Shown here one piece after another: positions 1 through 64,000 of a DNA stretch of 64,000 nucleotides (position 1 is the first letter of the stretch; each line of letters opens with the position of its first letter). A program made the translations under genes and the position numbers. The notes beneath the pieces are model-generated. The model was not told the DNA's origin and did not search any database. It saw only the letters and a program-made list of their open reading frames with translations. The DNA is from Peptoniphilus raoultii (lineage in GTDB: Bacteria > Bacillota > Clostridia > Tissierellales > Peptoniphilaceae), in NCBI RefSeq assembly GCF_900099555.1, contig NZ_FMWM01000002.1, forward strand, positions 1,361,629 to 1,425,628, given 5' to 3'.

Positions 1-514
1 AAAGCTCCTTGTAATAAGATTCGTTTAAATCATACATTTGGTCAAGAGTGGCAATATCTTTCATTAGTGTTACTTGGTGTTTTTCTAACCCCTTAATAAT
101 ATTATCTATATTTTTTTCAACACTTTCATATTTGCTTTTTATTCCATTTGATTTATTTATTTGCTTTTTAAAAAAGCCAACAATTTTATTGTCTTCTTCA
201 TTTATTTCAAAATTTTTTAGTTCTGTAACAACATTTCCTAAAAGCTCACCAACTTCTCCAAGATCTTTTGTCTTCACTTGATTTAAGGTTTTTTCAGAAA
301 AGTTTGCAATTTTTCTTTGGATACCAGCACCATATTGAAGAATGACATTAGGGTTTGAAATATCTATTTGTTTTGAAAATTCACTAACCTGTTTTTCTTC
401 ATCTGGGCTTAAATGTGGCTCCCTTTGGGGAAGGCTATCATTTAAATTTAATTCAATTTTTTCTTCTTCCACATCATTTGTGCCGTCTAGGGAAAGTTTT
501 ATTTCTCTATCCAT
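1..514 (-). CDS. telA: TelA family (toxic anion resistance) protein, partial
   Basis: This is the N-terminal part (about 171 residues) of a TelA-like protein; the rest lies beyond the left edge. The visible part opens with an acidic low-complexity stretch (residues 1-45) and continues into a helical region with the residues QYGAGIQRKIANFSEK and FEINEEDNKIVGFFKK, which I recognise as TelA-like. TelA proteins are cytoplasmic, linked to tellurite and other envelope stress resistance, with unknown biochemistry. The ATG at 512-514 has a clear AGGAGG ribosome site and overlaps the stop of the upstream xpaC-like gene by 8 bases. That pairing is typical, and translational coupling is likely. Family assignment comes from sequence resemblance and the xpaC neighbour. 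Confidence 0.8.
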   Translation of the reverse strand, partial: MDREIKLSLDGTNDVEEEKIELNLNDSLPQREPHLSPDEEKQVSEFSKQIDISNPNVILQYGAGIQRKIANFSEKTLNQVKTKDLGEVGELLGNVVTELKNFEINEEDNKIVGFFKKQINKSNGIKSKYESVEKNIDNIIKGLEKHQVTLMKDIATLDQMYDLNESYYKEL

Positions 515-1628
515 TTTTTCCTCCTAAATTAACTTCATCGTTTAAAAGTCCTTCTTGCCTTAACATTGTTTTTAAAACAGAAATATCTGATGAAATGTCA
601 ATGGCCTTGTCTTCAAAAATCTTATCCAGTAGCTTTAGTAAGGCATTATTTATTGTATCAACTGCCTTTTCAATTTCTGTAAGTGATGCCTTCATTGTTC
701 GTGTGGGGCTGTCCTGTAAATTTTTATAAGAATCTACAAGTTTTGTTGTCGTTGGCAAATAATAGTCCACAAATCTTGTTAAATCTTTAGCTGTATCGGA
801 ATCTTCCCTTGCCATTTTAAATATTTTTCTAACTGTCCCCAGTAAATTAGTAATCTTACTTTTCATAGGCTCTTTTAGATTATCAACTGAATTTGCAATT
901 TGTGTAATGTCAGCCTTTGCCCTATCTATAAGCTCACCAGCAGAAATATTTTCTTCTTCAATTTGCTTTAAATCTTCTTTAGAAATTTCATTTAATTTTT
1001 CTTTTTTGTATAATTTATAGGTCTTTGAATCTAGGATAAAAAGCTCTCCATTTTCAACAATTCTAGCCTGTCTAAAAAAGTCCTTATCAATTAAATCTAA
1101 AAGGTCTTTTATAGTAAATTCTTTTGATTTTGCAACGGCAACTGCAAGGTCCATTACTGGAATTACAGTGTTATTTCCAATTTCTCTTTTATATTTTCTA
1201 AATCTAACAATTTGCTTTTTTATACTATCAGTTTTTTTCAAACCATAAAAGGATAAGCCAATACCAGGCAAAAGCCAAAATATTATCATTAAAAAAATAT
1301 CAGATTCAAATCTAGTAAAGAGATTAATTAAAAACACAACAAATAGAAAACTGTGGCCCACAAGTGAAAATTTAGAAAGACCTGACCATGTTTTTATCCT
1401 TTTTTCCATTTTTGGTTTTTGATTTATTATGTTGTCATCCTTATTAACACTATAAATTCCGTTATCTCTTTTACTTACAAGTTTATCTATGGAAGATTTG
1501 GTAAAATTAAGGGCCGCATCAATAGATTCATTAATAAATTTATTAAGGTCCTTAAAATTTTCATCTTTTATAGCGTGATCAACAATTTTATTGAAATCCT
1601 CTTCAGATTTTTTTCCATTTTTTTCCAT
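507..1628 (-). CDS. XpaC-like membrane protein (5-bromo-4-chloroindolyl phosphate hydrolysis family)
   Basis: The protein has 373 residues. Its N-terminal 80 residues are charged and helical, two closely spaced membrane segments lie at about residues 85-127, and a long soluble helical C-terminal domain follows. This is the layout of the XpaC/YceG-neighbour family found next to telA in Firmicutes; its molecular role is unknown despite the historical name. I chose the ATG at 1626-1628 because AAGGAG lies just upstream. A longer open frame to 1691 lacks a ribosome site and overlaps degV. It sits 10 bases after degV and overlaps telA, so the three genes are probably co-transcribed. Function is inferred from family and neighbour only. 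Confidence 0.75.
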   Translation of the reverse strand: MEKNGKKSEEDFNKIVDHAIKDENFKDLNKFINESIDAALNFTKSSIDKLVSKRDNGIYSVNKDDNIINQKPKMEKRIKTWSGLSKFSLVGHSFLFVVFLINLFTRFESDIFLMIIFWLLPGIGLSFYGLKKTDSIKKQIVRFRKYKREIGNNTVIPVMDLAVAVAKSKEFTIKDLLDLIDKDFFRQARIVENGELFILDSKTYKLYKKEKLNEISKEDLKQIEEENISAGELIDRAKADITQIANSVDNLKEPMKSKITNLLGTVRKIFKMAREDSDTAKDLTRFVDYYLPTTTKLVDSYKNLQDSPTRTMKASLTEIEKAVDTINNALLKLLDKIFEDKAIDISSDISVLKTMLRQEGLLNDEVNLGGKNG

Positions 1629-1638
1629 AAATCTCTCC

Positions 1639-2475
1639 TTAAAATCCAATAACAATTCCTCCAATATCGGCATAGCCGGCTGAAAGTCCATTTGTATGGC
1701 GAATTACAATTTCATTAACCTCATACAAATCTTTAAATCTTTTAGCAAGTTTTTCTGCTCTTTCCTTGGCATTTACATGTGAAATGCAAATTCTGTCAAA
1801 GGATTTTTTATTAGTAATTTTCTCTAGGGCAAGGGCAAGTTTTTCCAAAGATTTTTTCATTCCCCTATTCATTTCATAAAGCTCAATTTCTCCGTCTTTT
1901 GTCCCCATTATTGGCCTAATATTTAGTACATTTGCAATTAGGCCAGCACTTTTTTTAATTCTTCCATTTTTTATTAAATTTTGCATTGATTCCAATACAA
2001 AAAGTGTTGTCTGCTCATTAACAAAATCTGTAATTCCCTTCATTACTGTATCAAAATCTTCTGTTTCCTTTAAAAGGTCAAGAAGCTTTAATACAACGCC
2101 AGTTTGACCACCTGATGCAGTTTTTGAATCAATTAGGCCGATTTTAATGCCTGGAAATTTCTGCCTTGCATCTTCAACTGCAACTTGGGCAGCATTATAG
2201 GAGCCAGAAAGTTTTGAAGTTATAGTTACTATATAAATGTCCCTGTCCTTATTTTTTTCAATTTCTTCCATAAATTCGTAGGGAGCAGGACATGATGTTT
2301 TTATTGGATTTAGTGAAGCCTGCATATTTTTTAAAAAGTCTCCAATTTCAAAGTCATTATCATCCACATATTCCTTACCGTCTATAGTAATTTTAAAGGG
2401 TACATAGGACACATTTAAGTCCACAATTTCATCTTTTTTGAGGTCACAGCTTGAATCACTTATTATCTTATACAT
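1639..2475 (-). CDS. DegV family fatty-acid-binding protein
   Basis: At 278 residues this is a standard-length DegV protein. The N-terminal SDSSCDL segment (residues 7-13) and the TSCPAPYEF segment (about residues 60-68) are the lipid-binding signature, and the C-terminal half holds the second domain. DegV/FakB proteins bind a fatty acid and, where FakA is present, hand it over for phosphorylation and entry into phospholipid synthesis. No fakA is visible here, so the FakB role is possible but not shown. The gene lies 8 bases after glmM and 10 before the xpaC-like gene, in the leftward operon. The start has an AGGAG site. Confidence 0.9.
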   Translation of the reverse strand: MYKIISDSSCDLKKDEIVDLNVSYVPFKITIDGKEYVDDNDFEIGDFLKNMQASLNPIKTSCPAPYEFMEEIEKNKDRDIYIVTITSKLSGSYNAAQVAVEDARQKFPGIKIGLIDSKTASGGQTGVVLKLLDLLKETEDFDTVMKGITDFVNEQTTLFVLESMQNLIKNGRIKKSAGLIANVLNIRPIMGTKDGEIELYEMNRGMKKSLEKLALALEKITNKKSFDRICISHVNAKERAEKLAKRFKDLYEVNEIVIRHTNGLSAGYADIGGIVIGF

Positions 2476-2483
2476 ATTTTCTC

Positions 2484-3827
2484 CTAATTAAATTCTTTTT
2501 CTATATAATTTTTTAAATTTACTGCATCTTCTTCAATTAAATTTAGGTCTTCACCCTCAATCATTACTCTAACGAGGGGTTCAGTCCCAGAAGGTCTTAT
2601 AATAACTCTACCCCTTCCAGAATATTTTTCATCAAGTTTTTTTATTTTTTCTTGGATTTGAGGCATATCTACAATATTTCTTTTTATTTCTTCAGGGACT
2701 TTTGCATTTTGAAGAACTTGGGGATAGGAAATCATTAGACCATTTAGGTCTGAAAGTTTTTTCCCTTCATCTTTCATTATATTTAAAAGATTAATTCCCG
2801 TTGCAAGTCCGTCCCCAGTTGTATTATGATTTAAAAATATAACGTGGCCTGACTGCTCAGCTCCAATTATATAGTCATTTTTAAGCATTTCTTCAATGAT
2901 ATATCTATCCCCAACTTTTGTCGCCTTAAAGGAAACATCAATTGATGATAAAAACTTTTCAAGACCCATATTTGACATTATTGTGCCTACGGCTGTATTA
3001 TTTTTTAACTTTCCATTCTTTTTTAAATAAGAAGCACAAATGGCAAGGATATGGTCTCCGTCAACAATTTCTCCCTTCTCATCAACGGCAATAATCCTAT
3101 CTGCATCTCCATCAAAGGACATTCCCATGTCGCAGGAATTTTCTAATACAAGTTTTTTTATAAGGCCAGGATTTGTTGATCCGCATTTATTATTTATATT
3201 TTTGCCGTCAGGATTTCTATTTATTTCAATAACATCTGCTCCAAGTGATTTTAGAAGGTCTCCAGCAATAGATGATAAAGCTCCATTTCCAAGGTCAAGT
3301 CCAATTTTCATTCCCTTAAAATCTTTTGTTGCAAGTGTTTTTAAGTAGATCTTATATTTTTCCAAAAATTCATTATTCCTATTAACTCTTCCAATGGCAT
3401 CACCTGTTAAATCTTTATAAATTTTTAGGTCATCATAAATAATTTGTTCAATTTTGTCTTCAACTTCATCAGGCAATTTAAAACCATCATGGGAAAAGAA
3501 TTTTATGCCATTATATTCAAAAGGATTATGAGAAGCTGAAATAACTGCTCCCATTAAATAGTCTCCATTTTTTGTTAAATAAGCTATACCAGGGGTTGGA
3601 ATAACTCCTGCTATGTCAACATCAAGCCCTATGCTTAAAAATCCTGCAACAAGACTTGCTTCAATTAAATCTCCAGAATATCTTGTATCACGTCCAACAA
3701 TTACCTTTCCCCGAGAATTTTTGCTTAATACATAACCTGCTGCTCTTGCAAGTTCATAGGAAAGATGGGGGCTTAAAAATTTATTTGCAACTCCCCTAAC
3801 TCCGTCAGTCCCAAAAAGTCTACCCAA
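2484..3827 (-). CDS. glmM: phosphoglucosamine mutase GlmM
   Basis: GlmM converts glucosamine-6-phosphate to glucosamine-1-phosphate for UDP-GlcNAc and peptidoglycan synthesis. The protein starts MGRLFGTDGVRG like its homologues. It carries the phosphoserine loop ISASHNP near residue 99, the metal-binding DGDADR near residue 240, and the C-terminal phosphate-binding RPSGTEPLVRV. Three starts are possible: GTG at 3839, ATG at 3833 and TTG at 3827. I prefer TTG because GGTGAT sits about 8 bases upstream of it and because the family begins at this residue; the resulting length of 447 is standard. The start lies close to the end of cca (stop at 3820), so the reading frames overlap slightly and translation may be coupled. 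Confidence 0.93.
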   Translation of the reverse strand: MGRLFGTDGVRGVANKFLSPHLSYELARAAGYVLSKNSRGKVIVGRDTRYSGDLIEASLVAGFLSIGLDVDIAGVIPTPGIAYLTKNGDYLMGAVISASHNPFEYNGIKFFSHDGFKLPDEVEDKIEQIIYDDLKIYKDLTGDAIGRVNRNNEFLEKYKIYLKTLATKDFKGMKIGLDLGNGALSSIAGDLLKSLGADVIEINRNPDGKNINNKCGSTNPGLIKKLVLENSCDMGMSFDGDADRIIAVDEKGEIVDGDHILAICASYLKKNGKLKNNTAVGTIMSNMGLEKFLSSIDVSFKATKVGDRYIIEEMLKNDYIIGAEQSGHVIFLNHNTTGDGLATGINLLNIMKDEGKKLSDLNGLMISYPQVLQNAKVPEEIKRNIVDMPQIQEKIKKLDEKYSGRGRVIIRPSGTEPLVRVMIEGEDLNLIEEDAVNLKNYIEKEFN

Positions 3828-5154
3828 TATCATCACCACTTTTATATTTATTTTTAACTATTTCAAGTAATTTTTCTCTAGTATTTAATGAAGGATTATC
3901 TAAAACTTCCGCCTCTAAATCTGAAAGTATTTGGCCAATTTCTCTCCCCTTAAAATTGAGAGCAAGTAAATCATTTCCATTAATTTCTAAAAACTTTTCC
4001 TTTTGCATATCCCTTTCATCTAAAAGCACAAGAATCCTATTTTTTCTCTTTAGAATAAAAGACCCGTCTCTATCAATTCTTGTACACACACAGTCGGCAT
4101 ACATTAAATCATATAAATCTAAAATATTTTCTCTACCAATCCTTTTTATTTGCCTTCTTAGGGCCTTATCTGTCATTTCGCTATGGACTTTCATATGCTC
4201 CCTTATAAGAATTTCTACTTTTTTTATTAGTTCATTTGAAGCCCTATAGTCCCTTAATATTTCTCCGGCCCTTTTAGCTCCTAAAAGGTCGTGGTCAAAA
4301 AAATGTCCCCTCCCGTCTTCTCCAAAGGAAAAAGTGTCAGGTTTTGAAATATCGTGAAATAAACCTGCAAGTCTTACATGAAGTTTTGGTGGGCAATTAT
4401 CCATAACACAAATTAAATGATCAAATAAAGTTTTGTCATGATAAGGAGTTTTTTGATCATAATTTACTGTCTTTTGAAGATCTGGAAATAAAACTTTTAA
4501 TACTCCACTTTCAGCCATAAGTCTTAAAGCATAGGAAGGCCTTTCATCTAAAAGCATAGAAGAAAACTCAGAAAAAATCCTCTCCTTTGATATGTTTCTT
4601 AAAAGATCTCTATTTAAGGATATGGCATCGAAAAGGTCTTCATCTATATAAAATTTAAATCTATTCGCAAAACGGACTGCCCTTAAAATCCTTAGAGCAT
4701 CTTCCTTTATTCTTTCATTTGCATTACCACAAGACCTAATTATTTTATTTTTTAAGTCATCTTTGCCACCAAAGGGATCATAAATTTTTAAAAACCTATC
4801 CATGGCCATGGCATTAATTGTAAGATCCCTTCTTTTTAAATCATCATCAAGATTATTTAAAAATTTTACTTGTCCTGGATGCCTATTGTCATTATAAGAT
4901 CCTTCAGATCTAAAAGTTGTTATTTCGTAAAATTTATTTTCAAAGCCTACCCCAATTGTCCCGTATTTTTCACCATGTCTTAAAATTCCATAATCTTTAA
5001 AAACATTAGCTATTTCATCTGGCAAAGCATTTGTTGTAATGTCATAGTCCTTTGGAATAATTCCCAAAATATAATCCCTAACGCAACCGCCAACAATATA
5101 GGCTTCAAATCCCTTTTCATTTAATTTTTCTAAAAGTTTAAAGACGTCTTTAAT
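3820..5154 (-). CDS. cca: CCA-adding tRNA nucleotidyltransferase
   Basis: This enzyme adds or repairs the 3' CCA of tRNA. The sequence shows the class II nucleotidyltransferase fold: GGCVRD, then PKDYDITTNA, then RRDLTINAMA, then RILRAVRFANRF, followed by an HD-type segment (LFHDISKP). The open frame upstream of the TTG at 5065-5067 continues without a stop to 5157 and encodes VGGCVRD, the essential first motif. The true start must therefore lie further upstream than that TTG. No ATG, GTG or TTG exists there. An ATT at 5152-5154 with GGTGA 6 bases before it is the best candidate, giving about 444 residues. A frameshift near the 5' end is the alternative. The product is certain; the start is not. 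Confidence 0.85.
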   Translation of the reverse strand: MKDVFKLLEKLNEKGFEAYIVGGCVRDYILGIIPKDYDITTNALPDEIANVFKDYGILRHGEKYGTIGVGFENKFYEITTFRSEGSYNDNRHPGQVKFLNNLDDDLKRRDLTINAMAMDRFLKIYDPFGGKDDLKNKIIRSCGNANERIKEDALRILRAVRFANRFKFYIDEDLFDAISLNRDLLRNISKERIFSEFSSMLLDERPSYALRLMAESGVLKVLFPDLQKTVNYDQKTPYHDKTLFDHLICVMDNCPPKLHVRLAGLFHDISKPDTFSFGEDGRGHFFDHDLLGAKRAGEILRDYRASNELIKKVEILIREHMKVHSEMTDKALRRQIKRIGRENILDLYDLMYADCVCTRIDRDGSFILKRKNRILVLLDERDMQKEKFLEINGNDLLALNFKGREIGQILSDLEAEVLDNPSLNTREKLLEIVKNKYKSGDDIG

Positions 5155-5317
5155 TTTACTTCACCAAATTAATTATATCATTAATATCTCATAAATTAAA
5201 CAAAGGCCCAAGGCTTAAAAATTAAATATTCCTAAAACTTTATTAAAGAAAAGTTATAAGGCAAATGATTATTTAATAAAAAAGACAAATATGGTAAAAT
5301 AACTTAAGGAGGTTTGT

Positions 5318-5800
5318 ATGAAATCTAAATTACTTATAATAACTTTAATTTTACCTATATTTTTAATGGCCTGTGGAAAAAATAAAAATCCAGGAGAGGC
5401 CGAAGCAAATGTAAATTCAAAAAATACTGTAGTAATTAAAAACGAAGGCTCAGAAAATTCTGAAGAAAATATGCCAATGACTTCATCTTTTGACAAGGAA
5501 TATATAGATAATTTAATTGAAAATTCAACTTACATTTCAAAAGTTAGAATTCAATCTTCATCAACAAATGGTGTTGAAGCAAATTTTTTAACTGACTATC
5601 TTGGCGACCTTTCAAATATTGAAGTTGAGCTTCCCAAAAGCCTATCTCCCAATAAAGAATATATAGTGTTTTATAAGGATGGAGAAGAAGGAAAAATAGA
5701 ACCAACTCGTGGCGGCGATTCTTTTATTGAAATTCAAGATGAAAATGACGGAAATTTAGTTTATCTTGAAGAAAAATATATTAAGGAAGGAACAAATTAG
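5318..5800 (+). CDS. small lipoprotein of unknown function
   Basis: The 160-residue product begins with a signal peptide and lipobox, IFLMAC, with Cys19 as the likely lipidation site, so it should be anchored on the outer face of the membrane. After it comes a charged linker rich in N, E and K (residues 20-50). The globular remainder is a beta-rich domain that I do not recognise. It contains the stretch YIVFYKDGEEGKIEP. An AAGGAGG site precedes the ATG. The next gene starts 8 bases after the stop and also encodes an exported protein, so the two are probably co-transcribed. No specific function can be supported. Confidence 0.75.
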   Translation: MKSKLLIITLILPIFLMACGKNKNPGEAEANVNSKNTVVIKNEGSENSEENMPMTSSFDKEYIDNLIENSTYISKVRIQSSSTNGVEANFLTDYLGDLSNIEVELPKSLSPNKEYIVFYKDGEEGKIEPTRGGDSFIEIQDENDGNLVYLEEKYIKEGTN

Positions 5801-5808
5801 GTGGAAAA

Positions 5809-6726
5809 ATGAAAAAATTATTTCCTATAAGCTTAGTTTTTTTAATGCTTTTCCTTAGCGTTTTTGCAGAGGAAATAAAAATTGAAGTTAATGGAAAAAA
5901 TGTGGAAAGTGATGTCAGCCCATTTATCCAAAATAATAGGACCCTGGTGCCTTTAAGACTTATTTCCGAATCCCTTGGCTATACAGTTGGATGGAGTAAG
6001 GAAGAAAAAACTATTTTAATTAATGATAACGAAAATAATATGCTTCAGCTTTGGATTGGAAAAACTACTGCCAATGCTGGTAGTAAACATTTTGAAATGG
6101 ATGTAGCTCCATTAATTAAAGAAAATAGAACTTTCGTCCCCATAAGATTCATTGCAGAAAATTTTAAGTGCAGGGTTGACTGGGATACAAAAAATAAAAT
6201 TGTAAAAATTACTAAAGAACTTGATCCTCGTAAGGAAGAAAGAAAAGATTTAGAAGTTGATGAAAATATTTTTTTAAAGGATTTTGATGAAATTCAAAAT
6301 GACCTTTCAAATACAATGTCTACTTTAAAATCATCTTATTTTGAAAAGGCTGATTCTCTTTCCCAAGAAGAATTAGAAAATGCCTATACAAGGGCAAATG
6401 CTGATATAACAAATATTTTAAATAGGCTTATAAATCTAAAGGCCCCCGATAAATTTAAGGACACTTATGAAATTGCTAAGGATGCAGCTGAAAAGGCCTT
6501 AAAAATTGTACCACAGCTTAAAGATTCAATCCTAGAAAAAAATGAAGACAAGGCAAAAGTTCTTGTAAATTCCTTTACTGAATATCAAATAAAAATGACT
6601 GAACTTAAGGATGCCTATAAAGCAAATCTTAAGGGAGAATCCTACAAGGCAAGAGAAGATATAAAAGCTTTTAATGAAAAAGAAAATAAAATTATTGACA
6701 ATTTGATGAATAAAATAGGCAAATAA
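5809..6726 (+). CDS. secreted protein with two copper-amine-oxidase-N-like repeats
   Basis: The 305-residue protein has a signal peptide (residues 1-20, cleavage likely near VFA-E). Two tandem repeats of the copper amine oxidase N-terminal stalk-like domain follow, at about residues 23-80 and 95-142. They are marked by NNRTLVPLRLISE and ENRTFVPIRFIAE, each followed by a GW or DW strand. Such domains are common on clostridial surface proteins and bear no copper or oxidase activity. The C-terminal 150 residues are helical and charged, possibly coiled, without a recognised family. It follows the lipoprotein gene by 8 bases and ends at a strong terminator. A cell-wall or envelope role is inference. 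Confidence 0.8.
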   Translation: MKKLFPISLVFLMLFLSVFAEEIKIEVNGKNVESDVSPFIQNNRTLVPLRLISESLGYTVGWSKEEKTILINDNENNMLQLWIGKTTANAGSKHFEMDVAPLIKENRTFVPIRFIAENFKCRVDWDTKNKIVKITKELDPRKEERKDLEVDENIFLKDFDEIQNDLSNTMSTLKSSYFEKADSLSQEELENAYTRANADITNILNRLINLKAPDKFKDTYEIAKDAAEKALKIVPQLKDSILEKNEDKAKVLVNSFTEYQIKMTELKDAYKANLKGESYKAREDIKAFNEKENKIIDNLMNKIGK

Positions 6727-6744
6727 TAAAATTTAAAATTCTTT

Positions 6745-6773
6745 AAAGATCCCAATATTTTGGGATCTTTTTT
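6745..6773 (+). terminator. intrinsic terminator after the exported-protein pair
   Basis: An 11-bp perfect stem (6745-6755 with 6760-6770) around a TATT loop is followed by a run of T. It closes the 5318-6726 unit. Confidence 0.9.
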
Positions 6774-6887
6774 AGTTTATTTCTTACTTGATTTTTTATT
6801 TATTTTTAAAAAAATGTCCTATTTAAGCCATTTCTTGGTTATGAAATAAAAGTAAGAAATAATTCAATACAGGATGGTGATAGGAAA

Positions 6888-7379
6888 GTGTTTGAATTTG
6901 AAAATGTAAAAAAATTTATCCTGGTGGTCATGTTACTGTAGAGGATATAAATTTAAAATTTGAAAGTGGAGAATTTATTTGTTTTATTGGAACTTCAGGC
7001 TCAGTGAAAACTACTCGTATGAGAATGATAAATAGAATGAACCAGCCCAGTCAGGAGGAGTTTTTAATTGACGGTAAAGACATTTCAAAAATGGATCCTG
7101 TCAATTTAAGAAGAAAAATAGGATATGTGATACAGCAAATTGGACTTTTCCCCATATAACCATATATAAAAATGTGGTTTTAGTTCCCAAACTTTTAAAA
7201 TGGGACAAGGATAAAATGAGAAAAATTGCAGAGGATCTTATTGAAAAAGCGGACCTTCCTAAATCTTACTTTGATAAATATCCTTCTGAACTTTCAAGTG
7301 GTCGGCAGCAAAGAATTAGTGTTATACGTGCACTTGCAGCCCACCAAAATATAATACTCATGGATGATCCCTTTGGTTT
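6888..7379 (+). pseudogene. osmoprotectant ABC transporter ATPase (OpuCA-like), decayed 5' half
   Basis: The remnant encodes the first half of a glycine betaine/carnitine/choline transporter ATPase. A GTG start at 6888 leads into FEFENVKK. A missing base near 6917 shifts the frame before the expected YPGG. The Walker A reads GTSGSVKTT, with valine in place of the invariant glycine of GSGKTT. A second lost base near 7154 breaks the segment for FPHITIYKN. The last recognisable part reads YPSELSSGRQQRI and then ILMDDPFGF, a degraded signature and Walker B. There the sequence passes directly into the substrate-binding-protein remnant. The gene is certainly non-functional. Family assignment rests on the motif order and the neighbouring remnants. 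Confidence 0.85.
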
Positions 7380-7904
7380 TTCAAATACCTATGCCTTTAT
7401 GGTTAGAGAATATTTTGCAAATGAACATAAACTTGAAAAAATATCTGACTTTGAAAAATTAAAAGATGAGGTTAGCGTTGGAGTTGATACAGGATAGATA
7501 AATAGACCTGGAGATAGCTATGAAGGATTTAAAAGTATTTATGGCTTTACCTTTTACATAATTTATCTTATGCAAATCGGTTTAGTATATTCTCAGTAGC
7601 TTCAAAAAATATGTATGTCGTTTTAGGATATTCAACTGACGGAAGAGTTGCTTCATATAATTTAAAATTACTAGAAGATGACAAAAGATTATTTCCGCCC
7701 TATGACTGCTCGCCAGTTGCTCAAAAGGAAATAATTGACAAATATCCAAAGCTAAATGAAGCTATGCTAAAACTAGAAGGAGTTATTGATTCTAAAACAA
7801 TGCAAGAATTAAATAGAAAAAGTGATGAAGACTTAATAGAAGCTCAAACTTTGGCAAAAGAATTTTTAGAAGACCATAATTATTTTGAAGAAGGTGACCT
7901 ATGA
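7380..7904 (+). pseudogene. osmoprotectant-binding protein (OpuCC-like), 3' remnant
   Basis: This is the C-terminal half of a glycine-betaine-type binding protein. It is recognisable from NTYAFMVREYFA, GDSYEGFKSIYGF, LMQIGLVYS, VVLGYSTDGRVASYNLKLLEDD and PPYDCSPVA. It begins in frame straight after the ATPase remnant, which implies a deletion of the ATPase C-terminus, the first permease gene (OpuCB position) and the binding protein N-terminus. An in-frame TAG at 7495-7497, probably from a tryptophan codon, and a second stop with frameshift near 7597 interrupt it further. The final 97 codons (7611-7904) are still open. Its stop overlaps the next permease start in an ATGA. Confidence 0.85.
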
Positions 7905-8545
7905 AAAATTTAATTTTATATTACAATCAAAATTTTTCCTATGTTTTTTCACAATTTGTAAGACACTTTTTAATTTCAATATATGGAGCCCTACTGGCAA
8001 GTATAATATCAATACCCCTAGGATTTTTAATAGCAAGAAATAAAAAACTTTCAAATTTTTTAATTTCTATAGCCAATGTTTTACAAACAGTCCCTTCCCT
8101 CGTCATGCTAGCAATTCTAATGTTCGTTATGGGAATAGGACCTACAACAGTTGTCTTTGTAGTTTTTCTCTATTTCATACTGCCCATTTTAAAAAATACA
8201 GTTGCCGGCATTATTTCAATTTCCAAAAATTTAATTGATGCTTCAAAGGGCATGGGAATGACAAGATACCAAATAATGGCAAAAATTGAACTACCTCTTT
8301 CCCTTTCAATAATTATGGGGAAATTAGAAACGCTCTTGTCGTTGCCATTGGCGTTACAGCTGTCGACACATTTATTGGTGCAGGAGGCCTTGGAGATATA
8401 ATAACAAGAGGAATAAATGTTGCAAATGGTGGTACAATAATAATTGCGAGAGCAATACCAACAGCCTTTATGGCAATAATAGCAGATTTTCTACTTGGCA
8501 TTCTTTAAAATAAACTTACACCAAGAACCTTTACAAAAATTTAAA
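7901..8545 (+). pseudogene. osmoprotectant ABC transporter permease (OpuCD-like), frameshifted
   Basis: The first 137 or so codons encode a membrane permease with SIPLGFLIAR, LQTVPSLVMLAILM and GMGMTRYQIMAKIELPLS, the EAA-type loop that contacts the ATPase. Near 8315 two bases have been lost in a G run, so the expected GGIRNALVVAIG is read in another frame, where it continues as TAVDTFIGAGGLGDIITRG and FLLGIL. A premature TAA follows before the usual KKLTPR end. Losing the last membrane helices should abolish function. Together with the upstream remnants it marks a dead OpuC-type osmoprotectant uptake operon. Confidence 0.85.
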
Positions 8546-8555
8546 TTCTAAGACA

Positions 8556-8586
8556 AAAAAAGTGGAGGTCAATTGAATTGACCTCC
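8556..8586 (-). terminator. intrinsic terminator of the activase gene
   Basis: Perfect 11-bp arms at 8564-8574 and 8576-8586 form a near-continuous palindrome. Read on the minus strand it is followed by a run of T (8556-8562), just past the stop of the activase homologue at 8603. Confidence 0.85.
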
Positions 8587-8602
8587 GTTCTTCAACTATA
8601 TT

Positions 8603-11600
8603 TTAACTTAATTTTTTAAGTGCCCTTGTTCTAAGATGTCCCCTCTTATAATTTTGCTTGGGTTCTTCCATGTTTTTGCGTGCTTGTGAAAGCATTAATT
8701 TTATTCTATTATATTGATTTACTTCTGAAGCTGATGCATCAAAATCTATGGGAATAATATTTGCCTTTTCATAGGTATTTCTTAAGGCTTTTATAACTCC
8801 CTTTCCTGTTATGTGATTTGGCAAGCATCCAAAGGGTTGTACACAAACTATATTTTCGCATCCGCTTTCAATTAATTCTACCATTTCGCCTGTTAAAAGC
8901 CAGCCTTCTCCATATTGATTTCCAAGACTTACATATTTTTTTGCATAGTCTATAATTTCTTCAATCTTTTCTGGAGCTGTATATCTTGTATTCTTTAAGG
9001 CAATTCTTACTTCTCTTCTATAATATTCGATATATTTTATAGCAAGATCACAAACAAAAGCATTTAAATAGGATTTTGATAATAAATCTGCCTTTGCTCT
9101 TGCATTTTTAAAGGAATACATCATAAAATCTGTTAAGTCAGGAATTACAACTTCTGTTCCTTCTTTTTCTAAAAGTTCAGCTATATGATTATTGGCAGCA
9201 GGATCATATTTTACAAGGATTTCTCCAACTATGCCGACTTTTGGCTTTTTATCTTTAGAAATTTCAAGTCTTGCAAATTCTCCAACCATTTTATGGATAT
9301 TTTTAATAAACCTTTCCTTGGAATAGGATAGATTTTTATCTGTTACAATCCCAATCCATCTATCCCTTAATATATTTGTTGAACCTCTAATTATTTCGTA
9401 GGGCCTTGTTGCAAGTGTCAGCCTTGAAATTAAATCTCCATATAAGAGGGCTTGAACAAGTTTCCTGCCTAATGTTATCATCTGTGTTTTTGAAAATTTA
9501 AAACCCGGATGAGATTCAATTTCTTGGAAGGAAATTCCAATTACAGGGACCTTTCCGTATCCTGCGTCTTTTAAGGCTTTCCTAATAAAGGCAACATAGT
9601 TAGATGCCCTACATGCTCCTCCTGTTTGGCTCATTAATAGGGCCAAATGATCTACATCATATTCACCAGATTTAACTGCATCAATAAACTGTCCTACAAC
9701 AAACATTGATGGATAGCAGGCATCGTTATTAACATATTTCAAACCTTCGTTGACAACTTTATGCCCTGAATCCTTCAATACTTTTATATTTATTCCTTCA
9801 TTTTGCAGAATTGATTCAAAAATACTAAAGTGTAGGGGAGCCATTTGAGGCATTAAGATTGTGTAAGATTTTCTCATTTCTTCTGTAAAAAGTATAGGCT
9901 CGTCATTAATTTGTCTTAACTCATCTGCTTCTCTTTTTATAAAGTCACGTTTTTCACAGGCTTCAATTAATGACCTTATTCTAATTTTTACTGCCCCTAA
10001 ATTTGAAATTTCATCAATTTTTAAAACTGTATAAATTTTGTCATAGGCAGTCATAATTTCTTGAACTTGATCTGTTGTTACGGCATCTATTCCGCACCCA
10101 AAAGAATTTAATTGTATTAGTTCTAAATTTTCCTTGGTTCCTACAAATTTTGCCGCCCTATAAAGTCTTGAATGGTAGTTCCATTGGTCTAGAACTCTTA
10201 GTTTTGAATCAATTTCAACTTCCCTTGCAATTGAATCTTCAGATAAAACTGCAAGTCCCAAAGAGTTTATAAGTTCTGGAATGCCGTGATTTATTTCTGG
10301 GTCAATGTGATAGGGTCTTCCTGATAAAACAATACCTTTTAAATGTTTTTCATCTAAATAGTCTAAGATTTTTGTTCCTTCATTTAATACATCATCCCTA
10401 TATCTATCTTCTTCTTCATAAGCTGCTCTCACAGCCCTTTTAACTTCTGATTTTGCTATGTTTTTAAAAACATCTGCCAGTCTATTTTCAAGTTTATTTC
10501 TATCATCAAATGAAATGAAAGGATTCATAAATTTTATTTTTCCACTTGCAATTTCATCTACATTATTTTTAATAACTTCTGAATAACCAGCAACGACTGG
10601 ACAGTTTAAGGTATTATTTGCATGGTCAAATTGCTTTTCTTCATAAAAGACTGATGGATAAAATATAAAGTCTATTCCCTTTTCAATTAAATCCATTATA
10701 TGACCATGGGTAAGTTTTGCAGGATAGCATGCAGTTTCCGAAGTTATGGTTTCTATTCCCTTTTCATAAACTTCTCTTGATGATTCTTTCGATAAAACTA
10801 CCCTATAGCCAAGTTTTGTAAAGAAAGTGTGCCAGAAAGGGTAGTTTTCATACATATTTAAAACTCTAGGTATGCCAACTGTGCCTCTTTTGGCTTCTTT
10901 TTCTGAAAGAGAATCGTAGTCAAAAAGTCTATTTAACTTATATTTATACATATTTGGAAGAGCATCTTCATCTTTTTTAACAATTCCAGCTCCCTTTTCA
11001 CATCTATTTCCAGTAATATATCTCTTTCCGTTTGGAAAAATATTAACAGAAAGGGCGCAGCTATTCGTGCATTGATGGCAATTTGTAGAAATTGATTTAT
11101 AGGTGAACTCCAGGAGTTTCTCTTGAGATATAATTTGTGATTTTCCCTTTGCCTTTTCCTTGCAAATTAAAGCCATGCCAAGAGCTCCCATAAGCCCAGC
11201 AATATTTGGCCTTGTAACTGAAACTCCAGTTAAATTTTCAAAGGCCTTTAAAACTGCATCTGAAAGAAACGTACCTCCCTGAACAACTATGTGTTTCCCC
11301 AAATCCTTGGGGTCCCTAATTTTTATAACCTTTTGAATTGCATTTTTAATTACTGAATAAGCAAGACCAGCTGCAATATCTTCAACGCTTGCTCCTTCCT
11401 TTTGAGCCTGTTTTACATTTGAATTCATAAAAACAGTACATCTTGAACCTAAATCAACGGGTTTTCGAGATTCTGTTGCAAGATTTGCAAAATCTTTAGC
11501 CGTTAAATTTACGCTGTGGGCAAAAGTTTCAAGAAATGAACCGCAGCCAGATGAACAGGCTTCATTTAAAAGAATAGATTCTATGACTCCATCTTTAATT

Positions 11601-12883
11601 TTCATAGACTTCATGTCTTGACCACCAATATCTAAAATAAAATCAACATCAGGATCAAAGAATTTTGCAGCTGTAAAATGGGCAATAGTTTCAACTTCTC
11701 CAAGATCAAGACCAAGAGCAGCCTTTAAGAAATCTTCCCCATATCCAGTGCAGCCAGCACAGGAAATATATGCATTTTTATTTTTTAAGCTATAAATTTC
11801 CTTTAATTTATCAATGACAATATTTAAGGGGTTACCTTTATTTGAACCATAATATTTATATATAATTTCGTTATTTTCAGTTAAAGCCAAGACTTTTGAA
11901 GTTGTAGAACCTGAGTCAATACCTAAATAAATCGGACCTTCATAAGTTTCTATATCCACTTCTTTTATGTCTTTAGTATTGTGGGCTTTTTTAAATTCTA
12001 AGACTTCTTCATCACTAGAAAATAGTGGATCAAGAAGACTTGTTTCTTTTTCTATATAATTGTCATTTGAATTAACTCTCGTGAAAAGTTCGATAAAAGA
12101 AATTGGTTTTTTTTGTATGGACGCAATTGCAGCACCAAGGGCTACAAAAATTTGTGAGTTTTCGGGGCTAATTATTGAATCCCCCGAAAGATTTAAAGTT
12201 TTAACAAATCTATCCTTGAGCATGGGCAGAAAATGAAGAGGACCGCCTAAAAAGGCAACTTTTCCCCTAATCGGTCTTCCACAGGCAAGATTTGAAATAG
12301 TTTGATTGACTACAGATTGGAAGACTGAAATTGCAATATCTGATTTTTCTGCTCCTTGATTTATTAGGGCCTGAACATCAGTCTTGGCAAAAACTCCGCA
12401 GCGTGAAGCAATGGGATAAAGTTTTTTATAGTATTTTGCCATTTCATTTAAGCCTGATGCATTTGTTTGCAAAAGACTTGCCATTTGATCAATAAAAGCA
12501 CCTGTGCCGCCTGCACAAATTGAATTCATTCTTTGTTCAACACTGCCCCGCAAATAAGTTATCTTTGAATCTTCCCCGCCAAGTTCAATTGCAACATCGG
12601 TTTGGGGAATATAGGAAGAAATTGCTACTTGACCAGCAATAACTTCTTGAATAAATTCAATATCCAAAAGTTTGTGGACAGAAAGCCCTCCGCTTCCCGT
12701 TACGCAACAAGTAACAGAATCAAATTTAAATTTAGGATAAACTTCGATGATTACATCTTTTACAGTTTGTTTTACATCAGAAAAGTGTCTTCTATAGGTG
12801 GAATATAAAATATTTAATTCAGCATCTAAGATTACTAGTTTTACTGTTGTAGAACCAACGTCTAATCCCATGTGAATCTTCAT
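8603..12883 (-). CDS. giant 2-hydroxyacyl-CoA dehydratase activase homologue (ASKHA-ASKHA-DUF2229-HGD-D)
   Basis: The 1426-residue protein joins two ASKHA ATPase modules of the HgdC/BadF type: GLDVGSTTVK near residue 5 with CAGGTGAFIDQMA, and GIDSGSTTSK near residue 320 with GGQDMKSMKIKDG and EACSSGCGSFLETFA. A cysteine cluster follows (CHQCTNSCAL near 620), then a DUF2229 module and a C-terminal dehydratase-D-like part with conserved cysteines (NDACYPSMFV, QTGGACRASN). In characterised homologues HgdC uses ATP to drive an electron through a bridging [4Fe-4S] cluster. The fused clostridial form is widespread but has no known substrate. I chose ATG 12881-12883 for its AAAGGAG site. It has no operon partners and its own terminator. 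Function beyond ATP-driven electron transfer is unknown. Confidence 0.85.
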   Translation of the reverse strand: MKIHMGLDVGSTTVKLVILDAELNILYSTYRRHFSDVKQTVKDVIIEVYPKFKFDSVTCCVTGSGGLSVHKLLDIEFIQEVIAGQVAISSYIPQTDVAIELGGEDSKITYLRGSVEQRMNSICAGGTGAFIDQMASLLQTNASGLNEMAKYYKKLYPIASRCGVFAKTDVQALINQGAEKSDIAISVFQSVVNQTISNLACGRPIRGKVAFLGGPLHFLPMLKDRFVKTLNLSGDSIISPENSQIFVALGAAIASIQKKPISFIELFTRVNSNDNYIEKETSLLDPLFSSDEEVLEFKKAHNTKDIKEVDIETYEGPIYLGIDSGSTTSKVLALTENNEIIYKYYGSNKGNPLNIVIDKLKEIYSLKNKNAYISCAGCTGYGEDFLKAALGLDLGEVETIAHFTAAKFFDPDVDFILDIGGQDMKSMKIKDGVIESILLNEACSSGCGSFLETFAHSVNLTAKDFANLATESRKPVDLGSRCTVFMNSNVKQAQKEGASVEDIAAGLAYSVIKNAIQKVIKIRDPKDLGKHIVVQGGTFLSDAVLKAFENLTGVSVTRPNIAGLMGALGMALICKEKAKGKSQIISQEKLLEFTYKSISTNCHQCTNSCALSVNIFPNGKRYITGNRCEKGAGIVKKDEDALPNMYKYKLNRLFDYDSLSEKEAKRGTVGIPRVLNMYENYPFWHTFFTKLGYRVVLSKESSREVYEKGIETITSETACYPAKLTHGHIMDLIEKGIDFIFYPSVFYEEKQFDHANNTLNCPVVAGYSEVIKNNVDEIASGKIKFMNPFISFDDRNKLENRLADVFKNIAKSEVKRAVRAAYEEEDRYRDDVLNEGTKILDYLDEKHLKGIVLSGRPYHIDPEINHGIPELINSLGLAVLSEDSIAREVEIDSKLRVLDQWNYHSRLYRAAKFVGTKENLELIQLNSFGCGIDAVTTDQVQEIMTAYDKIYTVLKIDEISNLGAVKIRIRSLIEACEKRDFIKREADELRQINDEPILFTEEMRKSYTILMPQMAPLHFSIFESILQNEGINIKVLKDSGHKVVNEGLKYVNNDACYPSMFVVGQFIDAVKSGEYDVDHLALLMSQTGGACRASNYVAFIRKALKDAGYGKVPVIGISFQEIESHPGFKFSKTQMITLGRKLVQALLYGDLISRLTLATRPYEIIRGSTNILRDRWIGIVTDKNLSYSKERFIKNIHKMVGEFARLEISKDKKPKVGIVGEILVKYDPAANNHIAELLEKEGTEVVIPDLTDFMMYSFKNARAKADLLSKSYLNAFVCDLAIKYIEYYRREVRIALKNTRYTAPEKIEEIIDYAKKYVSLGNQYGEGWLLTGEMVELIESGCENIVCVQPFGCLPNHITGKGVIKALRNTYEKANIIPIDFDASASEVNQYNRIKLMLSQARKNMEEPKQNYKRGHLRTRALKKLS

Positions 12884-13075
12884 ATTATGCTCCTTTCGGT
12901 AAAATATCAAATATATAGTATTTAATATTAGCTATATTATATCACGATTTTAAAAAACTTTAGTGATTTTGTAAAAAATAAAAAAATATTTATATAAGAT
13001 TTATATTTTTAAAAGATTTTTGGAAAAAGATTTATTATAATTTATTAATAAATTTGAAGATAAAATAATTTTGAG

Positions 13076-13104
13076 CAAAAAAATAACGAGGTACCCCTCC
13101 TCGT
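13076..13104 (-). terminator. intrinsic terminator after the ferredoxin gene
   Basis: On the minus strand ACGAGG pairs with CCTCGT (13099-13104 with 13086-13091) and is followed by a run of T at 13076-13083. Confidence 0.8.
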
Positions 13105-13116
13105 CATTTTTAAATC

Positions 13117-13287
13117 TTAGTCTTCAGGTACAGGTGCCCCAACAGGACATACTCCTGCACATGAACCACAGTCTATACATTGGTCTGCATCGATTGAATA
13201 AATATCTCCATCACTTATACAACCTACAGGACATTCTGCTTGGCAAGCACCACAAGCGATGCATGCGTCAGTAATTTTATAAGCCAT
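13117..13287 (-). CDS. 2[4Fe-4S] clostridial-type ferredoxin
   Basis: This 56-residue protein has two CxxCxxCxxxCP motifs: CIACGACQAECP at residues 9-20 and CIDCGSCAGVCP at residues 37-48. That is the classic low-potential bacterial ferredoxin. It carries electrons between oxidoreductases of fermentation, and plausible partners in this window are the Rnf complex and the 2-hydroxyacyl-CoA dehydratase activase type. The start at 13285-13287 follows GGAGGTG. The gene is monocistronic, with its own terminator at 13076-13104. It is short and easily missed, but both motifs and the length match the family exactly. Confidence 0.95.
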   Translation of the reverse strand: MAYKITDACIACGACQAECPVGCISDGDIYSIDADQCIDCGSCAGVCPVGAPVPED

Positions 13288-13493
13288 ATTACACCTCCGT
13301 AAATTTCATATCAGTCTTATATTACTAGTAAATGATAACATAGAATATATATTTTTTCAAATAATTATAGTGATTTTTTCAAAAATAGAAATAACTATCA
13401 ATTACAAATTATTATTAAGAAGAAAGGTGTATTCTAAAAAATTAAATAAATTTATAAAACTTGTAATTATTAAAAGTTTTTAATAAAAGGAAC

Positions 13494-13520
13494 AAAAAAA
13501 TATCTGCTAAATTGCAGATA
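13494..13520 (-). terminator. intrinsic terminator after rpmF
   Basis: TATCTGC at 13501-13507 pairs with GCAGATA at 13514-13520, with a T run on the minus strand at 13494-13500. Confidence 0.85.
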
Positions 13521-13527
13521 CTTTTTC

Positions 13528-13710
13528 TCATTCATTAATTTTTATAACTTCTTTGCCATCATAAAAACCACATTCAGGGCAAATTCTGTGAGGCATTTTC
13601 ATTTCGTGGCAGTTTGGGCATTCCACTATAGTAGTTTTATTTAATACATAAGAGGATGCTCTCCTTTTATTTTTTCTTTGTTTTGAAGTTTTTCTCTTTG
13701 GTACGGCCAT
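13528..13710 (-). CDS. rpmF: 50S ribosomal protein L32
   Basis: The 60-residue protein starts MAVPKRKTSKQRKNKRRA. It has a zinc-ribbon pair, CPNC near residue 31 and CPEC near residue 44, so it is the zinc-binding (C+) form. I start it at 13710, preceded by GGGGGTG, instead of the in-frame ATG two codons further upstream, because the family begins MAVPK. It follows the YceD-like gene by 12 bases, a near-universal bacterial pairing. Confidence 0.97.
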   Translation of the reverse strand: MAVPKRKTSKQRKNKRRASSYVLNKTTIVECPNCHEMKMPHRICPECGFYDGKEVIKINE

Positions 13711-13722
13711 TTTCACACCCCC

Positions 13723-14247
13723 TTATCCTTTAAATACGTCAAGTAATTTAGATAACCTAGGATCTATATTATCTCTATTAGTTTTTTCACTATCACAGTC
13801 ACAAGGTCCTTGATTTAAATCTTTTCCGCACTTAGGACAAAGACCCTTACAATCTTCTTTGCAAAGACTTTTTAATGGTTTTGTGCTAATAATTGTGGAA
13901 ATAATTAAATCATCAAGCTTAATGCTTTCATGTTCAATTTTAAAGTATTCATCAATGGAATCTTCATCATAAAAACTTTTGTCCTTATAATTATAGGCCA
14001 CAAGAGAAGTATTTTCCCTTGGTTTAATATCCTTTAAACATCTTGAACACTTGCATTTAAAGCTATAATCAATATCTAAATCAAGCTCATAACCGTTTGT
14101 TAAATTTATAATTTTTCCTTTGTAATTTATGGGAAAGTTTAAATTTAAGTCCTCTATTTCATAGGGGCTTTTTAGTTCATATAAGGATCCTTGAAAGTCA
14201 AAGGAGGAATCCTCGCTACTTAAAAAATCTCTTATATTTAATAACAT
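13723..14247 (-). CDS. yceD: YceD/DUF177 family protein
   Basis: At 174 residues this is the DUF177 (YceD) protein that almost always precedes rpmF. Two cysteine pairs, CKCSRC near residue 62 and the C-terminal CKEDCKGLCPKCGKDLNQGPC, are family hallmarks. In plants and bacteria the family is linked to 23S rRNA accumulation and ribosome assembly; the mechanism is unsettled. The start has a GAGGTGAG site. It is the first gene of a two-gene unit with rpmF ending at the terminator near 13500. Confidence 0.9.
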   Translation of the reverse strand: MLLNIRDFLSSEDSSFDFQGSLYELKSPYEIEDLNLNFPINYKGKIINLTNGYELDLDIDYSFKCKCSRCLKDIKPRENTSLVAYNYKDKSFYDEDSIDEYFKIEHESIKLDDLIISTIISTKPLKSLCKEDCKGLCPKCGKDLNQGPCDCDSEKTNRDNIDPRLSKLLDVFKG

Positions 14248-14328
14248 ATTCTCACCTCAAAATTACATGCAAATTATTATATAAAATAATTCCTAAAATG
14301 TCAAGACTTTAACTGCTTTCTATGGAAT

Positions 14329-15522
14329 TTATTTAACAAGTTTTAATGTTTCTCTTGCTATCATTAATTCTTCATTTGTAGGAATAATAATAAGTTTTAT
14401 CTTTGAATTATCAGTTGAGATAATTTTGTCTTCTCCCCTAACCTTATTTGCTTCCTTATCAATTTCCGCACCGAAAATCTTAAGACCTTGGCAAATTTTT
14501 TCTCTCATTTCAGGAGAATTTTCACCAACTCCTGCTGTAAATACAATACCGTCAACGTGGTCAAGTTCTGTTAAATATGCTCCAATGTATTTTTGAACTC
14601 TTTGGGCAAAAATGTCAAGGGCAAGGCTTGCTCTTCCATTTCCCTTTTCAGCCTCTCCTTCAATATCTCTAAAGTCTGAAGAAACACCAGAAATTCCTAA
14701 TACTCCTGAATTTTTATTTAAAATATTTGTCATTTCTTCTGGGTTTAAATGTTCTTTTCCCATTATAAATGAAAGAATTGCCGGGTCTAAATCTCCTGAT
14801 CTTGTTCCCATTACAAGGCCTTCAAGAGGGGTAAAGCCCATAGAAGTATCTTTTGATTTTCCATTTTCAACAGCTGTTATTGAAGATCCATTTCCCAAAT
14901 GACAAGTAACTAAATTTACCTTATTTGGATCAATATTTAAAATTTCTGCTGCCCTATTTGTTACATATTGGTGGCTTGTTCCGTGGAAGCCATAACGTCT
15001 AACCTTATATTTTTCATAATATTCATAGGGCAATCCATAAATATATGAAACTGGGGGCATTGATTGGTGAAAAGCAGTGTCAAATACCACAACTTGTTTA
15101 ACATTAGGAAGAAGTTTTTGGCAGGCTCTAATTCCCATAATATTTGGTGGATTGTGTAGAGGTGCTATTTCTACATTTTCTTCAATTGCCTTCATAACTT
15201 CTTCATCAATAATAACTGACTCAGCAAAAGATTCACCGCCATGAACAACTCTATGACCAATTGCTGATATTTCATCAAGGGAATCAATAGTTCCATATTC
15301 CTTATTTGTTAAAGAATCCATAACTAAACTTAAGGCTTTTTTATGGTCTTCAATTCCTGTTTCAATAACCTTTTTTTCTTTACCAATAGTTTCGTGCTTA
15401 ATTCTAGCACCTTCAATTCCGATTCTTTCAACAAGGCCCTTTGCTAAAAGGGATTCATCATTCATATCTATTAATTGATATTTTAAAGATGAAGAACCGC
15501 AATTTATAACTAAAATCTTCAT
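14329..15522 (-). CDS. ackA: acetate kinase
   Basis: AckA makes ATP from acetyl phosphate and is a central energy step in fermentation. The 397-residue length is standard. Motifs are [11 protein letters not shown] near the start, RVVHGGESF, the [12 protein letters not shown] segment near residue 175, HLGNGSSI, and [10 protein letters not shown] near the C-terminus. ATG 15520-15522 has a GGAGGA site; the longer open frame to 15570 has none. No pta gene is in the window, so acetyl phosphate must come from elsewhere. It is divergent from tmcAL across a 97-base promoter region. Confidence 0.97.
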
Positions 15523-15619
15523 ACGTCCTCCTAATTTCCAATCATCTTTTTTTAGTGTATAATTTAACATAAATAGTTTATAACATTTGAAAAATTAAGT
15601 CAATAATTGGAGGTAATTT

Positions 15620-16759
15620 ATGAAAATTGGGGCTGTAATTTGCGAATATAATCCCTTTCACAAGGGCCACTTATATCAACTTGAAAAAATAAAAAAAGAA
15701 TTTTCACCTTATGTAATTTGTCTAATGTCCTCAAATTTCACCCAAAGGGGTACTCCTTCAATTATATCAAAATTTGATAGGGCAAAAATTGCCGTTGAAA
15801 TGGGGGCTAGTCTTGTTTTGGAGCTACCAGTTATCTTTTCCTCTGCAAGTGCTTCAAATTTTGCTTTTGGTGGAGTTTCTATTTTAAATTCCCTAAAAAT
15901 TGTGGATAGACTTTTTTTTGGTTGCGAAGATGATTACCCTAAACTTGACCTTATTTCAGAGAAAATTTTAAATATGGAAGAGGGAATTTCCCTGAAAAAA
16001 TATTTAAAAGAAGGTTATTCTTTTATTGAAGCTAAAAATCTTTCAATGAATTTTTTAACTAATGATGAAAAAAATATGCTTTCAAGGGCAAATAATATTT
16101 TAGCCATTGAATATATAAATTCTATAAAAAAACTGTCCTCAAATATGACTTATGAAGGTATTTTAAGAAGGGGAAATCCCCACTTATCCCTTGATAGCAA
16201 AGGCGATTTTTTATCATCAACTGCTCTCAGAAAGCTAATTTACAAAAATATGGATACAAGTGAATTTCTACCCTACAAATTTAAGGATTTTAAAATTCAT
16301 AGACCCAATGATTATTTTGAAATCTTTAAGGCAAAAATTCTTTTAGAAAAAATAGATTTTTCTAAATTTATGGACTATGAAGAAGGCCTCGAAAAAAGAT
16401 TTTTAAAAAATTTAGATGCCAAAAATATTTACGAATTTGTTAATATAGTTAATTCTAAAAGATATACATCTTCAAGAATTTCTAGGCTTATAAATGAAAT
16501 TCTCCTTGATATAAAAAAGGAAGATGTTAAAAATTCTTTTTCCTATCCATACTTTAGAGTTCTTGCCATGGATAATTTAGGAAAAGAAATCCTAAAGGAA
16601 ATTAAAGGTGATAAGATTATTAAATTTAAAGATTCTTACGAAAAATCTTCTGGATTTTTAAAAAATATCTTGGATATGGAAGTAAGGGCAAGTAATTTGT
16701 ACAATCTAAAATTTAATATTTTAAATGAAGACTTTATAAAAAGCCCCTATGTAAAATGA
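15620..16759 (+). CDS. tmcAL: tRNA(Met) cytidine acetate ligase TmcAL
   Basis: The 379-residue protein carries the nucleotidyltransferase signature NPFHKGHLYQL (residues 11-21), SSNFTQRGTPSI and a C-terminal tRNA-binding region. This is the YlbM/TmcAL family, which makes N4-acetylcytidine at the wobble base of elongator tRNA(Met) from acetate and ATP. It lies divergent from ackA, whose reaction consumes or yields acetate; the pairing is common and may simply reflect conserved order. The start follows TTGGAGG. A bidirectional terminator follows at 16790-16828. Confidence 0.92.
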   Translation: MKIGAVICEYNPFHKGHLYQLEKIKKEFSPYVICLMSSNFTQRGTPSIISKFDRAKIAVEMGASLVLELPVIFSSASASNFAFGGVSILNSLKIVDRLFFGCEDDYPKLDLISEKILNMEEGISLKKYLKEGYSFIEAKNLSMNFLTNDEKNMLSRANNILAIEYINSIKKLSSNMTYEGILRRGNPHLSLDSKGDFLSSTALRKLIYKNMDTSEFLPYKFKDFKIHRPNDYFEIFKAKILLEKIDFSKFMDYEEGLEKRFLKNLDAKNIYEFVNIVNSKRYTSSRISRLINEILLDIKKEDVKNSFSYPYFRVLAMDNLGKEILKEIKGDKIIKFKDSYEKSSGFLKNILDMEVRASNLYNLKFNILNEDFIKSPYVK

Positions 16760-16789
16760 TAAATGCTGACTGATTATTTTCTACAATAA

Positions 16790-16828
16790 AAAAGCCGCTT
16801 TCTGCGATTTTCGCATTGAACGGCTTTT
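16790..16828. terminator. bidirectional intrinsic terminator
   Basis: AAAAGCCG (16790-16797) pairs with CGGCTTTT (16821-16828), with an inner hairpin TGCGA/TCGCA. T runs exist on both sides. It separates tmcAL from the converging decayed oxidoreductase. Confidence 0.8.
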
Positions 16829-16857
16829 AGTATTTTTAAAGTTTTCTAGTGGCAAGC

Positions 16858-19195
16858 TTATATGAAAAGATTCATATTTGAATTGTCATTATCTTCAATC
16901 ATTGTTGCAACTCCGCCAACCTTAACTCCATCAATAAGTTCTTCAATTTTTAGTCCCATAATATCCATCGACATTTGGCAGTCTGTAATTTCTACTACCA
17001 TATCAATTGCTTTTTTAATTAAATCTTCAAGGCTTTTAACACCTTTCTTTTTCATAATGTTTCTAATCATTTTAGGACCCATGCCTAAAAAATTCATTTT
17101 TGATAATTTTAACTTTTTACTTCCCTTGGGTAGCATCATTGAAAACATCTTAGACATAAAATCTTTTTTAATATTTTCCGTCCTGTCTTTTCTTAAAATA
17201 CTCAGACCCCATAAGGTAAAAAACATATGAACCTTATTGCCCATGGCTTGAGCTCCAGTTGCAATTATAAAGGATGCAATAGCCTTATCTAAATCACCGT
17301 CAAAAATTATCATGGTTTTTTCTTTTTTGGATGGAAGCTTAATATCTCTTTTAGGCAAGGTAATCTCTTCAGCAATTATTTTGTTGCCCTTTAATATTTT
17401 TGCCTTATATTTTTCTCCTGCCCCTTCTTTTTCCAGTAGTGAATTTCCTGTATTTTTATACCAGCTTTCAATATCCCTTATAAATTCAGAATCAGTAGCT
17501 GTAACTTCAAGGATATCACCATCTTTCATCTCTTGTATTTTTTTGAAACCCCAACAATGGATCCATGACAGCTTAAACCACAAACATTTAATAACTCAAT
17601 TATATTGTAGGCTTGTGAATTTTCTACAGCTTCTTTTCCCCCTTCAAATTTATCTTGAGATGTATTTATGGAATCTGCAAAGGAATCCTCTGTTAAATCC
17701 ATGTAAGTTCTATATCCACCAATTAAATTAGAAACCTTAAATCCCTTTTGTTTTAAAATTCTTTCAGAAATGTATCCCCTTAGGCCTACTGCACAGTAAA
17801 CTAAATAGTGTTTTTCCTTAGAAAGTTCTCCTAATCTATTTCTAAGTTTAGTTAAAAGAATATTGATTGAAGAAGGAATTGAACCTGCAATAGGTTCTTC
17901 TTTTTCCCTCATATCTAAAAGCTGATATTTTTCCTTATTTTCTAAATATTCACTAACTAAAACTGGATCCGTAAGATTTTCCAAAACATTAGTTGCAAGA
18001 TAACCTACAAAATTCATTGTATCTTTTGCACTTGAATATGGAGGTGCATAAGCTAGTTCAAGTTTACTTAAATCATAAACACTTCCCTTAAAATATATGA
18101 TTGCGACTAAAGTATCTATTCTCTTATCTACGCCATCATAGCCAACAATTTGTCCCCCTAAAATTTCCCCATCACTTGTAAAAATAAGTTTTATTGTCAT
18201 TGGTAATGCACCTGGGAAATATCCTGCATGGCTCATTGGATGAAGAATAACTACATAATAATCTTTTTTATAAACATAGCCTTCTCTTTTCAAAATCTTT
18301 TCATTTGAACCAACAGCTGAAACAGTTAGGTCAAAAATTCTTGCAACGCTTGTTCCTATAGTGCTCCTATATTTTTCTTCTTTCTTTCCTAGCATATTTG
18401 CAGCTACTGCTCTTCCTTGCTTATTTGCTGGTCCTGCTAAGGGAATCATTGTTTCATTTCCATTAATAAAATCTTTTACACCAATTACATCCCCAACAGC
18501 GTAAATATCCTTATCATCTGTTTGACATAAATCATCAGCAACAATTCCTCCTCTTTTATTTAAAGAAAAGCCCTCATCTTTTGCAATCTTATTATTAGGC
18601 CTTACCCCAATAGATAAAAGGGTCATATCAGTTTCAATTTTTTTTGCCTGGCTTTAAATTAAGAGTTTTGCCATTGTTTTCAGTTCCATCAAAACCCTCA
18701 TTTAAAAATAATTTTACTCCCTTTTGTATTAAATGATTTTCAACAATTTTTGCCATATCCTTATCAAGGGGCGGCATAACTTGGCTTGCCATTTCAACAA
18801 GACTAACATCTAGGCCTCTTTCCACTAAATTTTCTGCCATTTCAAGACCAATAAAGCAACCACCAACAATAACTGCCCTCTTTGGATTTTCTTTTTTTTT
18901 ATAAAAGCGTCAGTTTTATATACATCATCGATAGTCCATAGGGTAAAGACATTTTTTTCATCAATACCTTTAACTGGAGGCTCAAAGGGACTTGAACCAG
19001 TTGACAAAAGAAGTTTATCATAGGATTCTTCATAAACTACATTATTCTTATGATTTAAAACCTTAACTTTTTATTTTCTATGTCAATTTCAAGAACTTCA
19101 TTTTCACTTCTTATATCTACATTATATTTCTTTTCAATGTCCTCTTCACTTGAAACAAATAGCAATTCTCTATTTGCAATGCTGCCCCATAATAA
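16858..19195 (-). pseudogene. CoA-disulfide-reductase-like FAD oxidoreductase with rhodanese, TusA and DsrE domains, decayed
   Basis: Read across frames, this is a multidomain oxidoreductase: NAD/FAD core (STGSSPFEPPVKGID, IVGGCFIGLEMAENL, GDVIGVKDF), dimerisation domain, rhodanese domain (YLVYCAVGLRGY), TusA-like domain and DsrE-like C-terminus (IFDGDLDKAIASF, GGVATMIED). Intact members of about 800 residues reduce disulfides, polysulfide or CoA-disulfide. Here the FAD-binding N-terminus is missing, and frameshifts lie near 19068, 18895, 18645 and 17560, mostly in short A runs. The TusA CPxP-type motif has become CHGS. The N-terminal deletion runs directly into the ArsR gene at about 19195. 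The gene is dead. Confidence 0.88.
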
Positions 19196-19437
19196 ATTTG
19201 ATTGCCCTCCTTAATTCCTTCAATAATTCCTAAATCCTTTAATTTTGAAAGATGTTGAGATAAATTTGATTGCCCAATTCCCATACAAAAAATAATTTCG
19301 CTAACATTTTTTTCTCCGTTTTTTATAAGCTGATCTAAAACGCAAAGTCTTATAGGATGAGATAAGACCTTTAAAATTTTAGCCTTATTCTTTATAGACT
19401 CAATATGCTTGTCATCAATAATATAATCTTTTTCCAT
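19117..19437 (-). CDS. ArsR/SmtB-family regulator with a deletion-altered C-terminus
   Basis: Residues 1-82 form a normal ArsR winged helix: LSHPIRLCVLDQLI, a recognition helix QSNLSQHLSKLKDLGII, and a wing ending EGNQIYYG. From there the frame runs into sequence that in another frame encodes the middle of the oxidoreductase (IANRELLFVSSEEDIEKKY). The last 24 or so residues are therefore out-of-frame junk, created by a deletion fusing the two genes. The regulator presumably controlled the oxidoreductase; ArsR proteins of this type sense thiols, sulfide or metals. Only one cysteine-containing segment (IIFCMGIG) is seen, so the effector is unclear. DNA binding might survive. Confidence 0.75.
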   Translation of the reverse strand: MEKDYIIDDKHIESIKNKAKILKVLSHPIRLCVLDQLIKNGEKNVSEIIFCMGIGQSNLSQHLSKLKDLGIIEGIKEGNQIYYGAALQIENCYLFQVKRTLKRNIM

Positions 19438-19503
19438 AAAACCTCCGCAAAGTTATATTAGCATATTATCATATTCTAATATACTAATTAACCCTAAATA
19501 AAA

Positions 19504-19530
19504 AAAGCTCTAATATAAATTAAGAGCTTT
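19504..19530 (-). terminator. intrinsic terminator of the coaD/coiled-coil unit
   Basis: AAAGCTCT (19504-19511) pairs with AGAGCTTT (19523-19530). On the minus strand a T run follows. Confidence 0.8.
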
Positions 19531-19560
19531 AAAAGGTTTTTTATTAACTTTTGGGATAAA

Positions 19561-20001
19561 CTATCCCCTTAATTCTTGTCTATTTTCATTAAGCATTTTG
19601 ATAATCTCTGAAAGGTTAACTTGTGTGTTTTCTAAAAGATTGTCTGCATAATCTCTAGCCCCTTCTCTAACTTGTGTAGATTCTTCGTGAGCCCTCTTCA
19701 AAATTTCATCTGCCCTATTTTTTGCTTCAATAACAAGTTCATTTTCATCAATCACTTTTTCAGCATGAGCCTTAGCTTGAGATAAAATCTTATCTGCTTC
19801 ATCATGAGCTCCAGCAATAATATTTTCCTTATCTTCAGAAATCTTCTTTGCATCAGAAATTTCTCCTGGCATTTGTGCTTTTATTTCCTTGATAACATCC
19901 ATAAATTCTTCTCTATCAATCATAACTTTACCTGTAAGCGGAATTTGACTTGCTGTTTCAAGTAAATCTTCCATTTCATTAACTAAATCTGTTAAACTCA
20001 T
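19561..20001 (-). CDS. coiled-coil protein (ATP synthase subunit B/H-like)
   Basis: The 146-residue protein is almost wholly helical, with an alanine- and glutamate-rich coiled coil from about residue 50 to 140 (SQAKAHAEKVIDENE, NRADEILKRAHEESTQ). No membrane segment is seen. Proteins of this kind follow coaD in many anaerobic Firmicutes and are often labelled V-type ATPase subunit H-like or DivIVA-like, without experimental support. It begins 4 bases after coaD ends, so it is co-transcribed with it. Its function is unknown. Confidence 0.8.
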   Translation of the reverse strand: MSLTDLVNEMEDLLETASQIPLTGKVMIDREEFMDVIKEIKAQMPGEISDAKKISEDKENIIAGAHDEADKILSQAKAHAEKVIDENELVIEAKNRADEILKRAHEESTQVREGARDYADNLLENTQVNLSEIIKMLNENRQELRG

Positions 20002-20005
20002 TTTT

Positions 20006-20485
20006 TTACCTCCTAAGTAATTTTTCCTTCATTGCTTTTCCCACAAGTTCTGGAACAAAAAGTGTTAAATCTCCGTCAAATTGTGCAACTTCTTTGGCAA
20101 GAGATGAACTTACAAATAATTTTTCATTTGAACCTAATAAAAATACTGTTTCAATCCCATCCTTATAGTGCATATTTGCCATTGCTAGAGTATATTCACT
20201 AAAATAATCGCTAGCAGATCTTAAGCCCCTAACAATTACCTTGCAGTCCTTTTTCTTAGCATAGTCCACAAGTAGACCCTTAAAGGAATCAATTTCAATA
20301 TTTTCATCATCTATAAGTAAAGCTCTTAAAAATTCAAGTCTTTCTTCTGTTGTAAAAAGGGATTTTTTTGAAACATTATCAAGAACAGCAACAATAACCT
20401 GTCCAAAAATTTCCTTTGCCCTTTTAATTATATCCAGATGACCATTAGTAACAGGATCAAAACTCCCTGCATATATTACCTTCAT
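20006..20485 (-). CDS. coaD: phosphopantetheine adenylyltransferase
   Basis: CoaD makes dephospho-CoA from 4'-phosphopantetheine and ATP. The 159-residue length is standard. Motifs are AGSFDPVTNGHLDII (residues 5-19, with the TxGH nucleotidyl-transfer signature), VRGLRSASDYFSEY and FVSSSLAKEVAQ. I start at ATG 20483-20485, preceded by GGAGG; it overlaps the rsmD stop, giving translational coupling. The rsmD-coaD pairing is common in Firmicutes. Confidence 0.97.
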   Translation of the reverse strand: MKVIYAGSFDPVTNGHLDIIKRAKEIFGQVIVAVLDNVSKKSLFTTEERLEFLRALLIDDENIEIDSFKGLLVDYAKKKDCKVIVRGLRSASDYFSEYTLAMANMHYKDGIETVFLLGSNEKLFVSSSLAKEVAQFDGDLTLFVPELVGKAMKEKLLRR

Positions 20486-21027
20486 TTGTCCTCCCATATG
20501 GAAATAGTAACCTTTCCATACTTTTTACTCTGCATTTCAGAAAATAATCCTTCCCTAAAAATTTTCATATCAGAATCATGTTCAATAATTAATTTTCCAT
20601 TACTTTTTAAAAGTTTCCTTTCTGAAATTATTTTAAAGCTTTTAAGATAGTAGTCCTCATTTGCAAATGGAGGATCCATATAAATATATTGAAAGCTATT
20701 GGAAGCAAAAGAATTTAAAGCTTTTTTGTAATCACTTTTAATAAATTTAATCTTGTCGTGAGCTTTTAAAATCTCAGAATTTCTTAAAACAGCTTCCTTA
20801 GAATCCCTTGCCCTATCAACAAAATATATAAAATCGGCCCCTCTTGATAAAAATTCAAAGCCGTTAATTCCGCTGCCGCAAAATAAATCTAAAACATCTC
20901 CACCATTAAAATACTGGCCCAAAGTATTAAAGACACTTTCCCTAACCCTATCAAGGCTGGGCCTTGTTTGCAGACCCTTAGGAGCAAAAAGTTTTCTGGA
21001 TGAAAATTCTCCTGCAATAATTCTCAT
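20482..21027 (-). CDS. rsmD: 16S rRNA (guanine966-N2)-methyltransferase RsmD
   Basis: The 181-residue protein begins MRIIAGEFSSRKL and has the SAM-binding LDLFCGSGINGFEFLSRGA near residue 45. The catalytic YMDPPF, an NPPF/DPPY-type motif for exocyclic amine methylation, lies near residue 122. It methylates G966 of 16S rRNA. Its stop overlaps the coaD start. The start has a GGGGGAAG-like site. The upstream lipoprotein gene ends about 75 bases away. Confidence 0.95.
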   Translation of the reverse strand: MRIIAGEFSSRKLFAPKGLQTRPSLDRVRESVFNTLGQYFNGGDVLDLFCGSGINGFEFLSRGADFIYFVDRARDSKEAVLRNSEILKAHDKIKFIKSDYKKALNSFASNSFQYIYMDPPFANEDYYLKSFKIISERKLLKSNGKLIIEHDSDMKIFREGLFSEMQSKKYGKVTISIWEDK

Positions 21028-21101
21028 ACTTCCCCCATTTAATATTATTTTAACATAATACTTTACTTTTAGAAAGGGTTTAAGGATTTATAAATAAAAT
21101 T

Positions 21102-21740
21102 TTAAGCGTCCTTTTCAATTAGTTTGCTATTCGCAACATCATAAGTATATTCAATGTCTTGGCCACTTGCATTCTCAAATTCCAATTCTAGTTCAAGTTT
21201 TCCATCATCAAAGGAAAGACTAGCTTTAAAAAGACTATAGTCAGCTCCTACATCCTTTGCAGCTTCTTCTACAAGTGAATCAATAGCTTCTAACATTGCC
21301 CCAACAATAACCCTAGTATCATCAGTTTTTCCTCTTTTTGTCTTATCCTTTATTACACTTAAATCTTCTGCATTAAGATTTACTTCATATTTATTTTCAG
21401 CGTCATAACCTTCAATTTCAAAAGTAACTACATTTTTCTTCTTATTTGCTTCAAAAGAAAATTCATTAACATTTGAATTTGGGTGTAATTCCATATATTT
21501 ATTAAAGGCATCTGCCTTAGATGTTATTGTTTTTTGAATATCAAGAGAAGCATTTTGATTTGCTTCTTGACCAGCAATTTCTCCATTTTCTTTCTTATTA
21601 TTAGTCTGTGCATTTGTACTTACATTTGCCTTATTGCTTTCAATATTTGCAGAAGCATTTGTAGATGCACCTGCATTTTTTTCAGCTCCACAAGCTGTTA
21701 ATAGGGCTAGAGATACTGCTAATATTAAAATTTTTTTCAT
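21102..21740 (-). CDS. lipoprotein of unknown function
   Basis: The 212-residue product has a signal peptide with lipobox ALLTAC, giving lipidated Cys17. An N-, A-, S- and E-rich linker (residues 18-65) follows, then a domain built of two similar halves (VTFEIEGYDAENKYEVNLNAEDLSV and LELEFENASGQDIEYTYDVANSKLIEK when joined in strands). This resembles PepSY-like repeats, commonly surface-associated. The resemblance is suggestive only. It follows the aspartokinase gene by 10 bases and may be co-transcribed, though a metabolic link is not obvious. Confidence 0.75.
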   Translation of the reverse strand: MKKILILAVSLALLTACGAEKNAGASTNASANIESNKANVSTNAQTNNKKENGEIAGQEANQNASLDIQKTITSKADAFNKYMELHPNSNVNEFSFEANKKKNVVTFEIEGYDAENKYEVNLNAEDLSVIKDKTKRGKTDDTRVIVGAMLEAIDSLVEEAAKDVGADYSLFKASLSFDDGKLELELEFENASGQDIEYTYDVANSKLIEKDA

Positions 21741-21750
21741 TAATTTTCTC

Positions 21751-23073
21751 CTATGCTAAAAATTCGCTATAAATTGAGTTAATAGCCTTTGCAAAATCAT
21801 TTTCGTCAATTCCAACTATAATATTCATTTCTGATGAACCTTGGATAATCATTTGAATATTTACATTATTTTCAGCCAAGGCCTTAAATAATTTTGCTGA
21901 TGCCCCAACGTGTCTAATCATTCCCCTACCCACAACAGAAATAAGGGCAATTCCCTTTGTGATCTTTATCTTATCCGGCCTTACAAAACTTTTAATTTCA
22001 CTGACAAGTGAATCAGTATGTCCAGTTAAATATTTGTCGGCAATTATTAGAGATACGGAATCAATGCTTGAAGGCATATGTTCAAGAGGCACATTATTAA
22101 CTTCTAAAACAGACATAAGCTTTCTGTGAAAGCCCTTGTCCTTATTCATCTTAGTTTTTTCAATATTAATTACTGTAAAATTCTTTCTTCCAGCAATTCC
22201 CGTAACTCCCCTGTCATTTTTAGAAAGTTTTTTTGAATCATCAGGAAGAATTAAAGTCCCTTCATCTTGAGGGGCAAAAGTATTTTTAATTACAACAGGA
22301 ATGCCCGCCTTTGAAACTGGTAAAATTGCTTCTTCATGAAGAATAGAAGCCCCAGCATAAGATAGCTCCCTTAGTTCCCTATAAGTTATAATTTCAATAT
22401 GTCTTGGGTCTTTAACAATAGTTGGATCTGCACTCATAAATCCAGAAACGTCAGTCCAGTTTTCATATAGGTTAGCCTTTAAACCACTAGCTATAATTGA
22501 GCCCGTTAAATCTCCTCCACCTCTTGAAAAAGTTCTAATATTCCCGTCTTCATCTTCACCATAAAATCCAGGAATAACATAGGAATCACCACTTTCCCTT
22601 AATTTGTAGATGCTAATATAGGATTTTTCATCTAAAAAATTGCCTTCCCTATCAAAAAATATAAGATCCTTTGCATCCATAAATTTATAGCCTAAATAAG
22701 AAGCGAGAATCTTTGCATTAATATATTCTCCCCTTGAGGCCATATATTCCTTTGTGACAGATGAGCTCAAATCATTATTTAATTTTTTTAGCTCCATATC
22801 TATATCAAAATCAATATTTAAAGTGCTAACAATTTCTCTATACTTATTTTCAATTGATTCTAAAATTTCTGTGTAATTAATTTTGTGACTTGCAAGATCA
22901 TAAGCTAAATAAAGTAAATCTGTAATCTTTGTATCATTTGAACTAACCTTTCCCGGAGCAGAAGCAACAATAAATTTTCTGTCAGGAGAAGATTTTATAA
23001 TATCATAAACCTTTTTATAAGTATCTGAGTAAGCTAGTGATGAACCACCAAATTTTGAAACAACAATTTTCAT
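21751..23073 (-). CDS. aspartate kinase (YclM/ThrD type)
   Basis: Aspartokinase phosphorylates aspartate, the first step toward lysine, threonine, methionine and diaminopimelate. The 440-residue product opens with VVSKFGGSSLA, then has SAPGKVSSNDTKITDLL, FSRGGGDLTGSIIA and the aspartate-binding region NWTDVSGFMSADP. Two C-terminal ACT domains follow (about residues 305-440), so feedback regulation by an amino acid is likely. The opening and length match the YclM/ThrD class and not the two-subunit lysC class. ATG 23071-23073 has a GGGAGGAAA site. No other amino acid biosynthetic gene is nearby. Confidence 0.93.
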   Translation of the reverse strand: MKIVVSKFGGSSLAYSDTYKKVYDIIKSSPDRKFIVASAPGKVSSNDTKITDLLYLAYDLASHKINYTEILESIENKYREIVSTLNIDFDIDMELKKLNNDLSSSVTKEYMASRGEYINAKILASYLGYKFMDAKDLIFFDREGNFLDEKSYISIYKLRESGDSYVIPGFYGEDEDGNIRTFSRGGGDLTGSIIASGLKANLYENWTDVSGFMSADPTIVKDPRHIEIITYRELRELSYAGASILHEEAILPVSKAGIPVVIKNTFAPQDEGTLILPDDSKKLSKNDRGVTGIAGRKNFTVINIEKTKMNKDKGFHRKLMSVLEVNNVPLEHMPSSIDSVSLIIADKYLTGHTDSLVSEIKSFVRPDKIKITKGIALISVVGRGMIRHVGASAKLFKALAENNVNIQMIIQGSSEMNIIVGIDENDFAKAINSIYSEFLA

Positions 23074-23218
23074 CTCATTTCCTCCCAATTATTACAATTG
23101 TAAAGTTAAAAAATAATTAAGTCAATAGTTAATTAGATTATAGCTCTTTCTAAAGATTGTATTAAACGGATTTTTAATTTACAGAAAATAAATAATTCAA
23201 TAATAATTTAAAATAATC

Positions 23219-23247
23219 TTGACAAAAGCCAAGCTGATTTATATAAT
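23219..23247 (+). promoter_or_regulatory. consensus sigma-A promoter for tRNA-Lys
   Basis: TTGACA (23219-23224) and TATAAT (23242-23247) are separated by 17 bases. The tRNA begins 24 bases after the -10 box. Confidence 0.9.
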
Positions 23248-23270
23248 ATATTTTGTTGTAAACACAATTT

Positions 23271-23346
23271 GCACCTTTAGCTCAGATGGTAGAGCAACTG
23301 ACTCTTAATCAGTGGGCCCAGGGTTCGAGTCCCTGAAGGTGCACCA
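23271..23346 (+). tRNA. tRNA-Lys(CTT)
   Basis: The 76-base gene folds as a cloverleaf. The 7-bp acceptor GCACCTT/AAGGTGC, D arm (GCTC...GAGC), anticodon loop CTCTTAA with anticodon CTT, T arm GGGTTCGAGTCCC and an encoded CCA end are all visible. It has its own consensus promoter and a terminator. Confidence 0.97.
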
Positions 23347-23349
23347 TAT

Positions 23350-23383
23350 AAAGCCTTGTAATTTTAATATTATAAGGCTTTTC
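23350..23383 (+). terminator. intrinsic terminator of tRNA-Lys
   Basis: A 13-bp stem (23350-23362 with 23369-23381) is followed by T residues directly after the tRNA. Confidence 0.88.
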
Positions 23384-23498
23384 TTCTAATATGACCAAAA
23401 TAATTAAAAATTGGCTGAAAAAAAAAGATCACTCCATACCTTCTCTATAGATCTATTATTATTTAATTTAATTTTTTTTAATTTATTATAATGTTAAT

Positions 23499-23520
23499 TT
23501 GCAATAATTATTGCGACACT
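23499..23520 (+). repeat. IS30 left inverted end
   Basis: This terminus ends in TTGCGACACT and mirrors 24539-24560. It overlaps the first base of the transposase stop codon. Confidence 0.75.
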
Positions 23521-24458
23521 TAGCTTAATAAATTTAATTCATGTATAAAACGTTCAAATGGTGTATCAAACTCTAGACATTTTCTCGGTCTAGAGTTTAT
23601 TTTATAAATAGCATCTATTAAATCTTCCTCTTCGATTTTAGCTAAATCAGTTTTCTTAGGAAAAAATTCTTTAAGTAAACCATTGCTATTTTCGTTAGTT
23701 CCCCTTTGCCAAGCACTATATGGATCTGCGAAATAAAAGTCTATATTTAATTTACTTTCTATATCTTCATAACAAGCAAATTCTTTACCTCTATCTGAAG
23801 TGAATGTCTTGAATGCTCCTTGTGGCAATTCTTTTGTTAAAGTGTGTATTGCATCTAACATAGATTCTTTACTGCGATCAGGCATTTTTATTGCAAAATA
23901 TGCACGAGTCTTCATTTCTGCAAACGTCGCTAAACATCCTTTACTTTTACCTCTAGATGACACTACTGTATCAAGCTCCCAATGACCAAATTCCACACGT
24001 TTTTTACAACTTGGGGTCTTTTAGAAATAGATGTTCCTATATTAAATTTACCTCTTGTTTCTTTAGCTTTTAAAGATTTTCCTTTTCTCCTTAAGACTTT
24101 AACTGATACATCTAAAAGCCCTTTATATAGCCAATTATATATTGTTTTAAAGCTTAATTCACCTCTAAAACATCGTCCTATTATTTGTTCAGGGAACCAG
24201 GTGGCCTCTAGCTTTTCCTTTGATAAATTCTTTTAAATCGTCAGTAAATTTTGACTTTCTACCTTTGCTTTTAGAATTAATAGAATAATCAAGATTAGCC
24301 TTTTTCGCATTGTATTTGTCTTTGCATCTTTTTAGCTCTCTACTAATTGATGAATGATGATAACCTAATATTTTTGCTATTTTTCTGGCCGAGTAACCTT
24401 CATTATTTAAAACCTCTATTTTATTTCTACAATCCATGGTAATATATTTATGACTCAT
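23520..24458 (-). pseudogene. IS30 family transposase, two frameshifts
   Basis: The N-terminal part encodes a helix-turn-helix (YSARKIAKILGYHHSSISREL). The middle part, in another frame, reads GRCFRGELSFKTIYNWLYKGLL. The C-terminal part holds the catalytic core, with FGHWELDTV, FTSDRGKEFA and GTNENSNGLLKEFF supplying the D, D and E residues. Single-base changes in A runs near 24220 and 24005 break the frame. Read through, the protein would be of normal length (about 310 residues). The start at 24458 has a GGAG site. Programmed frameshifting is not known for IS30, so it is taken as inactive. Confidence 0.88.
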
Positions 24459-24538
24459 AACAATCTCCTTCATGTCTATGTTTTGTGGTAATTACATTTT
24501 ACATGAATTGATTTTGTTATGGGTTTTTATTTTATATT

Positions 24539-24560
24539 AGTGTCGCATTTAATTTTACAA
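24539..24560 (-). repeat. IS30 right inverted end
   Basis: Read on the minus strand it matches the left end at about 17 of 22 positions, including the shared TGCGACACT. Confidence 0.75.
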
Positions 24561-24688
24561 TCTATCATAAAAAATGAAATAAATAACCAATAAGTAGGTC
24601 TATAAGTAAGCATAATTTACCTCCAACTTGATTTGATATTTTTTTAATTAATATTATATATCATTTCACATAAAAGGTTTAGGGGCAA

Positions 24689-24717
24689 TTGACAAATGAA
24701 TTATTTTAATTTAAGAT
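24689..24717 (+). promoter_or_regulatory. promoter of tRNA-Leu
   Basis: TTGACA (24689-24694) and TAAGAT (24712-24717) are 17 bases apart. The tRNA starts 13 bases after the -10 box. Confidence 0.8.
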
Positions 24718-24729
24718 AAAGTAGAATTT

Positions 24730-24815
24730 GCAGGAGTGCTGGAATTGGCAGACAGGCATGTCTCAGAAGCATGTTCGCATTGCGGGTGAGGGTTCAAGTC
24801 CCTTCTCCTGCACCA
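24730..24815 (+). tRNA. tRNA-Leu(CAG)
   Basis: This is an 86-base class II tRNA with acceptor GCAGGAG/CTCCTGC. The anticodon stem CATGT/GCATG encloses loop CTCAGAA, giving anticodon CAG. A long variable arm, T arm GGGTTCAAGTCCC and an encoded CCA follow. Confidence 0.95.
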
Positions 24816-24843
24816 TTTTTGTATTTATTAGATAAATTTCCGC

Positions 24844-24879
24844 AAAAAAATAGCCTAGTTTTTTACTAAGCTATTTTTT
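24844..24879. terminator. bidirectional terminator between tRNA-Leu and glmL
   Basis: TAGC-x-TAGT pairs with ACTA-x-GCTA around a T-rich loop and is flanked by A and T runs, so it can serve both converging units. Confidence 0.8.
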
Positions 24880-24883
24880 ATAA

Positions 24884-26230
24884 TTATTTAACTTCTTGCA
24901 AATACTTACTTATGATTCTATAGGAATTTTCTTTTTCAAATTCCGAAATAAGTCCTGCTGAAGATAAAATATATCTCTTATCTAATAGATATTTTGGATT
25001 TTTTACCTTTAAATATGAATCATCAAGTGCTTTTAAGGAGTCAAAAATAAATTTTGGATTGGGAGAATTTATTATTACTCCACCTGTTCCGATAAATTCT
25101 TTAACTTCACTTAAATCTTTTCCTGACTGCTCATAAATATATCTTGTTTTAGTTGGGATTTTTTTCAGCTTACCAATGTGTCTTGATAGGGCTGTTTTAG
25201 CTGCTAAAAACCCAAGTAGTTCGTCAAATTTTTCTTCATCCCTGGATTCCGCAATGAAATCTGGATGATTAAATCTTTTTTGACATCTTTCTAAGGCATC
25301 TGGAAATCCATAATCACGAAATATTTCTGGTCCCAAGGACTCAAAAAGTGCCGTTGCTGAATATCTCATGCCCATATCTCCCTCAACTGTTCTTTTTTCA
25401 AAGGGTTCATCAATTTCAGGTGGAATTATATTTTCTTTTCCCTTATATGATACTCCTAGTGAATAAACATCAGTTGTGGCTCCGCCAATATCAATGGCTA
25501 TAATTTCAGCATTTTTAAATTTACCGTAATTTGTTACGGCTTTTTGGACAGCAATAGGTGTTGGCAAAAATATTTCACATTTTTGGGATAGGGATAAAAT
25601 CCCCTTTGCCCTTGTAATAGTTTCTATAAAAATTTTACCTATTACTTCCCTTAAAGGCTTGTAATTTATAACATTTACATTTGGCATTACATTTTCTGTA
25701 AAGCTAAGATTCATTTTAGAATCTTTAAATATTTCTCTTATCTCATCATTTGCGTAACTATTTCCGCACACTAATAATGGGAAGGGAAAATTTCTCTTAG
25801 CTATTTTTTTTGCATTAAAAATTATATTTGATGAATTTCCGCCATCTGTTCCCCCACAAAGAAGAAGAATATCAGGCTTATATTTTTCAATCTCATCAAG
25901 TTTTTCATCAGTAAGTTCATAATAATATTCACGCAAAATTCTGGCTCCACTGGATAGTGAAGCTGCTTTTAAAGCGTAAGTTGTGAGATTTTTAGAAAAT
26001 CCCACAACCACTACTTTTAAACCTCCAGATGCTGATGAGGCTCCTAAAAACCTATCATATTTTTCTGAAGATATTTGTCTTAATTTTTTGTAGGCCTTAT
26101 TGAAACCTTCATTTACATCAGTTTCAACCGTTGTATAAGACCAAGCAGATGCAAGAATTTTACACATTTCTGTGTCAATTAGATTTAATTTAGTGTATGT
26201 TGAACCTACATCTACTAATAAATATTTCAT
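24884..26230 (-). CDS. glmL: GlmL/MutL-family glutamate mutase reactivating-type ASKHA protein
   Basis: The 448-residue protein is an ASKHA-fold ATPase. It begins LLVDVGSTYTKLNLID and carries LLLCGGTDGGNSSNI near residue 125, AIDIGGATTDVYSLG near residue 245 and GTGGVIINSP near residue 380. This matches GlmL (MutL), encoded between the glutamate mutase subunit genes in clostridia and thought to help maintain the B12 enzyme. Here it is the last gene of the histidine operon; its ATG overlaps the fchA stop. No glmE or glmS is in the window. A role in handling glutamate from histidine by the methylaspartate route is inference. A reactivase for another B12 aminomutase is possible. Confidence 0.85.
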   Translation of the reverse strand: MKYLLVDVGSTYTKLNLIDTEMCKILASAWSYTTVETDVNEGFNKAYKKLRQISSEKYDRFLGASSASGGLKVVVVGFSKNLTTYALKAASLSSGARILREYYYELTDEKLDEIEKYKPDILLLCGGTDGGNSSNIIFNAKKIAKRNFPFPLLVCGNSYANDEIREIFKDSKMNLSFTENVMPNVNVINYKPLREVIGKIFIETITRAKGILSLSQKCEIFLPTPIAVQKAVTNYGKFKNAEIIAIDIGGATTDVYSLGVSYKGKENIIPPEIDEPFEKRTVEGDMGMRYSATALFESLGPEIFRDYGFPDALERCQKRFNHPDFIAESRDEEKFDELLGFLAAKTALSRHIGKLKKIPTKTRYIYEQSGKDLSEVKEFIGTGGVIINSPNPKFIFDSLKALDDSYLKVKNPKYLLDKRYILSSAGLISEFEKENSYRIISKYLQEVK

Positions 26231-26853
26231 CTCAATTTTTCATCTACAATTCCCATGATTTCTTCATGGTTTACATTTACTTCATCAAGAGTTTTTGCCA
26301 TTTTTTCTTCAAGACTTTTTCTATAAGCTTCGTCTTTTAAAGAATTTAAATTAATTTTAACATTTAAGAAAGCACCTTCTGCTGCAGCCTTAATATTTAT
26401 TAGGGCAACTGCAACATCAGTTATGGCATTTGCATTTCCATTTTCTGCAAGTTCTTTTGCATAGGGATAAAGATCTGTTACTCCCATTCCTAGGCTTAGA
26501 GGAACTTCAATAGCAATCTTATATTCCTTTTGTATTTTTTCTGACCTCGCAGCTTTTTCTTCTTCTGTTTCCTTTGGCATCTTCATTGCATCCATAACTC
26601 CGTTAAAAGAGTTTGCATCTTTATCTATTGCATCAACAAATTTATCCTTGTATTCAGCACAAGCCTTTGCAATTTCTTCTGCCCTTGGTGAAAATTCCAT
26701 ATATTTTTTCTTACCAACTGTTAAATTTCCAACCATTGCAAGAAGAGATGCAGCCATTGCAGCATTAAGAGCTGCAATTGATCCACCACCTGGTGCTGGT
26801 GAATTGGAAGCTGTTTCGTCAGCAAATTCTACTATATTTAAATCTTTAAGCAT
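26227..26853 (-). CDS. fchA: formiminotetrahydrofolate cyclodeaminase
   Basis: The enzyme converts 5-formimino-THF to 5,10-methenyl-THF and ammonia. The 208-residue product has the family opening ASNSPAPGGGSIAALNAAMAA (two overlapping parts of the folate-binding region, residues 14-33), then VGNLTVGKKKY and a conserved helical C-terminus. It lies 8 bases after fhs and overlaps glmL by 4 bases. In this operon it accepts the product of FtcD, which is encoded two genes upstream, as a separate polypeptide instead of the fused mammalian form. Confidence 0.95.
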   Translation of the reverse strand: MLKDLNIVEFADETASNSPAPGGGSIAALNAAMAASLLAMVGNLTVGKKKYMEFSPRAEEIAKACAEYKDKFVDAIDKDANSFNGVMDAMKMPKETEEEKAARSEKIQKEYKIAIEVPLSLGMGVTDLYPYAKELAENGNANAITDVAVALINIKAAAEGAFLNVKINLNSLKDEAYRKSLEEKMAKTLDEVNVNHEEIMGIVDEKLR

Positions 26854-26861
26854 ATTTCCTC

Positions 26862-28538
26862 CTAGAATAGACCTGTAATCTTACCGTTCTTATCAATGTC
26901 CATATTTTCTGCTGCAGGTTTTTTAGGTAGGCCTGGCATAATCATAATGTTTGAAGTTTCAACAACTATAAATCCTGCTCCGTTTGAAACTCTAACAGTT
27001 TTAATTTCAATATCAAAATCTGTTGGTGCTCCTACAATGTTTTTATCATCAGTGAAGGAGAATTGTGTTTTTGCAACGCAGATTGGAAGTTTATCAAGAC
27101 CAAGTTCTTCAAGTTTTTTAACTTGCTTTTTAGCCGCTGCTGTAAACACAACTTTGCTACCCCTATAAATTTCAGTAACAATTTTGTTTAATTTATTGGA
27201 AATTGTATCTTCAGCATCATATAAGAATTTAAATTCTGACTTTTCTTTTTCAGTCAATTCCACTAATTTTTTAGCCAAATCTTCTGCACCTTCGCCGCCT
27301 TTTTCCCAACATTGACAAAGAGAAATTTCTACGTTAAGTTCCTTACAAAGAGCTTCAAGTTTTTCAATTTCTGCAGGAGTGTCATTTACAAATTGGTTAA
27401 TGGCAACAACAACTGGCACACCAAATTTTCTCATATTTTCAACGTGACGTTTTAAATTAGCAAAACCTTTTTCAAGTGCCTCAACATTTTCATCCTTTAA
27501 TTCTTTTTTGTCCATGCCTCCGTGCATCTTAAGGGCCCTTATTGTTGCAACAATAACAGCTGCATCAGGAGAAATGCCTGCCATTCTGCACTTAATATCC
27601 ATGAATTTTTCAGCACCAAGGTCAGCACCGAAACCTGCTTCTGTAACTGCATATTCAGAAGTTTTTAAGGCGATTTTTGTTGCTAAAACTGAATTGCAGC
27701 CATGAGCAATATTTGCAAATGGTCCGCCATGAATTATTGCTGGTGTATTTTCAAGAGTTTGAACAAGATTTGGTTTTAAAGCATCTTTTAATAGCATTGT
27801 AACAGCACCTTGAATATTTAGGTCAGAAACAAATACAGGCTTTCCGCCTCTATTATAAGCAACAACCATCTTACCAATTTTTTCTTTTAAGTCTTCTAAA
27901 TCATCTGAAAGGCAAAGTGTAGCCATAATTTCAGAAGCAACAGTTATCATAAAATGATCTTCTCTTGGAACACCATCAGCTTTTTTGCCAAGGGATATAA
28001 CAATATTTCTCAATGATCTATCATTCATATCCAAAACCCTATTCCATGTGATATTGTTAATATCAATCTCAAGAGCATTGCCTTGGTGAATGTGGTTATC
28101 TAAGCAAGCTGAAATTAAATTATTGGCTGCAGTTATTGCATGAAGATCACCAGTAAAATGAAGATTAATATCTTCCATAGGAATAACTTGGGCATATCCG
28201 CCACCTGTTGCCCCACCCTTAACCCCAAAAACAGGTCCTAGGGATGGTTCTCTTAAAGCAACAACAGATTTTTTTCCAATTCTATTAAAGGCTTGAGAAA
28301 GACCTATTGATACTGTTGATTTTCCTTCTCCAGCTGCAGTTGGAGAAATTGCAGTAACTAAAATTAATTGTCCGCTTTTATTTTCTTTTAATCTATTAAT
28401 TGCTTCCCAAGAAATTTTTGCCTTATATTTACCATAAAGTTCTATATCATCTATTGAAAGGCCAATTTTTTCTGCTATCTTATCTATTTTTTCAATTTTA
28501 GCTTCGTCAGCTATTTCAATGTCTGTTTTAAATTCCAT
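26862..28538 (-). CDS. fhs: formate-tetrahydrofolate ligase
   Basis: At 558 residues this is a full-length Fhs. The ATP loop [12 protein letters not shown] lies at about residues 64-75; [34 protein letters not shown] and GGMDKKEL follow. It interconverts formate, ATP and THF with 10-formyl-THF. Lying between ftcD and fchA, it probably runs in reverse to gain ATP from one-carbon units released by histidine breakdown; that direction is inference. It starts 2 bases before the ftcD stop region (ftcD ends at 28541), so translation is closely coupled. Confidence 0.97.
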
Positions 28539-28540
28539 AT

Positions 28541-29434
28541 TTATTCCTCAATCAAAAGAGTTTCAAGAACTTGAGATTCTTTTAAATCTTCAATTTGCAT
28601 ATAATATGCAGCAGATTCAATTAAAGCTCTTAAGGGAAGAAGACCAATAAGTTCTGTATTCGCAACGCTAACACCATAACGTCTTGCTTCAGCTTTTACC
28701 ATTTCAAGAGCTTGATAAATTCTTGTCTTTTCAAAATTCACAAGGTTCATTGAAACTTGAACTTGTCCTTTTTCTTCAAGAGAAAGTCCAATTGCCTTTA
28801 CATATCTTAAGCCGCCGCCAATGTGACGAACTTTTTTAGCAATTTTGTCAGCAATTTCAAGGTCATCAGTTCTTAAGTTTACATTGAAAGCTACCAAATG
28901 GAATCTTGCTCCAACAGCAGTACAACCAGATTTTTCATTCATTTCGTTTGGACCAAAATCAGGTTTCCATGCTGGATCTTTAATCTTTTCAAAGAAGCCT
29001 TCATATTGACCTTTTCTTACTTTTGCAAGATTCTTTCTGTCAGGAGATGTTGCTGCATCTTCATATAGATAAACAGGAATTCCCATATCTCCAATTGCTT
29101 TTCCAACTTCTTTTGCAAGTTCAACACATTCTTCAGTAGTCATTTCTGTTACTGGTACAAAAGGTACAACATCAACTGCACCCATTCTTGGGTGTGCTCC
29201 CTTATGAGTAGTCATATCAATAAGATCTTTAGCTACTTTTACAGATTCAATAACTGCATCTACTACTTCTTTGGGACTGCCAATAACTTCAACAACAAGT
29301 CTGTTATGGTCAGCATCTGGTTGATAATCAATAAGTTTTACATTTTCTTTTGCACGAAAACATTCTGTAATTTTTTCTATTTTTTGTAAGTCTCTTCCTT
29401 CAGAATAGTTGGGAATGCACATTACTCTTTTCAT
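28541..29434 (-). CDS. ftcD: glutamate formimidoyltransferase
   Basis: FtcD transfers the formimino group of N-formimino-glutamate to THF, releasing glutamate. The 297-residue product holds only the transferase domains, with [10 protein letters not shown] at the start, [17 protein letters not shown] near residue 78 and [13 protein letters not shown] near residue 172. The cyclodeaminase is the separate fchA. Its position after hutH by 13 bases and before fhs places it in the third and fourth steps of histidine degradation. An AAGGAGG site precedes the ATG. Confidence 0.97.
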
Positions 29435-29447
29435 TTATAAATCCTCC

Positions 29448-30992
29448 TTAGATTAAGTCTAATTCTGTTTTGCTTACAACTTCTTCAAGTAATTTACCAC
29501 TATTAATTGCGTCAGTTGCCTTTTCTAATTCGTCATATATTTCAATGTCTTTGTCTTGTTCAATAAATTTAACAAATTCTCTCATCGTATCATAAGCTGC
29601 TTGTGTTCCCTTGCCAAGATGAAGTTTTCCTTCTTCCATTTCTTCTCTAAAGTCGATTGCTTGACAAGCTATCATAAGTTCTGTACTTAATATTCTCTTT
29701 ACATTAAATACAACTTCACGAACTTTTCTTGATGCCCAATTACCCATTGATACAAAGTCTTCTTGGTTTTCACAAGATGTAATTGAGTCAACAGAGGCTG
29801 GGTGAGATAAAGTTTTGTTTTCTGAAGCTAAAGCTGCTGCTGCATATTGAGTAATCATAAATCCTGAATTTAAGCCAGGGTGTTTTACCAAGAAAGAAGG
29901 CATGCCCGAAAGAGTTGTGTTGACTAATCTTTCAATTCTTCTTTCTGAAATGTTTCCAAGTTCTGAAACTGCTATTGCCAAGAAGTCAAGAGGTTGAGCC
30001 ATTAATTCCCCATGAAAATTACCACCACTTATTACAAGACCATCTCCTGTAACAATTGGGTTATCAGTTGCTGAATTTAATTCAATTTCAACTTTTTCTT
30101 TTACGTAGGCAATTGTATCCTTACTTGCACCATGAACTTGTGGCATACATCTGAAAGTATAAGCATCTTGAACTCTAATTTCAGCAGTGTGTGTTACATA
30201 AGTTGAGTCTTCTAATAGAGATCTTAAATTTTTAGCTGTTGCAAGAGAGCCCTTGTGAGGTCTAATTGTGTGTAGTTTTTCCCAAAAAGCATCTATAATT
30301 CCTCTTGCACTTTCAACAGAAAGGGCACCAGCAATGTCAGCAATCTTTGCAAGATTAATTGCATCATATGTTGCTAAGGCACCTGTTGCAGTTAAAACTG
30401 TAGTACCATTAATAAGAGCAAGGCCTTCTTTTGCAGCCAGTTTCATAGTTTTTATTCCTGCTTTTTCCATAGCCATATCTCCTCTTAAAAGTACTCCTTC
30501 ATAATATGCTTTGCCAAGGCCTAGCATTGGAAGAACCATATGAGCGAGTGGTGCTAAGTCTCCACTTGCTCCTAAAGATCCTTTTTCAGGAATAAATGGA
30601 ACAACATTTTTATTCAACATTTCAACTAATTTTTCAATAGTTTCGTATCTAATTCCTGATACGCCTTTTAATAGAGAGTTAATTCTAATTAAGATGACGG
30701 CTCTAGTTTCATCTTCAGGAAGTGGATTGCCATAGCCAGAAGCATGAGTTCTGATTAGGTTTTCTTGAAGCTGAGCATTATCTTCTTTAGAAATGCTTAC
30801 ACGAGAAAGAGAACCGAAACCCGTGTTGATTCCATATACAACTCTTTCTTCTTCAACAATTTCTTCAACAAATTTACGAGAATCTAAAACACTTTGTTTT
30901 GCACTAGGATCAATAGAAACTTCAGCATGATTTCTTGATACTTCTACTAATTCTTCTAATGTTAAATCATTACCTGTTAAAACAACTTTCAT
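29448..30992 (-). CDS. hutH: histidine ammonia-lyase
   Basis: HutH deaminates histidine to urocanate. The 514-residue protein contains GSLGASGDLAPLAH with Ala-Ser-Gly at residues 142-144, which cyclise to the MIO electrophile. It also has YGINTGFGSL (residues 53-62) and the conserved QDAYTFRCMPQVHG near residue 273. Length and motifs are complete. It heads the hutH-ftcD-fhs-fchA-glmL part of the operon and lies 41 bases downstream of a small membrane-protein gene. The ATG follows AAGGAGA. Confidence 0.98.
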   Translation of the reverse strand: MKVVLTGNDLTLEELVEVSRNHAEVSIDPSAKQSVLDSRKFVEEIVEEERVVYGINTGFGSLSRVSISKEDNAQLQENLIRTHASGYGNPLPEDETRAVILIRINSLLKGVSGIRYETIEKLVEMLNKNVVPFIPEKGSLGASGDLAPLAHMVLPMLGLGKAYYEGVLLRGDMAMEKAGIKTMKLAAKEGLALINGTTVLTATGALATYDAINLAKIADIAGALSVESARGIIDAFWEKLHTIRPHKGSLATAKNLRSLLEDSTYVTHTAEIRVQDAYTFRCMPQVHGASKDTIAYVKEKVEIELNSATDNPIVTGDGLVISGGNFHGELMAQPLDFLAIAVSELGNISERRIERLVNTTLSGMPSFLVKHPGLNSGFMITQYAAAALASENKTLSHPASVDSITSCENQEDFVSMGNWASRKVREVVFNVKRILSTELMIACQAIDFREEMEEGKLHLGKGTQAAYDTMREFVKFIEQDKDIEIYDELEKATDAINSGKLLEEVVSKTELDLI

Positions 30993-31033
30993 AATTTTCT
31001 CCTTTTTAATTAATATCCTTTTATTTTAATTTC

Positions 31034-31537
31034 TTATTTACTATTTTTTTTAATTAAATTAAGCTCGCTTCTATGTTTTGCTGCATCAAAAATTTTTATT
31101 TTTCTATTGTTTTCTTTAGCGAGCTTAATTATATTTTCCAAATCTTCCTTTTTAAAGTAAAGTCTTTTGCTTCTATCGCCTTTTGTAATGTAAATTCTGA
31201 TGACGTCTTTATCCTTGGGCTCATTTTCATGAGTTAGGGCATAAATGTCTTCCCATAACCACATTTCATAAGACTTTGTAAAAACCATAGTGTAAAAGAT
31301 TTCAAGACCCCTTTTGGTGAGGACTGTATATCTTTTTGACAAAAGAGTTAGAAAAAGTACGAAGGCTAAGAATAAACATATTCTATAGGTGGTTAATATT
31401 CCAATTAAAAGAAATATAAATGCCAAGCACCAAGCCATTATTGTCACATATTTTTTTCTTTCTACAAGTGGAAAGGCTTCAAAAATATTTCCGCCTAAAT
31501 CTTTCCAGGGCTTTTCAAAATGCAAAATTAAATCCAT
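31034..31537 (-). CDS. small membrane protein with a PH-like C-terminal region, function unknown
   Basis: The 167-residue product has a soluble N-terminus (30 residues), two tightly spaced membrane helices at about residues 32-66, and a cytoplasmic region with YTVLTKRGLEIFYTMV and WEDIYALTH. This layout resembles YcxB/PH-like bacterial membrane proteins, but I cannot place it firmly. It lies between the NhaC-family gene (29 bases) and hutH (41 bases) on the same strand, so it is very likely co-transcribed with the histidine genes. Why it is there is unknown; a role in transport or membrane sensing would be a guess. Confidence 0.75.
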   Translation of the reverse strand: MDLILHFEKPWKDLGGNIFEAFPLVERKKYVTIMAWCLAFIFLLIGILTTYRICLFLAFVLFLTLLSKRYTVLTKRGLEIFYTMVFTKSYEMWLWEDIYALTHENEPKDKDVIRIYITKGDRSKRLYFKKEDLENIIKLAKENNRKIKIFDAAKHRSELNLIKKNSK

Positions 31538-31566
31538 CCTTTACTTCTAAAACTATAAACTAATTA

Positions 31567-33126
31567 TTAAGCATTAACCTTAGGTGCTTTGCCTTCTGCT
31601 CTTAATTTTTCAAGTTGAGCAAGAGCAAATTTTCTAGCTTCTTCTGGAGCTTTGGCAGCTTTCTTCAAAGTAGTCTTGCCAAATAGATTTGTGTAGGATC
31701 CATCTGCCCAGAAGATATTTCTTCCCATAAATGCTGTGATTGCAGCATAAATTGGATTTAATAGGTTAACAAAGGCAAATGGGAAATATACAAATGGGCT
31801 CATGCCTAAAACGCCAGATTGATAAGCACCACAGGCTGTCCATGGAAACATACATGCCCAAAGTGTACCAGCATCTTCAAGAGTACGAGAAAGCATATTT
31901 CTTGCTAGTCCCATCTCATCATATTTAGTGTCATATAATGGAGCAGGAACTCCTATTCCTAAGAATTGGTCGCACATTGCCATGTCGCAGAAAATTGATG
32001 TGAACATTGTTGCTAAAACTAAAGTTCCAACAGAGTGAATCTTATGTTTTAATCCGCCAAAAATTCTTTCAACGCTACCGCATTTTTCAAGTGCACCACC
32101 AAAGGATACAGCTAGTAGAATTAAGTTTACTGTCCACATTTGATGGTCCATACCACCTTTCGCAAGAGCAGCATCTACAAATTCATTTCCTGTTTCAATT
32201 GTTGGGCCATAGTGAAGAATTGCAAATAATTCGGCAATATTGTGTCCACCTTGGAAAATTATTGCGAAAATTGCACCTGTGATAACTGAAATGATAACTC
32301 CAGGAAGTCCTGGAACTCTTAAAATACATACAACTACAATTACAACAATTGGTAAAAGTACAAGAGGATTAAGGTTAAAGTTTGCCGCAAGTGCATCTTC
32401 AATACCTTGAGCAATTGTGGGGTCATAGTTTACAACATTTACTCTTGAACCTAAAATTGCATAAATAACTAGGGCAATTAAAAATACTGGGCCTGTTGTA
32501 GAAACCATTGCAGTAACGTGGTCAAAAAGACCTGTTCCTGAAACTCCAGCTGCTAAATTTGTTGTATCAGAAAGTGGTGAGAATTTATCTCCAACGTATG
32601 CTCCAGAAATAACCATGCCTGCTGTTAGGGCTGGGTTAATTCCAAGGCCAACACCAATTGTCATAAAAGCAATACCAATTGTTCCTGTTGCTGTCCATGA
32701 TGAACCGCAAGCAAGTGATACAATAGCGATTAATATACATCCAACAGGTAAAAATAATTGTGGACTTAATAATTTTAATCCATAATAAATTACTGCTGGA
32801 ATAGTTCCTGAAATCATGAAAGATGATATTAAAATACCAACTGTTAAAAGAATTAAAATTGCTTCAAGTGTCGCATTTAGTCTTTCAACCATACCAGCTA
32901 ACATGTCAGAAAAAGTGTGTCCACACATTGCCCCTACTATACAAGCTACTACAATAGCTACAACAAGTGGCATGTGAGCTCCATCGTAAATATTAACCTT
33001 TTCTCCATCAACTATTTCATAAGCGAAGTTAAATACATAGAGCATTAAACCAACCATAGTGATAATTGGCAGTAGTGCTTCAAAAATATTTGGTAGCCTT
33101 ACTGTCTTTTGCTTATTGTTTTCCAT
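31567..33126 (-). CDS. NhaC-family transporter, putative histidine or Na+/H+ carrier
   Basis: The 519-residue protein has about 11-12 membrane segments and the NhaC-family signature GSSWTATGTIGIAFMTIG followed by GAYVGDKFSPLSDTTNLAAG (about residues 140-190). Family members exchange Na+ for H+ or couple amino acids and organic acids to Na+. As the first gene of the unit with hutH, ftcD, fhs and fchA, it is a good candidate for histidine uptake or product exchange; that role is inference. It has a GGAGGC site and a promoter about 200 bases upstream. Confidence 0.85.
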   Translation of the reverse strand: MENNKQKTVRLPNIFEALLPIITMVGLMLYVFNFAYEIVDGEKVNIYDGAHMPLVVAIVVACIVGAMCGHTFSDMLAGMVERLNATLEAILILLTVGILISSFMISGTIPAVIYYGLKLLSPQLFLPVGCILIAIVSLACGSSWTATGTIGIAFMTIGVGLGINPALTAGMVISGAYVGDKFSPLSDTTNLAAGVSGTGLFDHVTAMVSTTGPVFLIALVIYAILGSRVNVVNYDPTIAQGIEDALAANFNLNPLVLLPIVVIVVVCILRVPGLPGVIISVITGAIFAIIFQGGHNIAELFAILHYGPTIETGNEFVDAALAKGGMDHQMWTVNLILLAVSFGGALEKCGSVERIFGGLKHKIHSVGTLVLATMFTSIFCDMAMCDQFLGIGVPAPLYDTKYDEMGLARNMLSRTLEDAGTLWACMFPWTACGAYQSGVLGMSPFVYFPFAFVNLLNPIYAAITAFMGRNIFWADGSYTNLFGKTTLKKAAKAPEEARKFALAQLEKLRAEGKAPKVNA

Positions 33127-33317
33127 AAATAAGCCTCCCTTAAAATATTTACGTTAATTTTTAGGATAACGCATACTCCTTATGTTTATCCCTCCCTTAT
33201 AAATTTTCATTTATAAATTTAAGTTATGGATAAACTTTCTGATAAAATTAACATATTAAGATAATAACATGGCTGTAAGTAAAAATATTTAGAAATATGC
33301 CTTAATTTTACAAGTCC

Positions 33318-33346
33318 ATTATTTCACACAGGATTTATAAAGTCAA
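33318..33346 (-). promoter_or_regulatory. likely promoter of the nhaC-hutH-glmL unit
   Basis: On the minus strand TTGACT (33346-33341) and AATAAT (33323-33318) are 17 bases apart. The leader to the nhaC-like ATG is about 190 bases and AT-rich. I found no riboswitch there. It lies between the hutI terminator and the transporter gene. Confidence 0.55.
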
Positions 33347-33493
33347 TATGAAAATGATTTTTTTTATTTTAAAAATGTGTAAATTTCAATATTTTATCTG
33401 GTAGTCATGATAGCTTATTAATATGAAAACTTAGTTCTATATTTTATTAATTTGAATTTTTGGAAAAAATTATAAAAAATTTGACAAATAAAA

Positions 33494-33518
33494 AATACCG
33501 GATAAAATTTCCGGTATT
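33494..33518 (-). terminator. intrinsic terminator after hutI
   Basis: AATACCGG (33494-33501) pairs with CCGGTATT (33511-33518), with a T run on the minus strand. It separates hutI from the next unit. The rest of the 428-base gap 33127-33554 holds the promoter above and no gene I can see. Confidence 0.88.
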
Positions 33519-33554
33519 AAAAATATAATTTTAAATTAATATATTGGTAAATAG

Positions 33555-34817
33555 CTATACAAGCTGTCTATCTTTTACTACTAATTTTCCCTTATGGTAA
33601 ACTTCTTTTGTTAAATTTGTTGCAAAGAAATATAAAAGATAGTCTAAATTTTTACCATCAAATATTGTAATATTGGCATCTTTTCCTTCATCAAAAGAAC
33701 CCATTGTCTTTGCCCTGTCAACTGAATAAGCAGCATTAATTGTAACTGCATTAAAAACTTCAATTGGAGTAAGTTTCATAGCAAGGCATCCTAACTGCAT
33801 AATAAATTGTAAATTTGCTGTTGGGCAAGAACCAGGATTTGAATCTGTGCAAAGAGTTATAGCCATTCCTGCATCTAACATTTTCCTTGCAGGTGCGTAG
33901 GTATCTTTCATTAGTGAAAAAGTTGTTCCTGGGAGTAAATTTCCTATAACATTATTTTCTGCCAATAGTTTAATTTCCTTATCGTCAACAACCATTAAAT
34001 GCTCAGCTGAAGTTGTTTTAAGGTCAGCCGCAACATTAACTCCTCCTATATTTTCAATTTCGTCTGAATGAACACGAAGTTTAAAGCCATTTTCCCTAGC
34101 CGCCGTTAAAATTCTTTCAGTTTGTTCTGCAGTGAAAACGTCTTTTTCACAAAATACGTCACAAAATTCTGCAAGGTCTTTTTCCTTAATTGTTGGCATC
34201 ATATTTATGACTATATCAACATATTCGTCAGGATTTTTCTTATATTTTTCTGCTATGACGTGGGCAGCCATAAAAGTAGGAACAAGATCAATAGGAAGAT
34301 TTTCATTTAATTTTTTTATAACTTCAAGTTCTTTAACCTCAGTTTCTAGATCAATACCATAACCTGATTTGGCTTCAACACAAGTTACTCCATGGACCAT
34401 AAATTGTTCAACGAGTTTTCTAGTCTTTTCATAAAGTTCGTCAAAAGGTAATTCTTTTGTAGCCTTTAGGGTGGAAAGAATTCCTCCGCCTGCTGCCAAA
34501 ATTTCAAGATATTCCATGCCATTAAGTTTCATGGCAAATTCGTTTTCTCTTGAACCCCCATAAACAAGATGTGTATGTGCATCAATAAGTCCTGGAGTTG
34601 CAACGCATCCCTTAAGATCAATCATTTCTGTATTGTTATCTTTAAAATCCTTATATCCTTCCCCTTCCTCAACTTTTAAAATTTTTCCGTCTGCAATTGC
34701 AATGTAGGCGTTTTTTAAAATTGTGGCTTCGTTCATTTCCTTGCCCTTTAGGGGTCTTCCTAAGTCATTAGGTGAAAATACTTCTTCCAGATTATATAAA
34801 ATTTTATCAGCTTTCAT
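33555..34817 (-). CDS. hutI: imidazolonepropionase
   Basis: HutI hydrolyses imidazolone-5-propionate to N-formimino-glutamate. The 420-residue amidohydrolase shows the metal-binding [16 protein letters not shown] near residue 79, [23 protein letters not shown] near residue 245 and [16 protein letters not shown] near residue 325. Length is normal. The start at 34817 follows AAGGAGG. It is divergent from hutU, so the two middle enzymes of the pathway share the 238-base region 34818-35055. Confidence 0.97.
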
Positions 34818-35000
34818 AATTAACCTCCTTTTAATTTTAAAAATAAAAGCAAATTCTATTTCTTTTACTATTATATAAAATCCAAAAAAATATTACCATA
34901 AGATTGAATTTTTATTTAATAAATAAAAAAATATTTTCTAAAGCTATTATAAATCTTTTTCCTAAAATTTAAAAACTATAAATCATTTATAATTTTTAAG

Positions 35001-35029
35001 TTTACAATTTTTTTTAAGTGGACTATAAT
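35001..35029 (+). promoter_or_regulatory. sigma-A promoter of hutU
   Basis: TTTACA (35001-35006) and TATAAT (35024-35029) are 17 bases apart, 27 bases before the hutU start. The gap is AT-rich, and I see no clear operator. Confidence 0.82.
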
Positions 35030-35055
35030 TTAAATTAAAAGGAGGTTGATTAGCT

Positions 35056-37071
35056 TTGATAGATAATCAAATTTTGCAAAATGCAATGAAAGTAAGGCTT
35101 GATGTTCTTCCTGAAAAGAAGAGTTTTGAGTCAGGTATTAGGCGTGCACCTGACAGGGGATTTAGACTTACTAAGGACCAAACAAAAATCGCTCTTAGAA
35201 ATGCTCTAAGATATATTCCTGAAGAATACCATGAAGAACTTATTCCTGAATTCTTAGATGAATTAAAAACTCGTGGGAGAATTTATGGATACAGATTTAG
35301 ACCGGAAGGCAGAATCTTCGGAAAACCTATTGATGAATACAAAGGAAATTGCCTGGAAGGAAAAGCATTTCAAGTTATGATTGATAATAATCTTGACTTT
35401 GAAGTTGCTCTTTATCCTTATGAATTAGTAACATACGGTGAAACAGGTTCTGTTTGCCATGACTGGATGCAATATAATTTAATTAAAAAATACTTAGAAA
35501 TAATGCACGATGATGAAACTTTGGTTATGGAATCAGGACACCCTCTTGGACTTTTTAAGTCAAGAAAAAATGCTCCTAGAGTAATTATTACAAATGGTTT
35601 AATGGTTGGTCTTTATGACAATCTTGATGACTGGGAAATTGCTGAAGAAATGGGTGTTGCTAACTACGGTCAAATGACTGCTGGCGGATGGATGTATATT
35701 GGACCTCAAGGGATTGTTCACGGAACTTACAATACAATTTTAAATGCCGGAAGATTAAAACTTGGTCTTGGCGAAAAAGATAACCTTAAAGGAAAATTAT
35801 TTGTTTCTTCAGGACTTGGTGGAATGAGTGGGGCTCAAGGAAAGGCTGGAGATATTGCCGGTGCAGTTTCAATTATTGCTGAAGTTGATATTTCAAGAAT
35901 TGAAACAAGACTTGAACAAGGCTGGATTATGAAACTTGCTGAAAGCCCAGAAGAAGCTGTTTCCCTTGCTAAAAAGGCTTTAGAAGAAAAATCTACCCTA
36001 TCTATAGCCTACCACGGAAATATCGTTGATCTTCTTGAATACATGGATAAAAATAATATTCATATAGATTTACTTTCTGACCAAACTTCTTGCCATAATG
36101 TTTATAATGGTGGATACTGCCCAGTTGGCATTAGCTTTGATGAAAGAACAAAACTTCTTGCTGAAGATATTTCTAAATTCAGAGGCTTGGTTGATGAAAC
36201 TCTTCATAGACACTATGAAGTAATTAAGAATTTAGTTGCTAAGGGAACTTATTTCTTTGACTATGGTAACTCATTTTTAAAGGCAATTTATGACTCAGGG
36301 GTTAAAGAAATTTCTAAAAATGGTCATGATGACAAAGACGGATTTATTTGGCCTTCATATGTAGAAGATATTATGGGACCACTTTTATTTGACTATGGAT
36401 ATGGACCTTTTAGATGGGTTTGCCTATCTGGAAAACATGAGGATTTAATTGCCACTGACCATGCAGCTATGGAATGTATAGATCCAAATAGAAGATATCA
36501 AGATCATGATAATTATAACTGGATTAGAGATGCAGAAAAGAATAAACTTGTTGTTGGAACACAAGCAAGAATTCTTTATCAAGACTGCAAGGGCAGAGTT
36601 GCAATCGCTCATAAATTTAATGAACTTGTTAGAGAAGGAAAAATCGGTCCTGTAATGATGGGTCGTGATCATCATGACGTTTCAGGAACTGACTCTCCAT
36701 TTAGAGAAACTTCAAATATTAAAGATGGTTCAAATGTTATGGCTGACATGGCAACTCAATGCTTTGCCGGCAACTGTGCAAGAGGTATGAGTCTTGTTGC
36801 CCTTCATAACGGCGGCGGAGTTGGTATTGGTAAATCTATTAATGGTGGATTTGGTCTTGTACTTGATGGATCTGAAAGAGTTGATGAAATTATTGACCTA
36901 TCTTTAACTTGGGACGTAATGAGTGGCGTTGCTAGACGTAACTGGGCTAGAAATGAACACGCTATGGAGGTTTCATTGGAATTTAATAAGGAAGGCACAA
37001 GCGGAGCAATTACTCTTCCTTATCTTGTTAATGATGAATTAATTGAAAATGCAGTTAAGGATATGAAATAA
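35056..37071 (+). CDS. hutU: urocanate hydratase (long form)
   Basis: HutU converts urocanate to imidazolone propionate using tightly bound NAD+. The 671-residue protein contains APRVIITNGLMVGLYDN, NYGQMTAGGWMYIGPQGIVHG, SSGLGGMSGAQGKAGDIAG near residue 255 and HDVSGTDSPFRETSNI near residue 540. It exceeds the usual 550-560 residues, matching a longer class with an extended N-terminus and insertions. I use the TTG at 35056 because GGAGG lies 10 bases before it and no ATG fits; the next in-frame ATG is at codon 11. It ends at a strong terminator. Confidence 0.96.
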   Translation: MIDNQILQNAMKVRLDVLPEKKSFESGIRRAPDRGFRLTKDQTKIALRNALRYIPEEYHEELIPEFLDELKTRGRIYGYRFRPEGRIFGKPIDEYKGNCLEGKAFQVMIDNNLDFEVALYPYELVTYGETGSVCHDWMQYNLIKKYLEIMHDDETLVMESGHPLGLFKSRKNAPRVIITNGLMVGLYDNLDDWEIAEEMGVANYGQMTAGGWMYIGPQGIVHGTYNTILNAGRLKLGLGEKDNLKGKLFVSSGLGGMSGAQGKAGDIAGAVSIIAEVDISRIETRLEQGWIMKLAESPEEAVSLAKKALEEKSTLSIAYHGNIVDLLEYMDKNNIHIDLLSDQTSCHNVYNGGYCPVGISFDERTKLLAEDISKFRGLVDETLHRHYEVIKNLVAKGTYFFDYGNSFLKAIYDSGVKEISKNGHDDKDGFIWPSYVEDIMGPLLFDYGYGPFRWVCLSGKHEDLIATDHAAMECIDPNRRYQDHDNYNWIRDAEKNKLVVGTQARILYQDCKGRVAIAHKFNELVREGKIGPVMMGRDHHDVSGTDSPFRETSNIKDGSNVMADMATQCFAGNCARGMSLVALHNGGGVGIGKSINGGFGLVLDGSERVDEIIDLSLTWDVMSGVARRNWARNEHAMEVSLEFNKEGTSGAITLPYLVNDELIENAVKDMK

Positions 37072-37086
37072 GTATATATATTAATT

Positions 37087-37119
37087 AAGGCTTTCTCAAA
37101 AAATGAGAAAGCCTTCTTT
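37087..37119 (+). terminator. intrinsic terminator of hutU
   Basis: A perfect 12-bp stem (37087-37098 with 37104-37115) with an A5 loop is followed by T-rich sequence. Confidence 0.93.
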
Positions 37120-37120
37120 T

Positions 37121-37543
37121 TTATATTTTTATCCACTTTAAATCCTTTTTATATTTATAACTTATTTGAGATGCAATAATATTAAAAATGAAAATACCTA
37201 TTATGGGTAGCAAAAATAAAATAAATTCTTTGTCGTCTTTAGAGCCGACTCCCTTGCCTACATAATAAAGGAAAAAGTTAAGGCTAAAGGCTATAAATGT
37301 AAAAATATAAAGATATATATTTTTATAGAGGAAAAATACAGCAAGCATTAAAAGTAACTGAAAATAAATCCCAAATATAAAGGACCCCATAGGTACAAAA
37401 TTATAAATAGGATTTATGGGATATAGATAGAATTTTGGCATAATTGGAAGGATTGGAAAAAATAAAATTTCTAATAATATTAGCATGAAAAATATAGTTT
37501 TATAATTTTTAGAATTCTGAAAATTTTTAAAAAATCTTTTCAT
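37121..37543 (-). CDS. small multi-pass membrane protein, function unknown
   Basis: The 140-residue product has a basic N-terminus (MKRFFKNFQNSKNYK) and about four hydrophobic segments, at residues 17-35, 47-68, 71-92 and 103-125. This is typical of small DUF-type membrane proteins in Firmicutes; I do not recognise a family. The ATG has an AAAGGAG site, which supports translation. It stands alone, converging on hutU and divergent from the SfsA-GNAT gene. Confidence 0.7.
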   Translation of the reverse strand: MKRFFKNFQNSKNYKTIFFMLILLEILFFPILPIMPKFYLYPINPIYNFVPMGSFIFGIYFQLLLMLAVFFLYKNIYLYIFTFIAFSLNFFLYYVGKGVGSKDDKEFILFLLPIIGIFIFNIIASQISYKYKKDLKWIKI

Positions 37544-37647
37544 ATTTATCTCCTTTAGTTTATTTTATATAAAATTTTTACTTTTTCAATTCAAAAGTCT
37601 TTTTTTTATAATTTTTTTGCTATATACTTTTATAGGGAGAGGAAACT

Positions 37648-38838
37648 ATGAAATACTTAAACGTACGCCAAGGAAAATTTATAAGAAGACTGAACAGGTT
37701 TATAGCTGAAGTTTCCATAAATGGAGAAATAAACTTAGCCTATGTGCCAAATACTGGTAGGTGTAAGGAAATTTTTTCTAATGGAGCGAACTGTTATCTT
37801 TCTGAAAATTTTTCTGACCAAAGAAAAACAAAATTTACCTTAATTGCTCTTGAAAAAAATCAAATGCTTATAAATATTGACTCTCAGGCACCAAATGCTG
37901 CCGTTGAAGAAGCTATAAAATCTGGGAAAATAGATTTCGATTTTGAAGTTACAAATTATATAAGAGAATTTACCTATGATAAAAGCAGATTTGATTTTTA
38001 CCTTGAAGGGGAAAATAAAAAGGCATTTTTAGAAGTTAAGGGAGTTACCCTTGAAAATTATGGAATTGCATCCTTTCCAGATGCACCAACTTTAAGAGGT
38101 TCTAAACACTTAAAAGAGCTAATTAAGGCAAAAAAAGAAGGCTATGAAGCCTATATTTTATTTTTAATTCAAATGCATGGTCCCCATGAATTTTATCCAA
38201 ATTATAAGACTGACAAGGCTTTTGCCAACTATTTAAAGGAAGCTGACCTTGCAGGAGTGAACATTCTTGCCTATGATTCTATTGTTAAGGAAGATGAAAT
38301 TATTTTAGACCATAAAATCGACTATAATCTCCACGAAATAATTTTAAAGCCAGCAAGGATGGAAGATAAAAAATCCGTTTTAAAAATCTATGATGACGGT
38401 TCAAAGTCTTTAAAGGCAATGGGCGTTGACCAATGGCAAGGAATTCAAAAACCAAATCTTGATAATATGAAAGAACTTGTTGATTCTAAAGAGCTTTATG
38501 TTTTAGACGACAATGGAATTGTTGCAACTGCAATTTTATCTAACTTTGAAAAAAATTATAATAGAATTGATGGAGCGTGGAAATATGAAGGAGAATATAT
38601 AGTAATTCATAGGTTTGCAGTATCTGGCTCCTTTAGAAATAAGGGCTATGCAAGAAAGCTCCTTTATGAAATTGAAAATTATGCACTAAATCAAGGCATC
38701 CATATTTTAAGAATTGATACCCACAAAGATAATTATAAGATGCAAAATCTTTTAAAATCCTGCAATTTTGAATATGCAGGCATAACTTATATATATGGGA
38801 ATGTTCCAAGACAGTCCTTTGAAAAACCTTTAAAATAA
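37648..38838 (+). CDS. SfsA-like nuclease fused to a GNAT acetyltransferase
   Basis: The 396-residue protein has two parts. Residues 1-230 are a complete SfsA: RRLNRFIAEV, YVPNTGRCKEIF, FLEVKGVTL near residue 127, and FPDAPTLRGSKHLKEL at residues 143-158. SfsA folds like a PD-(D/E)XK nuclease, and D117, E129 and K131 are plausible catalytic residues. Residues 231-390 are a GNAT acetyltransferase: ILKPARMEDKKSV, then IHRFAVSGSFRNKGYARKLL (motif A, acetyl-CoA binding) and IDTHKDNYKMQNLLKSCNF. Both are normally separate proteins. There is no stop or ribosome site at the join. The role of the fusion is unknown. GGGAGAGG precedes the ATG. Confidence 0.9.
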   Translation: MKYLNVRQGKFIRRLNRFIAEVSINGEINLAYVPNTGRCKEIFSNGANCYLSENFSDQRKTKFTLIALEKNQMLINIDSQAPNAAVEEAIKSGKIDFDFEVTNYIREFTYDKSRFDFYLEGENKKAFLEVKGVTLENYGIASFPDAPTLRGSKHLKELIKAKKEGYEAYILFLIQMHGPHEFYPNYKTDKAFANYLKEADLAGVNILAYDSIVKEDEIILDHKIDYNLHEIILKPARMEDKKSVLKIYDDGSKSLKAMGVDQWQGIQKPNLDNMKELVDSKELYVLDDNGIVATAILSNFEKNYNRIDGAWKYEGEYIVIHRFAVSGSFRNKGYARKLLYEIENYALNQGIHILRIDTHKDNYKMQNLLKSCNFEYAGITYIYGNVPRQSFEKPLK

Positions 38839-38850
38839 TTAAAGGTTTTT
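38822..38850. terminator. bidirectional terminator between the SfsA-GNAT and helicase genes
   Basis: AAAAACCTTT (38822-38831) pairs with AAAGGTTTTT (38841-38850). It overlaps the SfsA-GNAT stop codon, and T and A runs on the two sides serve both converging genes. Confidence 0.82.
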
Positions 38851-40683
38851 TTACATACTTTCAAGGTCAGATAAAAATCTTGAAATTTCTACTTCTTCCC
38901 CATTCATATATTTGGGATAGAGGAAAAATAGATTTTTCTTGGCCCTGGTCATGCCAACATAAAAAAGTCTTCTTTCCTCTTCAAAAGCATATAATTTTTC
39001 CCTAATATTATCTATAGCTGACTTAGTAGGCAAGTTTCCATCAATTAAATCAATTAAAAAAACATTGTCATATTCAAGACCTTTTGACGAATGAATTGTC
39101 GAAAGTTCAAGATTTGCTCCTACGGACTTTGGTTTTTGCAATAGGTATTCAAGGTGCTTTAATCTCCCTAAAAAATCATCAAGACTTGGGGCATTTTTGC
39201 CAATAAATTTTATATAAAAAAGATATTCCATTAGGACCTTATAAGATTCGCCTAGCCTTTTAGAATTTTCCTTTAAATAATTTAAATATCCCATTTCATC
39301 TTCAATAAAGCCTATTGCTTCAGATAAATTTAGCCTTTTTAATTTTTTAAAATCCCTATTTAGCTTACCAATTTTTTCTAAATAATAATCTGGTAGGCCT
39401 GGAAATTTAAAAAGACAATCAAAAATATTTGATCCTCCCCTGGATTTCATATATGCAATATGTCTTTTTGAAATATAGCCTTCAAGTTTATAGTAAAATC
39501 TTTGGTAAAGGTCTATATTTGATAAATCTTCTGCAAATTTTAAGATGTCTATAATATCTCTTACAATAAAATGAGAGAAAAATTTATTTTTTTGGTCCTT
39601 TATATTAAAAAATATATTTTTTCTTTCCAAAAATTCTACAAGACCAATGGCAGAAAGATTATTTCTATAGAGAATGGCACTTTCCCCCTCTAACTTTTGT
39701 AACTGCTTGAAAATAAAATCATATTCATCAGCAGGGCTTTTAACCTTGGCTATTGTTGCAGGACTTGCCCAAGCATTTTCTGTAAAGACAGTTTTTTTAA
39801 ATCTATTTTCATTTTGACCAATAAAAGAATTTGAAATATTAACTATATTTTTTGAAGACCTGAAATTTTCTTCCATATAATAGGTCTTAAGGTCACTATA
39901 GGTTTTTTTAAGGTTAAAAAGCTCTCTTGGGCTTGCTCCCCTAAAAGCATAGATACTTTGATCGTCATCAGCAACTATAAAAAAATTATTCAAAGGCTTT
40001 GCCAGTATTTTTAATATTAAAAACTGAACATAAGACGTGTCTTGACCCTCATCTAATAAAATAAATTCAAAAAAACTCCTATATTTCGTCCTAATATAGC
40101 TATCGTCTCTTAAAATTTTGTAGCTAATAGTAAGCATGTCGTCAAAGTCTATAAGATGTTTCTTGACCTTATAATCTTCATATGCCTTATAAATTTTTGA
40201 GAAATTTAAAGTTTGACACTCTTCCCTTGCCTCAAAGGATTCGGCATTTAGGAGAGTATTTTTGCAAAAAGAAATTTCATTCATAGTATTTTCCAATAGC
40301 TCATCTGATGGATAGGACTTATTTATGGAAATATAAATATCCTTTAAAAGCCTAATCTTATCTCCCCTATTTTTTTCAAGAAGGTCATATTTTTTGCCCT
40401 TAATCCTTCCAAAGTCAAGTAAAATTCTGTAGCATAAAGCATGAATTGTCAAAAAATTCACTCCCTTTGCCCTTGAAAGTTTTTCAAATCTTCTTGCCAT
40501 ATCTAGGCTTGCAGCCTTAGAAAAAGTTATAGTCAAAATTTTTCTGGGGTCAACTCCATTTATTATTAAATTTATTATCCTATATAAAATAACTGTTGTC
40601 TTGCCAGCTCCAGGAACAGCCAGCACAAGAGCCGGCCCTTTAAAATGTTTAGTAGCCTTAATCTGATTTTCTGTTAATTTCAA
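38851..40683 (-). CDS. UvrD/Rep-family ATP-dependent DNA helicase
   Basis: The 610-residue protein is a superfamily 1A 3'-5' helicase: AVPGAGKTTVILYRI near residue 22 (Walker A), LTITFSKAASLDMARRF, LLDEGQDTSYVQFLIL near residue 213 (DExQ), DDDQSIYAFRGASP, NFRSSKNIV, LSTIHSSKGLEYDNVFL and FYVGMTRAKKNLFFL. At 610 residues it is shorter than PcrA (about 720) and lacks most of its C-terminal and 1B/2B insertions. It is therefore probably a second helicase beside PcrA. A role in DNA repair is the default expectation. Its start at 40683 is 100 bases from the divergent nitroreductase. Confidence 0.93.
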   Translation of the reverse strand: MKLTENQIKATKHFKGPALVLAVPGAGKTTVILYRIINLIINGVDPRKILTITFSKAASLDMARRFEKLSRAKGVNFLTIHALCYRILLDFGRIKGKKYDLLEKNRGDKIRLLKDIYISINKSYPSDELLENTMNEISFCKNTLLNAESFEAREECQTLNFSKIYKAYEDYKVKKHLIDFDDMLTISYKILRDDSYIRTKYRSFFEFILLDEGQDTSYVQFLILKILAKPLNNFFIVADDDQSIYAFRGASPRELFNLKKTYSDLKTYYMEENFRSSKNIVNISNSFIGQNENRFKKTVFTENAWASPATIAKVKSPADEYDFIFKQLQKLEGESAILYRNNLSAIGLVEFLERKNIFFNIKDQKNKFFSHFIVRDIIDILKFAEDLSNIDLYQRFYYKLEGYISKRHIAYMKSRGGSNIFDCLFKFPGLPDYYLEKIGKLNRDFKKLKRLNLSEAIGFIEDEMGYLNYLKENSKRLGESYKVLMEYLFYIKFIGKNAPSLDDFLGRLKHLEYLLQKPKSVGANLELSTIHSSKGLEYDNVFLIDLIDGNLPTKSAIDNIREKLYAFEEERRLFYVGMTRAKKNLFFLYPKYMNGEEVEISRFLSDLESM

Positions 40684-40783
40684 ATTTTTTCACCTAAATA
40701 TTATTTTAAGCCATCTTAATTATTTTTTAAATCTATTTTTTTCCCCTAAAGTGTATTATAATTAAAGTAATGGGAGTGATAAT

Positions 40784-41578
40784 ATGTTAATGACAAATTT
40801 TTTGCAAGAAAGGAAATCAGTTAGAGATTTTAAAAACAATGCTCTATCTAAGGACTTACTTTATAAAATTAAAGACTATATGGCAAATGTAAACGACCTA
40901 GAAAATAGTGCTAAATTTTATCTTTATGAAAACGGTGGCATAATTTCTAAGGCTCTTCAAGGTAAAGCCGGTTACAGCGGAGTAATGATTGAAGCTCCTC
41001 ACTACATAGGTCTTGAAATGGATAAGTCTGATTATGTAAATATTTTGAAATCTGGCTATCTTTTGGAAAAATTAAATACAGAAATAGTTAAACTTGACTT
41101 AGGAACTTGCTGGATTACTCTTTCAAAAGTCGATAATGAAACAAAAAAATCTGTTTTGGGTGAGTCTGGCAATAATATTGACTATTTAATTGCCCTAGGC
41201 TATCCAAAAAAGAAAAAATTATTTGAACCGGAAGTGACACAAGAAAGATACACTCTAGATCAGCTTGTCTTTAAAGATGATATAGACTCTCCAATTTCAG
41301 GACAATTTCTGGAACAAAGAGGTCTCTTTAATATTTTTTCATCGATACGATATGCACCAAGCCATAAAAATTTTCAGCCCTGGAGATTTGTCATAAAGGA
41401 TGAAAAGGTCTATGCCTATATGAAAAAATCACCTGAAGATAAACTTTCTTTAGTTGATATGGGAGTAATTTTATTTTATTTTGAGGAAATGGCGAAAACA
41501 ATTGGAATTACTAATAAATGGAATATAGAAATTACTGACGAAGAAAACTATTTGAATTTGGGATACTTTGCTCTTTAA
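40784..41578 (+). CDS. nitroreductase-family flavoprotein
   Basis: The 264-residue protein belongs to the FMN nitroreductase fold in its two-part TM1586-like form. An N-terminal region has FLQERKSVRDFKNNAL and APHYIGLE, and a second half has IRYAPSHKNFQPWRFVI, LVDMGVILFYFEEMA and GYFAL at the end. NAD(P)H-dependent reduction of an unidentified substrate is expected. The ATG at 40784 follows GGGAGTG; a second in-frame ATG lies two codons on. TATAAT at 40757-40762 may be its -10 box. An ISL3 element is inserted 43 bases after the stop. Confidence 0.88.
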   Translation: MLMTNFLQERKSVRDFKNNALSKDLLYKIKDYMANVNDLENSAKFYLYENGGIISKALQGKAGYSGVMIEAPHYIGLEMDKSDYVNILKSGYLLEKLNTEIVKLDLGTCWITLSKVDNETKKSVLGESGNNIDYLIALGYPKKKKLFEPEVTQERYTLDQLVFKDDIDSPISGQFLEQRGLFNIFSSIRYAPSHKNFQPWRFVIKDEKVYAYMKKSPEDKLSLVDMGVILFYFEEMAKTIGITNKWNIEITDEENYLNLGYFAL

Positions 41579-41613
41579 TTAAATAAAAACTTTAAATTAT
41601 TAAGATATGAAGA

Positions 41614-41621
41614 ATTATAAA
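41614..41621 (+). repeat. 8-bp target site duplication, left copy
   Basis: ATTATAAA directly abuts the left end of the ISL3 element and is repeated exactly at 43097-43104. Confidence 0.9.
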
Positions 41622-41646
41622 GGCTCTATAATATCTGTTGGGGAGT
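41622..41646 (+). repeat. ISL3 left inverted end
   Basis: It begins GGCTCTATAATATCTG and mirrors the right end at 43072-43096, sharing GGCTCTAT and TTGGGGAG. Confidence 0.88.
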
Positions 41647-41744
41647 AAATCTCTAACAGATATTATTATGAAAAAAATTTGCACTTATACGCATTTAATC
41701 CTAAACTTAAAATAACAACAAACAAAGCTAGGAGGTGCATATAA

Positions 41745-42923
41745 GTGCAAAATAATAATAACATTAATTTGTTAGGTTTTAAAGATGTAGTTTTTGATAG
41801 CTTTGACGAGGATAATGACTTTGTTTATGTTCATGCGTCTGTTAAAAAGATGAATGCTTGTCCTCACTGTGGTTCTAAAAAGATTTGGGTTCATGATCAT
41901 AGAATTCAAAAGATTAAGGATACTCACATTCGTGGAAAGAAATGTCTTATTCATTTAAAGAAAACAAGGTATGATTGCAAGTCTTGTGGCTGTCGTTTTG
42001 AAAGAGAACTTAATTTTATTGCTAAGGGTCATACTATGACTAATAGACTTGTTTTTGCTATTGTTGCTGAGTTTGATGAGCTCTACTCTATCTCATCTAT
42101 TGCTAAAAGGTATAATGTTTCTACTAACACTGTTTTTAGAATTTTAAATTGTTTAAGTGTTTCGAGAGATAAGCTTTCTGAAGTCCTTTGTATAGATGAA
42201 TTTAAAGGGGATAGTGGAAATATTAAGTACCAAACATCACTTCTAAATGGAGCTAAACACTCTATCATTAATATTTTACCTACTAGAGATATGAATTTTT
42301 TGTTTAGCTACTTTAAAAAAGTTCCTAACAAGGAGAGACAAGCTGTTAAGTTTTTTGTAAGTGATATGTCTAATACCTTTAAGTCTGTTAAGAATAGGTT
42401 CTTTAAGAATTCTATCCATATTGTTGACAGGTATCATTTCATTAGGCAAGTTTCATGGGCTTTGGAGAATGTTAGAAAGAGGATTCAAAAGGATATATCT
42501 TCTAAGCTTAGGAAGTATTTTAAGAGAAGTAGGAGTCTACTTACAAAACCTGCTTCTAAGCTAACAACTGATCAAGCTGAAGATGTTTCTCTAATGCTTA
42601 ATATTAGTGAAGATTTAAAATTAGCATATAGGTTAAAGGAGTTATTCTACCAATATGTTCTTACCCAACCCAATAGAGTTAGGGCAGCTAAATCTCTAAG
42701 AGAATGGATAAAAAGAGCTGAAGAATCTAATTTAAAAGAATTTAAAGCTTGTATCACTGCTTTTAATAACTGGTTTGATGAGATATGTAACTCTTTTGAT
42801 TATCCTTGGTCTAATGGTCCTCTTGAAGGCACACATACTAAGATAAAGACTTTAAAGAGAAATTGTTTTGGTATGAAAAATTTTAATTTATTTAGAAAAA
42901 GAATTATGTTTGCTTGTAAGTAG
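41745..42923 (+). CDS. ISL3 family transposase
   Basis: The 392-residue protein has two N-terminal zinc-binding pairs, CPHCGSKK and CKSCGCRF. A helix-turn-helix (SISSIAKRYNVSTNTVFRIL) follows. The DDE catalytic core is marked by LCIDEFKG (first D), FVSDMSNTFK (second D) and NGPLEGTHTKIKTLKR near the end (E). This is the ISL3 layout, and no frame is broken. The GTG start at 41745 has AGGAGGTGC upstream. It is followed by a palindromic terminator-like sequence at 42949-42966. Confidence 0.95.
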   Translation: MQNNNNINLLGFKDVVFDSFDEDNDFVYVHASVKKMNACPHCGSKKIWVHDHRIQKIKDTHIRGKKCLIHLKKTRYDCKSCGCRFERELNFIAKGHTMTNRLVFAIVAEFDELYSISSIAKRYNVSTNTVFRILNCLSVSRDKLSEVLCIDEFKGDSGNIKYQTSLLNGAKHSIINILPTRDMNFLFSYFKKVPNKERQAVKFFVSDMSNTFKSVKNRFFKNSIHIVDRYHFIRQVSWALENVRKRIQKDISSKLRKYFKRSRSLLTKPASKLTTDQAEDVSLMLNISEDLKLAYRLKELFYQYVLTQPNRVRAAKSLREWIKRAEESNLKEFKACITAFNNWFDEICNSFDYPWSNGPLEGTHTKIKTLKRNCFGMKNFNLFRKRIMFACK

Positions 42924-42948
42924 TGACAAAAAACAGGAAAAATTTTGC

Positions 42949-42966
42949 AAAACCCCTAGGGGTTTT
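42949..42966 (+). terminator. terminator-like palindrome after the transposase
   Basis: AAAACCCC-TA-GGGGTTTT lies 26 bases after the transposase stop. The loop is short, and only a moderate T tract follows. Confidence 0.6.
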
Positions 42967-43053
42967 ATTTGCTATGTTTATTTTTAGTAGTTTTTATTTA
43001 TTTTAGTTTTGATATTCTATTAGCGTCTATGTATTGATTTTTACATAAAGAAA

Positions 43054-43075
43054 GAGACTCGAGTTAACGAGTCTC
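43054..43075. repeat. perfect 8-bp inverted repeat at the ISL3 right end
   Basis: GAGACTCG (43054-43061) and CGAGTCTC (43068-43075) flank AGTTAA, overlapping the right inverted end by 4 bases. It may block read-through transcription or bind transposase. Confidence 0.7.
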
Positions 43076-43096
43076 CCCAATATTTGACATAGAGCC
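43072..43096 (-). repeat. ISL3 right inverted end
   Basis: On the minus strand it begins GGCTCTATGTCAAATATTGG, the counterpart of the left end. Confidence 0.88.
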
Positions 43097-43104
43097 ATTA
43101 TAAA
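43097..43104 (+). repeat. 8-bp target site duplication, right copy
   Basis: ATTATAAA is identical to 41614-41621, on the other side of the element. Confidence 0.9.
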
Positions 43105-43134
43105 AACCTCTTTACCAGACAGCTAGTAAAGAGG
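43105..43134 (-). terminator. intrinsic terminator of the small hypothetical pair
   Basis: CCTCTTTAC (43107-43115) pairs with GTAAAGAGG (43126-43134). On the minus strand T residues follow, just past the stop at 43142. The ISL3 element inserted immediately beyond it. Confidence 0.75.
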
Positions 43135-43141
43135 GATTTTT

Positions 43142-43543
43142 TTACTTTTTATCGTCCTTTTTATATTTAATATAATCTTCTATTATTAATGGTATCTGCA
43201 TTAAAGTTAAAAATAGAAAGTTAAAACCATATTTTATACCATCATATGATGAACTGCTAGGATCAAAAAAACTCATAACAATCCTATTCATAATAAAGTA
43301 AAGACTAAGACATACAATAGATATAAGCCATCCATGTACAACTATGTAGTCACATGTGAAAAAGAAAAACAAAATAAGTATTAAACACATTATAATATTA
43401 AATACTTTATTATTATATAAATTTGGATTATAAATAAAAAGGAAACTCAAAGCTATTCCTATAGGTATACTAGATGCTCTTATATAAGCATCTTTTGCAT
43501 ATTTCTTCTTATCATCTGCTTTCATTTTTTTCATTAATACCAA
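43142..43543 (-). CDS. small membrane protein, function unknown
   Basis: The 133-residue product has a lysine-rich start (MKKMKADDKKKYAKD if the third methionine codon is used) and about four hydrophobic segments from residue 22 to 125. A charged tail (DYIKYKKDDKK) follows. No family is recognised. It overlaps the upstream short frame by 10 bases and ends at a terminator, which supports its being a transcribed gene. Neighbouring insertion and low similarity to known proteins suggest accessory DNA. Confidence 0.55.
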   Translation of the reverse strand: MVLMKKMKADDKKKYAKDAYIRASSIPIGIALSFLFIYNPNLYNNKVFNIIMCLILILFFFFTCDYIVVHGWLISIVCLSLYFIMNRIVMSFFDPSSSSYDGIKYGFNFLFLTLMQIPLIIEDYIKYKKDDKK

Positions 43544-43827
43544 TAGTTGTTAGAATAAGTACGATCATTATGAGAAATCTCAAGACTCATCCCCACATCT
43601 ACTACTCTTTCATCTCCTGTCAATCTATCATGCTTAATCCTTTTACAGGTTGATTTTTTTATATAATAAGTTCCTGCTGAATCATAGGGCCCATGATAAA
43701 ATTTTAAAATACACATTAATACAAAGCCAGCTTTAGAAGAATAGATTCCCATACTTCCTGAAATAAAATCTTTAACATTAGCCTCATAAGTTCTTTCATC
43801 TTTAGCTTCTTCTTCACTTATGTGCAT
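43534..43827 (-). CDS. short hypothetical protein, possibly 5'-truncated
   Basis: The 97-residue frame begins MHISEEEAKDERTYEANVKD and includes GSMGIYSSKAGFVLMCILKFY and STCKRIKHDRL. No family is recognised. The ATG lacks a ribosome site. The frame stays open upstream for 16 codons (residues such as EKECDSIRYENED) until a stop, so the gene has probably lost its 5' end. It overlaps the following membrane-protein frame by 10 bases, typical of a coupled pair. Treat it as a hypothetical or remnant. Confidence 0.4.
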   Translation of the reverse strand: MHISEEEAKDERTYEANVKDFISGSMGIYSSKAGFVLMCILKFYHGPYDSAGTYYIKKSTCKRIKHDRLTGDERVVDVGMSLEISHNDRTYSNNYWY

Positions 43828-43974
43828 AGTATAATTATCTTCATTTTCATATCTAATGGAATCACATTCTTTCTCTTATACTATAACGATTTTTTATATT
43901 AAATAATTATAAAAAATATCTTTATTATATGTGTAATTTTTTTAAAATTATTTAAATGAGTTAGTAAATCAATA

Positions 43975-44010
43975 AAAATGCTCTCAATTCATAAAAGATA
44001 AGAGCATTTT
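43975..44010 (-). terminator. intrinsic terminator of the rnf operon
   Basis: AAAATGCTCT (43975-43984) pairs with AGAGCATTTT (44001-44010), with T residues on the minus strand after the rnfB stop. Confidence 0.85.
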
Positions 44011-44026
44011 TCTGTTAATTTTCTTT

Positions 44027-44968
44027 TTATATTACTTCAGTTCCTGATTTATTGTCATTTGCTACTTGTGCTTCTTTTTCTGCTTTTTCAGCAGCAAGTT
44101 TTGCCCTTTTTTCTTCAGCTTCCTTCTTTTTCTTTTCAGCTGCTCTTTCTTTCATCTTTGCAACTCTTTCCTTATATTCACAATCAATTGCTCCTGTTGG
44201 GCAAACTGAAACGCACATACCACAGTTTATACATTTGTCATAGTCAATTCTTGCCAAATTATCTATAACATGAATTGCATCTTTAGGACAATTCTTTTCG
44301 CACATCTTGCAGGCAATACAGCCTATAGTGCAGTTATTTCTAACAACTTTTCCAACATCCATAGACATACATTTAACAACTGTCTTAGATTTGTAGGGTC
44401 TTAATTTAATTATTTGTTTTGGACAAATATCAATACATTTTTTGCAGGCAACGCATTTTTCCTTGTCAACTTTTGCAACTCCATCAACCATATGTATGGC
44501 ATCAAATTCGCATACACTAACGCATGTTCCCCCACCGCAGCATCCAAATTGGCAAGCCTTTTGTCCCTTTTGAAAATCAGAGATAAGTCGGCAATCTACA
44601 AGATCATGGTAGTCATATTTATTTTTTGCCTTGCCACATGTTCCTTGACATAAAACTACTGCAACATTTCTTTCAACATTTTCTGCATTAAAACCCATAA
44701 TTTCTGCAACTTTTTCGGCAGTTTCTGAACCACCAATTACACATCCGTTTACAGGTGCACTGCCTGTGCAAATAGCATCTGCCATCCCGTCGCAGCCAGG
44801 AAATCCACAAGCACCACAGTTTGCACCAGGAAGTGCATTTCTAACTGCTATAACTTTTGGATCTGTCTTTACATAAAATATTTTTGAGGCAACTGATAAG
44901 ATAACTCCAAAAAGTGTTCCTGTTATTCCTAAAAATAAGACTGGAAATAAAATTGATTTAATATCCAT
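44027..44968 (-). CDS. rnfB: Rnf complex subunit RnfB
   Basis: RnfB is the iron-sulfur subunit that passes electrons from ferredoxin into the complex. The 313-residue product has one N-terminal membrane helix. The Fe4S4 motif GANCGACGFPGCDG lies near residue 49, and several ferredoxin clusters follow: CVACKKCIDICP, CIACKMCEKNCP and CINCGMCVSVCP. The last 50 residues are a charged K/E/A-rich helical tail (MKERAAEKKKKEAEEK) without clusters. It is the last gene of the operon and ends at a terminator. It starts 9 bases after rnfA. Confidence 0.97.
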   Translation of the reverse strand: MDIKSILFPVLFLGITGTLFGVILSVASKIFYVKTDPKVIAVRNALPGANCGACGFPGCDGMADAICTGSAPVNGCVIGGSETAEKVAEIMGFNAENVERNVAVVLCQGTCGKAKNKYDYHDLVDCRLISDFQKGQKACQFGCCGGGTCVSVCEFDAIHMVDGVAKVDKEKCVACKKCIDICPKQIIKLRPYKSKTVVKCMSMDVGKVVRNNCTIGCIACKMCEKNCPKDAIHVIDNLARIDYDKCINCGMCVSVCPTGAIDCEYKERVAKMKERAAEKKKKEAEEKRAKLAAEKAEKEAQVANDNKSGTEVI

Positions 44969-44977
44969 AATTCCCTC

Positions 44978-45556
44978 CTATACCAATCCACCAAAGCCTG
45001 AAAAGGCAAGAGCCATAAGTCCTGCACTTATTAAGGCAATAGGAACTCCTTGCAAGGGCTTTGGAACGCTACCAATTGCAAGTTTTTCTCTTAATGATGA
45101 CATCAGAAGTAATGCTAAGGTAAAACCTACTGATGCACCAAAACCAGAAAATACTGTTTCTATTAAATTGTATTCTTTTTGAATATTTAAAACTGCAACA
45201 CCAAGCACAACACAGTTTGTTGTAATTAGTGGAAGATAAACTCCCATTGCCGTATAAAGTGCTGGTGATGCCTTTTTAATAAACATTTCTACAAATTGCA
45301 CAAGAGATGCAATTACTAAAATAAAGGCTATGGTTTGCAAATAAGCAATGCCAAGTGGATTCAAAATAAAATTTTGAATAAGCCAAGTTAAAGCAGAAGC
45401 AATAACTACAACGAAAGTAACGGCAAGTCCCATGCCCATTGCAGTTTCTGTTTTAGAAGAAACTCCAAGGAAAGGACAAATTCCTAAGAACTGTGCAAAT
45501 ATATAATTATTTACAAGTATTGTTGAAACTAAAATTATAAATATACTTTTTAACAT
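44978..45556 (-). CDS. rnfA: Rnf complex subunit RnfA
   Basis: RnfA is a six-helix membrane subunit. The 192-residue protein has NNYIFAQFLGICPFLGVS at residues 16-33 with the conserved Cys27 that, with RnfE, holds an intramembrane iron-sulfur cluster. LITTNCVVLGVAVL near residue 112 carries the second cysteine. Its start overlaps the rnfE stop by one base, so translation is coupled. Confidence 0.96.
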   Translation of the reverse strand: MLKSIFIILVSTILVNNYIFAQFLGICPFLGVSSKTETAMGMGLAVTFVVVIASALTWLIQNFILNPLGIAYLQTIAFILVIASLVQFVEMFIKKASPALYTAMGVYLPLITTNCVVLGVAVLNIQKEYNLIETVFSGFGASVGFTLALLLMSSLREKLAIGSVPKPLQGVPIALISAGLMALAFSGFGGLV

Positions 45557-46155
45557 TAGCTAGCCCTCCTACTCATTACTGATCTAAAACCTGCAATTAC
45601 AAATCCAAGAAGGATGAAAGCTCCCGCAGGTGCTCCAAAAATTCCAATTCCCGGATATAAATTTTCAGGTATTAACTGGATATTTAAAAGGGATCCATAG
45701 CCAAAAAATTCACGAATAAGACCCATTATACATACGGCCATCGTATAGCCAACACCAGTTCCTAAACCATCAATTATTGAAGGTATAACTTTATTTTTAT
45801 AGGCAAATCCTTCTGCTTCACCAAGAATACAGCAGTTTACAACGATTAATGGTAAAAATATACCAAGTGCCCTATAAATTGGAGGCACATATGCTTGAAG
45901 AATCATTTGTACCAAAGTTACGAAAGAAGCAATAACGACTATAAAACATGGAATTCTTATCTTGTCAGGAATTACTTTTCTAAGGATCGACACTACTGCA
46001 TTTGACATTATAAGTACGAATGTTACAGCTATTCCCATGGCTATAGAATTTGTTAAGTTATTTGTTATAGCTAGGGTTGAACACAAACCTATTAGCTGAA
46101 TAAAAATAGGATTGTTTTTAAACATTGCGTTAGTAAAAACTTTAGATAATTTCAT
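45556..46155 (-). CDS. rnfE: Rnf complex subunit RnfE
   Basis: RnfE is homologous to RnfA with inverted topology. The 199-residue membrane protein has NPIFIQLIGLCSTLAIT near the start with the conserved cysteine, and LIVVNCCILGEAEGFAYKN near residue 104. Six hydrophobic segments are visible. It lies 9 bases after rnfG and shares a base with rnfA. Confidence 0.96.
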   Translation of the reverse strand: MKLSKVFTNAMFKNNPIFIQLIGLCSTLAITNNLTNSIAMGIAVTFVLIMSNAVVSILRKVIPDKIRIPCFIVVIASFVTLVQMILQAYVPPIYRALGIFLPLIVVNCCILGEAEGFAYKNKVIPSIIDGLGTGVGYTMAVCIMGLIREFFGYGSLLNIQLIPENLYPGIGIFGAPAGAFILLGFVIAGFRSVMSRRAS

Positions 46156-46164
46156 CTTAACCTC

Positions 46165-46752
46165 CTATTTCTCATTCTTTAAAATTTCATTATAAACTTC
46201 AACAACAACATTATCTGCCTCTAAAGCAGCCTTAGATGTTACTGTTGCACCTGTCAGCCAAGGAACTTGGTTTTCTTCTGTAGGATTTACAGCAAGTTCT
46301 AATGGTCCTGCCACTGATTTTCCTTCATAAAGAGGAAAATATTCTTCAGATGTTATTCTGGAACCAAAGCCTTGAGTTTCTTGGTTTGAAATATTTCTAA
46401 AACCAACAATTTTATCTCCATCAAGCAAAATTCCTATGGCATTAATCATATCTCCACCAAAGCCTGATGCCTTAACATTAACTCCATATCCTACAATTTT
46501 TCCGCCCTTTTGAGCAACGAAAATTTTATCTACATTTTTATATTTTTCTCTAATTGACTGAAGCTTAGCTTCGTCACATTCTTGAAAACTATCTGCAGTT
46601 TCTCCAAAAATAGATTCATAAGATTCTAGTGCTTTTTCTAGTTCAGCTTGAGCAATAATTGGAGCTGTAAATCCATTTACTATTGAAAGCAAGCCAGCAG
46701 AAATTGCACAGAAAATTAAAAGTATTAATCCGAATTTTACGGGTTCTTTCAT
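46165..46752 (-). CDS. rnfG: Rnf complex subunit RnfG
   Basis: RnfG is a membrane-anchored flavoprotein on the outer face. The 195-residue product has an N-terminal helix (residues 8-28) and the FMN attachment motif PWLTGATVTSKA near residue 170, with the threonine of TGATVTS as the covalent FMN site. The start overlaps the rnfD stop in an ATGA. Confidence 0.96.
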   Translation of the reverse strand: MKEPVKFGLILLIFCAISAGLLSIVNGFTAPIIAQAELEKALESYESIFGETADSFQECDEAKLQSIREKYKNVDKIFVAQKGGKIVGYGVNVKASGFGGDMINAIGILLDGDKIVGFRNISNQETQGFGSRITSEEYFPLYEGKSVAGPLELAVNPTEENQVPWLTGATVTSKAALEADNVVVEVYNEILKNEK

Positions 46753-47744
46753 TTTTTCGCCTCCCCATAAGCTGATGTTCTTGTAAACTTATCAATAACT
46801 GGAGTTAAAACATTCATTAGGCATATTGCATAGGAAACGCCTTCAGGAAGTGATGCCTTAACTCTTATTAAAGCAGTTAAAAATCCGCAGCCTATTGCAA
46901 AAATAATTCTTCCCTTTCTAGTAATAGGATTCGTTGCATAATCTGTAGCCATAAAGCAGGCTCCCAAAATTAAACCTCCTGCCAAAAGTTCATAGGGAAC
47001 AATATTTGCAGGAATTCCTAAAATAAATAGGAATATAGCTGTTACTAAAACATAAATTACAGGAATTTCCCAAGAAATTACCTTTCTGATAACTAAGTAC
47101 AAAAATCCTACTAATAAAAGTATTGATGATGTTTCTCCCAAAACTCCCCCAATATTTCCTATTGCCATATCAAAAAGTGAAGGCAATTTTTCGTAGGCAG
47201 CTTGACCAATTAATTTAAGTGGCGTTGCTGAAGTTATCATATCTGCACCCACAGTTGTTGTTATACCATTTTTTAACATTTCAGGACTAACATAGTCTGT
47301 CATCTTTGTTGTCCAAGAAGCCATTATAACAAGTCTAGCAGCAAGGGCTGGGTTCATAAAGTTAAAACCTATGCCGCCAAAACATTCTTTTACAATTAAG
47401 ATTGCAAAAATATCTCCGAACATTACCATCCAAATGGGCATATTTGACGGTACATTAAAGGCAATTAAAATTCCTGTAACGACTGCTGAAAGATCGCCTA
47501 TTTGAATATCCTTTTTCATTAGCTTTTGTGTTATATATTCAGTTGCCACGCAGGTTAAGGCTGAAATTAAAATTAAAATTAAGGCTCTTAATCCAAAAAA
47601 GTAAACTGAGCCGATTGCCGCAGGCACTAGTGCAATAATAACATCAAGCATTATTTTTCTTACAGTGTCATTTGATCTTATATGCGGAGCCAAAGATACA
47701 AAATATTCGGAACCGTCCACTTTTTTATTTATATTCTTTTCCAT
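46749..47744 (-). CDS. rnfD: Rnf complex subunit RnfD
   Basis: RnfD is the ion-channel-like subunit with a second covalent FMN. The 331-residue protein has about nine membrane segments, FGGIGFNFMNPALAARL near residue 123 and ITSATPLKLIG near residue 163, where threonine binds FMN. It follows rnfC by 9 bases. Confidence 0.96.
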   Translation of the reverse strand: MEKNINKKVDGSEYFVSLAPHIRSNDTVRKIMLDVIIALVPAAIGSVYFFGLRALILILISALTCVATEYITQKLMKKDIQIGDLSAVVTGILIAFNVPSNMPIWMVMFGDIFAILIVKECFGGIGFNFMNPALAARLVIMASWTTKMTDYVSPEMLKNGITTTVGADMITSATPLKLIGQAAYEKLPSLFDMAIGNIGGVLGETSSILLLVGFLYLVIRKVISWEIPVIYVLVTAIFLFILGIPANIVPYELLAGGLILGACFMATDYATNPITRKGRIIFAIGCGFLTALIRVKASLPEGVSYAICLMNVLTPVIDKFTRTSAYGEAKK

Positions 47745-47753
47745 AAGTTCCTC

Positions 47754-49091
47754 CTATTTCTTGGCCCTTTGAGCCATTTTTATTTCACGTTTAGCAAGCT
47801 TTACAGACGCTGAAAGGTGTCTTTTCGCTGGGCACACAAAAGAACATATTCCACATTCCATGCATTGGTCTGCATGAAGATCGTTACATATGTCAAGTTT
47901 GCCACGAAGAATTGCCGCATTAATATCTGTCGGATTGATATTTGCCGGGCAGTGATCAACACATCTTGAGCATCTTATGCAGGGACTTTCATCTATTGGA
48001 TTTATTTCCTTAGAAGTAAAAACTAAAATCCCTGATGTTGTCTTAGTGATTGGAGAATTTAAGTCAAATACAGACTTTCCTGTCATAGGTCCTCCACAAA
48101 TAATTTCAATATAATCATCAACTAGGCCGCCACAGAATTTTAAAATTTCTCCAACTGGCGTTCCTATTTTAACTAATATATTTTTAGGATTTTTAATGCC
48201 TGAGCCTGAAACGGTGATGACTCTTTCATAAGAAGGTTTTCCTTCAATCATAGCTTCATAGAAGGCAAGAGTTGTTCCTACATTTGTTAAAAATACCCCG
48301 ACATCATTTGTTACGCCATTTTGAGGAACAATCCTTCCACAAACAGCTTCTGAAAGTCTTTTTGAATCGCCTTGAGGGTATTTGGTTTGGCATCCAACAA
48401 CTTTTAAATGTTTCCAATTTGGATGCTCTGAAATTACCTCTTCCATCTTTGCAATTGCATCTGGTTTATTTTCTTCTATTGCCATATAAGAAGATTCTCT
48501 ATTATAGAAATAGGAAAAAATATCTAGACCTGTTAAAATTTCTTCTGTCTTTTCAAGCATAATCCTGTGGTCACAAGTCAAAAACGGTTCACATTCAGCT
48601 CCATTGATAATACATTCATCAAGGACTGGATCCACTCCTTTTAATTTAGCATGAAGTGGAAAACCAGCTCCACCCATGCCGACTACTCCCTTTTCTTTAA
48701 TGAACGGCACCAGATCATCAATTGGATGATCTCTGTAATCTTTCATATTAGTGAAATCTGTTTTTTCGTTTAATCCGTCATTTTTTATGACAACGCAGTC
48801 ACAGTACCTTGCATCTGCTGTGTACATTTTTTCAATACCAATGACCTCTCCTGATACACCGGTATGAACAGCAGCAGAAATATAAGCATCTGAGCTTCCC
48901 ACAATTTGACCTACTTTAACTCTGTCACCCTTTTTTACCATTGGTATATTGGGTGCGCCTATGTGCTGTGACATAGGTATGTAAACAATTTCAGGATCCG
49001 GCATCCTTTCAATTGCAATTTTTTCAGTTAAAGTTTTGTGTTCGTCCATATGAACTCCACCGATTGAAAATGTGAGATTTCTTGAACTCAT
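47754..49091 (-). CDS. rnfC: Rnf complex subunit RnfC
   Basis: RnfC binds NADH, FMN and two Fe4S4 clusters and faces the cytoplasm. The 445-residue product has VVGMGGAGFPLHAKL near residue 137, the GAECEPFLTCD nucleotide region, and the C-terminal clusters CIRCSRCVDHCPANINP and CMECGICSFVCPAKR. It is the first gene of rnfCDGEAB, which couples ferredoxin oxidation by NAD+ to Na+ or H+ export. The ATG at 49091 follows GGGGTGA. Confidence 0.97.
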   Translation of the reverse strand: MSSRNLTFSIGGVHMDEHKTLTEKIAIERMPDPEIVYIPMSQHIGAPNIPMVKKGDRVKVGQIVGSSDAYISAAVHTGVSGEVIGIEKMYTADARYCDCVVIKNDGLNEKTDFTNMKDYRDHPIDDLVPFIKEKGVVGMGGAGFPLHAKLKGVDPVLDECIINGAECEPFLTCDHRIMLEKTEEILTGLDIFSYFYNRESSYMAIEENKPDAIAKMEEVISEHPNWKHLKVVGCQTKYPQGDSKRLSEAVCGRIVPQNGVTNDVGVFLTNVGTTLAFYEAMIEGKPSYERVITVSGSGIKNPKNILVKIGTPVGEILKFCGGLVDDYIEIICGGPMTGKSVFDLNSPITKTTSGILVFTSKEINPIDESPCIRCSRCVDHCPANINPTDINAAILRGKLDICNDLHADQCMECGICSFVCPAKRHLSASVKLAKREIKMAQRAKK

Positions 49092-49151
49092 AAAACTTCA
49101 CCCCTTATTATTACTAATAAATTATAGCTATTTAATAATAACCTTAGATTT

Positions 49152-49157
49152 ATTATA
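49152..49157 (-). promoter_or_regulatory. possible extended -10 box of the rnf operon
   Basis: On the minus strand the sequence reads TGTTATAAT, an extended -10 box, 61 bases before the rnfC ATG. No good -35 box is visible at the usual distance. The rest of the 358-base gap 49092-49449 is AT-rich, with no gene. Confidence 0.4.
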
Positions 49158-49433
49158 ACACTAATTTTTCACGATGTATATGTAAAATTTTATAAAATCC
49201 TCTTATAAACCTTGAAAATTAACAAGTTTTAAAAAATATAAAAGTTAGTATTCCCCTATTTTTAAATCATTTATAAACTTTAATAAATAATTTCTATTGA
49301 TATTTTTAAAATAAATAGGTGAATTTTTTAAAAAAAATTTATTAATTTTATCCCTAAAATTTTCATAATATGAAAACATTGTCATATTATAGAATAAAAT
49401 TTTAATTTATTTACAATTTTAGATTTTTTCCAT

Positions 49434-49465
49434 TAAAAAAATCCATAATTTATTCAATTATGGAT
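49434..49465 (-). terminator. intrinsic terminator overlapping the end of udk
   Basis: ATCCATAATT (49441-49450) pairs with AATTATGGAT (49456-49465), followed on the minus strand by a T run at 49434-49440. Confidence 0.87.
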
Positions 49466-50070
49466 CTAATCTTTTGATAAAGTAAATCTATGGCAACTTC
49501 ATTGTGACCGCCTTCAGGAATAATTATATCGGCATATTTTTTTGAAGGTTCAACAAACTGTAGATGAGCAGGGCGTACTGAATTCATATATTGTAGAATA
49601 ACTGAATCAAGACTCCTTCCTCTTTCCTTTATGTCCCTTAAAATTCTTCTAATAATTCTCACATCAGAATCTGTATCTACAAAGACTTTTATGTCAAGTA
49701 AATTTCTTATATCTTCATCTTGAAGGATTAATATTCCTTCCAAAATAATAATTTCTTTAGGACTAACTTTTTCTTTTTCTTTTTTTCTATTGTGTATTTC
49801 AAAATCATAAAGGGGTTTTTCTATGGATTTCCCTTCTTTTAACTTTTTTAAATGGTCAATTAGAAGATCACTATCAAAGGCAAAAGGATGGTCATAATTT
49901 GTTTTGACTCTTTCTTCATAAGAGAGATTTGACTGGTCCTTATAATAAGAGTCTTCTTCAATAACAGTTACCTTTTCCTCACGAATTTTTTCTACAAGCC
50001 TATTTGTAACAGTTGTCTTTCCACTACCACTTCCGCCAGCAATGCCGATTATTAATCTTTTTTTACTCAC
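49450..50070 (-). CDS. udk: uridine kinase
   Basis: Udk phosphorylates uridine and cytidine in nucleoside salvage. The 206-residue protein has the P-loop [13 protein letters not shown] (residues 9-21), [24 protein letters not shown] and [13 protein letters not shown]. Length is normal. It overlaps the end of trhP by 8 bases and is the last gene of the trmR-trhP-udk order, as in Bacillus subtilis yrrM-yrrNO-udk. Confidence 0.97.
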
Positions 50071-51292
50071 TTACTTTTCTCCTAATAAAATATCCCTTTT
50101 GACATTTTCCGTCAGCTTTAATCTTAAAAATCTCTTTAGCCTTATTTGCCACATCAATTTCCCTATCCTTGTCATCTGTCATATAGCCAATTGTTTGATT
50201 ATAGTGTTTTATTGAGGGACCAAAAATTTCAACTTCTTCTCCCTTAAAAATTCTTGACCTTTCTTCGCAAGTTGCAATTTTTGTTTTTTCATCATAGTCA
50301 AGAACAAGACCCACAAAATCATAACCTCTAATATATGAATTTTTATCATAGACCTGTGATGATTCATTGGCCTTATTATAGAAAAATCCCGTTGTAAAAT
50401 CTCTATGGCTAACTTTTTTAATTTCCTCTAAAAGATAGGGATCAAATTTATAGTTTTCAGGATCATTATAATAGGAATCAATGGCCATTCTATATGATCT
50501 TACTACTGTTGCTAAATAATATTCGCTCTTTACCCTACCTTCAATTTTTAAGGACCTAATTCCAGCTTCAATTAAATCTGGTACATGTTCAATCATACAA
50601 AGGTCTTTAGAATTCATAATAAAAGTTCCCTCATCATGCTCCTCAATTGAGAAATATTCTCCTTGCCTTTTTTCTTCCATTAAATAATATTTATATCTAC
50701 ATGGCTGAGCACAGTCGCCCATATTTGCATTTCTTCCTGTCATATAATTTGATAAAAGACACCTACCAGAATAGGACATACACATGGCTCCATGGCAAAA
50801 TGTTTCTATATCTATTTTTCCGTCCACATCTTTTACAATTTCCCGAATCTCATTTAAAGATAATTCTCTTGCGAGGACAACTCTTTTAGCCCCAAGTTTT
50901 TGCCAAAATAAAACTGTTGATGAGTTTGTAACGGAAGCCTGAGTTGAAATGTGAATTTCGGTTTTTGTGATTACTTCTTTTATTCTTAAAAACATGCCTG
51001 GGTCGCTTACAATAAATGCATCAACCCCAATTCCTTCTAGTTTTTTTACATAATCTTCAAGGCCCTTTATATCATCATTATGAGGAATAATATTTAGGGT
51101 AACATGAAGTTTTTTGCCCCTTTCATGTAAATAATCCGCCGCTTCCTTTATTTTATCTAAGGTGAAATTTTTAGAAGCCTTTCTTAGTCCAAAGGATTCT
51201 CCTCCCAAGTAAACGGCATCTGCCCCATATTCTATAGCTGTTTTTAATTTTTCCATATCACCTGCAGGTGCAAGTAATTCAATTTTATCCAT
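50063..51292 (-). CDS. trhP: peptidase U32-family tRNA 5-hydroxyuridine synthesis protein TrhP
   Basis: The 409-residue protein starts [18 protein letters not shown] and has GADAVYLGG and SDPGMFLRI, then the family signature [19 protein letters not shown] near residue 163 and [14 protein letters not shown], whose cysteines likely hold an iron-sulfur cluster. U32 proteins of this type hydroxylate U34 of tRNA using prephenate. The next step, methylation of ho5U to mo5U, is done by TrmR, encoded directly upstream. The gene pairing strongly supports this role over a peptidase. It overlaps trmR by 8 bases. Confidence 0.9.
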
Positions 51293-51935
51293 TATCTCTC
51301 CTAACTAATAAAATCCCATCACCAATTGGTACTATTGATGAAGTAAATCTCTTGTCACTTTCAATTTTTTCTAAAAAAGATCTAAGTCTTCTAACTATAG
51401 TTATTTTTCTTTTCTTAACTAAATCATCATTTGCTATCATGCCCTTAAAAAGCACATTATCACAAATTATAACACCCCTTGGATTTAATTTTTCAATTGC
51501 AAGAGAAAAATAATTTTCATATTGACCCTTAGCAGCATCAATAAAAATCAAATCAAATTTATCTAAAGTCTTTTGCAAAAATACATAGGCATCTTCCAAA
51601 TAAATATTTATCTTATCTTGAAAGCCAAAATCTTCTATATTTTTTTTTGCCAATTTATACATTTTTTCACTTATTTCAACTGTAACAAGATTTTCTATGG
51701 CATTTTGATTTTTTACAAAAGAAATTGCAGAATAGCCAATTGCACTTCCAAGTTCCAAGACTTTTTTTGGTTCAATAAGCTTTAAGAGAAATTTTAAAAA
51801 TTCTTCACTTTCCTCTTCAATAATTGGCACATGATTTTCCTCTGCATATTTTCTTAAGACTTCTAAGTCCTCATCTTTTTTAACTATTAAACTTCTTATA
51901 TAATCTTCTATAAAATCGTAATTTACATTAACCAT
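51285..51935 (-). CDS. trmR: tRNA 5-hydroxyuridine methyltransferase TrmR
   Basis: This 216-residue class I SAM methyltransferase belongs to the catechol-O-methyltransferase-like group. KVLELGSAIGYSAISFV near residue 54 binds SAM, and DLIFIDAAKGQYENYF near residue 129 and GVIICDNVLFKG near residue 152 form the metal-binding and catalytic region. By order with the U32 gene and udk it is TrmR (YrrM), which makes 5-methoxyuridine at tRNA position 34. The start at 51935 lacks a strong ribosome site but fits the family. Confidence 0.9.
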   Translation of the reverse strand: MVNVNYDFIEDYIRSLIVKKDEDLEVLRKYAEENHVPIIEEESEEFLKFLLKLIEPKKVLELGSAIGYSAISFVKNQNAIENLVTVEISEKMYKLAKKNIEDFGFQDKINIYLEDAYVFLQKTLDKFDLIFIDAAKGQYENYFSLAIEKLNPRGVIICDNVLFKGMIANDDLVKKRKITIVRRLRSFLEKIESDKRFTSSIVPIGDGILLVRRDNG

Positions 51936-51948
51936 ATTATTCTTAAAA

Positions 51949-51970
51949 AAGGGAATCTTCTGATTCCCTT
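51949..51970 (-). terminator. intrinsic terminator after RNase J
   Basis: AAGGGAATC (51949-51957) pairs with GATTCCCTT (51962-51970) around TTCT, with a T run on the minus strand. It overlaps the RNase J stop and separates it from trmR. Confidence 0.9.
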
Positions 51971-53630
51971 AAATTTCCATTATTATAGGTAAGATCATAG
52001 GATTCCTTTTTGTTGTCTGGAAGATATATGACTTAAGTCCTTCTCTTATTTCAGATTTTAAACTTGTCCAGTCCCTTAAATGTTTTCTTGTATTTTCATT
52101 TAAGATATCTTTGACAACTTTTTTAGAATCATCTATTAAATCTCCTGACTCCCTAACATAGACAAAACCTCTGGAAATTATGTCTGGCCCTGAAATGACT
52201 TCGCCTGTATTTGTCACAGAAATTACAACAATTACAAGACCATCTTCAGCCAAATGCTGCCTATCTCTTAAGACAATATTTCCAACATCTCCAATGCCAA
52301 GACCATCAACTAAAATATTTCCACTTGGCACATCGGCCACAAGATTAGCTCCGTCTTCACCAATTTCAAGACAGTTTCCATTTTCCATAATATAAATATT
52401 GTCATGCTTTACTCCCATTTGTTCAGCAATTTCAGCATGCTTCATTTGATGCCTGATTTCACCATGGGCAGGAATAAAATATTTTGGATTAACAAGCTCT
52501 AAAAGGAGCTTTAATTCTTCTTGGCAAGCGTGACCTGAAACGTGAATTTCAGAAAGTGTTTCATAAATAACTTCAGCTCCACTTTCAAGAAGTTTATTAA
52601 TAACTTTTGTTACATCTTTTTCATTTCCAGGAATTGGATTTGCCGATAAAATTATGGCATCATTGGGAGTTAGCTTAATTTTTCTGTGTTCATTATAGGC
52701 TATTCTTGTCAGAGCACTCATGGGTTCGCCTTGAGAGCCTGTTGTTATTAAACAAAGCTCGCTGTCATCATATTTATTCATATCCCTAATATCTACAAAA
52801 GTATCTTTTTTAACTTTAAGCTGGCCAAGTCTTCTTGCAGTCTCTGTTACATTAAGCATAGACCTTCCTGAAAGGACAACTTTTCTATTATATTTTTCTG
52901 CAGAATTAATTATTTGCTGAACCCTATGCACATTTGATGCAAAAGTTGCAATAATAATTCTACTATCCATTAATTGCATAAAAAGACGGTTAAAAGTTTC
53001 TCCAACTTTTGACTCACTCATAGTATATCCTTCACGAAGGACATTTGTTGATTCTCCAACCATGGCAATTACACCTTTTTTGCCAATGTCTGCAATTCTT
53101 GCAAGGTCAATTGGCTTGCCTGAAATTGGAGTTAAATCAATTTTAAAATCTCCGCTGTGGTAAACATAGCCAAGAGGAGTTTTAATTGCAAGAGCTGTTG
53201 AATCTGGAATTGAGTGATTTACCCTAATCCATTCAACTTCCATTTTTCCAAGTTTAACTGTATCTCCTGCATGGACAACATTTAGACATTTTTTTGATAA
53301 ATTGTGTTCCTTAAATTTGTTTTCTAATAATCCAATTGTAAGTGGTGTTCCATAAATTTCCATATCCAATTTTTTCATTATATATGGAATGGCACCAATA
53401 TGATCTTCGTGTCCATGCGTCAAAACAAGACCTCTAATCTTGTTTTTATTTTCAACTAAATAAGTCACGTCAGGAATAACTACATCTATTCCCAGCATTT
53501 CATCCTCAGGAAAAGTCATGCCGCAATCAACAATAATAATGTCATCTCTATATTCAATAACCGTCATGTTCTTTCCTATTTCGTGTAATCCCCCTAAGGG
53601 AATTATTCTTAGCTTATTGCTATTTTTCAT
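51969..53630 (-). CDS. ribonuclease J
   Basis: RNase J is a metallo-beta-lactamase-fold endo- and 5'-3' exoribonuclease for mRNA decay and rRNA maturation. The 553-residue product has RIIPLGGLHEIGKNMTVIEY at the start and the zinc motif LTHGHEDHIGAIPY near residue 70. VYHSGDFKIDLTP, GSQGEPMSALTRI, SGHACQEEL near residue 364 and FIPAHGEIRHQMKHAE follow. Only one rnj gene is in the window, so J1 versus J2 cannot be assigned. The start overlaps the fur stop by 11 bases. Confidence 0.96.
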   Translation of the reverse strand: MKNSNKLRIIPLGGLHEIGKNMTVIEYRDDIIIVDCGMTFPEDEMLGIDVVIPDVTYLVENKNKIRGLVLTHGHEDHIGAIPYIMKKLDMEIYGTPLTIGLLENKFKEHNLSKKCLNVVHAGDTVKLGKMEVEWIRVNHSIPDSTALAIKTPLGYVYHSGDFKIDLTPISGKPIDLARIADIGKKGVIAMVGESTNVLREGYTMSESKVGETFNRLFMQLMDSRIIIATFASNVHRVQQIINSAEKYNRKVVLSGRSMLNVTETARRLGQLKVKKDTFVDIRDMNKYDDSELCLITTGSQGEPMSALTRIAYNEHRKIKLTPNDAIILSANPIPGNEKDVTKVINKLLESGAEVIYETLSEIHVSGHACQEELKLLLELVNPKYFIPAHGEIRHQMKHAEIAEQMGVKHDNIYIMENGNCLEIGEDGANLVADVPSGNILVDGLGIGDVGNIVLRDRQHLAEDGLVIVVISVTNTGEVISGPDIISRGFVYVRESGDLIDDSKKVVKDILNENTRKHLRDWTSLKSEIREGLKSYIFQTTKRNPMILPIIMEI

Positions 53631-54081
53631 CTACATCTCCTAACTTCTTTTGGCAGTCTTCGCAATAACCCATAACTTTTAGAGAATGATCTACAATTTC
53701 AAATTTATATTTATTTTTAATTTCTTCTTCGATAGCGTCTAACTTATCAACATTTACTTCTGTAATTTTTCCGCAATTTAAACAAATGAGGTGATGGTGT
53801 CTATGACCCTTGTTTTTTAATTTTAATTCATATCTAACAATGTTGTCTTCAAAGGTGATTTGATCTAGTATGCCTAACTTATGAAAAAGTTGCAAAGTCC
53901 TATAAACTGTTGCAATACCTATTTCAGGATTTTTATCTGATATATATTTATAAACTTCTTCTGTGGTTAAGTGCTCATCAATATGATCACAGAAAACCTT
54001 ATAAACTGTATCTCTTTGCCAGGTATATTTGTAGCCATGCTCTTTTAACACATCTTTCACATTTAAATCTTTTAAATTCAT
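53620..54081 (-). CDS. fur: Fur-family transcriptional regulator
   Basis: The 153-residue repressor has a winged helix (YTWQRDTVYKVF, IGIATVYRTLQLFHKLGIL) and the metal-binding HRHHHLICLNCGKITEV near residue 92. A second CxxC, CEDC, lies near residue 143 and completes a structural zinc site. Length and motifs fit Fur more than PerR or Zur, but the metal cannot be read with confidence. It is co-transcribed with ruvX and RNase J, an order common in clostridia. Confidence 0.9.
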   Translation of the reverse strand: MNLKDLNVKDVLKEHGYKYTWQRDTVYKVFCDHIDEHLTTEEVYKYISDKNPEIGIATVYRTLQLFHKLGILDQITFEDNIVRYELKLKNKGHRHHHLICLNCGKITEVNVDKLDAIEEEIKNKYKFEIVDHSLKVMGYCEDCQKKLGDVDEK

Positions 54082-54089
54082 ATTTTCAC

Positions 54090-54335
54090 CTATTGTAATT
54101 TTTCTTGTAAGAGTTCTTCATAAATTTTTGAAGCCTCTTCCAGTTCATCATCATCAATTCCTTCCAATACTTCTTCACCATTTTCGTCAAGAGTAATTCT
54201 AAGAATATAAACATAAGGATTTTCTTCATTTGCAGGTATCATTGCAATATAATCATTTTCATCTATGGAAAATTTCCCTTGTATTATAAATTCCATAGCT
54301 TTACCCGATTCATCATAGAATACTGTTTTTTCCAT
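54090..54335 (-). CDS. DUF1292 family protein (YrzB-like)
   Basis: The 81-residue acidic protein begins MEKTVFYDESGKAMEF and contains DYIAMIPANEENPYVYILRI, the DUF1292 core. The function is unknown. The ATG 54333-54335 has a strong AAGGAGG site; a longer open frame up to 54440 runs inside ruvX and is not used. It overlaps ruvX by 23 bases, so expression is tied to ruvX in the conserved ireB-ruvX-DUF1292 order. Confidence 0.9.
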   Translation of the reverse strand: MEKTVFYDESGKAMEFIIQGKFSIDENDYIAMIPANEENPYVYILRITLDENGEEVLEGIDDDELEEASKIYEELLQEKLQ

Positions 54336-54759
54336 AATCCTCCTTATTGCGGATGCTGTCAATATATGACTGTAAAATAAAGGATGCTGCAATTTTATCA
54401 ACATATTTCTTTCTATTTTCCCTCCTGACTGAAGATTCAATTAAAATTCTATCAGCCATAAGAGTTGTCATCCTTTCATCAACATATACCAGCTGTATCC
54501 TAAACTTATTTTTAAGCTTTTCTGCAAATTTCATAACCATTTGACCAGTTGGCCCAATGGTATTGTTCATATTTTTCGGAAGTCCTGCCACTACTTTTTT
54601 TACATTGTACTTCTCTAATATTTCATGAATTTTCTCATAGGCCTCTTTGTTAGATGTCCTTTCAACTGTGCATAGACTTTGAGCAATAGTAAAAGTTTCA
54701 TCACTAATTGCTATGCCAATATATTTTTCTCCTATATCAAGTCCTATTACCCTATCCAT
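54313..54759 (-). CDS. ruvX: Holliday junction resolvase-like YqgF/RuvX
   Basis: The 148-residue protein opens VIGLDIGEKYIGIAISD (RNase H-like fold) and has GLPKNMNNTIGPTG near residue 60, and VYVDERMTTLMADRIL with catalytic DE near residue 97. The family is involved in 16S rRNA 5' processing and was once proposed as a Holliday resolvase. It lies between ireB and the DUF1292 gene, the usual Firmicutes order. Confidence 0.95.
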   Translation of the reverse strand: MDRVIGLDIGEKYIGIAISDETFTIAQSLCTVERTSNKEAYEKIHEILEKYNVKKVVAGLPKNMNNTIGPTGQMVMKFAEKLKNKFRIQLVYVDERMTTLMADRILIESSVRRENRKKYVDKIAASFILQSYIDSIRNKEDYGKNSIL

Positions 54760-54798
54760 AAAATCACAACCTTATAGGTACATATTAAATATGTAAAA

Positions 54799-54817
54799 GA
54801 GATGGTCTTGCCATCTC
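54799..54817 (-). terminator. possible attenuating hairpin after ireB
   Basis: GAGATGG (54799-54805) pairs with CCATCTC (54811-54817), followed by only four T on the minus strand. It overlaps the ireB stop. Read-through into ruvX is probable. Confidence 0.5.
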
Positions 54818-55073
54818 AATTATTTTCTAAATAAACTTTTAACATTTCTTGTAAAAGCTCGTCACGCTCAATATCCTGAATTATGGACCTTGCATCTTCA
54901 TGGCTTGTAATATATGTGGGATCGCCAGACAATATATATCCAATAATTTGATCAATAGGATTATAACCCTTTTCTTCCAAAGCCTTATAAACTTTCTTTA
55001 AAACTTCTTTAATTCTTGACCTTTCTAATTTTTGTTTTTCAAAAACTTGAGTATTGCTATTATTTTGATCCAT
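54816..55073 (-). CDS. ireB: IreB family regulatory phosphoprotein
   Basis: The 85-residue protein begins [20 protein letters not shown] and contains [20 protein letters not shown], the UPF0297/IreB core. IreB is a substrate of the IreK Ser/Thr kinase in Enterococcus and dampens cephalosporin resistance. I start at 55073 because GGAGG lies upstream, instead of four codons earlier. It lies between alaS and ruvX as in most Firmicutes. Confidence 0.93.
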
Positions 55074-55129
55074 AACTACCTCCAAGTAAATTATAGCATA
55101 AGTGGCAAAAATTGTATATTAGATAAAAT

Positions 55130-57742
55130 TTAGATAAAATCTGAAAGAGAATTTAAAGCATCATCAACTTTTTCTAAAATTTTTCCGCCGGCAGTTGCCA
55201 TATCAGGTCTTCCGCCACCGCTGCCGCCTGCAATTTTTGCTATATCCTTAATAATCTTTCCAGCTTCGTAAGGATTTTTTACTAAATCTTTAGAAAGTGC
55301 GCACACAAAATTAATTTTTCCATCAATAATACCTGCAAATAAAATTACAATTTTTGATATTTTACTTCTAATTTCATCAGCCATATCCCTTAAAGTATTT
55401 ACATCTTTATCTATAAATTTATAGCTAACGTAATTTATATCGCCCTTAGTTTTTATATTTTCAAGGACTTTTGAAACCTCATCTTTAGCACTGTCATGTT
55501 CAAGTTTATCTATTTCCTTGTGAAGTTTTTTAATTTCTTCAATATTTGCTTTAGTCTTTTGAAGAATATCACTTTTATTTACCTTAAGTTCTCTTGAAAG
55601 ATCATCTCTTAAGCTATCCGCCTTTAAAAGATATTTATAAACTGCAAGGCCTGTTATTGATTCAATTCTTCTAACTCCGCTTGAAACTCCAGATTCAGAT
55701 AAAATTTTGAACATAGAAATTTGTGCTGTATTTGAAACGTGAGTGCCGCCGCAAAGTTCCATGGAATAATCTCCCATAGATAAAACTCTAACAAGGTCTC
55801 CATATTTTTCTTCAAAAAGTCCAATTGCTCCCATTTCTCCAGCCTTTTGTGGATTTGTAATTGTTGTTACAACAGGAAGATCTTCAAAAATCTTTTCATT
55901 TACCCTAGCTTCTATTTTTTTAAGGTCTTCTTTAGAGATCGCTTCATAATGTGTAAAGTCAAATCTCATTCTATCAGCTTCAACAAGGGAGCCTGCTTGA
56001 TTAACATGGCTTCCCAAAGTTTCTTTTAAGGCCTTGTGAAGAAGGTGAGTAACTGAATGATTTCTCCTAATATTATTTCTTCTTTCAACATCAATTTCAG
56101 CCCCCACTTTTTCTTTTTGTAAGCAGCCTTCTAAAACTTCTACTAGATGAAGATGAAGACCCTCTCTTGTTTTTTTAGTATCAAAAACTCTTAACTTAAA
56201 ATCAGAACCTATGATATAACCTGTATCGCCAACTTGTCCGCCGCCTTCGCCATAAAAAGGAGTTTTATCAAGAAGAACCATGACTTTTTCTCCTGGCTCT
56301 GCACTTTCAACTTCCTTATAATTTTTAAAAATCCCTGTGATTTCTCCTTGACAAGAATTATGGTCATAGCCTAAAAATTCATTTGTATAGCCTTCAAAAA
56401 CAGATTCATCTGCATGAGAATCCCAGCCAATATTAGAATCATCTCTGGCATTCCTTGCTCTTTCTCTTTGTTCATCCATTTTTTCTTCAAAGCCCTTTTG
56501 ATCAATTTCAAGGCCCTTTTCCCAAAGAATTTCTCTTGTTAAATCAGGTGGGAATCCATAGGTATCATAAAGTTTAAAGACATCTTCGCCACCTAGCACT
56601 TTTTTATTATCAGCTTCAAGCTTCTCAATAAGACCTGATAAAATATTCATACCAGATTCAATAGTAGTTAAGAATTTGTCTTCTTCTCCCTTTATAACAT
56701 CCTTTATTTTTTCTCTATTTTCAATTAATTCTTTATATTCAACGCCCCATGAGTCAATAATCAAATCACAAAGTTCATATAAAAAAGCCTTTTTAAGGCC
56801 AAGAAGCCTTCCATGTCTTGCTGCCCTTCTTATAAGTCTTCTTAAAACGTAGCCTCTTCCTTCATTTGATGGCCTTACAGTGTCACCAACTAAAAAAGTA
56901 ATGGCCCTTATATGGTCAGTTATAACCCTTGCTGATTCGTCAAGTTTTTTGTCTAAGCCATATTTGTAGCCTGACATATTTTTAATTTCTTCAAGGATTT
57001 CTTTTATGGCATCTATTTCAAAAATATTATTTGCATGTTGAAGAACTGTAGAAATTCTTTCAAGACCCATTCCAGTATCAATATTTGGATGAGCTAAGGG
57101 ATTATAAACTCCCTTTTCATCCTTGTCAAATTGTGTGAAAACAAGGTTCCAAACTTCAATAAATCTGTCACCTTCACCGCCAGGTCTTTCATCCTCTGAC
57201 CCGTATTCTAATCCTCTATCAACATAAATTTCTGTGCAAGGACCTGATGGACCAACTTCTAGTTCCCAAAAATTATCTTCCTTTCCAAGACGGATAATCT
57301 TTTCTTCAGGAACTCCGATCTCATCCTTCCAAATATTGTAGGCTTCGTCATCTTCAAAATAAACTGTAACCCAGAGATCTTCCTTTGGAATTTCAAGATT
57401 GACAGTTAAAAATTCCCACGCCCAAGGGATAGCTTCTTTTTTAAAATAATCTCCAAAAGAAAAGTTGCCAAGCATTTCAAAAAAAGTTGCATGTCTGTCA
57501 GTTTTTCCTACATTTTCAATGTCACCTGTTCTCAAACATTTTTGACATGTTGTAACCCTTTTGGCAGGTGGAGTCGCTTCCCCTGTAAAGAATTTTTTCA
57601 TTGGAGCCATGCCTGCTCCTATTAATAATAGTGATTTATCATTCTTAGGAATTAATGAAAAAGAAGGCAGTACATAATGACCTTTTTTTTCAAAAAAACT
57701 AAGGAATTCTTTTCTTATTTCGTGTAGACCTAAATTTTTCAT
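55130..57742 (-). CDS. alaS: alanine-tRNA ligase
   Basis: AlaS charges tRNA(Ala). The 870-residue product has the class II core (TGDIENVGKTDRHATFFEMLG, in two parts near residue 68; GRGYVLRRLIRRAARHG near residue 290). The editing domain has RRNHSVTHLLHKAL near residue 558 and CGGTHVSNT near residue 660. A C-terminal GGSGGGRPDMATAGG ends the oligomerisation domain. I start at ATG 57740-57742 after GAGGTG. No alanine T-box is visible upstream. It probably heads the alaS-ireB-ruvX-DUF1292-fur-rnj unit. Confidence 0.98.
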   Translation of the reverse strand: MKNLGLHEIRKEFLSFFEKKGHYVLPSFSLIPKNDKSLLLIGAGMAPMKKFFTGEATPPAKRVTTCQKCLRTGDIENVGKTDRHATFFEMLGNFSFGDYFKKEAIPWAWEFLTVNLEIPKEDLWVTVYFEDDEAYNIWKDEIGVPEEKIIRLGKEDNFWELEVGPSGPCTEIYVDRGLEYGSEDERPGGEGDRFIEVWNLVFTQFDKDEKGVYNPLAHPNIDTGMGLERISTVLQHANNIFEIDAIKEILEEIKNMSGYKYGLDKKLDESARVITDHIRAITFLVGDTVRPSNEGRGYVLRRLIRRAARHGRLLGLKKAFLYELCDLIIDSWGVEYKELIENREKIKDVIKGEEDKFLTTIESGMNILSGLIEKLEADNKKVLGGEDVFKLYDTYGFPPDLTREILWEKGLEIDQKGFEEKMDEQRERARNARDDSNIGWDSHADESVFEGYTNEFLGYDHNSCQGEITGIFKNYKEVESAEPGEKVMVLLDKTPFYGEGGGQVGDTGYIIGSDFKLRVFDTKKTREGLHLHLVEVLEGCLQKEKVGAEIDVERRNNIRRNHSVTHLLHKALKETLGSHVNQAGSLVEADRMRFDFTHYEAISKEDLKKIEARVNEKIFEDLPVVTTITNPQKAGEMGAIGLFEEKYGDLVRVLSMGDYSMELCGGTHVSNTAQISMFKILSESGVSSGVRRIESITGLAVYKYLLKADSLRDDLSRELKVNKSDILQKTKANIEEIKKLHKEIDKLEHDSAKDEVSKVLENIKTKGDINYVSYKFIDKDVNTLRDMADEIRSKISKIVILFAGIIDGKINFVCALSKDLVKNPYEAGKIIKDIAKIAGGSGGGRPDMATAGGKILEKVDDALNSLSDFI

Positions 57743-57848
57743 TGAACACCTCATTTTAAAAAAACTCCCCTAGAGGAGTATGCTAAAATAATTATAAAGT
57801 TTTTAGGAAAAAATGTCAATTTTTTGAAATTCTGAGCCTATGATTTTC

Positions 57849-58049
57849 CTACTTTGTACTTTCTACTTCTAAATAATAGGTCCCACTAGCGTGGTTTCCA
57901 TAATCTGTAATTTCAAGATGTTCGACAATTCTCTTATCAATACCCAAAATTTTATAATATAAATTTACAAAGTGAAAAGAGTCGATAATAATAGCAAAGT
58001 ATAAAATTATGCCCAAAACAATACTAATAATTTTTAATTTTTTTGTCAT
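57849..58049 (-). CDS. small single-span membrane protein, function unknown
   Basis: The 66-residue product has a basic start (MTKKLKIIS), one hydrophobic helix at about residues 7-29, and a short outer segment (LEITDYGNHASGTYYLEVES). A GAGGAG site 9 bases before the ATG supports translation. No family is recognised. It stands alone between alaS and the T-box, transcribed leftward. Confidence 0.55.
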   Translation of the reverse strand: MTKKLKIISIVLGIILYFAIIIDSFHFVNLYYKILGIDKRIVEHLEITDYGNHASGTYYLEVESTK

Positions 58050-58148
58050 CTTTATAACTCCTCACTATATTTATTTAATTTAATATTATCACTTTTTAAC
58101 AATAAATACTACTTATTCATTTAAATTTCAGAATTTTTTTGAAAACCC

Positions 58149-58176
58149 TTGACAATTTTTAAAAGTCTTGTAAAAT
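58149..58176 (+). promoter_or_regulatory. promoter of the T-box/trpP transcript
   Basis: TTGACA (58149-58154) is followed after 16 bases by TAAAAT (58171-58176). A better TATAAT at 58176-58181 has an over-long spacer of 21. The T-box starts shortly after. Confidence 0.65.
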
Positions 58177-58194
58177 ATAATTAATATAAAATGT

Positions 58195-58430
58195 TGATTA
58201 GAAAGTAGTAGCTTGTAGCTAACTTATAGAGAGATAATGGTTGGTGGAAATTATTGGAAGGTTACCTGTGAATGGGTCTATGAATGCAAAGCGAATTATA
58301 GTAGCTAAGACGGATTTCTCCCGTTATAGAGATAGGATATGTATGTATCTGAAAAGAGATCTATTTTTATAGAAAAAGGATGGCACCGCGAATTTACCAT
58401 TTGCTCCTTATGAGCAAGTGGTTTTTTATT
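58195..58430 (+). ncRNA. T-box riboswitch, tryptophan (UGG specifier)
   Basis: The leader has all T-box landmarks in order. AGTA lies near 58204, AG-bulge sequence AGAGAG at 58228-58233, distal loop GGTTGGTGGAA near 58239 and loop-E GAA at 58270-58272. The specifier TGG at 58273-58275 comes next, then the stem III segment ACGG...CCGTTA, and the T-box proper GGATGGCACCGCG at 58378-58390. The terminator stem is 58396-58406 with 58412-58422 plus T residues. UGG is the tryptophan codon, so uncharged tRNA(Trp) should favour the antiterminator and switch on the downstream gene. Confidence 0.93.
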
Positions 58431-58486
58431 GCCAATAAAAATGACCTATAATTAATATTTTAAATTTTAAGATAGGAGTAATTATT

Positions 58487-59029
58487 ATGACAAGTAGTAA
58501 ATCATCAACAAGAATTTTAGTAACAAGCGCCATACTTATGGCATTAGGAACAGTGCTTCACACAGTGGTGCCTGGTTTTGGAATTAAACCAGACTTTATG
58601 CTGGCATGTATGTTTGTTTCCCTAACTTTGACAAAAAGAAATTCAGAAATGGCAGTTATAGGAATTGTTGCTGGAATTATAACGGCAATGACAACGGGCT
58701 TTCCTGCTGGGCAAATCCCAAATTTAGTTGACAAGGCCCTTACAACAATTTTCTTCGGCTTTCTTTTAAGACTTATGCAAAGAAAGGGTGAAGTTAAATT
58801 ATTTGAATACGGAATATTATTTTTTATAGGAACTATGTTTTCAGGTTCAGTATTTTTAGCTTGCTGTCTTCTTCTTGGAAAACTACTTGGAATGGCAGAA
58901 GTTATAGCAATTTTTTCAGGCGGTCTAATCCCTATGCTAATAGCAGTGGTTTTCCCAACAGCCTGTGCAAATACTGTCTTCGGAATTATAATGGTAAAAA
59001 TAATTAAAATTATTGATAAGACAAAATAA
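58487..59029 (+). CDS. trpP: tryptophan transporter TrpP
   Basis: The 180-residue membrane protein has about five hydrophobic segments and the TrpP-family segment ITAMTTGFPAGQIPNLVDKA near residues 65-84, with GFGIKPDFMLACMFV near residue 30. TrpP imports tryptophan. The upstream T-box with a UGG specifier agrees independently with this assignment and predicts induction when tRNA(Trp) is uncharged. A TAGGAG site precedes the ATG. A terminator follows. Confidence 0.93.
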   Translation: MTSSKSSTRILVTSAILMALGTVLHTVVPGFGIKPDFMLACMFVSLTLTKRNSEMAVIGIVAGIITAMTTGFPAGQIPNLVDKALTTIFFGFLLRLMQRKGEVKLFEYGILFFIGTMFSGSVFLACCLLLGKLLGMAEVIAIFSGGLIPMLIAVVFPTACANTVFGIIMVKIIKIIDKTK

Positions 59030-59047
59030 GTTTAAAGAAAAAGATTA

Positions 59048-59077
59048 GGGACTATCCAATGTGGACAGTCCCTTTAT
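59048..59077 (+). terminator. intrinsic terminator of trpP
   Basis: GGGACTATCC (59048-59057) pairs with GGACAGTCCC (59063-59072), followed by T-rich sequence. Confidence 0.85.
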
Positions 59078-59086
59078 TTTGTTTTC

Positions 59087-59464
59087 TTATATTTCAGCAA
59101 TAGCTTCTATTTCAATTATTCCATTTTTGGGAAGATTTGAAACTTCTACACAAGATCTCGCAGGTTTATGTTCCTTAAAATATTTTGAATAAATTTCATT
59201 CACCTTGCCAAAGTCTGCCATATTTATTAAGAAAATATTAACTTTAATGGTCTTATCTAAACTTGTTCCCGCTTCTTCCAAAATTTCCTTAACATTTTCA
59301 AGGCTTCTTTCTGTTGCCTTTTCAATGTCATCTGAAATTAATTCTCCGCTTTCAGGAATAATTGGAAGCTGTCCTGAAGTGAATACTAAATTTCCAGTAA
59401 TTATCCCTTGTGAATAAGGGCCTACTGCTGCTGGTGCTTTTTTTGTTTCAATAACTTTACTCAT
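59087..59464 (-). CDS. ridA: RidA family enamine/imine deaminase
   Basis: RidA hydrolyses reactive 2-aminoacrylate-type enamines formed by PLP enzymes. The 125-residue protein begins VIETKKAPAAVGPYSQGI and ends with KPARSCVEVSNLPKNGIIEIEAIA, including the arginine (in ARSCVEV) that binds the substrate carboxylate. It overlaps rsfS by 4 bases and is the last gene of the obg-to-ridA leftward run. Confidence 0.95.
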   Translation of the reverse strand: MSKVIETKKAPAAVGPYSQGIITGNLVFTSGQLPIIPESGELISDDIEKATERSLENVKEILEEAGTSLDKTIKVNIFLINMADFGKVNEIYSKYFKEHKPARSCVEVSNLPKNGIIEIEAIAEI

Positions 59465-59850
59465 AAATCCTCCTCGTCCTTAATCATTAATTTATCTTCG
59501 ACCTCATCTTGACTTTCTCCTTCATTGTCATCTTTTGACCAAAGTCTTTCCAAATTATAATAGGCTCTTTCATCCTTATGAAAAACATGGACAATAATAT
59601 CTCCATAGTCGAGCAAAATCCATCTTGCAGAATTTTTGCCGTCAAGATTTTCAAGGCATACTCCTTCCTTATCTAGTCTTTCTTCAATTTCATCAGCAAG
59701 TGCCGAAACTTGGGTTTGTGAATTACCGCTAACTATAACAAAATAATCAGCAATTGATGAAAGTTCTTTAATGTCAATTACCTTAAAATCAATCCCCTTT
59801 TTAGACAGACAAGAGTCTTTAATAATTTCTAGTTTCTCCTTAACTTCCAA
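59461..59850 (-). CDS. rsfS: ribosome silencing factor RsfS
   Basis: RsfS binds L14 and blocks subunit joining during starvation. The 129-residue product has IKELSSIADYFVIVSGNSQTQ (residues about 26-46, in two conserved parts), DYGDIIVHVFHKDERAYYNLERLW and an acidic tail. It lies in the common nadD-yqeK-LCP-rsfS order and overlaps ridA. Confidence 0.95.
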   Translation of the reverse strand: MEVKEKLEIIKDSCLSKKGIDFKVIDIKELSSIADYFVIVSGNSQTQVSALADEIEERLDKEGVCLENLDGKNSARWILLDYGDIIVHVFHKDERAYYNLERLWSKDDNEGESQDEVEDKLMIKDEEDL

Positions 59851-59860
59851 ATTTACCTCC

Positions 59861-60733
59861 TTATTTAAAACTTAAATTTGTTAATAAATTATTTGCTTCA
59901 TCTTCATCTACTATAAAATATGAAACCTTCTTAATGTATTTTGGATATCCTGGAAGTGTTTGGGCATTAATATTTTCCATATTAAGTTTCGTAGCCGCCA
60001 TGGCAAGTTTTAATAGATAGTTTTTAGGAATATTATTTTGAGTGTCATTAACATAAGCATTAAAAAGCATAGGTGCTTTTATAATTGTTTTTCCACTTTT
60101 TAAAGATGTGAATAAAGCTCTCATAAATTCCTGTTGAGCTCCTAACCTTTCAAGGTCGCTGCCGCTTTTGTATCCCTTTCTAAATCTTAAAAATCCTACT
60201 GCGTCAGAACCATTTAATACTTGTTCCCCTTCTTTTATGTGAATATAAAGTGGTGGGTCAGCTGTTGGATCTTCATAGTCCATATTTAAGGGTACATTTA
60301 CTTTTACCCCACCTAGACTATCTACAACATCCATAACAAATTTATAGTCAATTGTTAAATAATATTTTATATCCGTTCCCAAAAGATTATTAACTGTTGC
60401 AAGGGTAAGCTCACTTCCCCCATAATTATATGAATGATTTATCTTTTGTTTTTTGTAGCCCCTAATTTCTGCATAAGTATCTCTAGGGATTGAAATTAAA
60501 TCAAGTTTCCCATTTTCAAGGTCAAAATTTCCAATTATTATTGTGTCTGATCTTGTATTTTCAGCCTTTTTTGACTCCAGAGAATCAACTCCTAAAACTA
60601 AAAACTTAAGGTTTTTTAAAGAACTAACCTCTGGGTCCTTACTTGTTTTGTAATAATAATATCCTCCAATAGATCCTCCTAAAATTAGGATAAGTAAAAG
60701 AGTTATAAAAAAAGATTTAAAAAAAGTTTTCAT
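59861..60733 (-). CDS. LytR-CpsA-Psr (LCP) family cell wall glycopolymer transferase
   Basis: The 290-residue protein has one N-terminal membrane helix (residues 8-28) and an extracellular LCP domain: FLVLGVDSLESKKAENTRSDTI (about residues 44-65, split by the conserved D and R), LISIPRDTYAEIRG, INHSYNYGG and GFLRFRKGYKSGSDLERLGAQQ. LCP enzymes attach teichoic acids or capsule polymers to peptidoglycan from polyprenyl-pyrophosphate carriers. The arginine residues of RSDT and IPRDT and of RFR are the usual active-site set. It overlaps yqeK by 4 bases. Confidence 0.93.
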   Translation of the reverse strand: MKTFFKSFFITLLLILILGGSIGGYYYYKTSKDPEVSSLKNLKFLVLGVDSLESKKAENTRSDTIIIGNFDLENGKLDLISIPRDTYAEIRGYKKQKINHSYNYGGSELTLATVNNLLGTDIKYYLTIDYKFVMDVVDSLGGVKVNVPLNMDYEDPTADPPLYIHIKEGEQVLNGSDAVGFLRFRKGYKSGSDLERLGAQQEFMRALFTSLKSGKTIIKAPMLFNAYVNDTQNNIPKNYLLKLAMAATKLNMENINAQTLPGYPKYIKKVSYFIVDEDEANNLLTNLSFK

Positions 60734-61305
60734 CTATTTATCTCCAAATAATAATTTCTAGCATTTACTGACTCCATGGCAATATATTTGTTACTATCAA
60801 TTAAATTTAAAATATTTTGATTAAGAGCATATTCCATGGCCTTGTCAAGATTTTTATAGGCAAGGGTTCTGGCCTTTTTGGCTTCTGGATAATCCCTGCC
60901 AGGTTCAATATAGTCTGCCAAAAACACAATTTTTTCTAGGGTAGACATATTCGGTCTTCCCGTTGTGTGCCAACTAATGGCATTTAAAATGTCCTCATCA
61001 TGAATATCATAAAGTTTTTCTGCAAGGACTGCTCCCAAAAAAGAATGAATTATTGACGGGGCTTTTTTCATTTCATCTGTGATTTCAAAGTCTACTTTTT
61101 GACACAAAGATGGAATTTCGCTCTTATCTTTTAATTTTGCACAGTCGTGAAAATAGCCAGCAATTTCTGCCTTATCTTCATCTTCCTCATAAATTTTTGC
61201 AAGGCTCTTAGCCTCTTTAGAAACCCTAAGCATATGGTCATATCTCTTTGTGCCAACCCTATCTTTTATTTCTTTTTCAAATTTTTTAGTATCCAATTTC
61301 ATCAT
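60730..61305 (-). CDS. yqeK: HD-domain diadenosine tetraphosphatase YqeK
   Basis: YqeK symmetrically hydrolyses Ap4A. The 191-residue protein has RYDHMLRVSKEA near residue 19, AGYFHDCAKLKD near residue 46 with the HD pair, IIHSFLGAVLAE and ISWHTTGRPNMS near residue 110. It follows nadD, the usual neighbour, and overlaps its end by 20 bases. Confidence 0.93.
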   Translation of the reverse strand: MMKLDTKKFEKEIKDRVGTKRYDHMLRVSKEAKSLAKIYEEDEDKAEIAGYFHDCAKLKDKSEIPSLCQKVDFEITDEMKKAPSIIHSFLGAVLAEKLYDIHDEDILNAISWHTTGRPNMSTLEKIVFLADYIEPGRDYPEAKKARTLAYKNLDKAMEYALNQNILNLIDSNKYIAMESVNARNYYLEINR

Positions 61306-61900
61306 CTCTATATAATTTATTATCTTTAATGTATTTTATTACTTCTCTAGGCATTAAGTATTTTACAGACTTTTCTTCCCTAATTCTGTTTCTAATTTCT
61401 GTTGAAGAAATTTCATAGAGGGGGCTTTCAACTATGTGGATCTTTGTAGAAAAAATTTTTCTAAGAAGAGTCAGCTCTCCTTCAACTTTTTCCTTTTCCA
61501 TATAATTTGGCCTCAAGGCCACTGCAAATTCAATTTCCCTTGAAAGCTCTTCAAGTTTTTTCCAAGTCTTTAATTGAAATAAGGTGTCAAGACCAATTAA
61601 AAAAATATAATCAGCAGGTCTTTGCTCCTTTAGTTCCTTAACCGTATCCACGCTATAGGAATAGCCTGACTTCTTTATTTCTATGTCAGAAACTTCAAAA
61701 AATTTATTTGACTCAGTTGCAATTTTTACCATTTCATAACGATATTTTGAATCCAGAGATAAAATTTTGTGGGGGGGATTGCCTGTTGGTATAAATAAAA
61801 CCTTATCAAGCTTCATTTCCTCCCTCAAATATTCACTTATCATAAGATGACCGTAATGAATGGGGTTAAAGGTACCACCCATAATTCCAATTTTTTCCAT
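61286..61900 (-). CDS. nadD: nicotinate-nucleotide adenylyltransferase
   Basis: NadD makes deamido-NAD from nicotinate mononucleotide and ATP. The 204-residue product has GIMGGTFNPIHYGHLMISE near the start, PTGNPPHK and the C-terminal ISSTEIRNRI. I start at ATG 61898-61900, where AGGAATTGAT precedes; an in-frame codon at 61915 overlaps yhbY. The order yhbY-nadD-yqeK is conserved. Confidence 0.97.
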   Translation of the reverse strand: MEKIGIMGGTFNPIHYGHLMISEYLREEMKLDKVLFIPTGNPPHKILSLDSKYRYEMVKIATESNKFFEVSDIEIKKSGYSYSVDTVKELKEQRPADYIFLIGLDTLFQLKTWKKLEELSREIEFAVALRPNYMEKEKVEGELTLLRKIFSTKIHIVESPLYEISSTEIRNRIREEKSVKYLMPREVIKYIKDNKLYRDDEIGY

Positions 61901-61901
61901 A

Positions 61902-62198
61902 TCAATTCCTATCAAATTCTATTTGTTTATTTTCCTTAGACTCCCTATAAATAGTAATCTTAGAACCTATTTGCTGAACAAATTCAGCCCCAGTCCTATT
62001 CAAAATTTCTTCTGTCATATTTTTTGCTTCGTCAGGCGAATTTTGAAGGACATTTATTTTAACCAATTCATGATCTTCCAAAAGTTTATCAAGCTGATTG
62101 ATAAGCCCATCACTAATGCCAGACTTTCCAATTTGAGCAAGGGGTTTTAAATTATTAGCTAAACTTTTAAGATAAGACCTATCTTTTCCTCTTAACAT
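61902..62198 (-). CDS. yhbY: YhbY family RNA-binding protein
   Basis: The 98-residue CRM-domain protein begins MLRGKDRSYLKSLANNLKPL and contains the GxxG-type segment IGKSGISDGLI near residue 23, with LEDHELVKINVLQNS. It binds pre-50S ribosomal particles. It lies 8 bases after obg and just before nadD. The C-terminus (RESKENKQIEFDRN) is charged. Confidence 0.92.
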   Translation of the reverse strand: MLRGKDRSYLKSLANNLKPLAQIGKSGISDGLINQLDKLLEDHELVKINVLQNSPDEAKNMTEEILNRTGAEFVQQIGSKITIYRESKENKQIEFDRN

Positions 62199-62206
62199 AA
62201 TATCTC

Positions 62207-63472
62207 CTAATTAAAAAATTCAAATTCATAACCGCCTATAATGACACTTTCGCCTTCTTCAATTCCAAGTTCCTTTAATTTATCTATTACCTTATTTTTT
62301 CTTAAATTTTCTTGGAAATATTTTAGGGATTCATTATCTTCAAAATTTGTGGAGCGAATTAATTTGTCTATATAGGGGCCTTCAACAATATATTCTCCCA
62401 TTTCCTTATGGACCTTAATTCCCTCTTCACGAACAGATGTGTCAACATAAACTTCGTCATAAGTTTCATAATTTTTGCCATAGTCTTCTATATAAGTATA
62501 AACTATTTGCATAAGTTTTTTAACATTTTCTCCAGTAGCAGCGCTTCCTTCAATGATTTCATAATCTCCCTTTAAATTTTCCTTAAAGGATATTAGATTT
62601 TCACTTGCCTGTGGAATATCCATCTTATTAGCAAAAATAACCTGCTTTTTCTCCGCTAATTTTTCATTATAGCACTTCAATTCTTCGTTAATCTTATAAA
62701 AATCATCGAGGGGATCTCTACCTTCAGTTCCTGCCATATCTATTACATGGATTAAAACCCCTGTCCTTTCAATATGCTTTAAAAATTCGTCACCAAGACC
62801 AATGCCTGTGCTTGCTCCTTCAATAAGCCCTGGAATATCAGCAAGTACAAATGACTCTTCAGGACCAAGGGACACAACACCTAAATTCGGCGTAAGAGTA
62901 GTGAAAGGATAATTAGAAATTTTTGGTTTTGCAGCAGAAACTACAGAAAGAAGGGTTGACTTTCCAACATTAGGGAAACCAATAAGTCCTGCATCGGCAA
63001 GAAGTTTTAATTCTAAAATAATATTTCTCTGTTCACCATCAGAGCCAGCTTGGGCAAAAGCCGGAGCCCTTCTTGTAGATGATTTAAACTTTGCATTGCC
63101 AAGGCCTCCCTTGCCTCCACGACAAACTACAAATTCATCATCCTTATTTTTTAAATCAAATATAACAGCTCCTGATTCCTCATCTTTAACAAGAGTCCCA
63201 ACTGGAACTTTCAAAATAATATCTTTACCACTTCTTCCATATTTAAGCTTACTCATACCATTTTCGCCATTTTCAGCTTTGTATTCTCTTTTATATCTAA
63301 AATCCATTAGTGTATGAATGCCTTCGTCAGCTTTAACAATAACACTTCCGCCTCTGCCTCCATCACCACCGTGAGGACCTCCGGAAGGCTCGTATTTTTC
63401 CCGTCTCCAGGCAACACAACCATCGCCACCGCGACCAGCTTTTAATTTAATTTTTGCACTGTCTATAAACAT
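62207..63472 (-). CDS. obg: GTPase Obg (CgtA)
   Basis: Obg is an essential GTPase in 50S assembly and stress control. The 421-residue protein has the glycine-rich Obg fold (residues 1-158, with GGDGGRGGSV and CRGGKGGLGN). A G domain follows: GFPNVGKSTLL at 165-175, DIPGLIEGAS near 212, NKMD near 282. A C-terminal OCT domain (about 345-421) completes it. It follows rpmA in the conserved order. Start 63472 follows GGAGGATC. Confidence 0.98.
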   Translation of the reverse strand: MFIDSAKIKLKAGRGGDGCVAWRREKYEPSGGPHGGDGGRGGSVIVKADEGIHTLMDFRYKREYKAENGENGMSKLKYGRSGKDIILKVPVGTLVKDEESGAVIFDLKNKDDEFVVCRGGKGGLGNAKFKSSTRRAPAFAQAGSDGEQRNIILELKLLADAGLIGFPNVGKSTLLSVVSAAKPKISNYPFTTLTPNLGVVSLGPEESFVLADIPGLIEGASTGIGLGDEFLKHIERTGVLIHVIDMAGTEGRDPLDDFYKINEELKCYNEKLAEKKQVIFANKMDIPQASENLISFKENLKGDYEIIEGSAATGENVKKLMQIVYTYIEDYGKNYETYDEVYVDTSVREEGIKVHKEMGEYIVEGPYIDKLIRSTNFEDNESLKYFQENLRKNKVIDKLKELGIEEGESVIIGGYEFEFFN

Positions 63473-63562
63473 AAAGATCCTCCATTTTTTTCATTATATA
63501 ATAAAAAAATTAAAAGTATGTGACAATATTATAAAAAATTTCTAAAAAATAGTAAACAGATA

Positions 63563-63595
63563 AAAAGGAGTCGCCAACTGACAACCCCTCCTTAA
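63563..63595 (-). terminator. possible terminator after rpmA
   Basis: AAGGAG (63565-63570) pairs with CTCCTT (63588-63593) with T residues on the minus strand. The stem is short, and read-through to obg is possible. Confidence 0.45.
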
Positions 63596-63617
63596 AATAA
63601 TAATATCATCTTCACTT

Positions 63618-63908
63618 TTAAGCTAATTCTTCTTGACAAACATTAACAAACTTCTTTCCGCCTTTTCCCTTAGTAATAAAAGAAACACGTCCATCAACTT
63701 TTGCAAAAAGAGTGTCATCATTGCCACGTCCAACATTTTCCCCAGGGAAAATTTTAGTTCCTCTTTGTCTAACTAAAATGTTACCTGCAAGTACATAGGA
63801 GCCGTCTCCTTTTTTAACTCCAAGTCTTTTAGCGTTTGAATCACGACCGTTCTTAGAAGAACCAACCCCCTTTTTAGAAGAAAAAAGTTGTAAATCAAAT
63901 TTAATCAT
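63618..63908 (-). CDS. rpmA: 50S ribosomal protein L27 with cleavable N-terminal extension
   Basis: The 96-residue L27 has the family body [19 protein letters not shown] and [19 protein letters not shown]. It begins [14 protein letters not shown]. The LQLF motif at residues 6-9 is the recognition site for Prp, the cysteine protease that trims Firmicutes L27 before its N-terminus reaches the peptidyl transferase centre. The 3' end of prp lies directly upstream, so both partners are present. Serine follows the site where alanine is more usual. Confidence 0.97.
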
Positions 63909-63909
63909 T

Positions 63910-64000
63910 TTACACCTCCAACTTTAAATAATCGGGATAGGATTCAAGAATCTTTTTAAGCCCTAAAATCAAAAACTCAAAAAAAAATTGAACCCTTTCA
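63910..64000 (-). CDS. prp: ribosomal-processing cysteine protease Prp, C-terminal fragment
   Basis: The last 30 codons of a gene that continues past the right edge read [17 protein letters not shown] at the end, which resembles the Prp (YsxB) C-terminus. The stop at 63910-63912 is one base before the rpmA ATG, the Bacillus rplU-prp-rpmA arrangement. Prp removes the L27 extension. The identification relies on position and on this short fragment. Confidence 0.8.

Follow-up and report, generated by a model that had tools for sequence, protein, structure and literature searches.

SfsA proteins are found across bacteria and archaea. Structures have been solved, a nuclease-like site is present, and to our knowledge no function has been settled for them. 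GNAT enzymes generally hold acetyl-CoA at an R/QxxGxG/A loop and transfer the acetyl group to an amine. SfsA from Escherichia coli binds DNA without sequence specificity, and a nuclease is predicted from its fold and ID-EVK motif, although it might be another kind of hydrolase (PMC1189080). In the stretch of Peptoniphilus raoultii DNA analyzed here (64,000 nucleotides, referred to as the window), both domains are encoded by one gene. This is a new domain architecture from two known families, in one bacterial family. No description of an SfsA-GNAT fusion was found in the papers searched, and the one paper that names both does so in unrelated places; domain databases may list the architecture.

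The fusion gene and its two domains

The gene has an ATG start and 396 codons with zero internal stops, as read directly from the sequence (Table 1). A preliminary description of the locus had proposed one continuous SfsA and GNAT protein of 396 residues with neither a stop nor a ribosome site at the join, and both points are borne out: the open reading frame is intact, both domains score above curated cut-offs, and no good internal start is present at the join. The in-frame ATG nearest to the join is M238, which lies inside the GNAT domain and is directly abutted by AAGG. An internal start yielding a free GNAT was rejected because the join lacks a suitable site. Alignments of the fused proteins run across the join with indels of one to two residues. 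The genome is 99.97% complete, and at E ≤ 1e-3 neither domain matches any gene in it other than the fusion.

Table 1. Position of the fusion gene, its domains, and its motifs in the window.
Feature	Positions	Strand	Basis
sfsA-GNAT fusion gene, 396 aa	37648..38838	+	One open frame; P. lacrimalis counterpart at 62% identity
Putative ribosome binding site AGGGAGAGGA	37634..37643	+	Read from sequence, 5' of fusion-gene ATG
SfsA N-terminal OB domain (SfsA_N), residues 12-77	37681..37878	+	Pfam PF17746, E 1.1e-19, above gathering cut-off
SfsA PD-(D/E)XK-type RE domain, residues 80-216	37885..38295	+	Pfam PF03749, E 4.4e-46, above gathering cut-off
SfsA catalytic motif D116 ... E129-V-K131	37993..38040	+	Invariant in 48/48 family SfsAs
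Join/linker, residues 217-230	38296..38337	+	No stop, no good internal start
GNAT acetyltransferase domain, residues 231-390	38338..38817	+	Pfam PF00583, residues 278-374; profile match 2pc1
DQWQ signature of GNAT subfamily, residues 261-264	38428..38439	+	Q262 and W263 invariant in 43/43 GNAT domains
Acetyl-CoA loop RNKGYA (R/QxxGxG/A motif), residues 330-335	38635..38652	+	Motif read directly; G333 in 93% of 43

The N-terminal part had been described as a full SfsA, and the match to NCBIfam sfsA (TIGR00230) agrees, covering residues 2-220 with 185 bits (cut-off 126; E 1e-54). Its PD-(D/E)XK residues are intact. The preliminary description had placed these at D117, E129, and K131; E129 and K131 are right, while residue 117 is Phe and the motif Asp is D116. 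D116, E129, and K131 are conserved without exception in the 48 SfsAs compared. The nearest PDB sequences to this half are 4da2 and 4dap. An AlphaFold model was built from a shallow alignment (7 rows); its SfsA half is good and its GNAT half is poor, and it is uninformative on the relative placing of the domains. The SfsA half of the model aligns to E. coli SfsA (4dap) with Z 28.4 and rmsd 1.9 over 228 residues, and to the SfsA-DNA complex from P. furiosus (4dav, 4dav_A) with Z 27.0. Five SfsA genes from viral contigs were used only in structure alignment, and no GNAT relatives were found in viral contigs.

In the C-terminal half, Pfam Acetyltransf_1 (PF00583) matches with E 1.2e-12 and 48.6 bits (gathering score 20.7), and PF13508 scores 29.1 bits (cut-off 27). 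The profile of this half matches 2pc1 from Streptococcus agalactiae with E 2.9e-34, and 2pc1 is also its nearest PDB sequence. The acetyl-CoA loop is present as R330-N-K-G333-Y-A335, and its conservation in other GNAT domains is given in Table 1. Residues invariant across the 43 GNAT domains are Q262, W263, P269, Y304, H321, D357, T358, H359, N362, M365, G378, and R388. In the model, residues 281-396 have pLDDT <50, and many GNATs match the GNAT half at Z 9-10.5 (2pc1 at 9.7). Identity with RimI (TIGR01575) was rejected at 24.5 bits against an equivalog cut-off of 86.4, as was identity with aminoglycoside or streptothricin acetyltransferases; because these scores are far below the curated cut-offs, the GNAT half is none of these types. 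Two other forms of GNAT were observed. Orthologs in genus g21 (L104:3188-4015 and L105:3347-4234) have about 110-125 extra N-terminal residues that match no Pfam family and contain many hydrophobic stretches resembling a membrane anchor, and a paralog (L128:487-2124) has about 390 further residues, also matching no Pfam family.

Recurrence and origin of the fusion

Peptoniphilus lacrimalis DSM 7455 carries the same fusion, with 62% identity over all 396 residues. A search of 130 genomes of the family found the fusion at approximately 38-42% identity in nine further genomes from three other genera (g2, g3, and g10). Thus the fusion recurs, a point that the preliminary description had proposed to check; it is present in 11 genomes from four genera, all within the family. 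No fusion was found outside the family in an order sample (249 genomes, including the 130 family genomes) or a phylum sample (398 genomes), nor among the class-sample matches listed (391 genomes, to E 1e-60), where a very distant fusion may escape. Nei-Gojobori dN/dS was 0.06-0.24 in both halves (six pairs), with synonymous sites near saturation in the most distant pairs. Purifying selection acts on both halves.

Unfused copies of the two genes are also frequently adjacent. Eleven other congeners (G002-G012) have separate sfsA and GNAT genes on one strand that share 10-43 nt, each read in its own frame, and another (G013) has the same gene order, but its GNAT gene is broken beside a run of undetermined sequence. 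Genera g18 and g32 have the same overlapping order (11-29 nt), whereas g9 and g14 have the genes side by side and divergently oriented. In total, 31 genomes from eight genera have the pair as neighbors, overlapping, or fused. About a dozen other family genomes with both genes have them apart; in many genomes, sfsA and GNAT are unlinked or just one of them is present. At 18 sfsA loci outside the family, sfsA stands alone with varied neighbors, and neither GNAT nor cob genes adjoin it.

These comparisons bear on whether the gene could be an artefact, produced by a sequencing error that removed a stop or by decay of the gene. The preliminary description had left room for this if the domains were separate in all close relatives. 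Most other congeners do have two overlapping genes, which is compatible with an error, but P. lacrimalis is fused. Because P. lacrimalis and nine other genomes share the fusion, sequencing error is ruled out; decay is at odds with both halves having dN/dS values far below 1 and with all motifs being intact. We consider the chance of an artefact negligible.

Phylogenetic analysis of each domain separates the fused proteins. In the SfsA tree they form two groups, one consisting of the window species and P. lacrimalis (100/96) and the other of g2, g3, and g10. In the GNAT tree, the window species and P. lacrimalis are together (100/99) and apart from the other fused GNATs. Placing all fused rows in one clade was rejected by the AU test for SfsA (p 0.007) and for GNAT (p 1e-6). 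One clade of the lineage-ii fused GNATs, with genome G105 included, was not rejected (p 0.131). A single ancient fusion inherited by all was therefore rejected by both domain trees, and sfsA and GNAT were probably joined independently at least twice in these related anaerobic bacteria; two separate events give the simplest account. On parsimony alone, an older single fusion followed by two losses through fission, instead of two gains, is conceivable, but a single fused clade is disfavored by the AU tests.

The fusion would have originated in an operon in which the GNAT gene overlapped sfsA in another frame. With such an overlap, a small change of frame close to where sfsA ends suffices for joining, and a mutation of this kind may have been the route. 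In P. lacrimalis, a second GNAT gene that stands alone (L051:5174-5692) starts 4 nt past the stop of the fusion, and this free GNAT is sister to the two fused GNATs in the tree (96/93). This fits a tandem duplication before the species split, with sfsA becoming fused to one copy and the window species later losing the other, free one. Separately, an SfsA in genome G037 (L095:3677-4735) has a 124-aa C-terminal extension that weakly resembles GNAT: it scores 16 bits with the profile, where the highest of 2000 shuffles reached 9.2, and hhalign gives a probability of 5%. This extension is at most suggestive of a third, decayed fusion.

Gene neighborhoods and the role of the pair

In the window, the fusion gene has a gene for a small membrane protein on one side and, on the other, a gene for a UvrD-type helicase in convergent orientation. 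An ORF at 41745-42923 resembles an ISL3-type transposase by eye. In P. lacrimalis, homologs of the genes at window 33555-34817 and 35056-37071 are upstream of the fusion region, and mgtE and the helicase are downstream. The usual neighbors in g1, g9, and g14 are mgtE, UvrD, and nitroreductase. A different setting is found in g2, g3, g10, g18, and g32, where cobB and then cobQ directly follow the pair or fusion (measured overlaps are 4-16 nt), and several of these have gatCAB or a DedA-like gene upstream. The pair is therefore kept in two unrelated gene settings, and this is the best indication that the two are functionally linked.

The explanation we favor, with reasonable but limited confidence, is that this is a genuine two-domain protein derived from partners in one operon, whose products are probably needed together, in equal dose, for one process. 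Joining at least twice, together with the adjacency and overlap of the unfused pair in related genera, leads us to this reading. Since all motifs are kept, both catalytic activities are presumably present. By analogy with its family, the SfsA part, with its OB fold, PD-(D/E)XK fold, and intact D-ExK site, would bind nucleic acid and probably cleave it with Mg2+. The GNAT part would likewise be expected to use acetyl-CoA to acetylate an amine on some partner. The covalent link would give both domains equal dose and keep them close.

The preliminary description went further and proposed that the domains act on a common substrate. This goes too far, because genome G105 has lost sfsA and retains GNAT ahead of cobB-cobQ (L126:8889-9431), an additional free GNAT accompanies the fusion in P. 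lacrimalis, and both families often occur alone; these observations argue that each domain can work without the other. The data support a shared process or co-expression of SfsA and GNAT, rather than a shared substrate. The same observations agree with another possibility, in which the overlap reflects co-transcription or chance, the genes were fused by a nearly neutral change of frame made mutationally easy by the overlapping reading frames, and the domains act independently on unrelated substrates. We think this possible but on balance unlikely; fusion in at least two separate lineages with different gene neighborhoods, along with three kinds of adjacent arrangement across eight genera, exceeds what a random neighborhood would readily give. 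More doubtful is the proposal that SfsA and GNAT are a two-enzyme module of one pathway, for example acetylating an amine bound to nucleic acid (a nucleobase, an aminoacyl group, or a bound protein), with SfsA presenting or cleaving the nucleic acid. If this is true, the recurrent fusion would give a first indication of the function of SfsA.

The cob genes raise a more specific possibility, in which the pair would belong to corrinoid (cobamide) metabolism, with SfsA being a phosphodiesterase and GNAT an acyltransferase for corrinoid side chains, or the pair would regulate the pathway. The NCBIfam equivalogs cobB-cobQ directly follow sfsA-GNAT, fused or paired, in 12 genomes (lineage ii loci L064-L076, e.g., L067:468-4446), and every full-length CobQ in the 130 family genomes is in this setting (13 genomes, one of them G105 without sfsA). 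The gene preceding sfsA in g32 (L075:2252-3052) weakly matches CbiR, which we take to be a cobamide-remodeling enzyme, at 42 bits against a cut-off of 105. However, cobQ is absent from the window genome and all congeners searched, and these genomes keep the pair; corrinoid metabolism therefore cannot be its general role and was rejected as such. The absence of cob genes beside sfsA outside the family also weighs against a cobamide role, which we judge very improbable. Returning to the favored reading of two products needed in one process, a GNAT partner that is kept beside SfsA in three arrangements and fused at least twice is a testable clue to the role of orphan SfsA, and the fused protein could be purified as one enzyme and used to screen for substrates.

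Comparison with known systems

The fusion protein shares with the SfsA family (COG1489, PF17746 and PF03749; structures 4dap and 4dav) the same OB and PD-(D/E)XK architecture, the D-ExK motif, and a full-length match at Z 27-28. Unlike the fusion protein, the solved SfsA members are single proteins of 230 aa without an acetyltransferase. The GNAT half has the DQWQ and DTHxxN residues in common with stand-alone Firmicute GNATs of the 2pc1/3h4q/2fia type, and its profile match to 2pc1 is full length. Those proteins stand alone and their solved members have no known function, whereas the GNAT half here is joined to SfsA. With RimI and the aminoglycoside and streptothricin N-acetyltransferases, it shares the acetyl-CoA loop and probably the GNAT fold. 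An SfsA with an added C-terminal domain is likewise found in other Firmicutes, where members of another family (L110-L112) have a C-terminal DUF123 domain joined to SfsA; the partner there is DUF123, and in the fusion protein it is GNAT.
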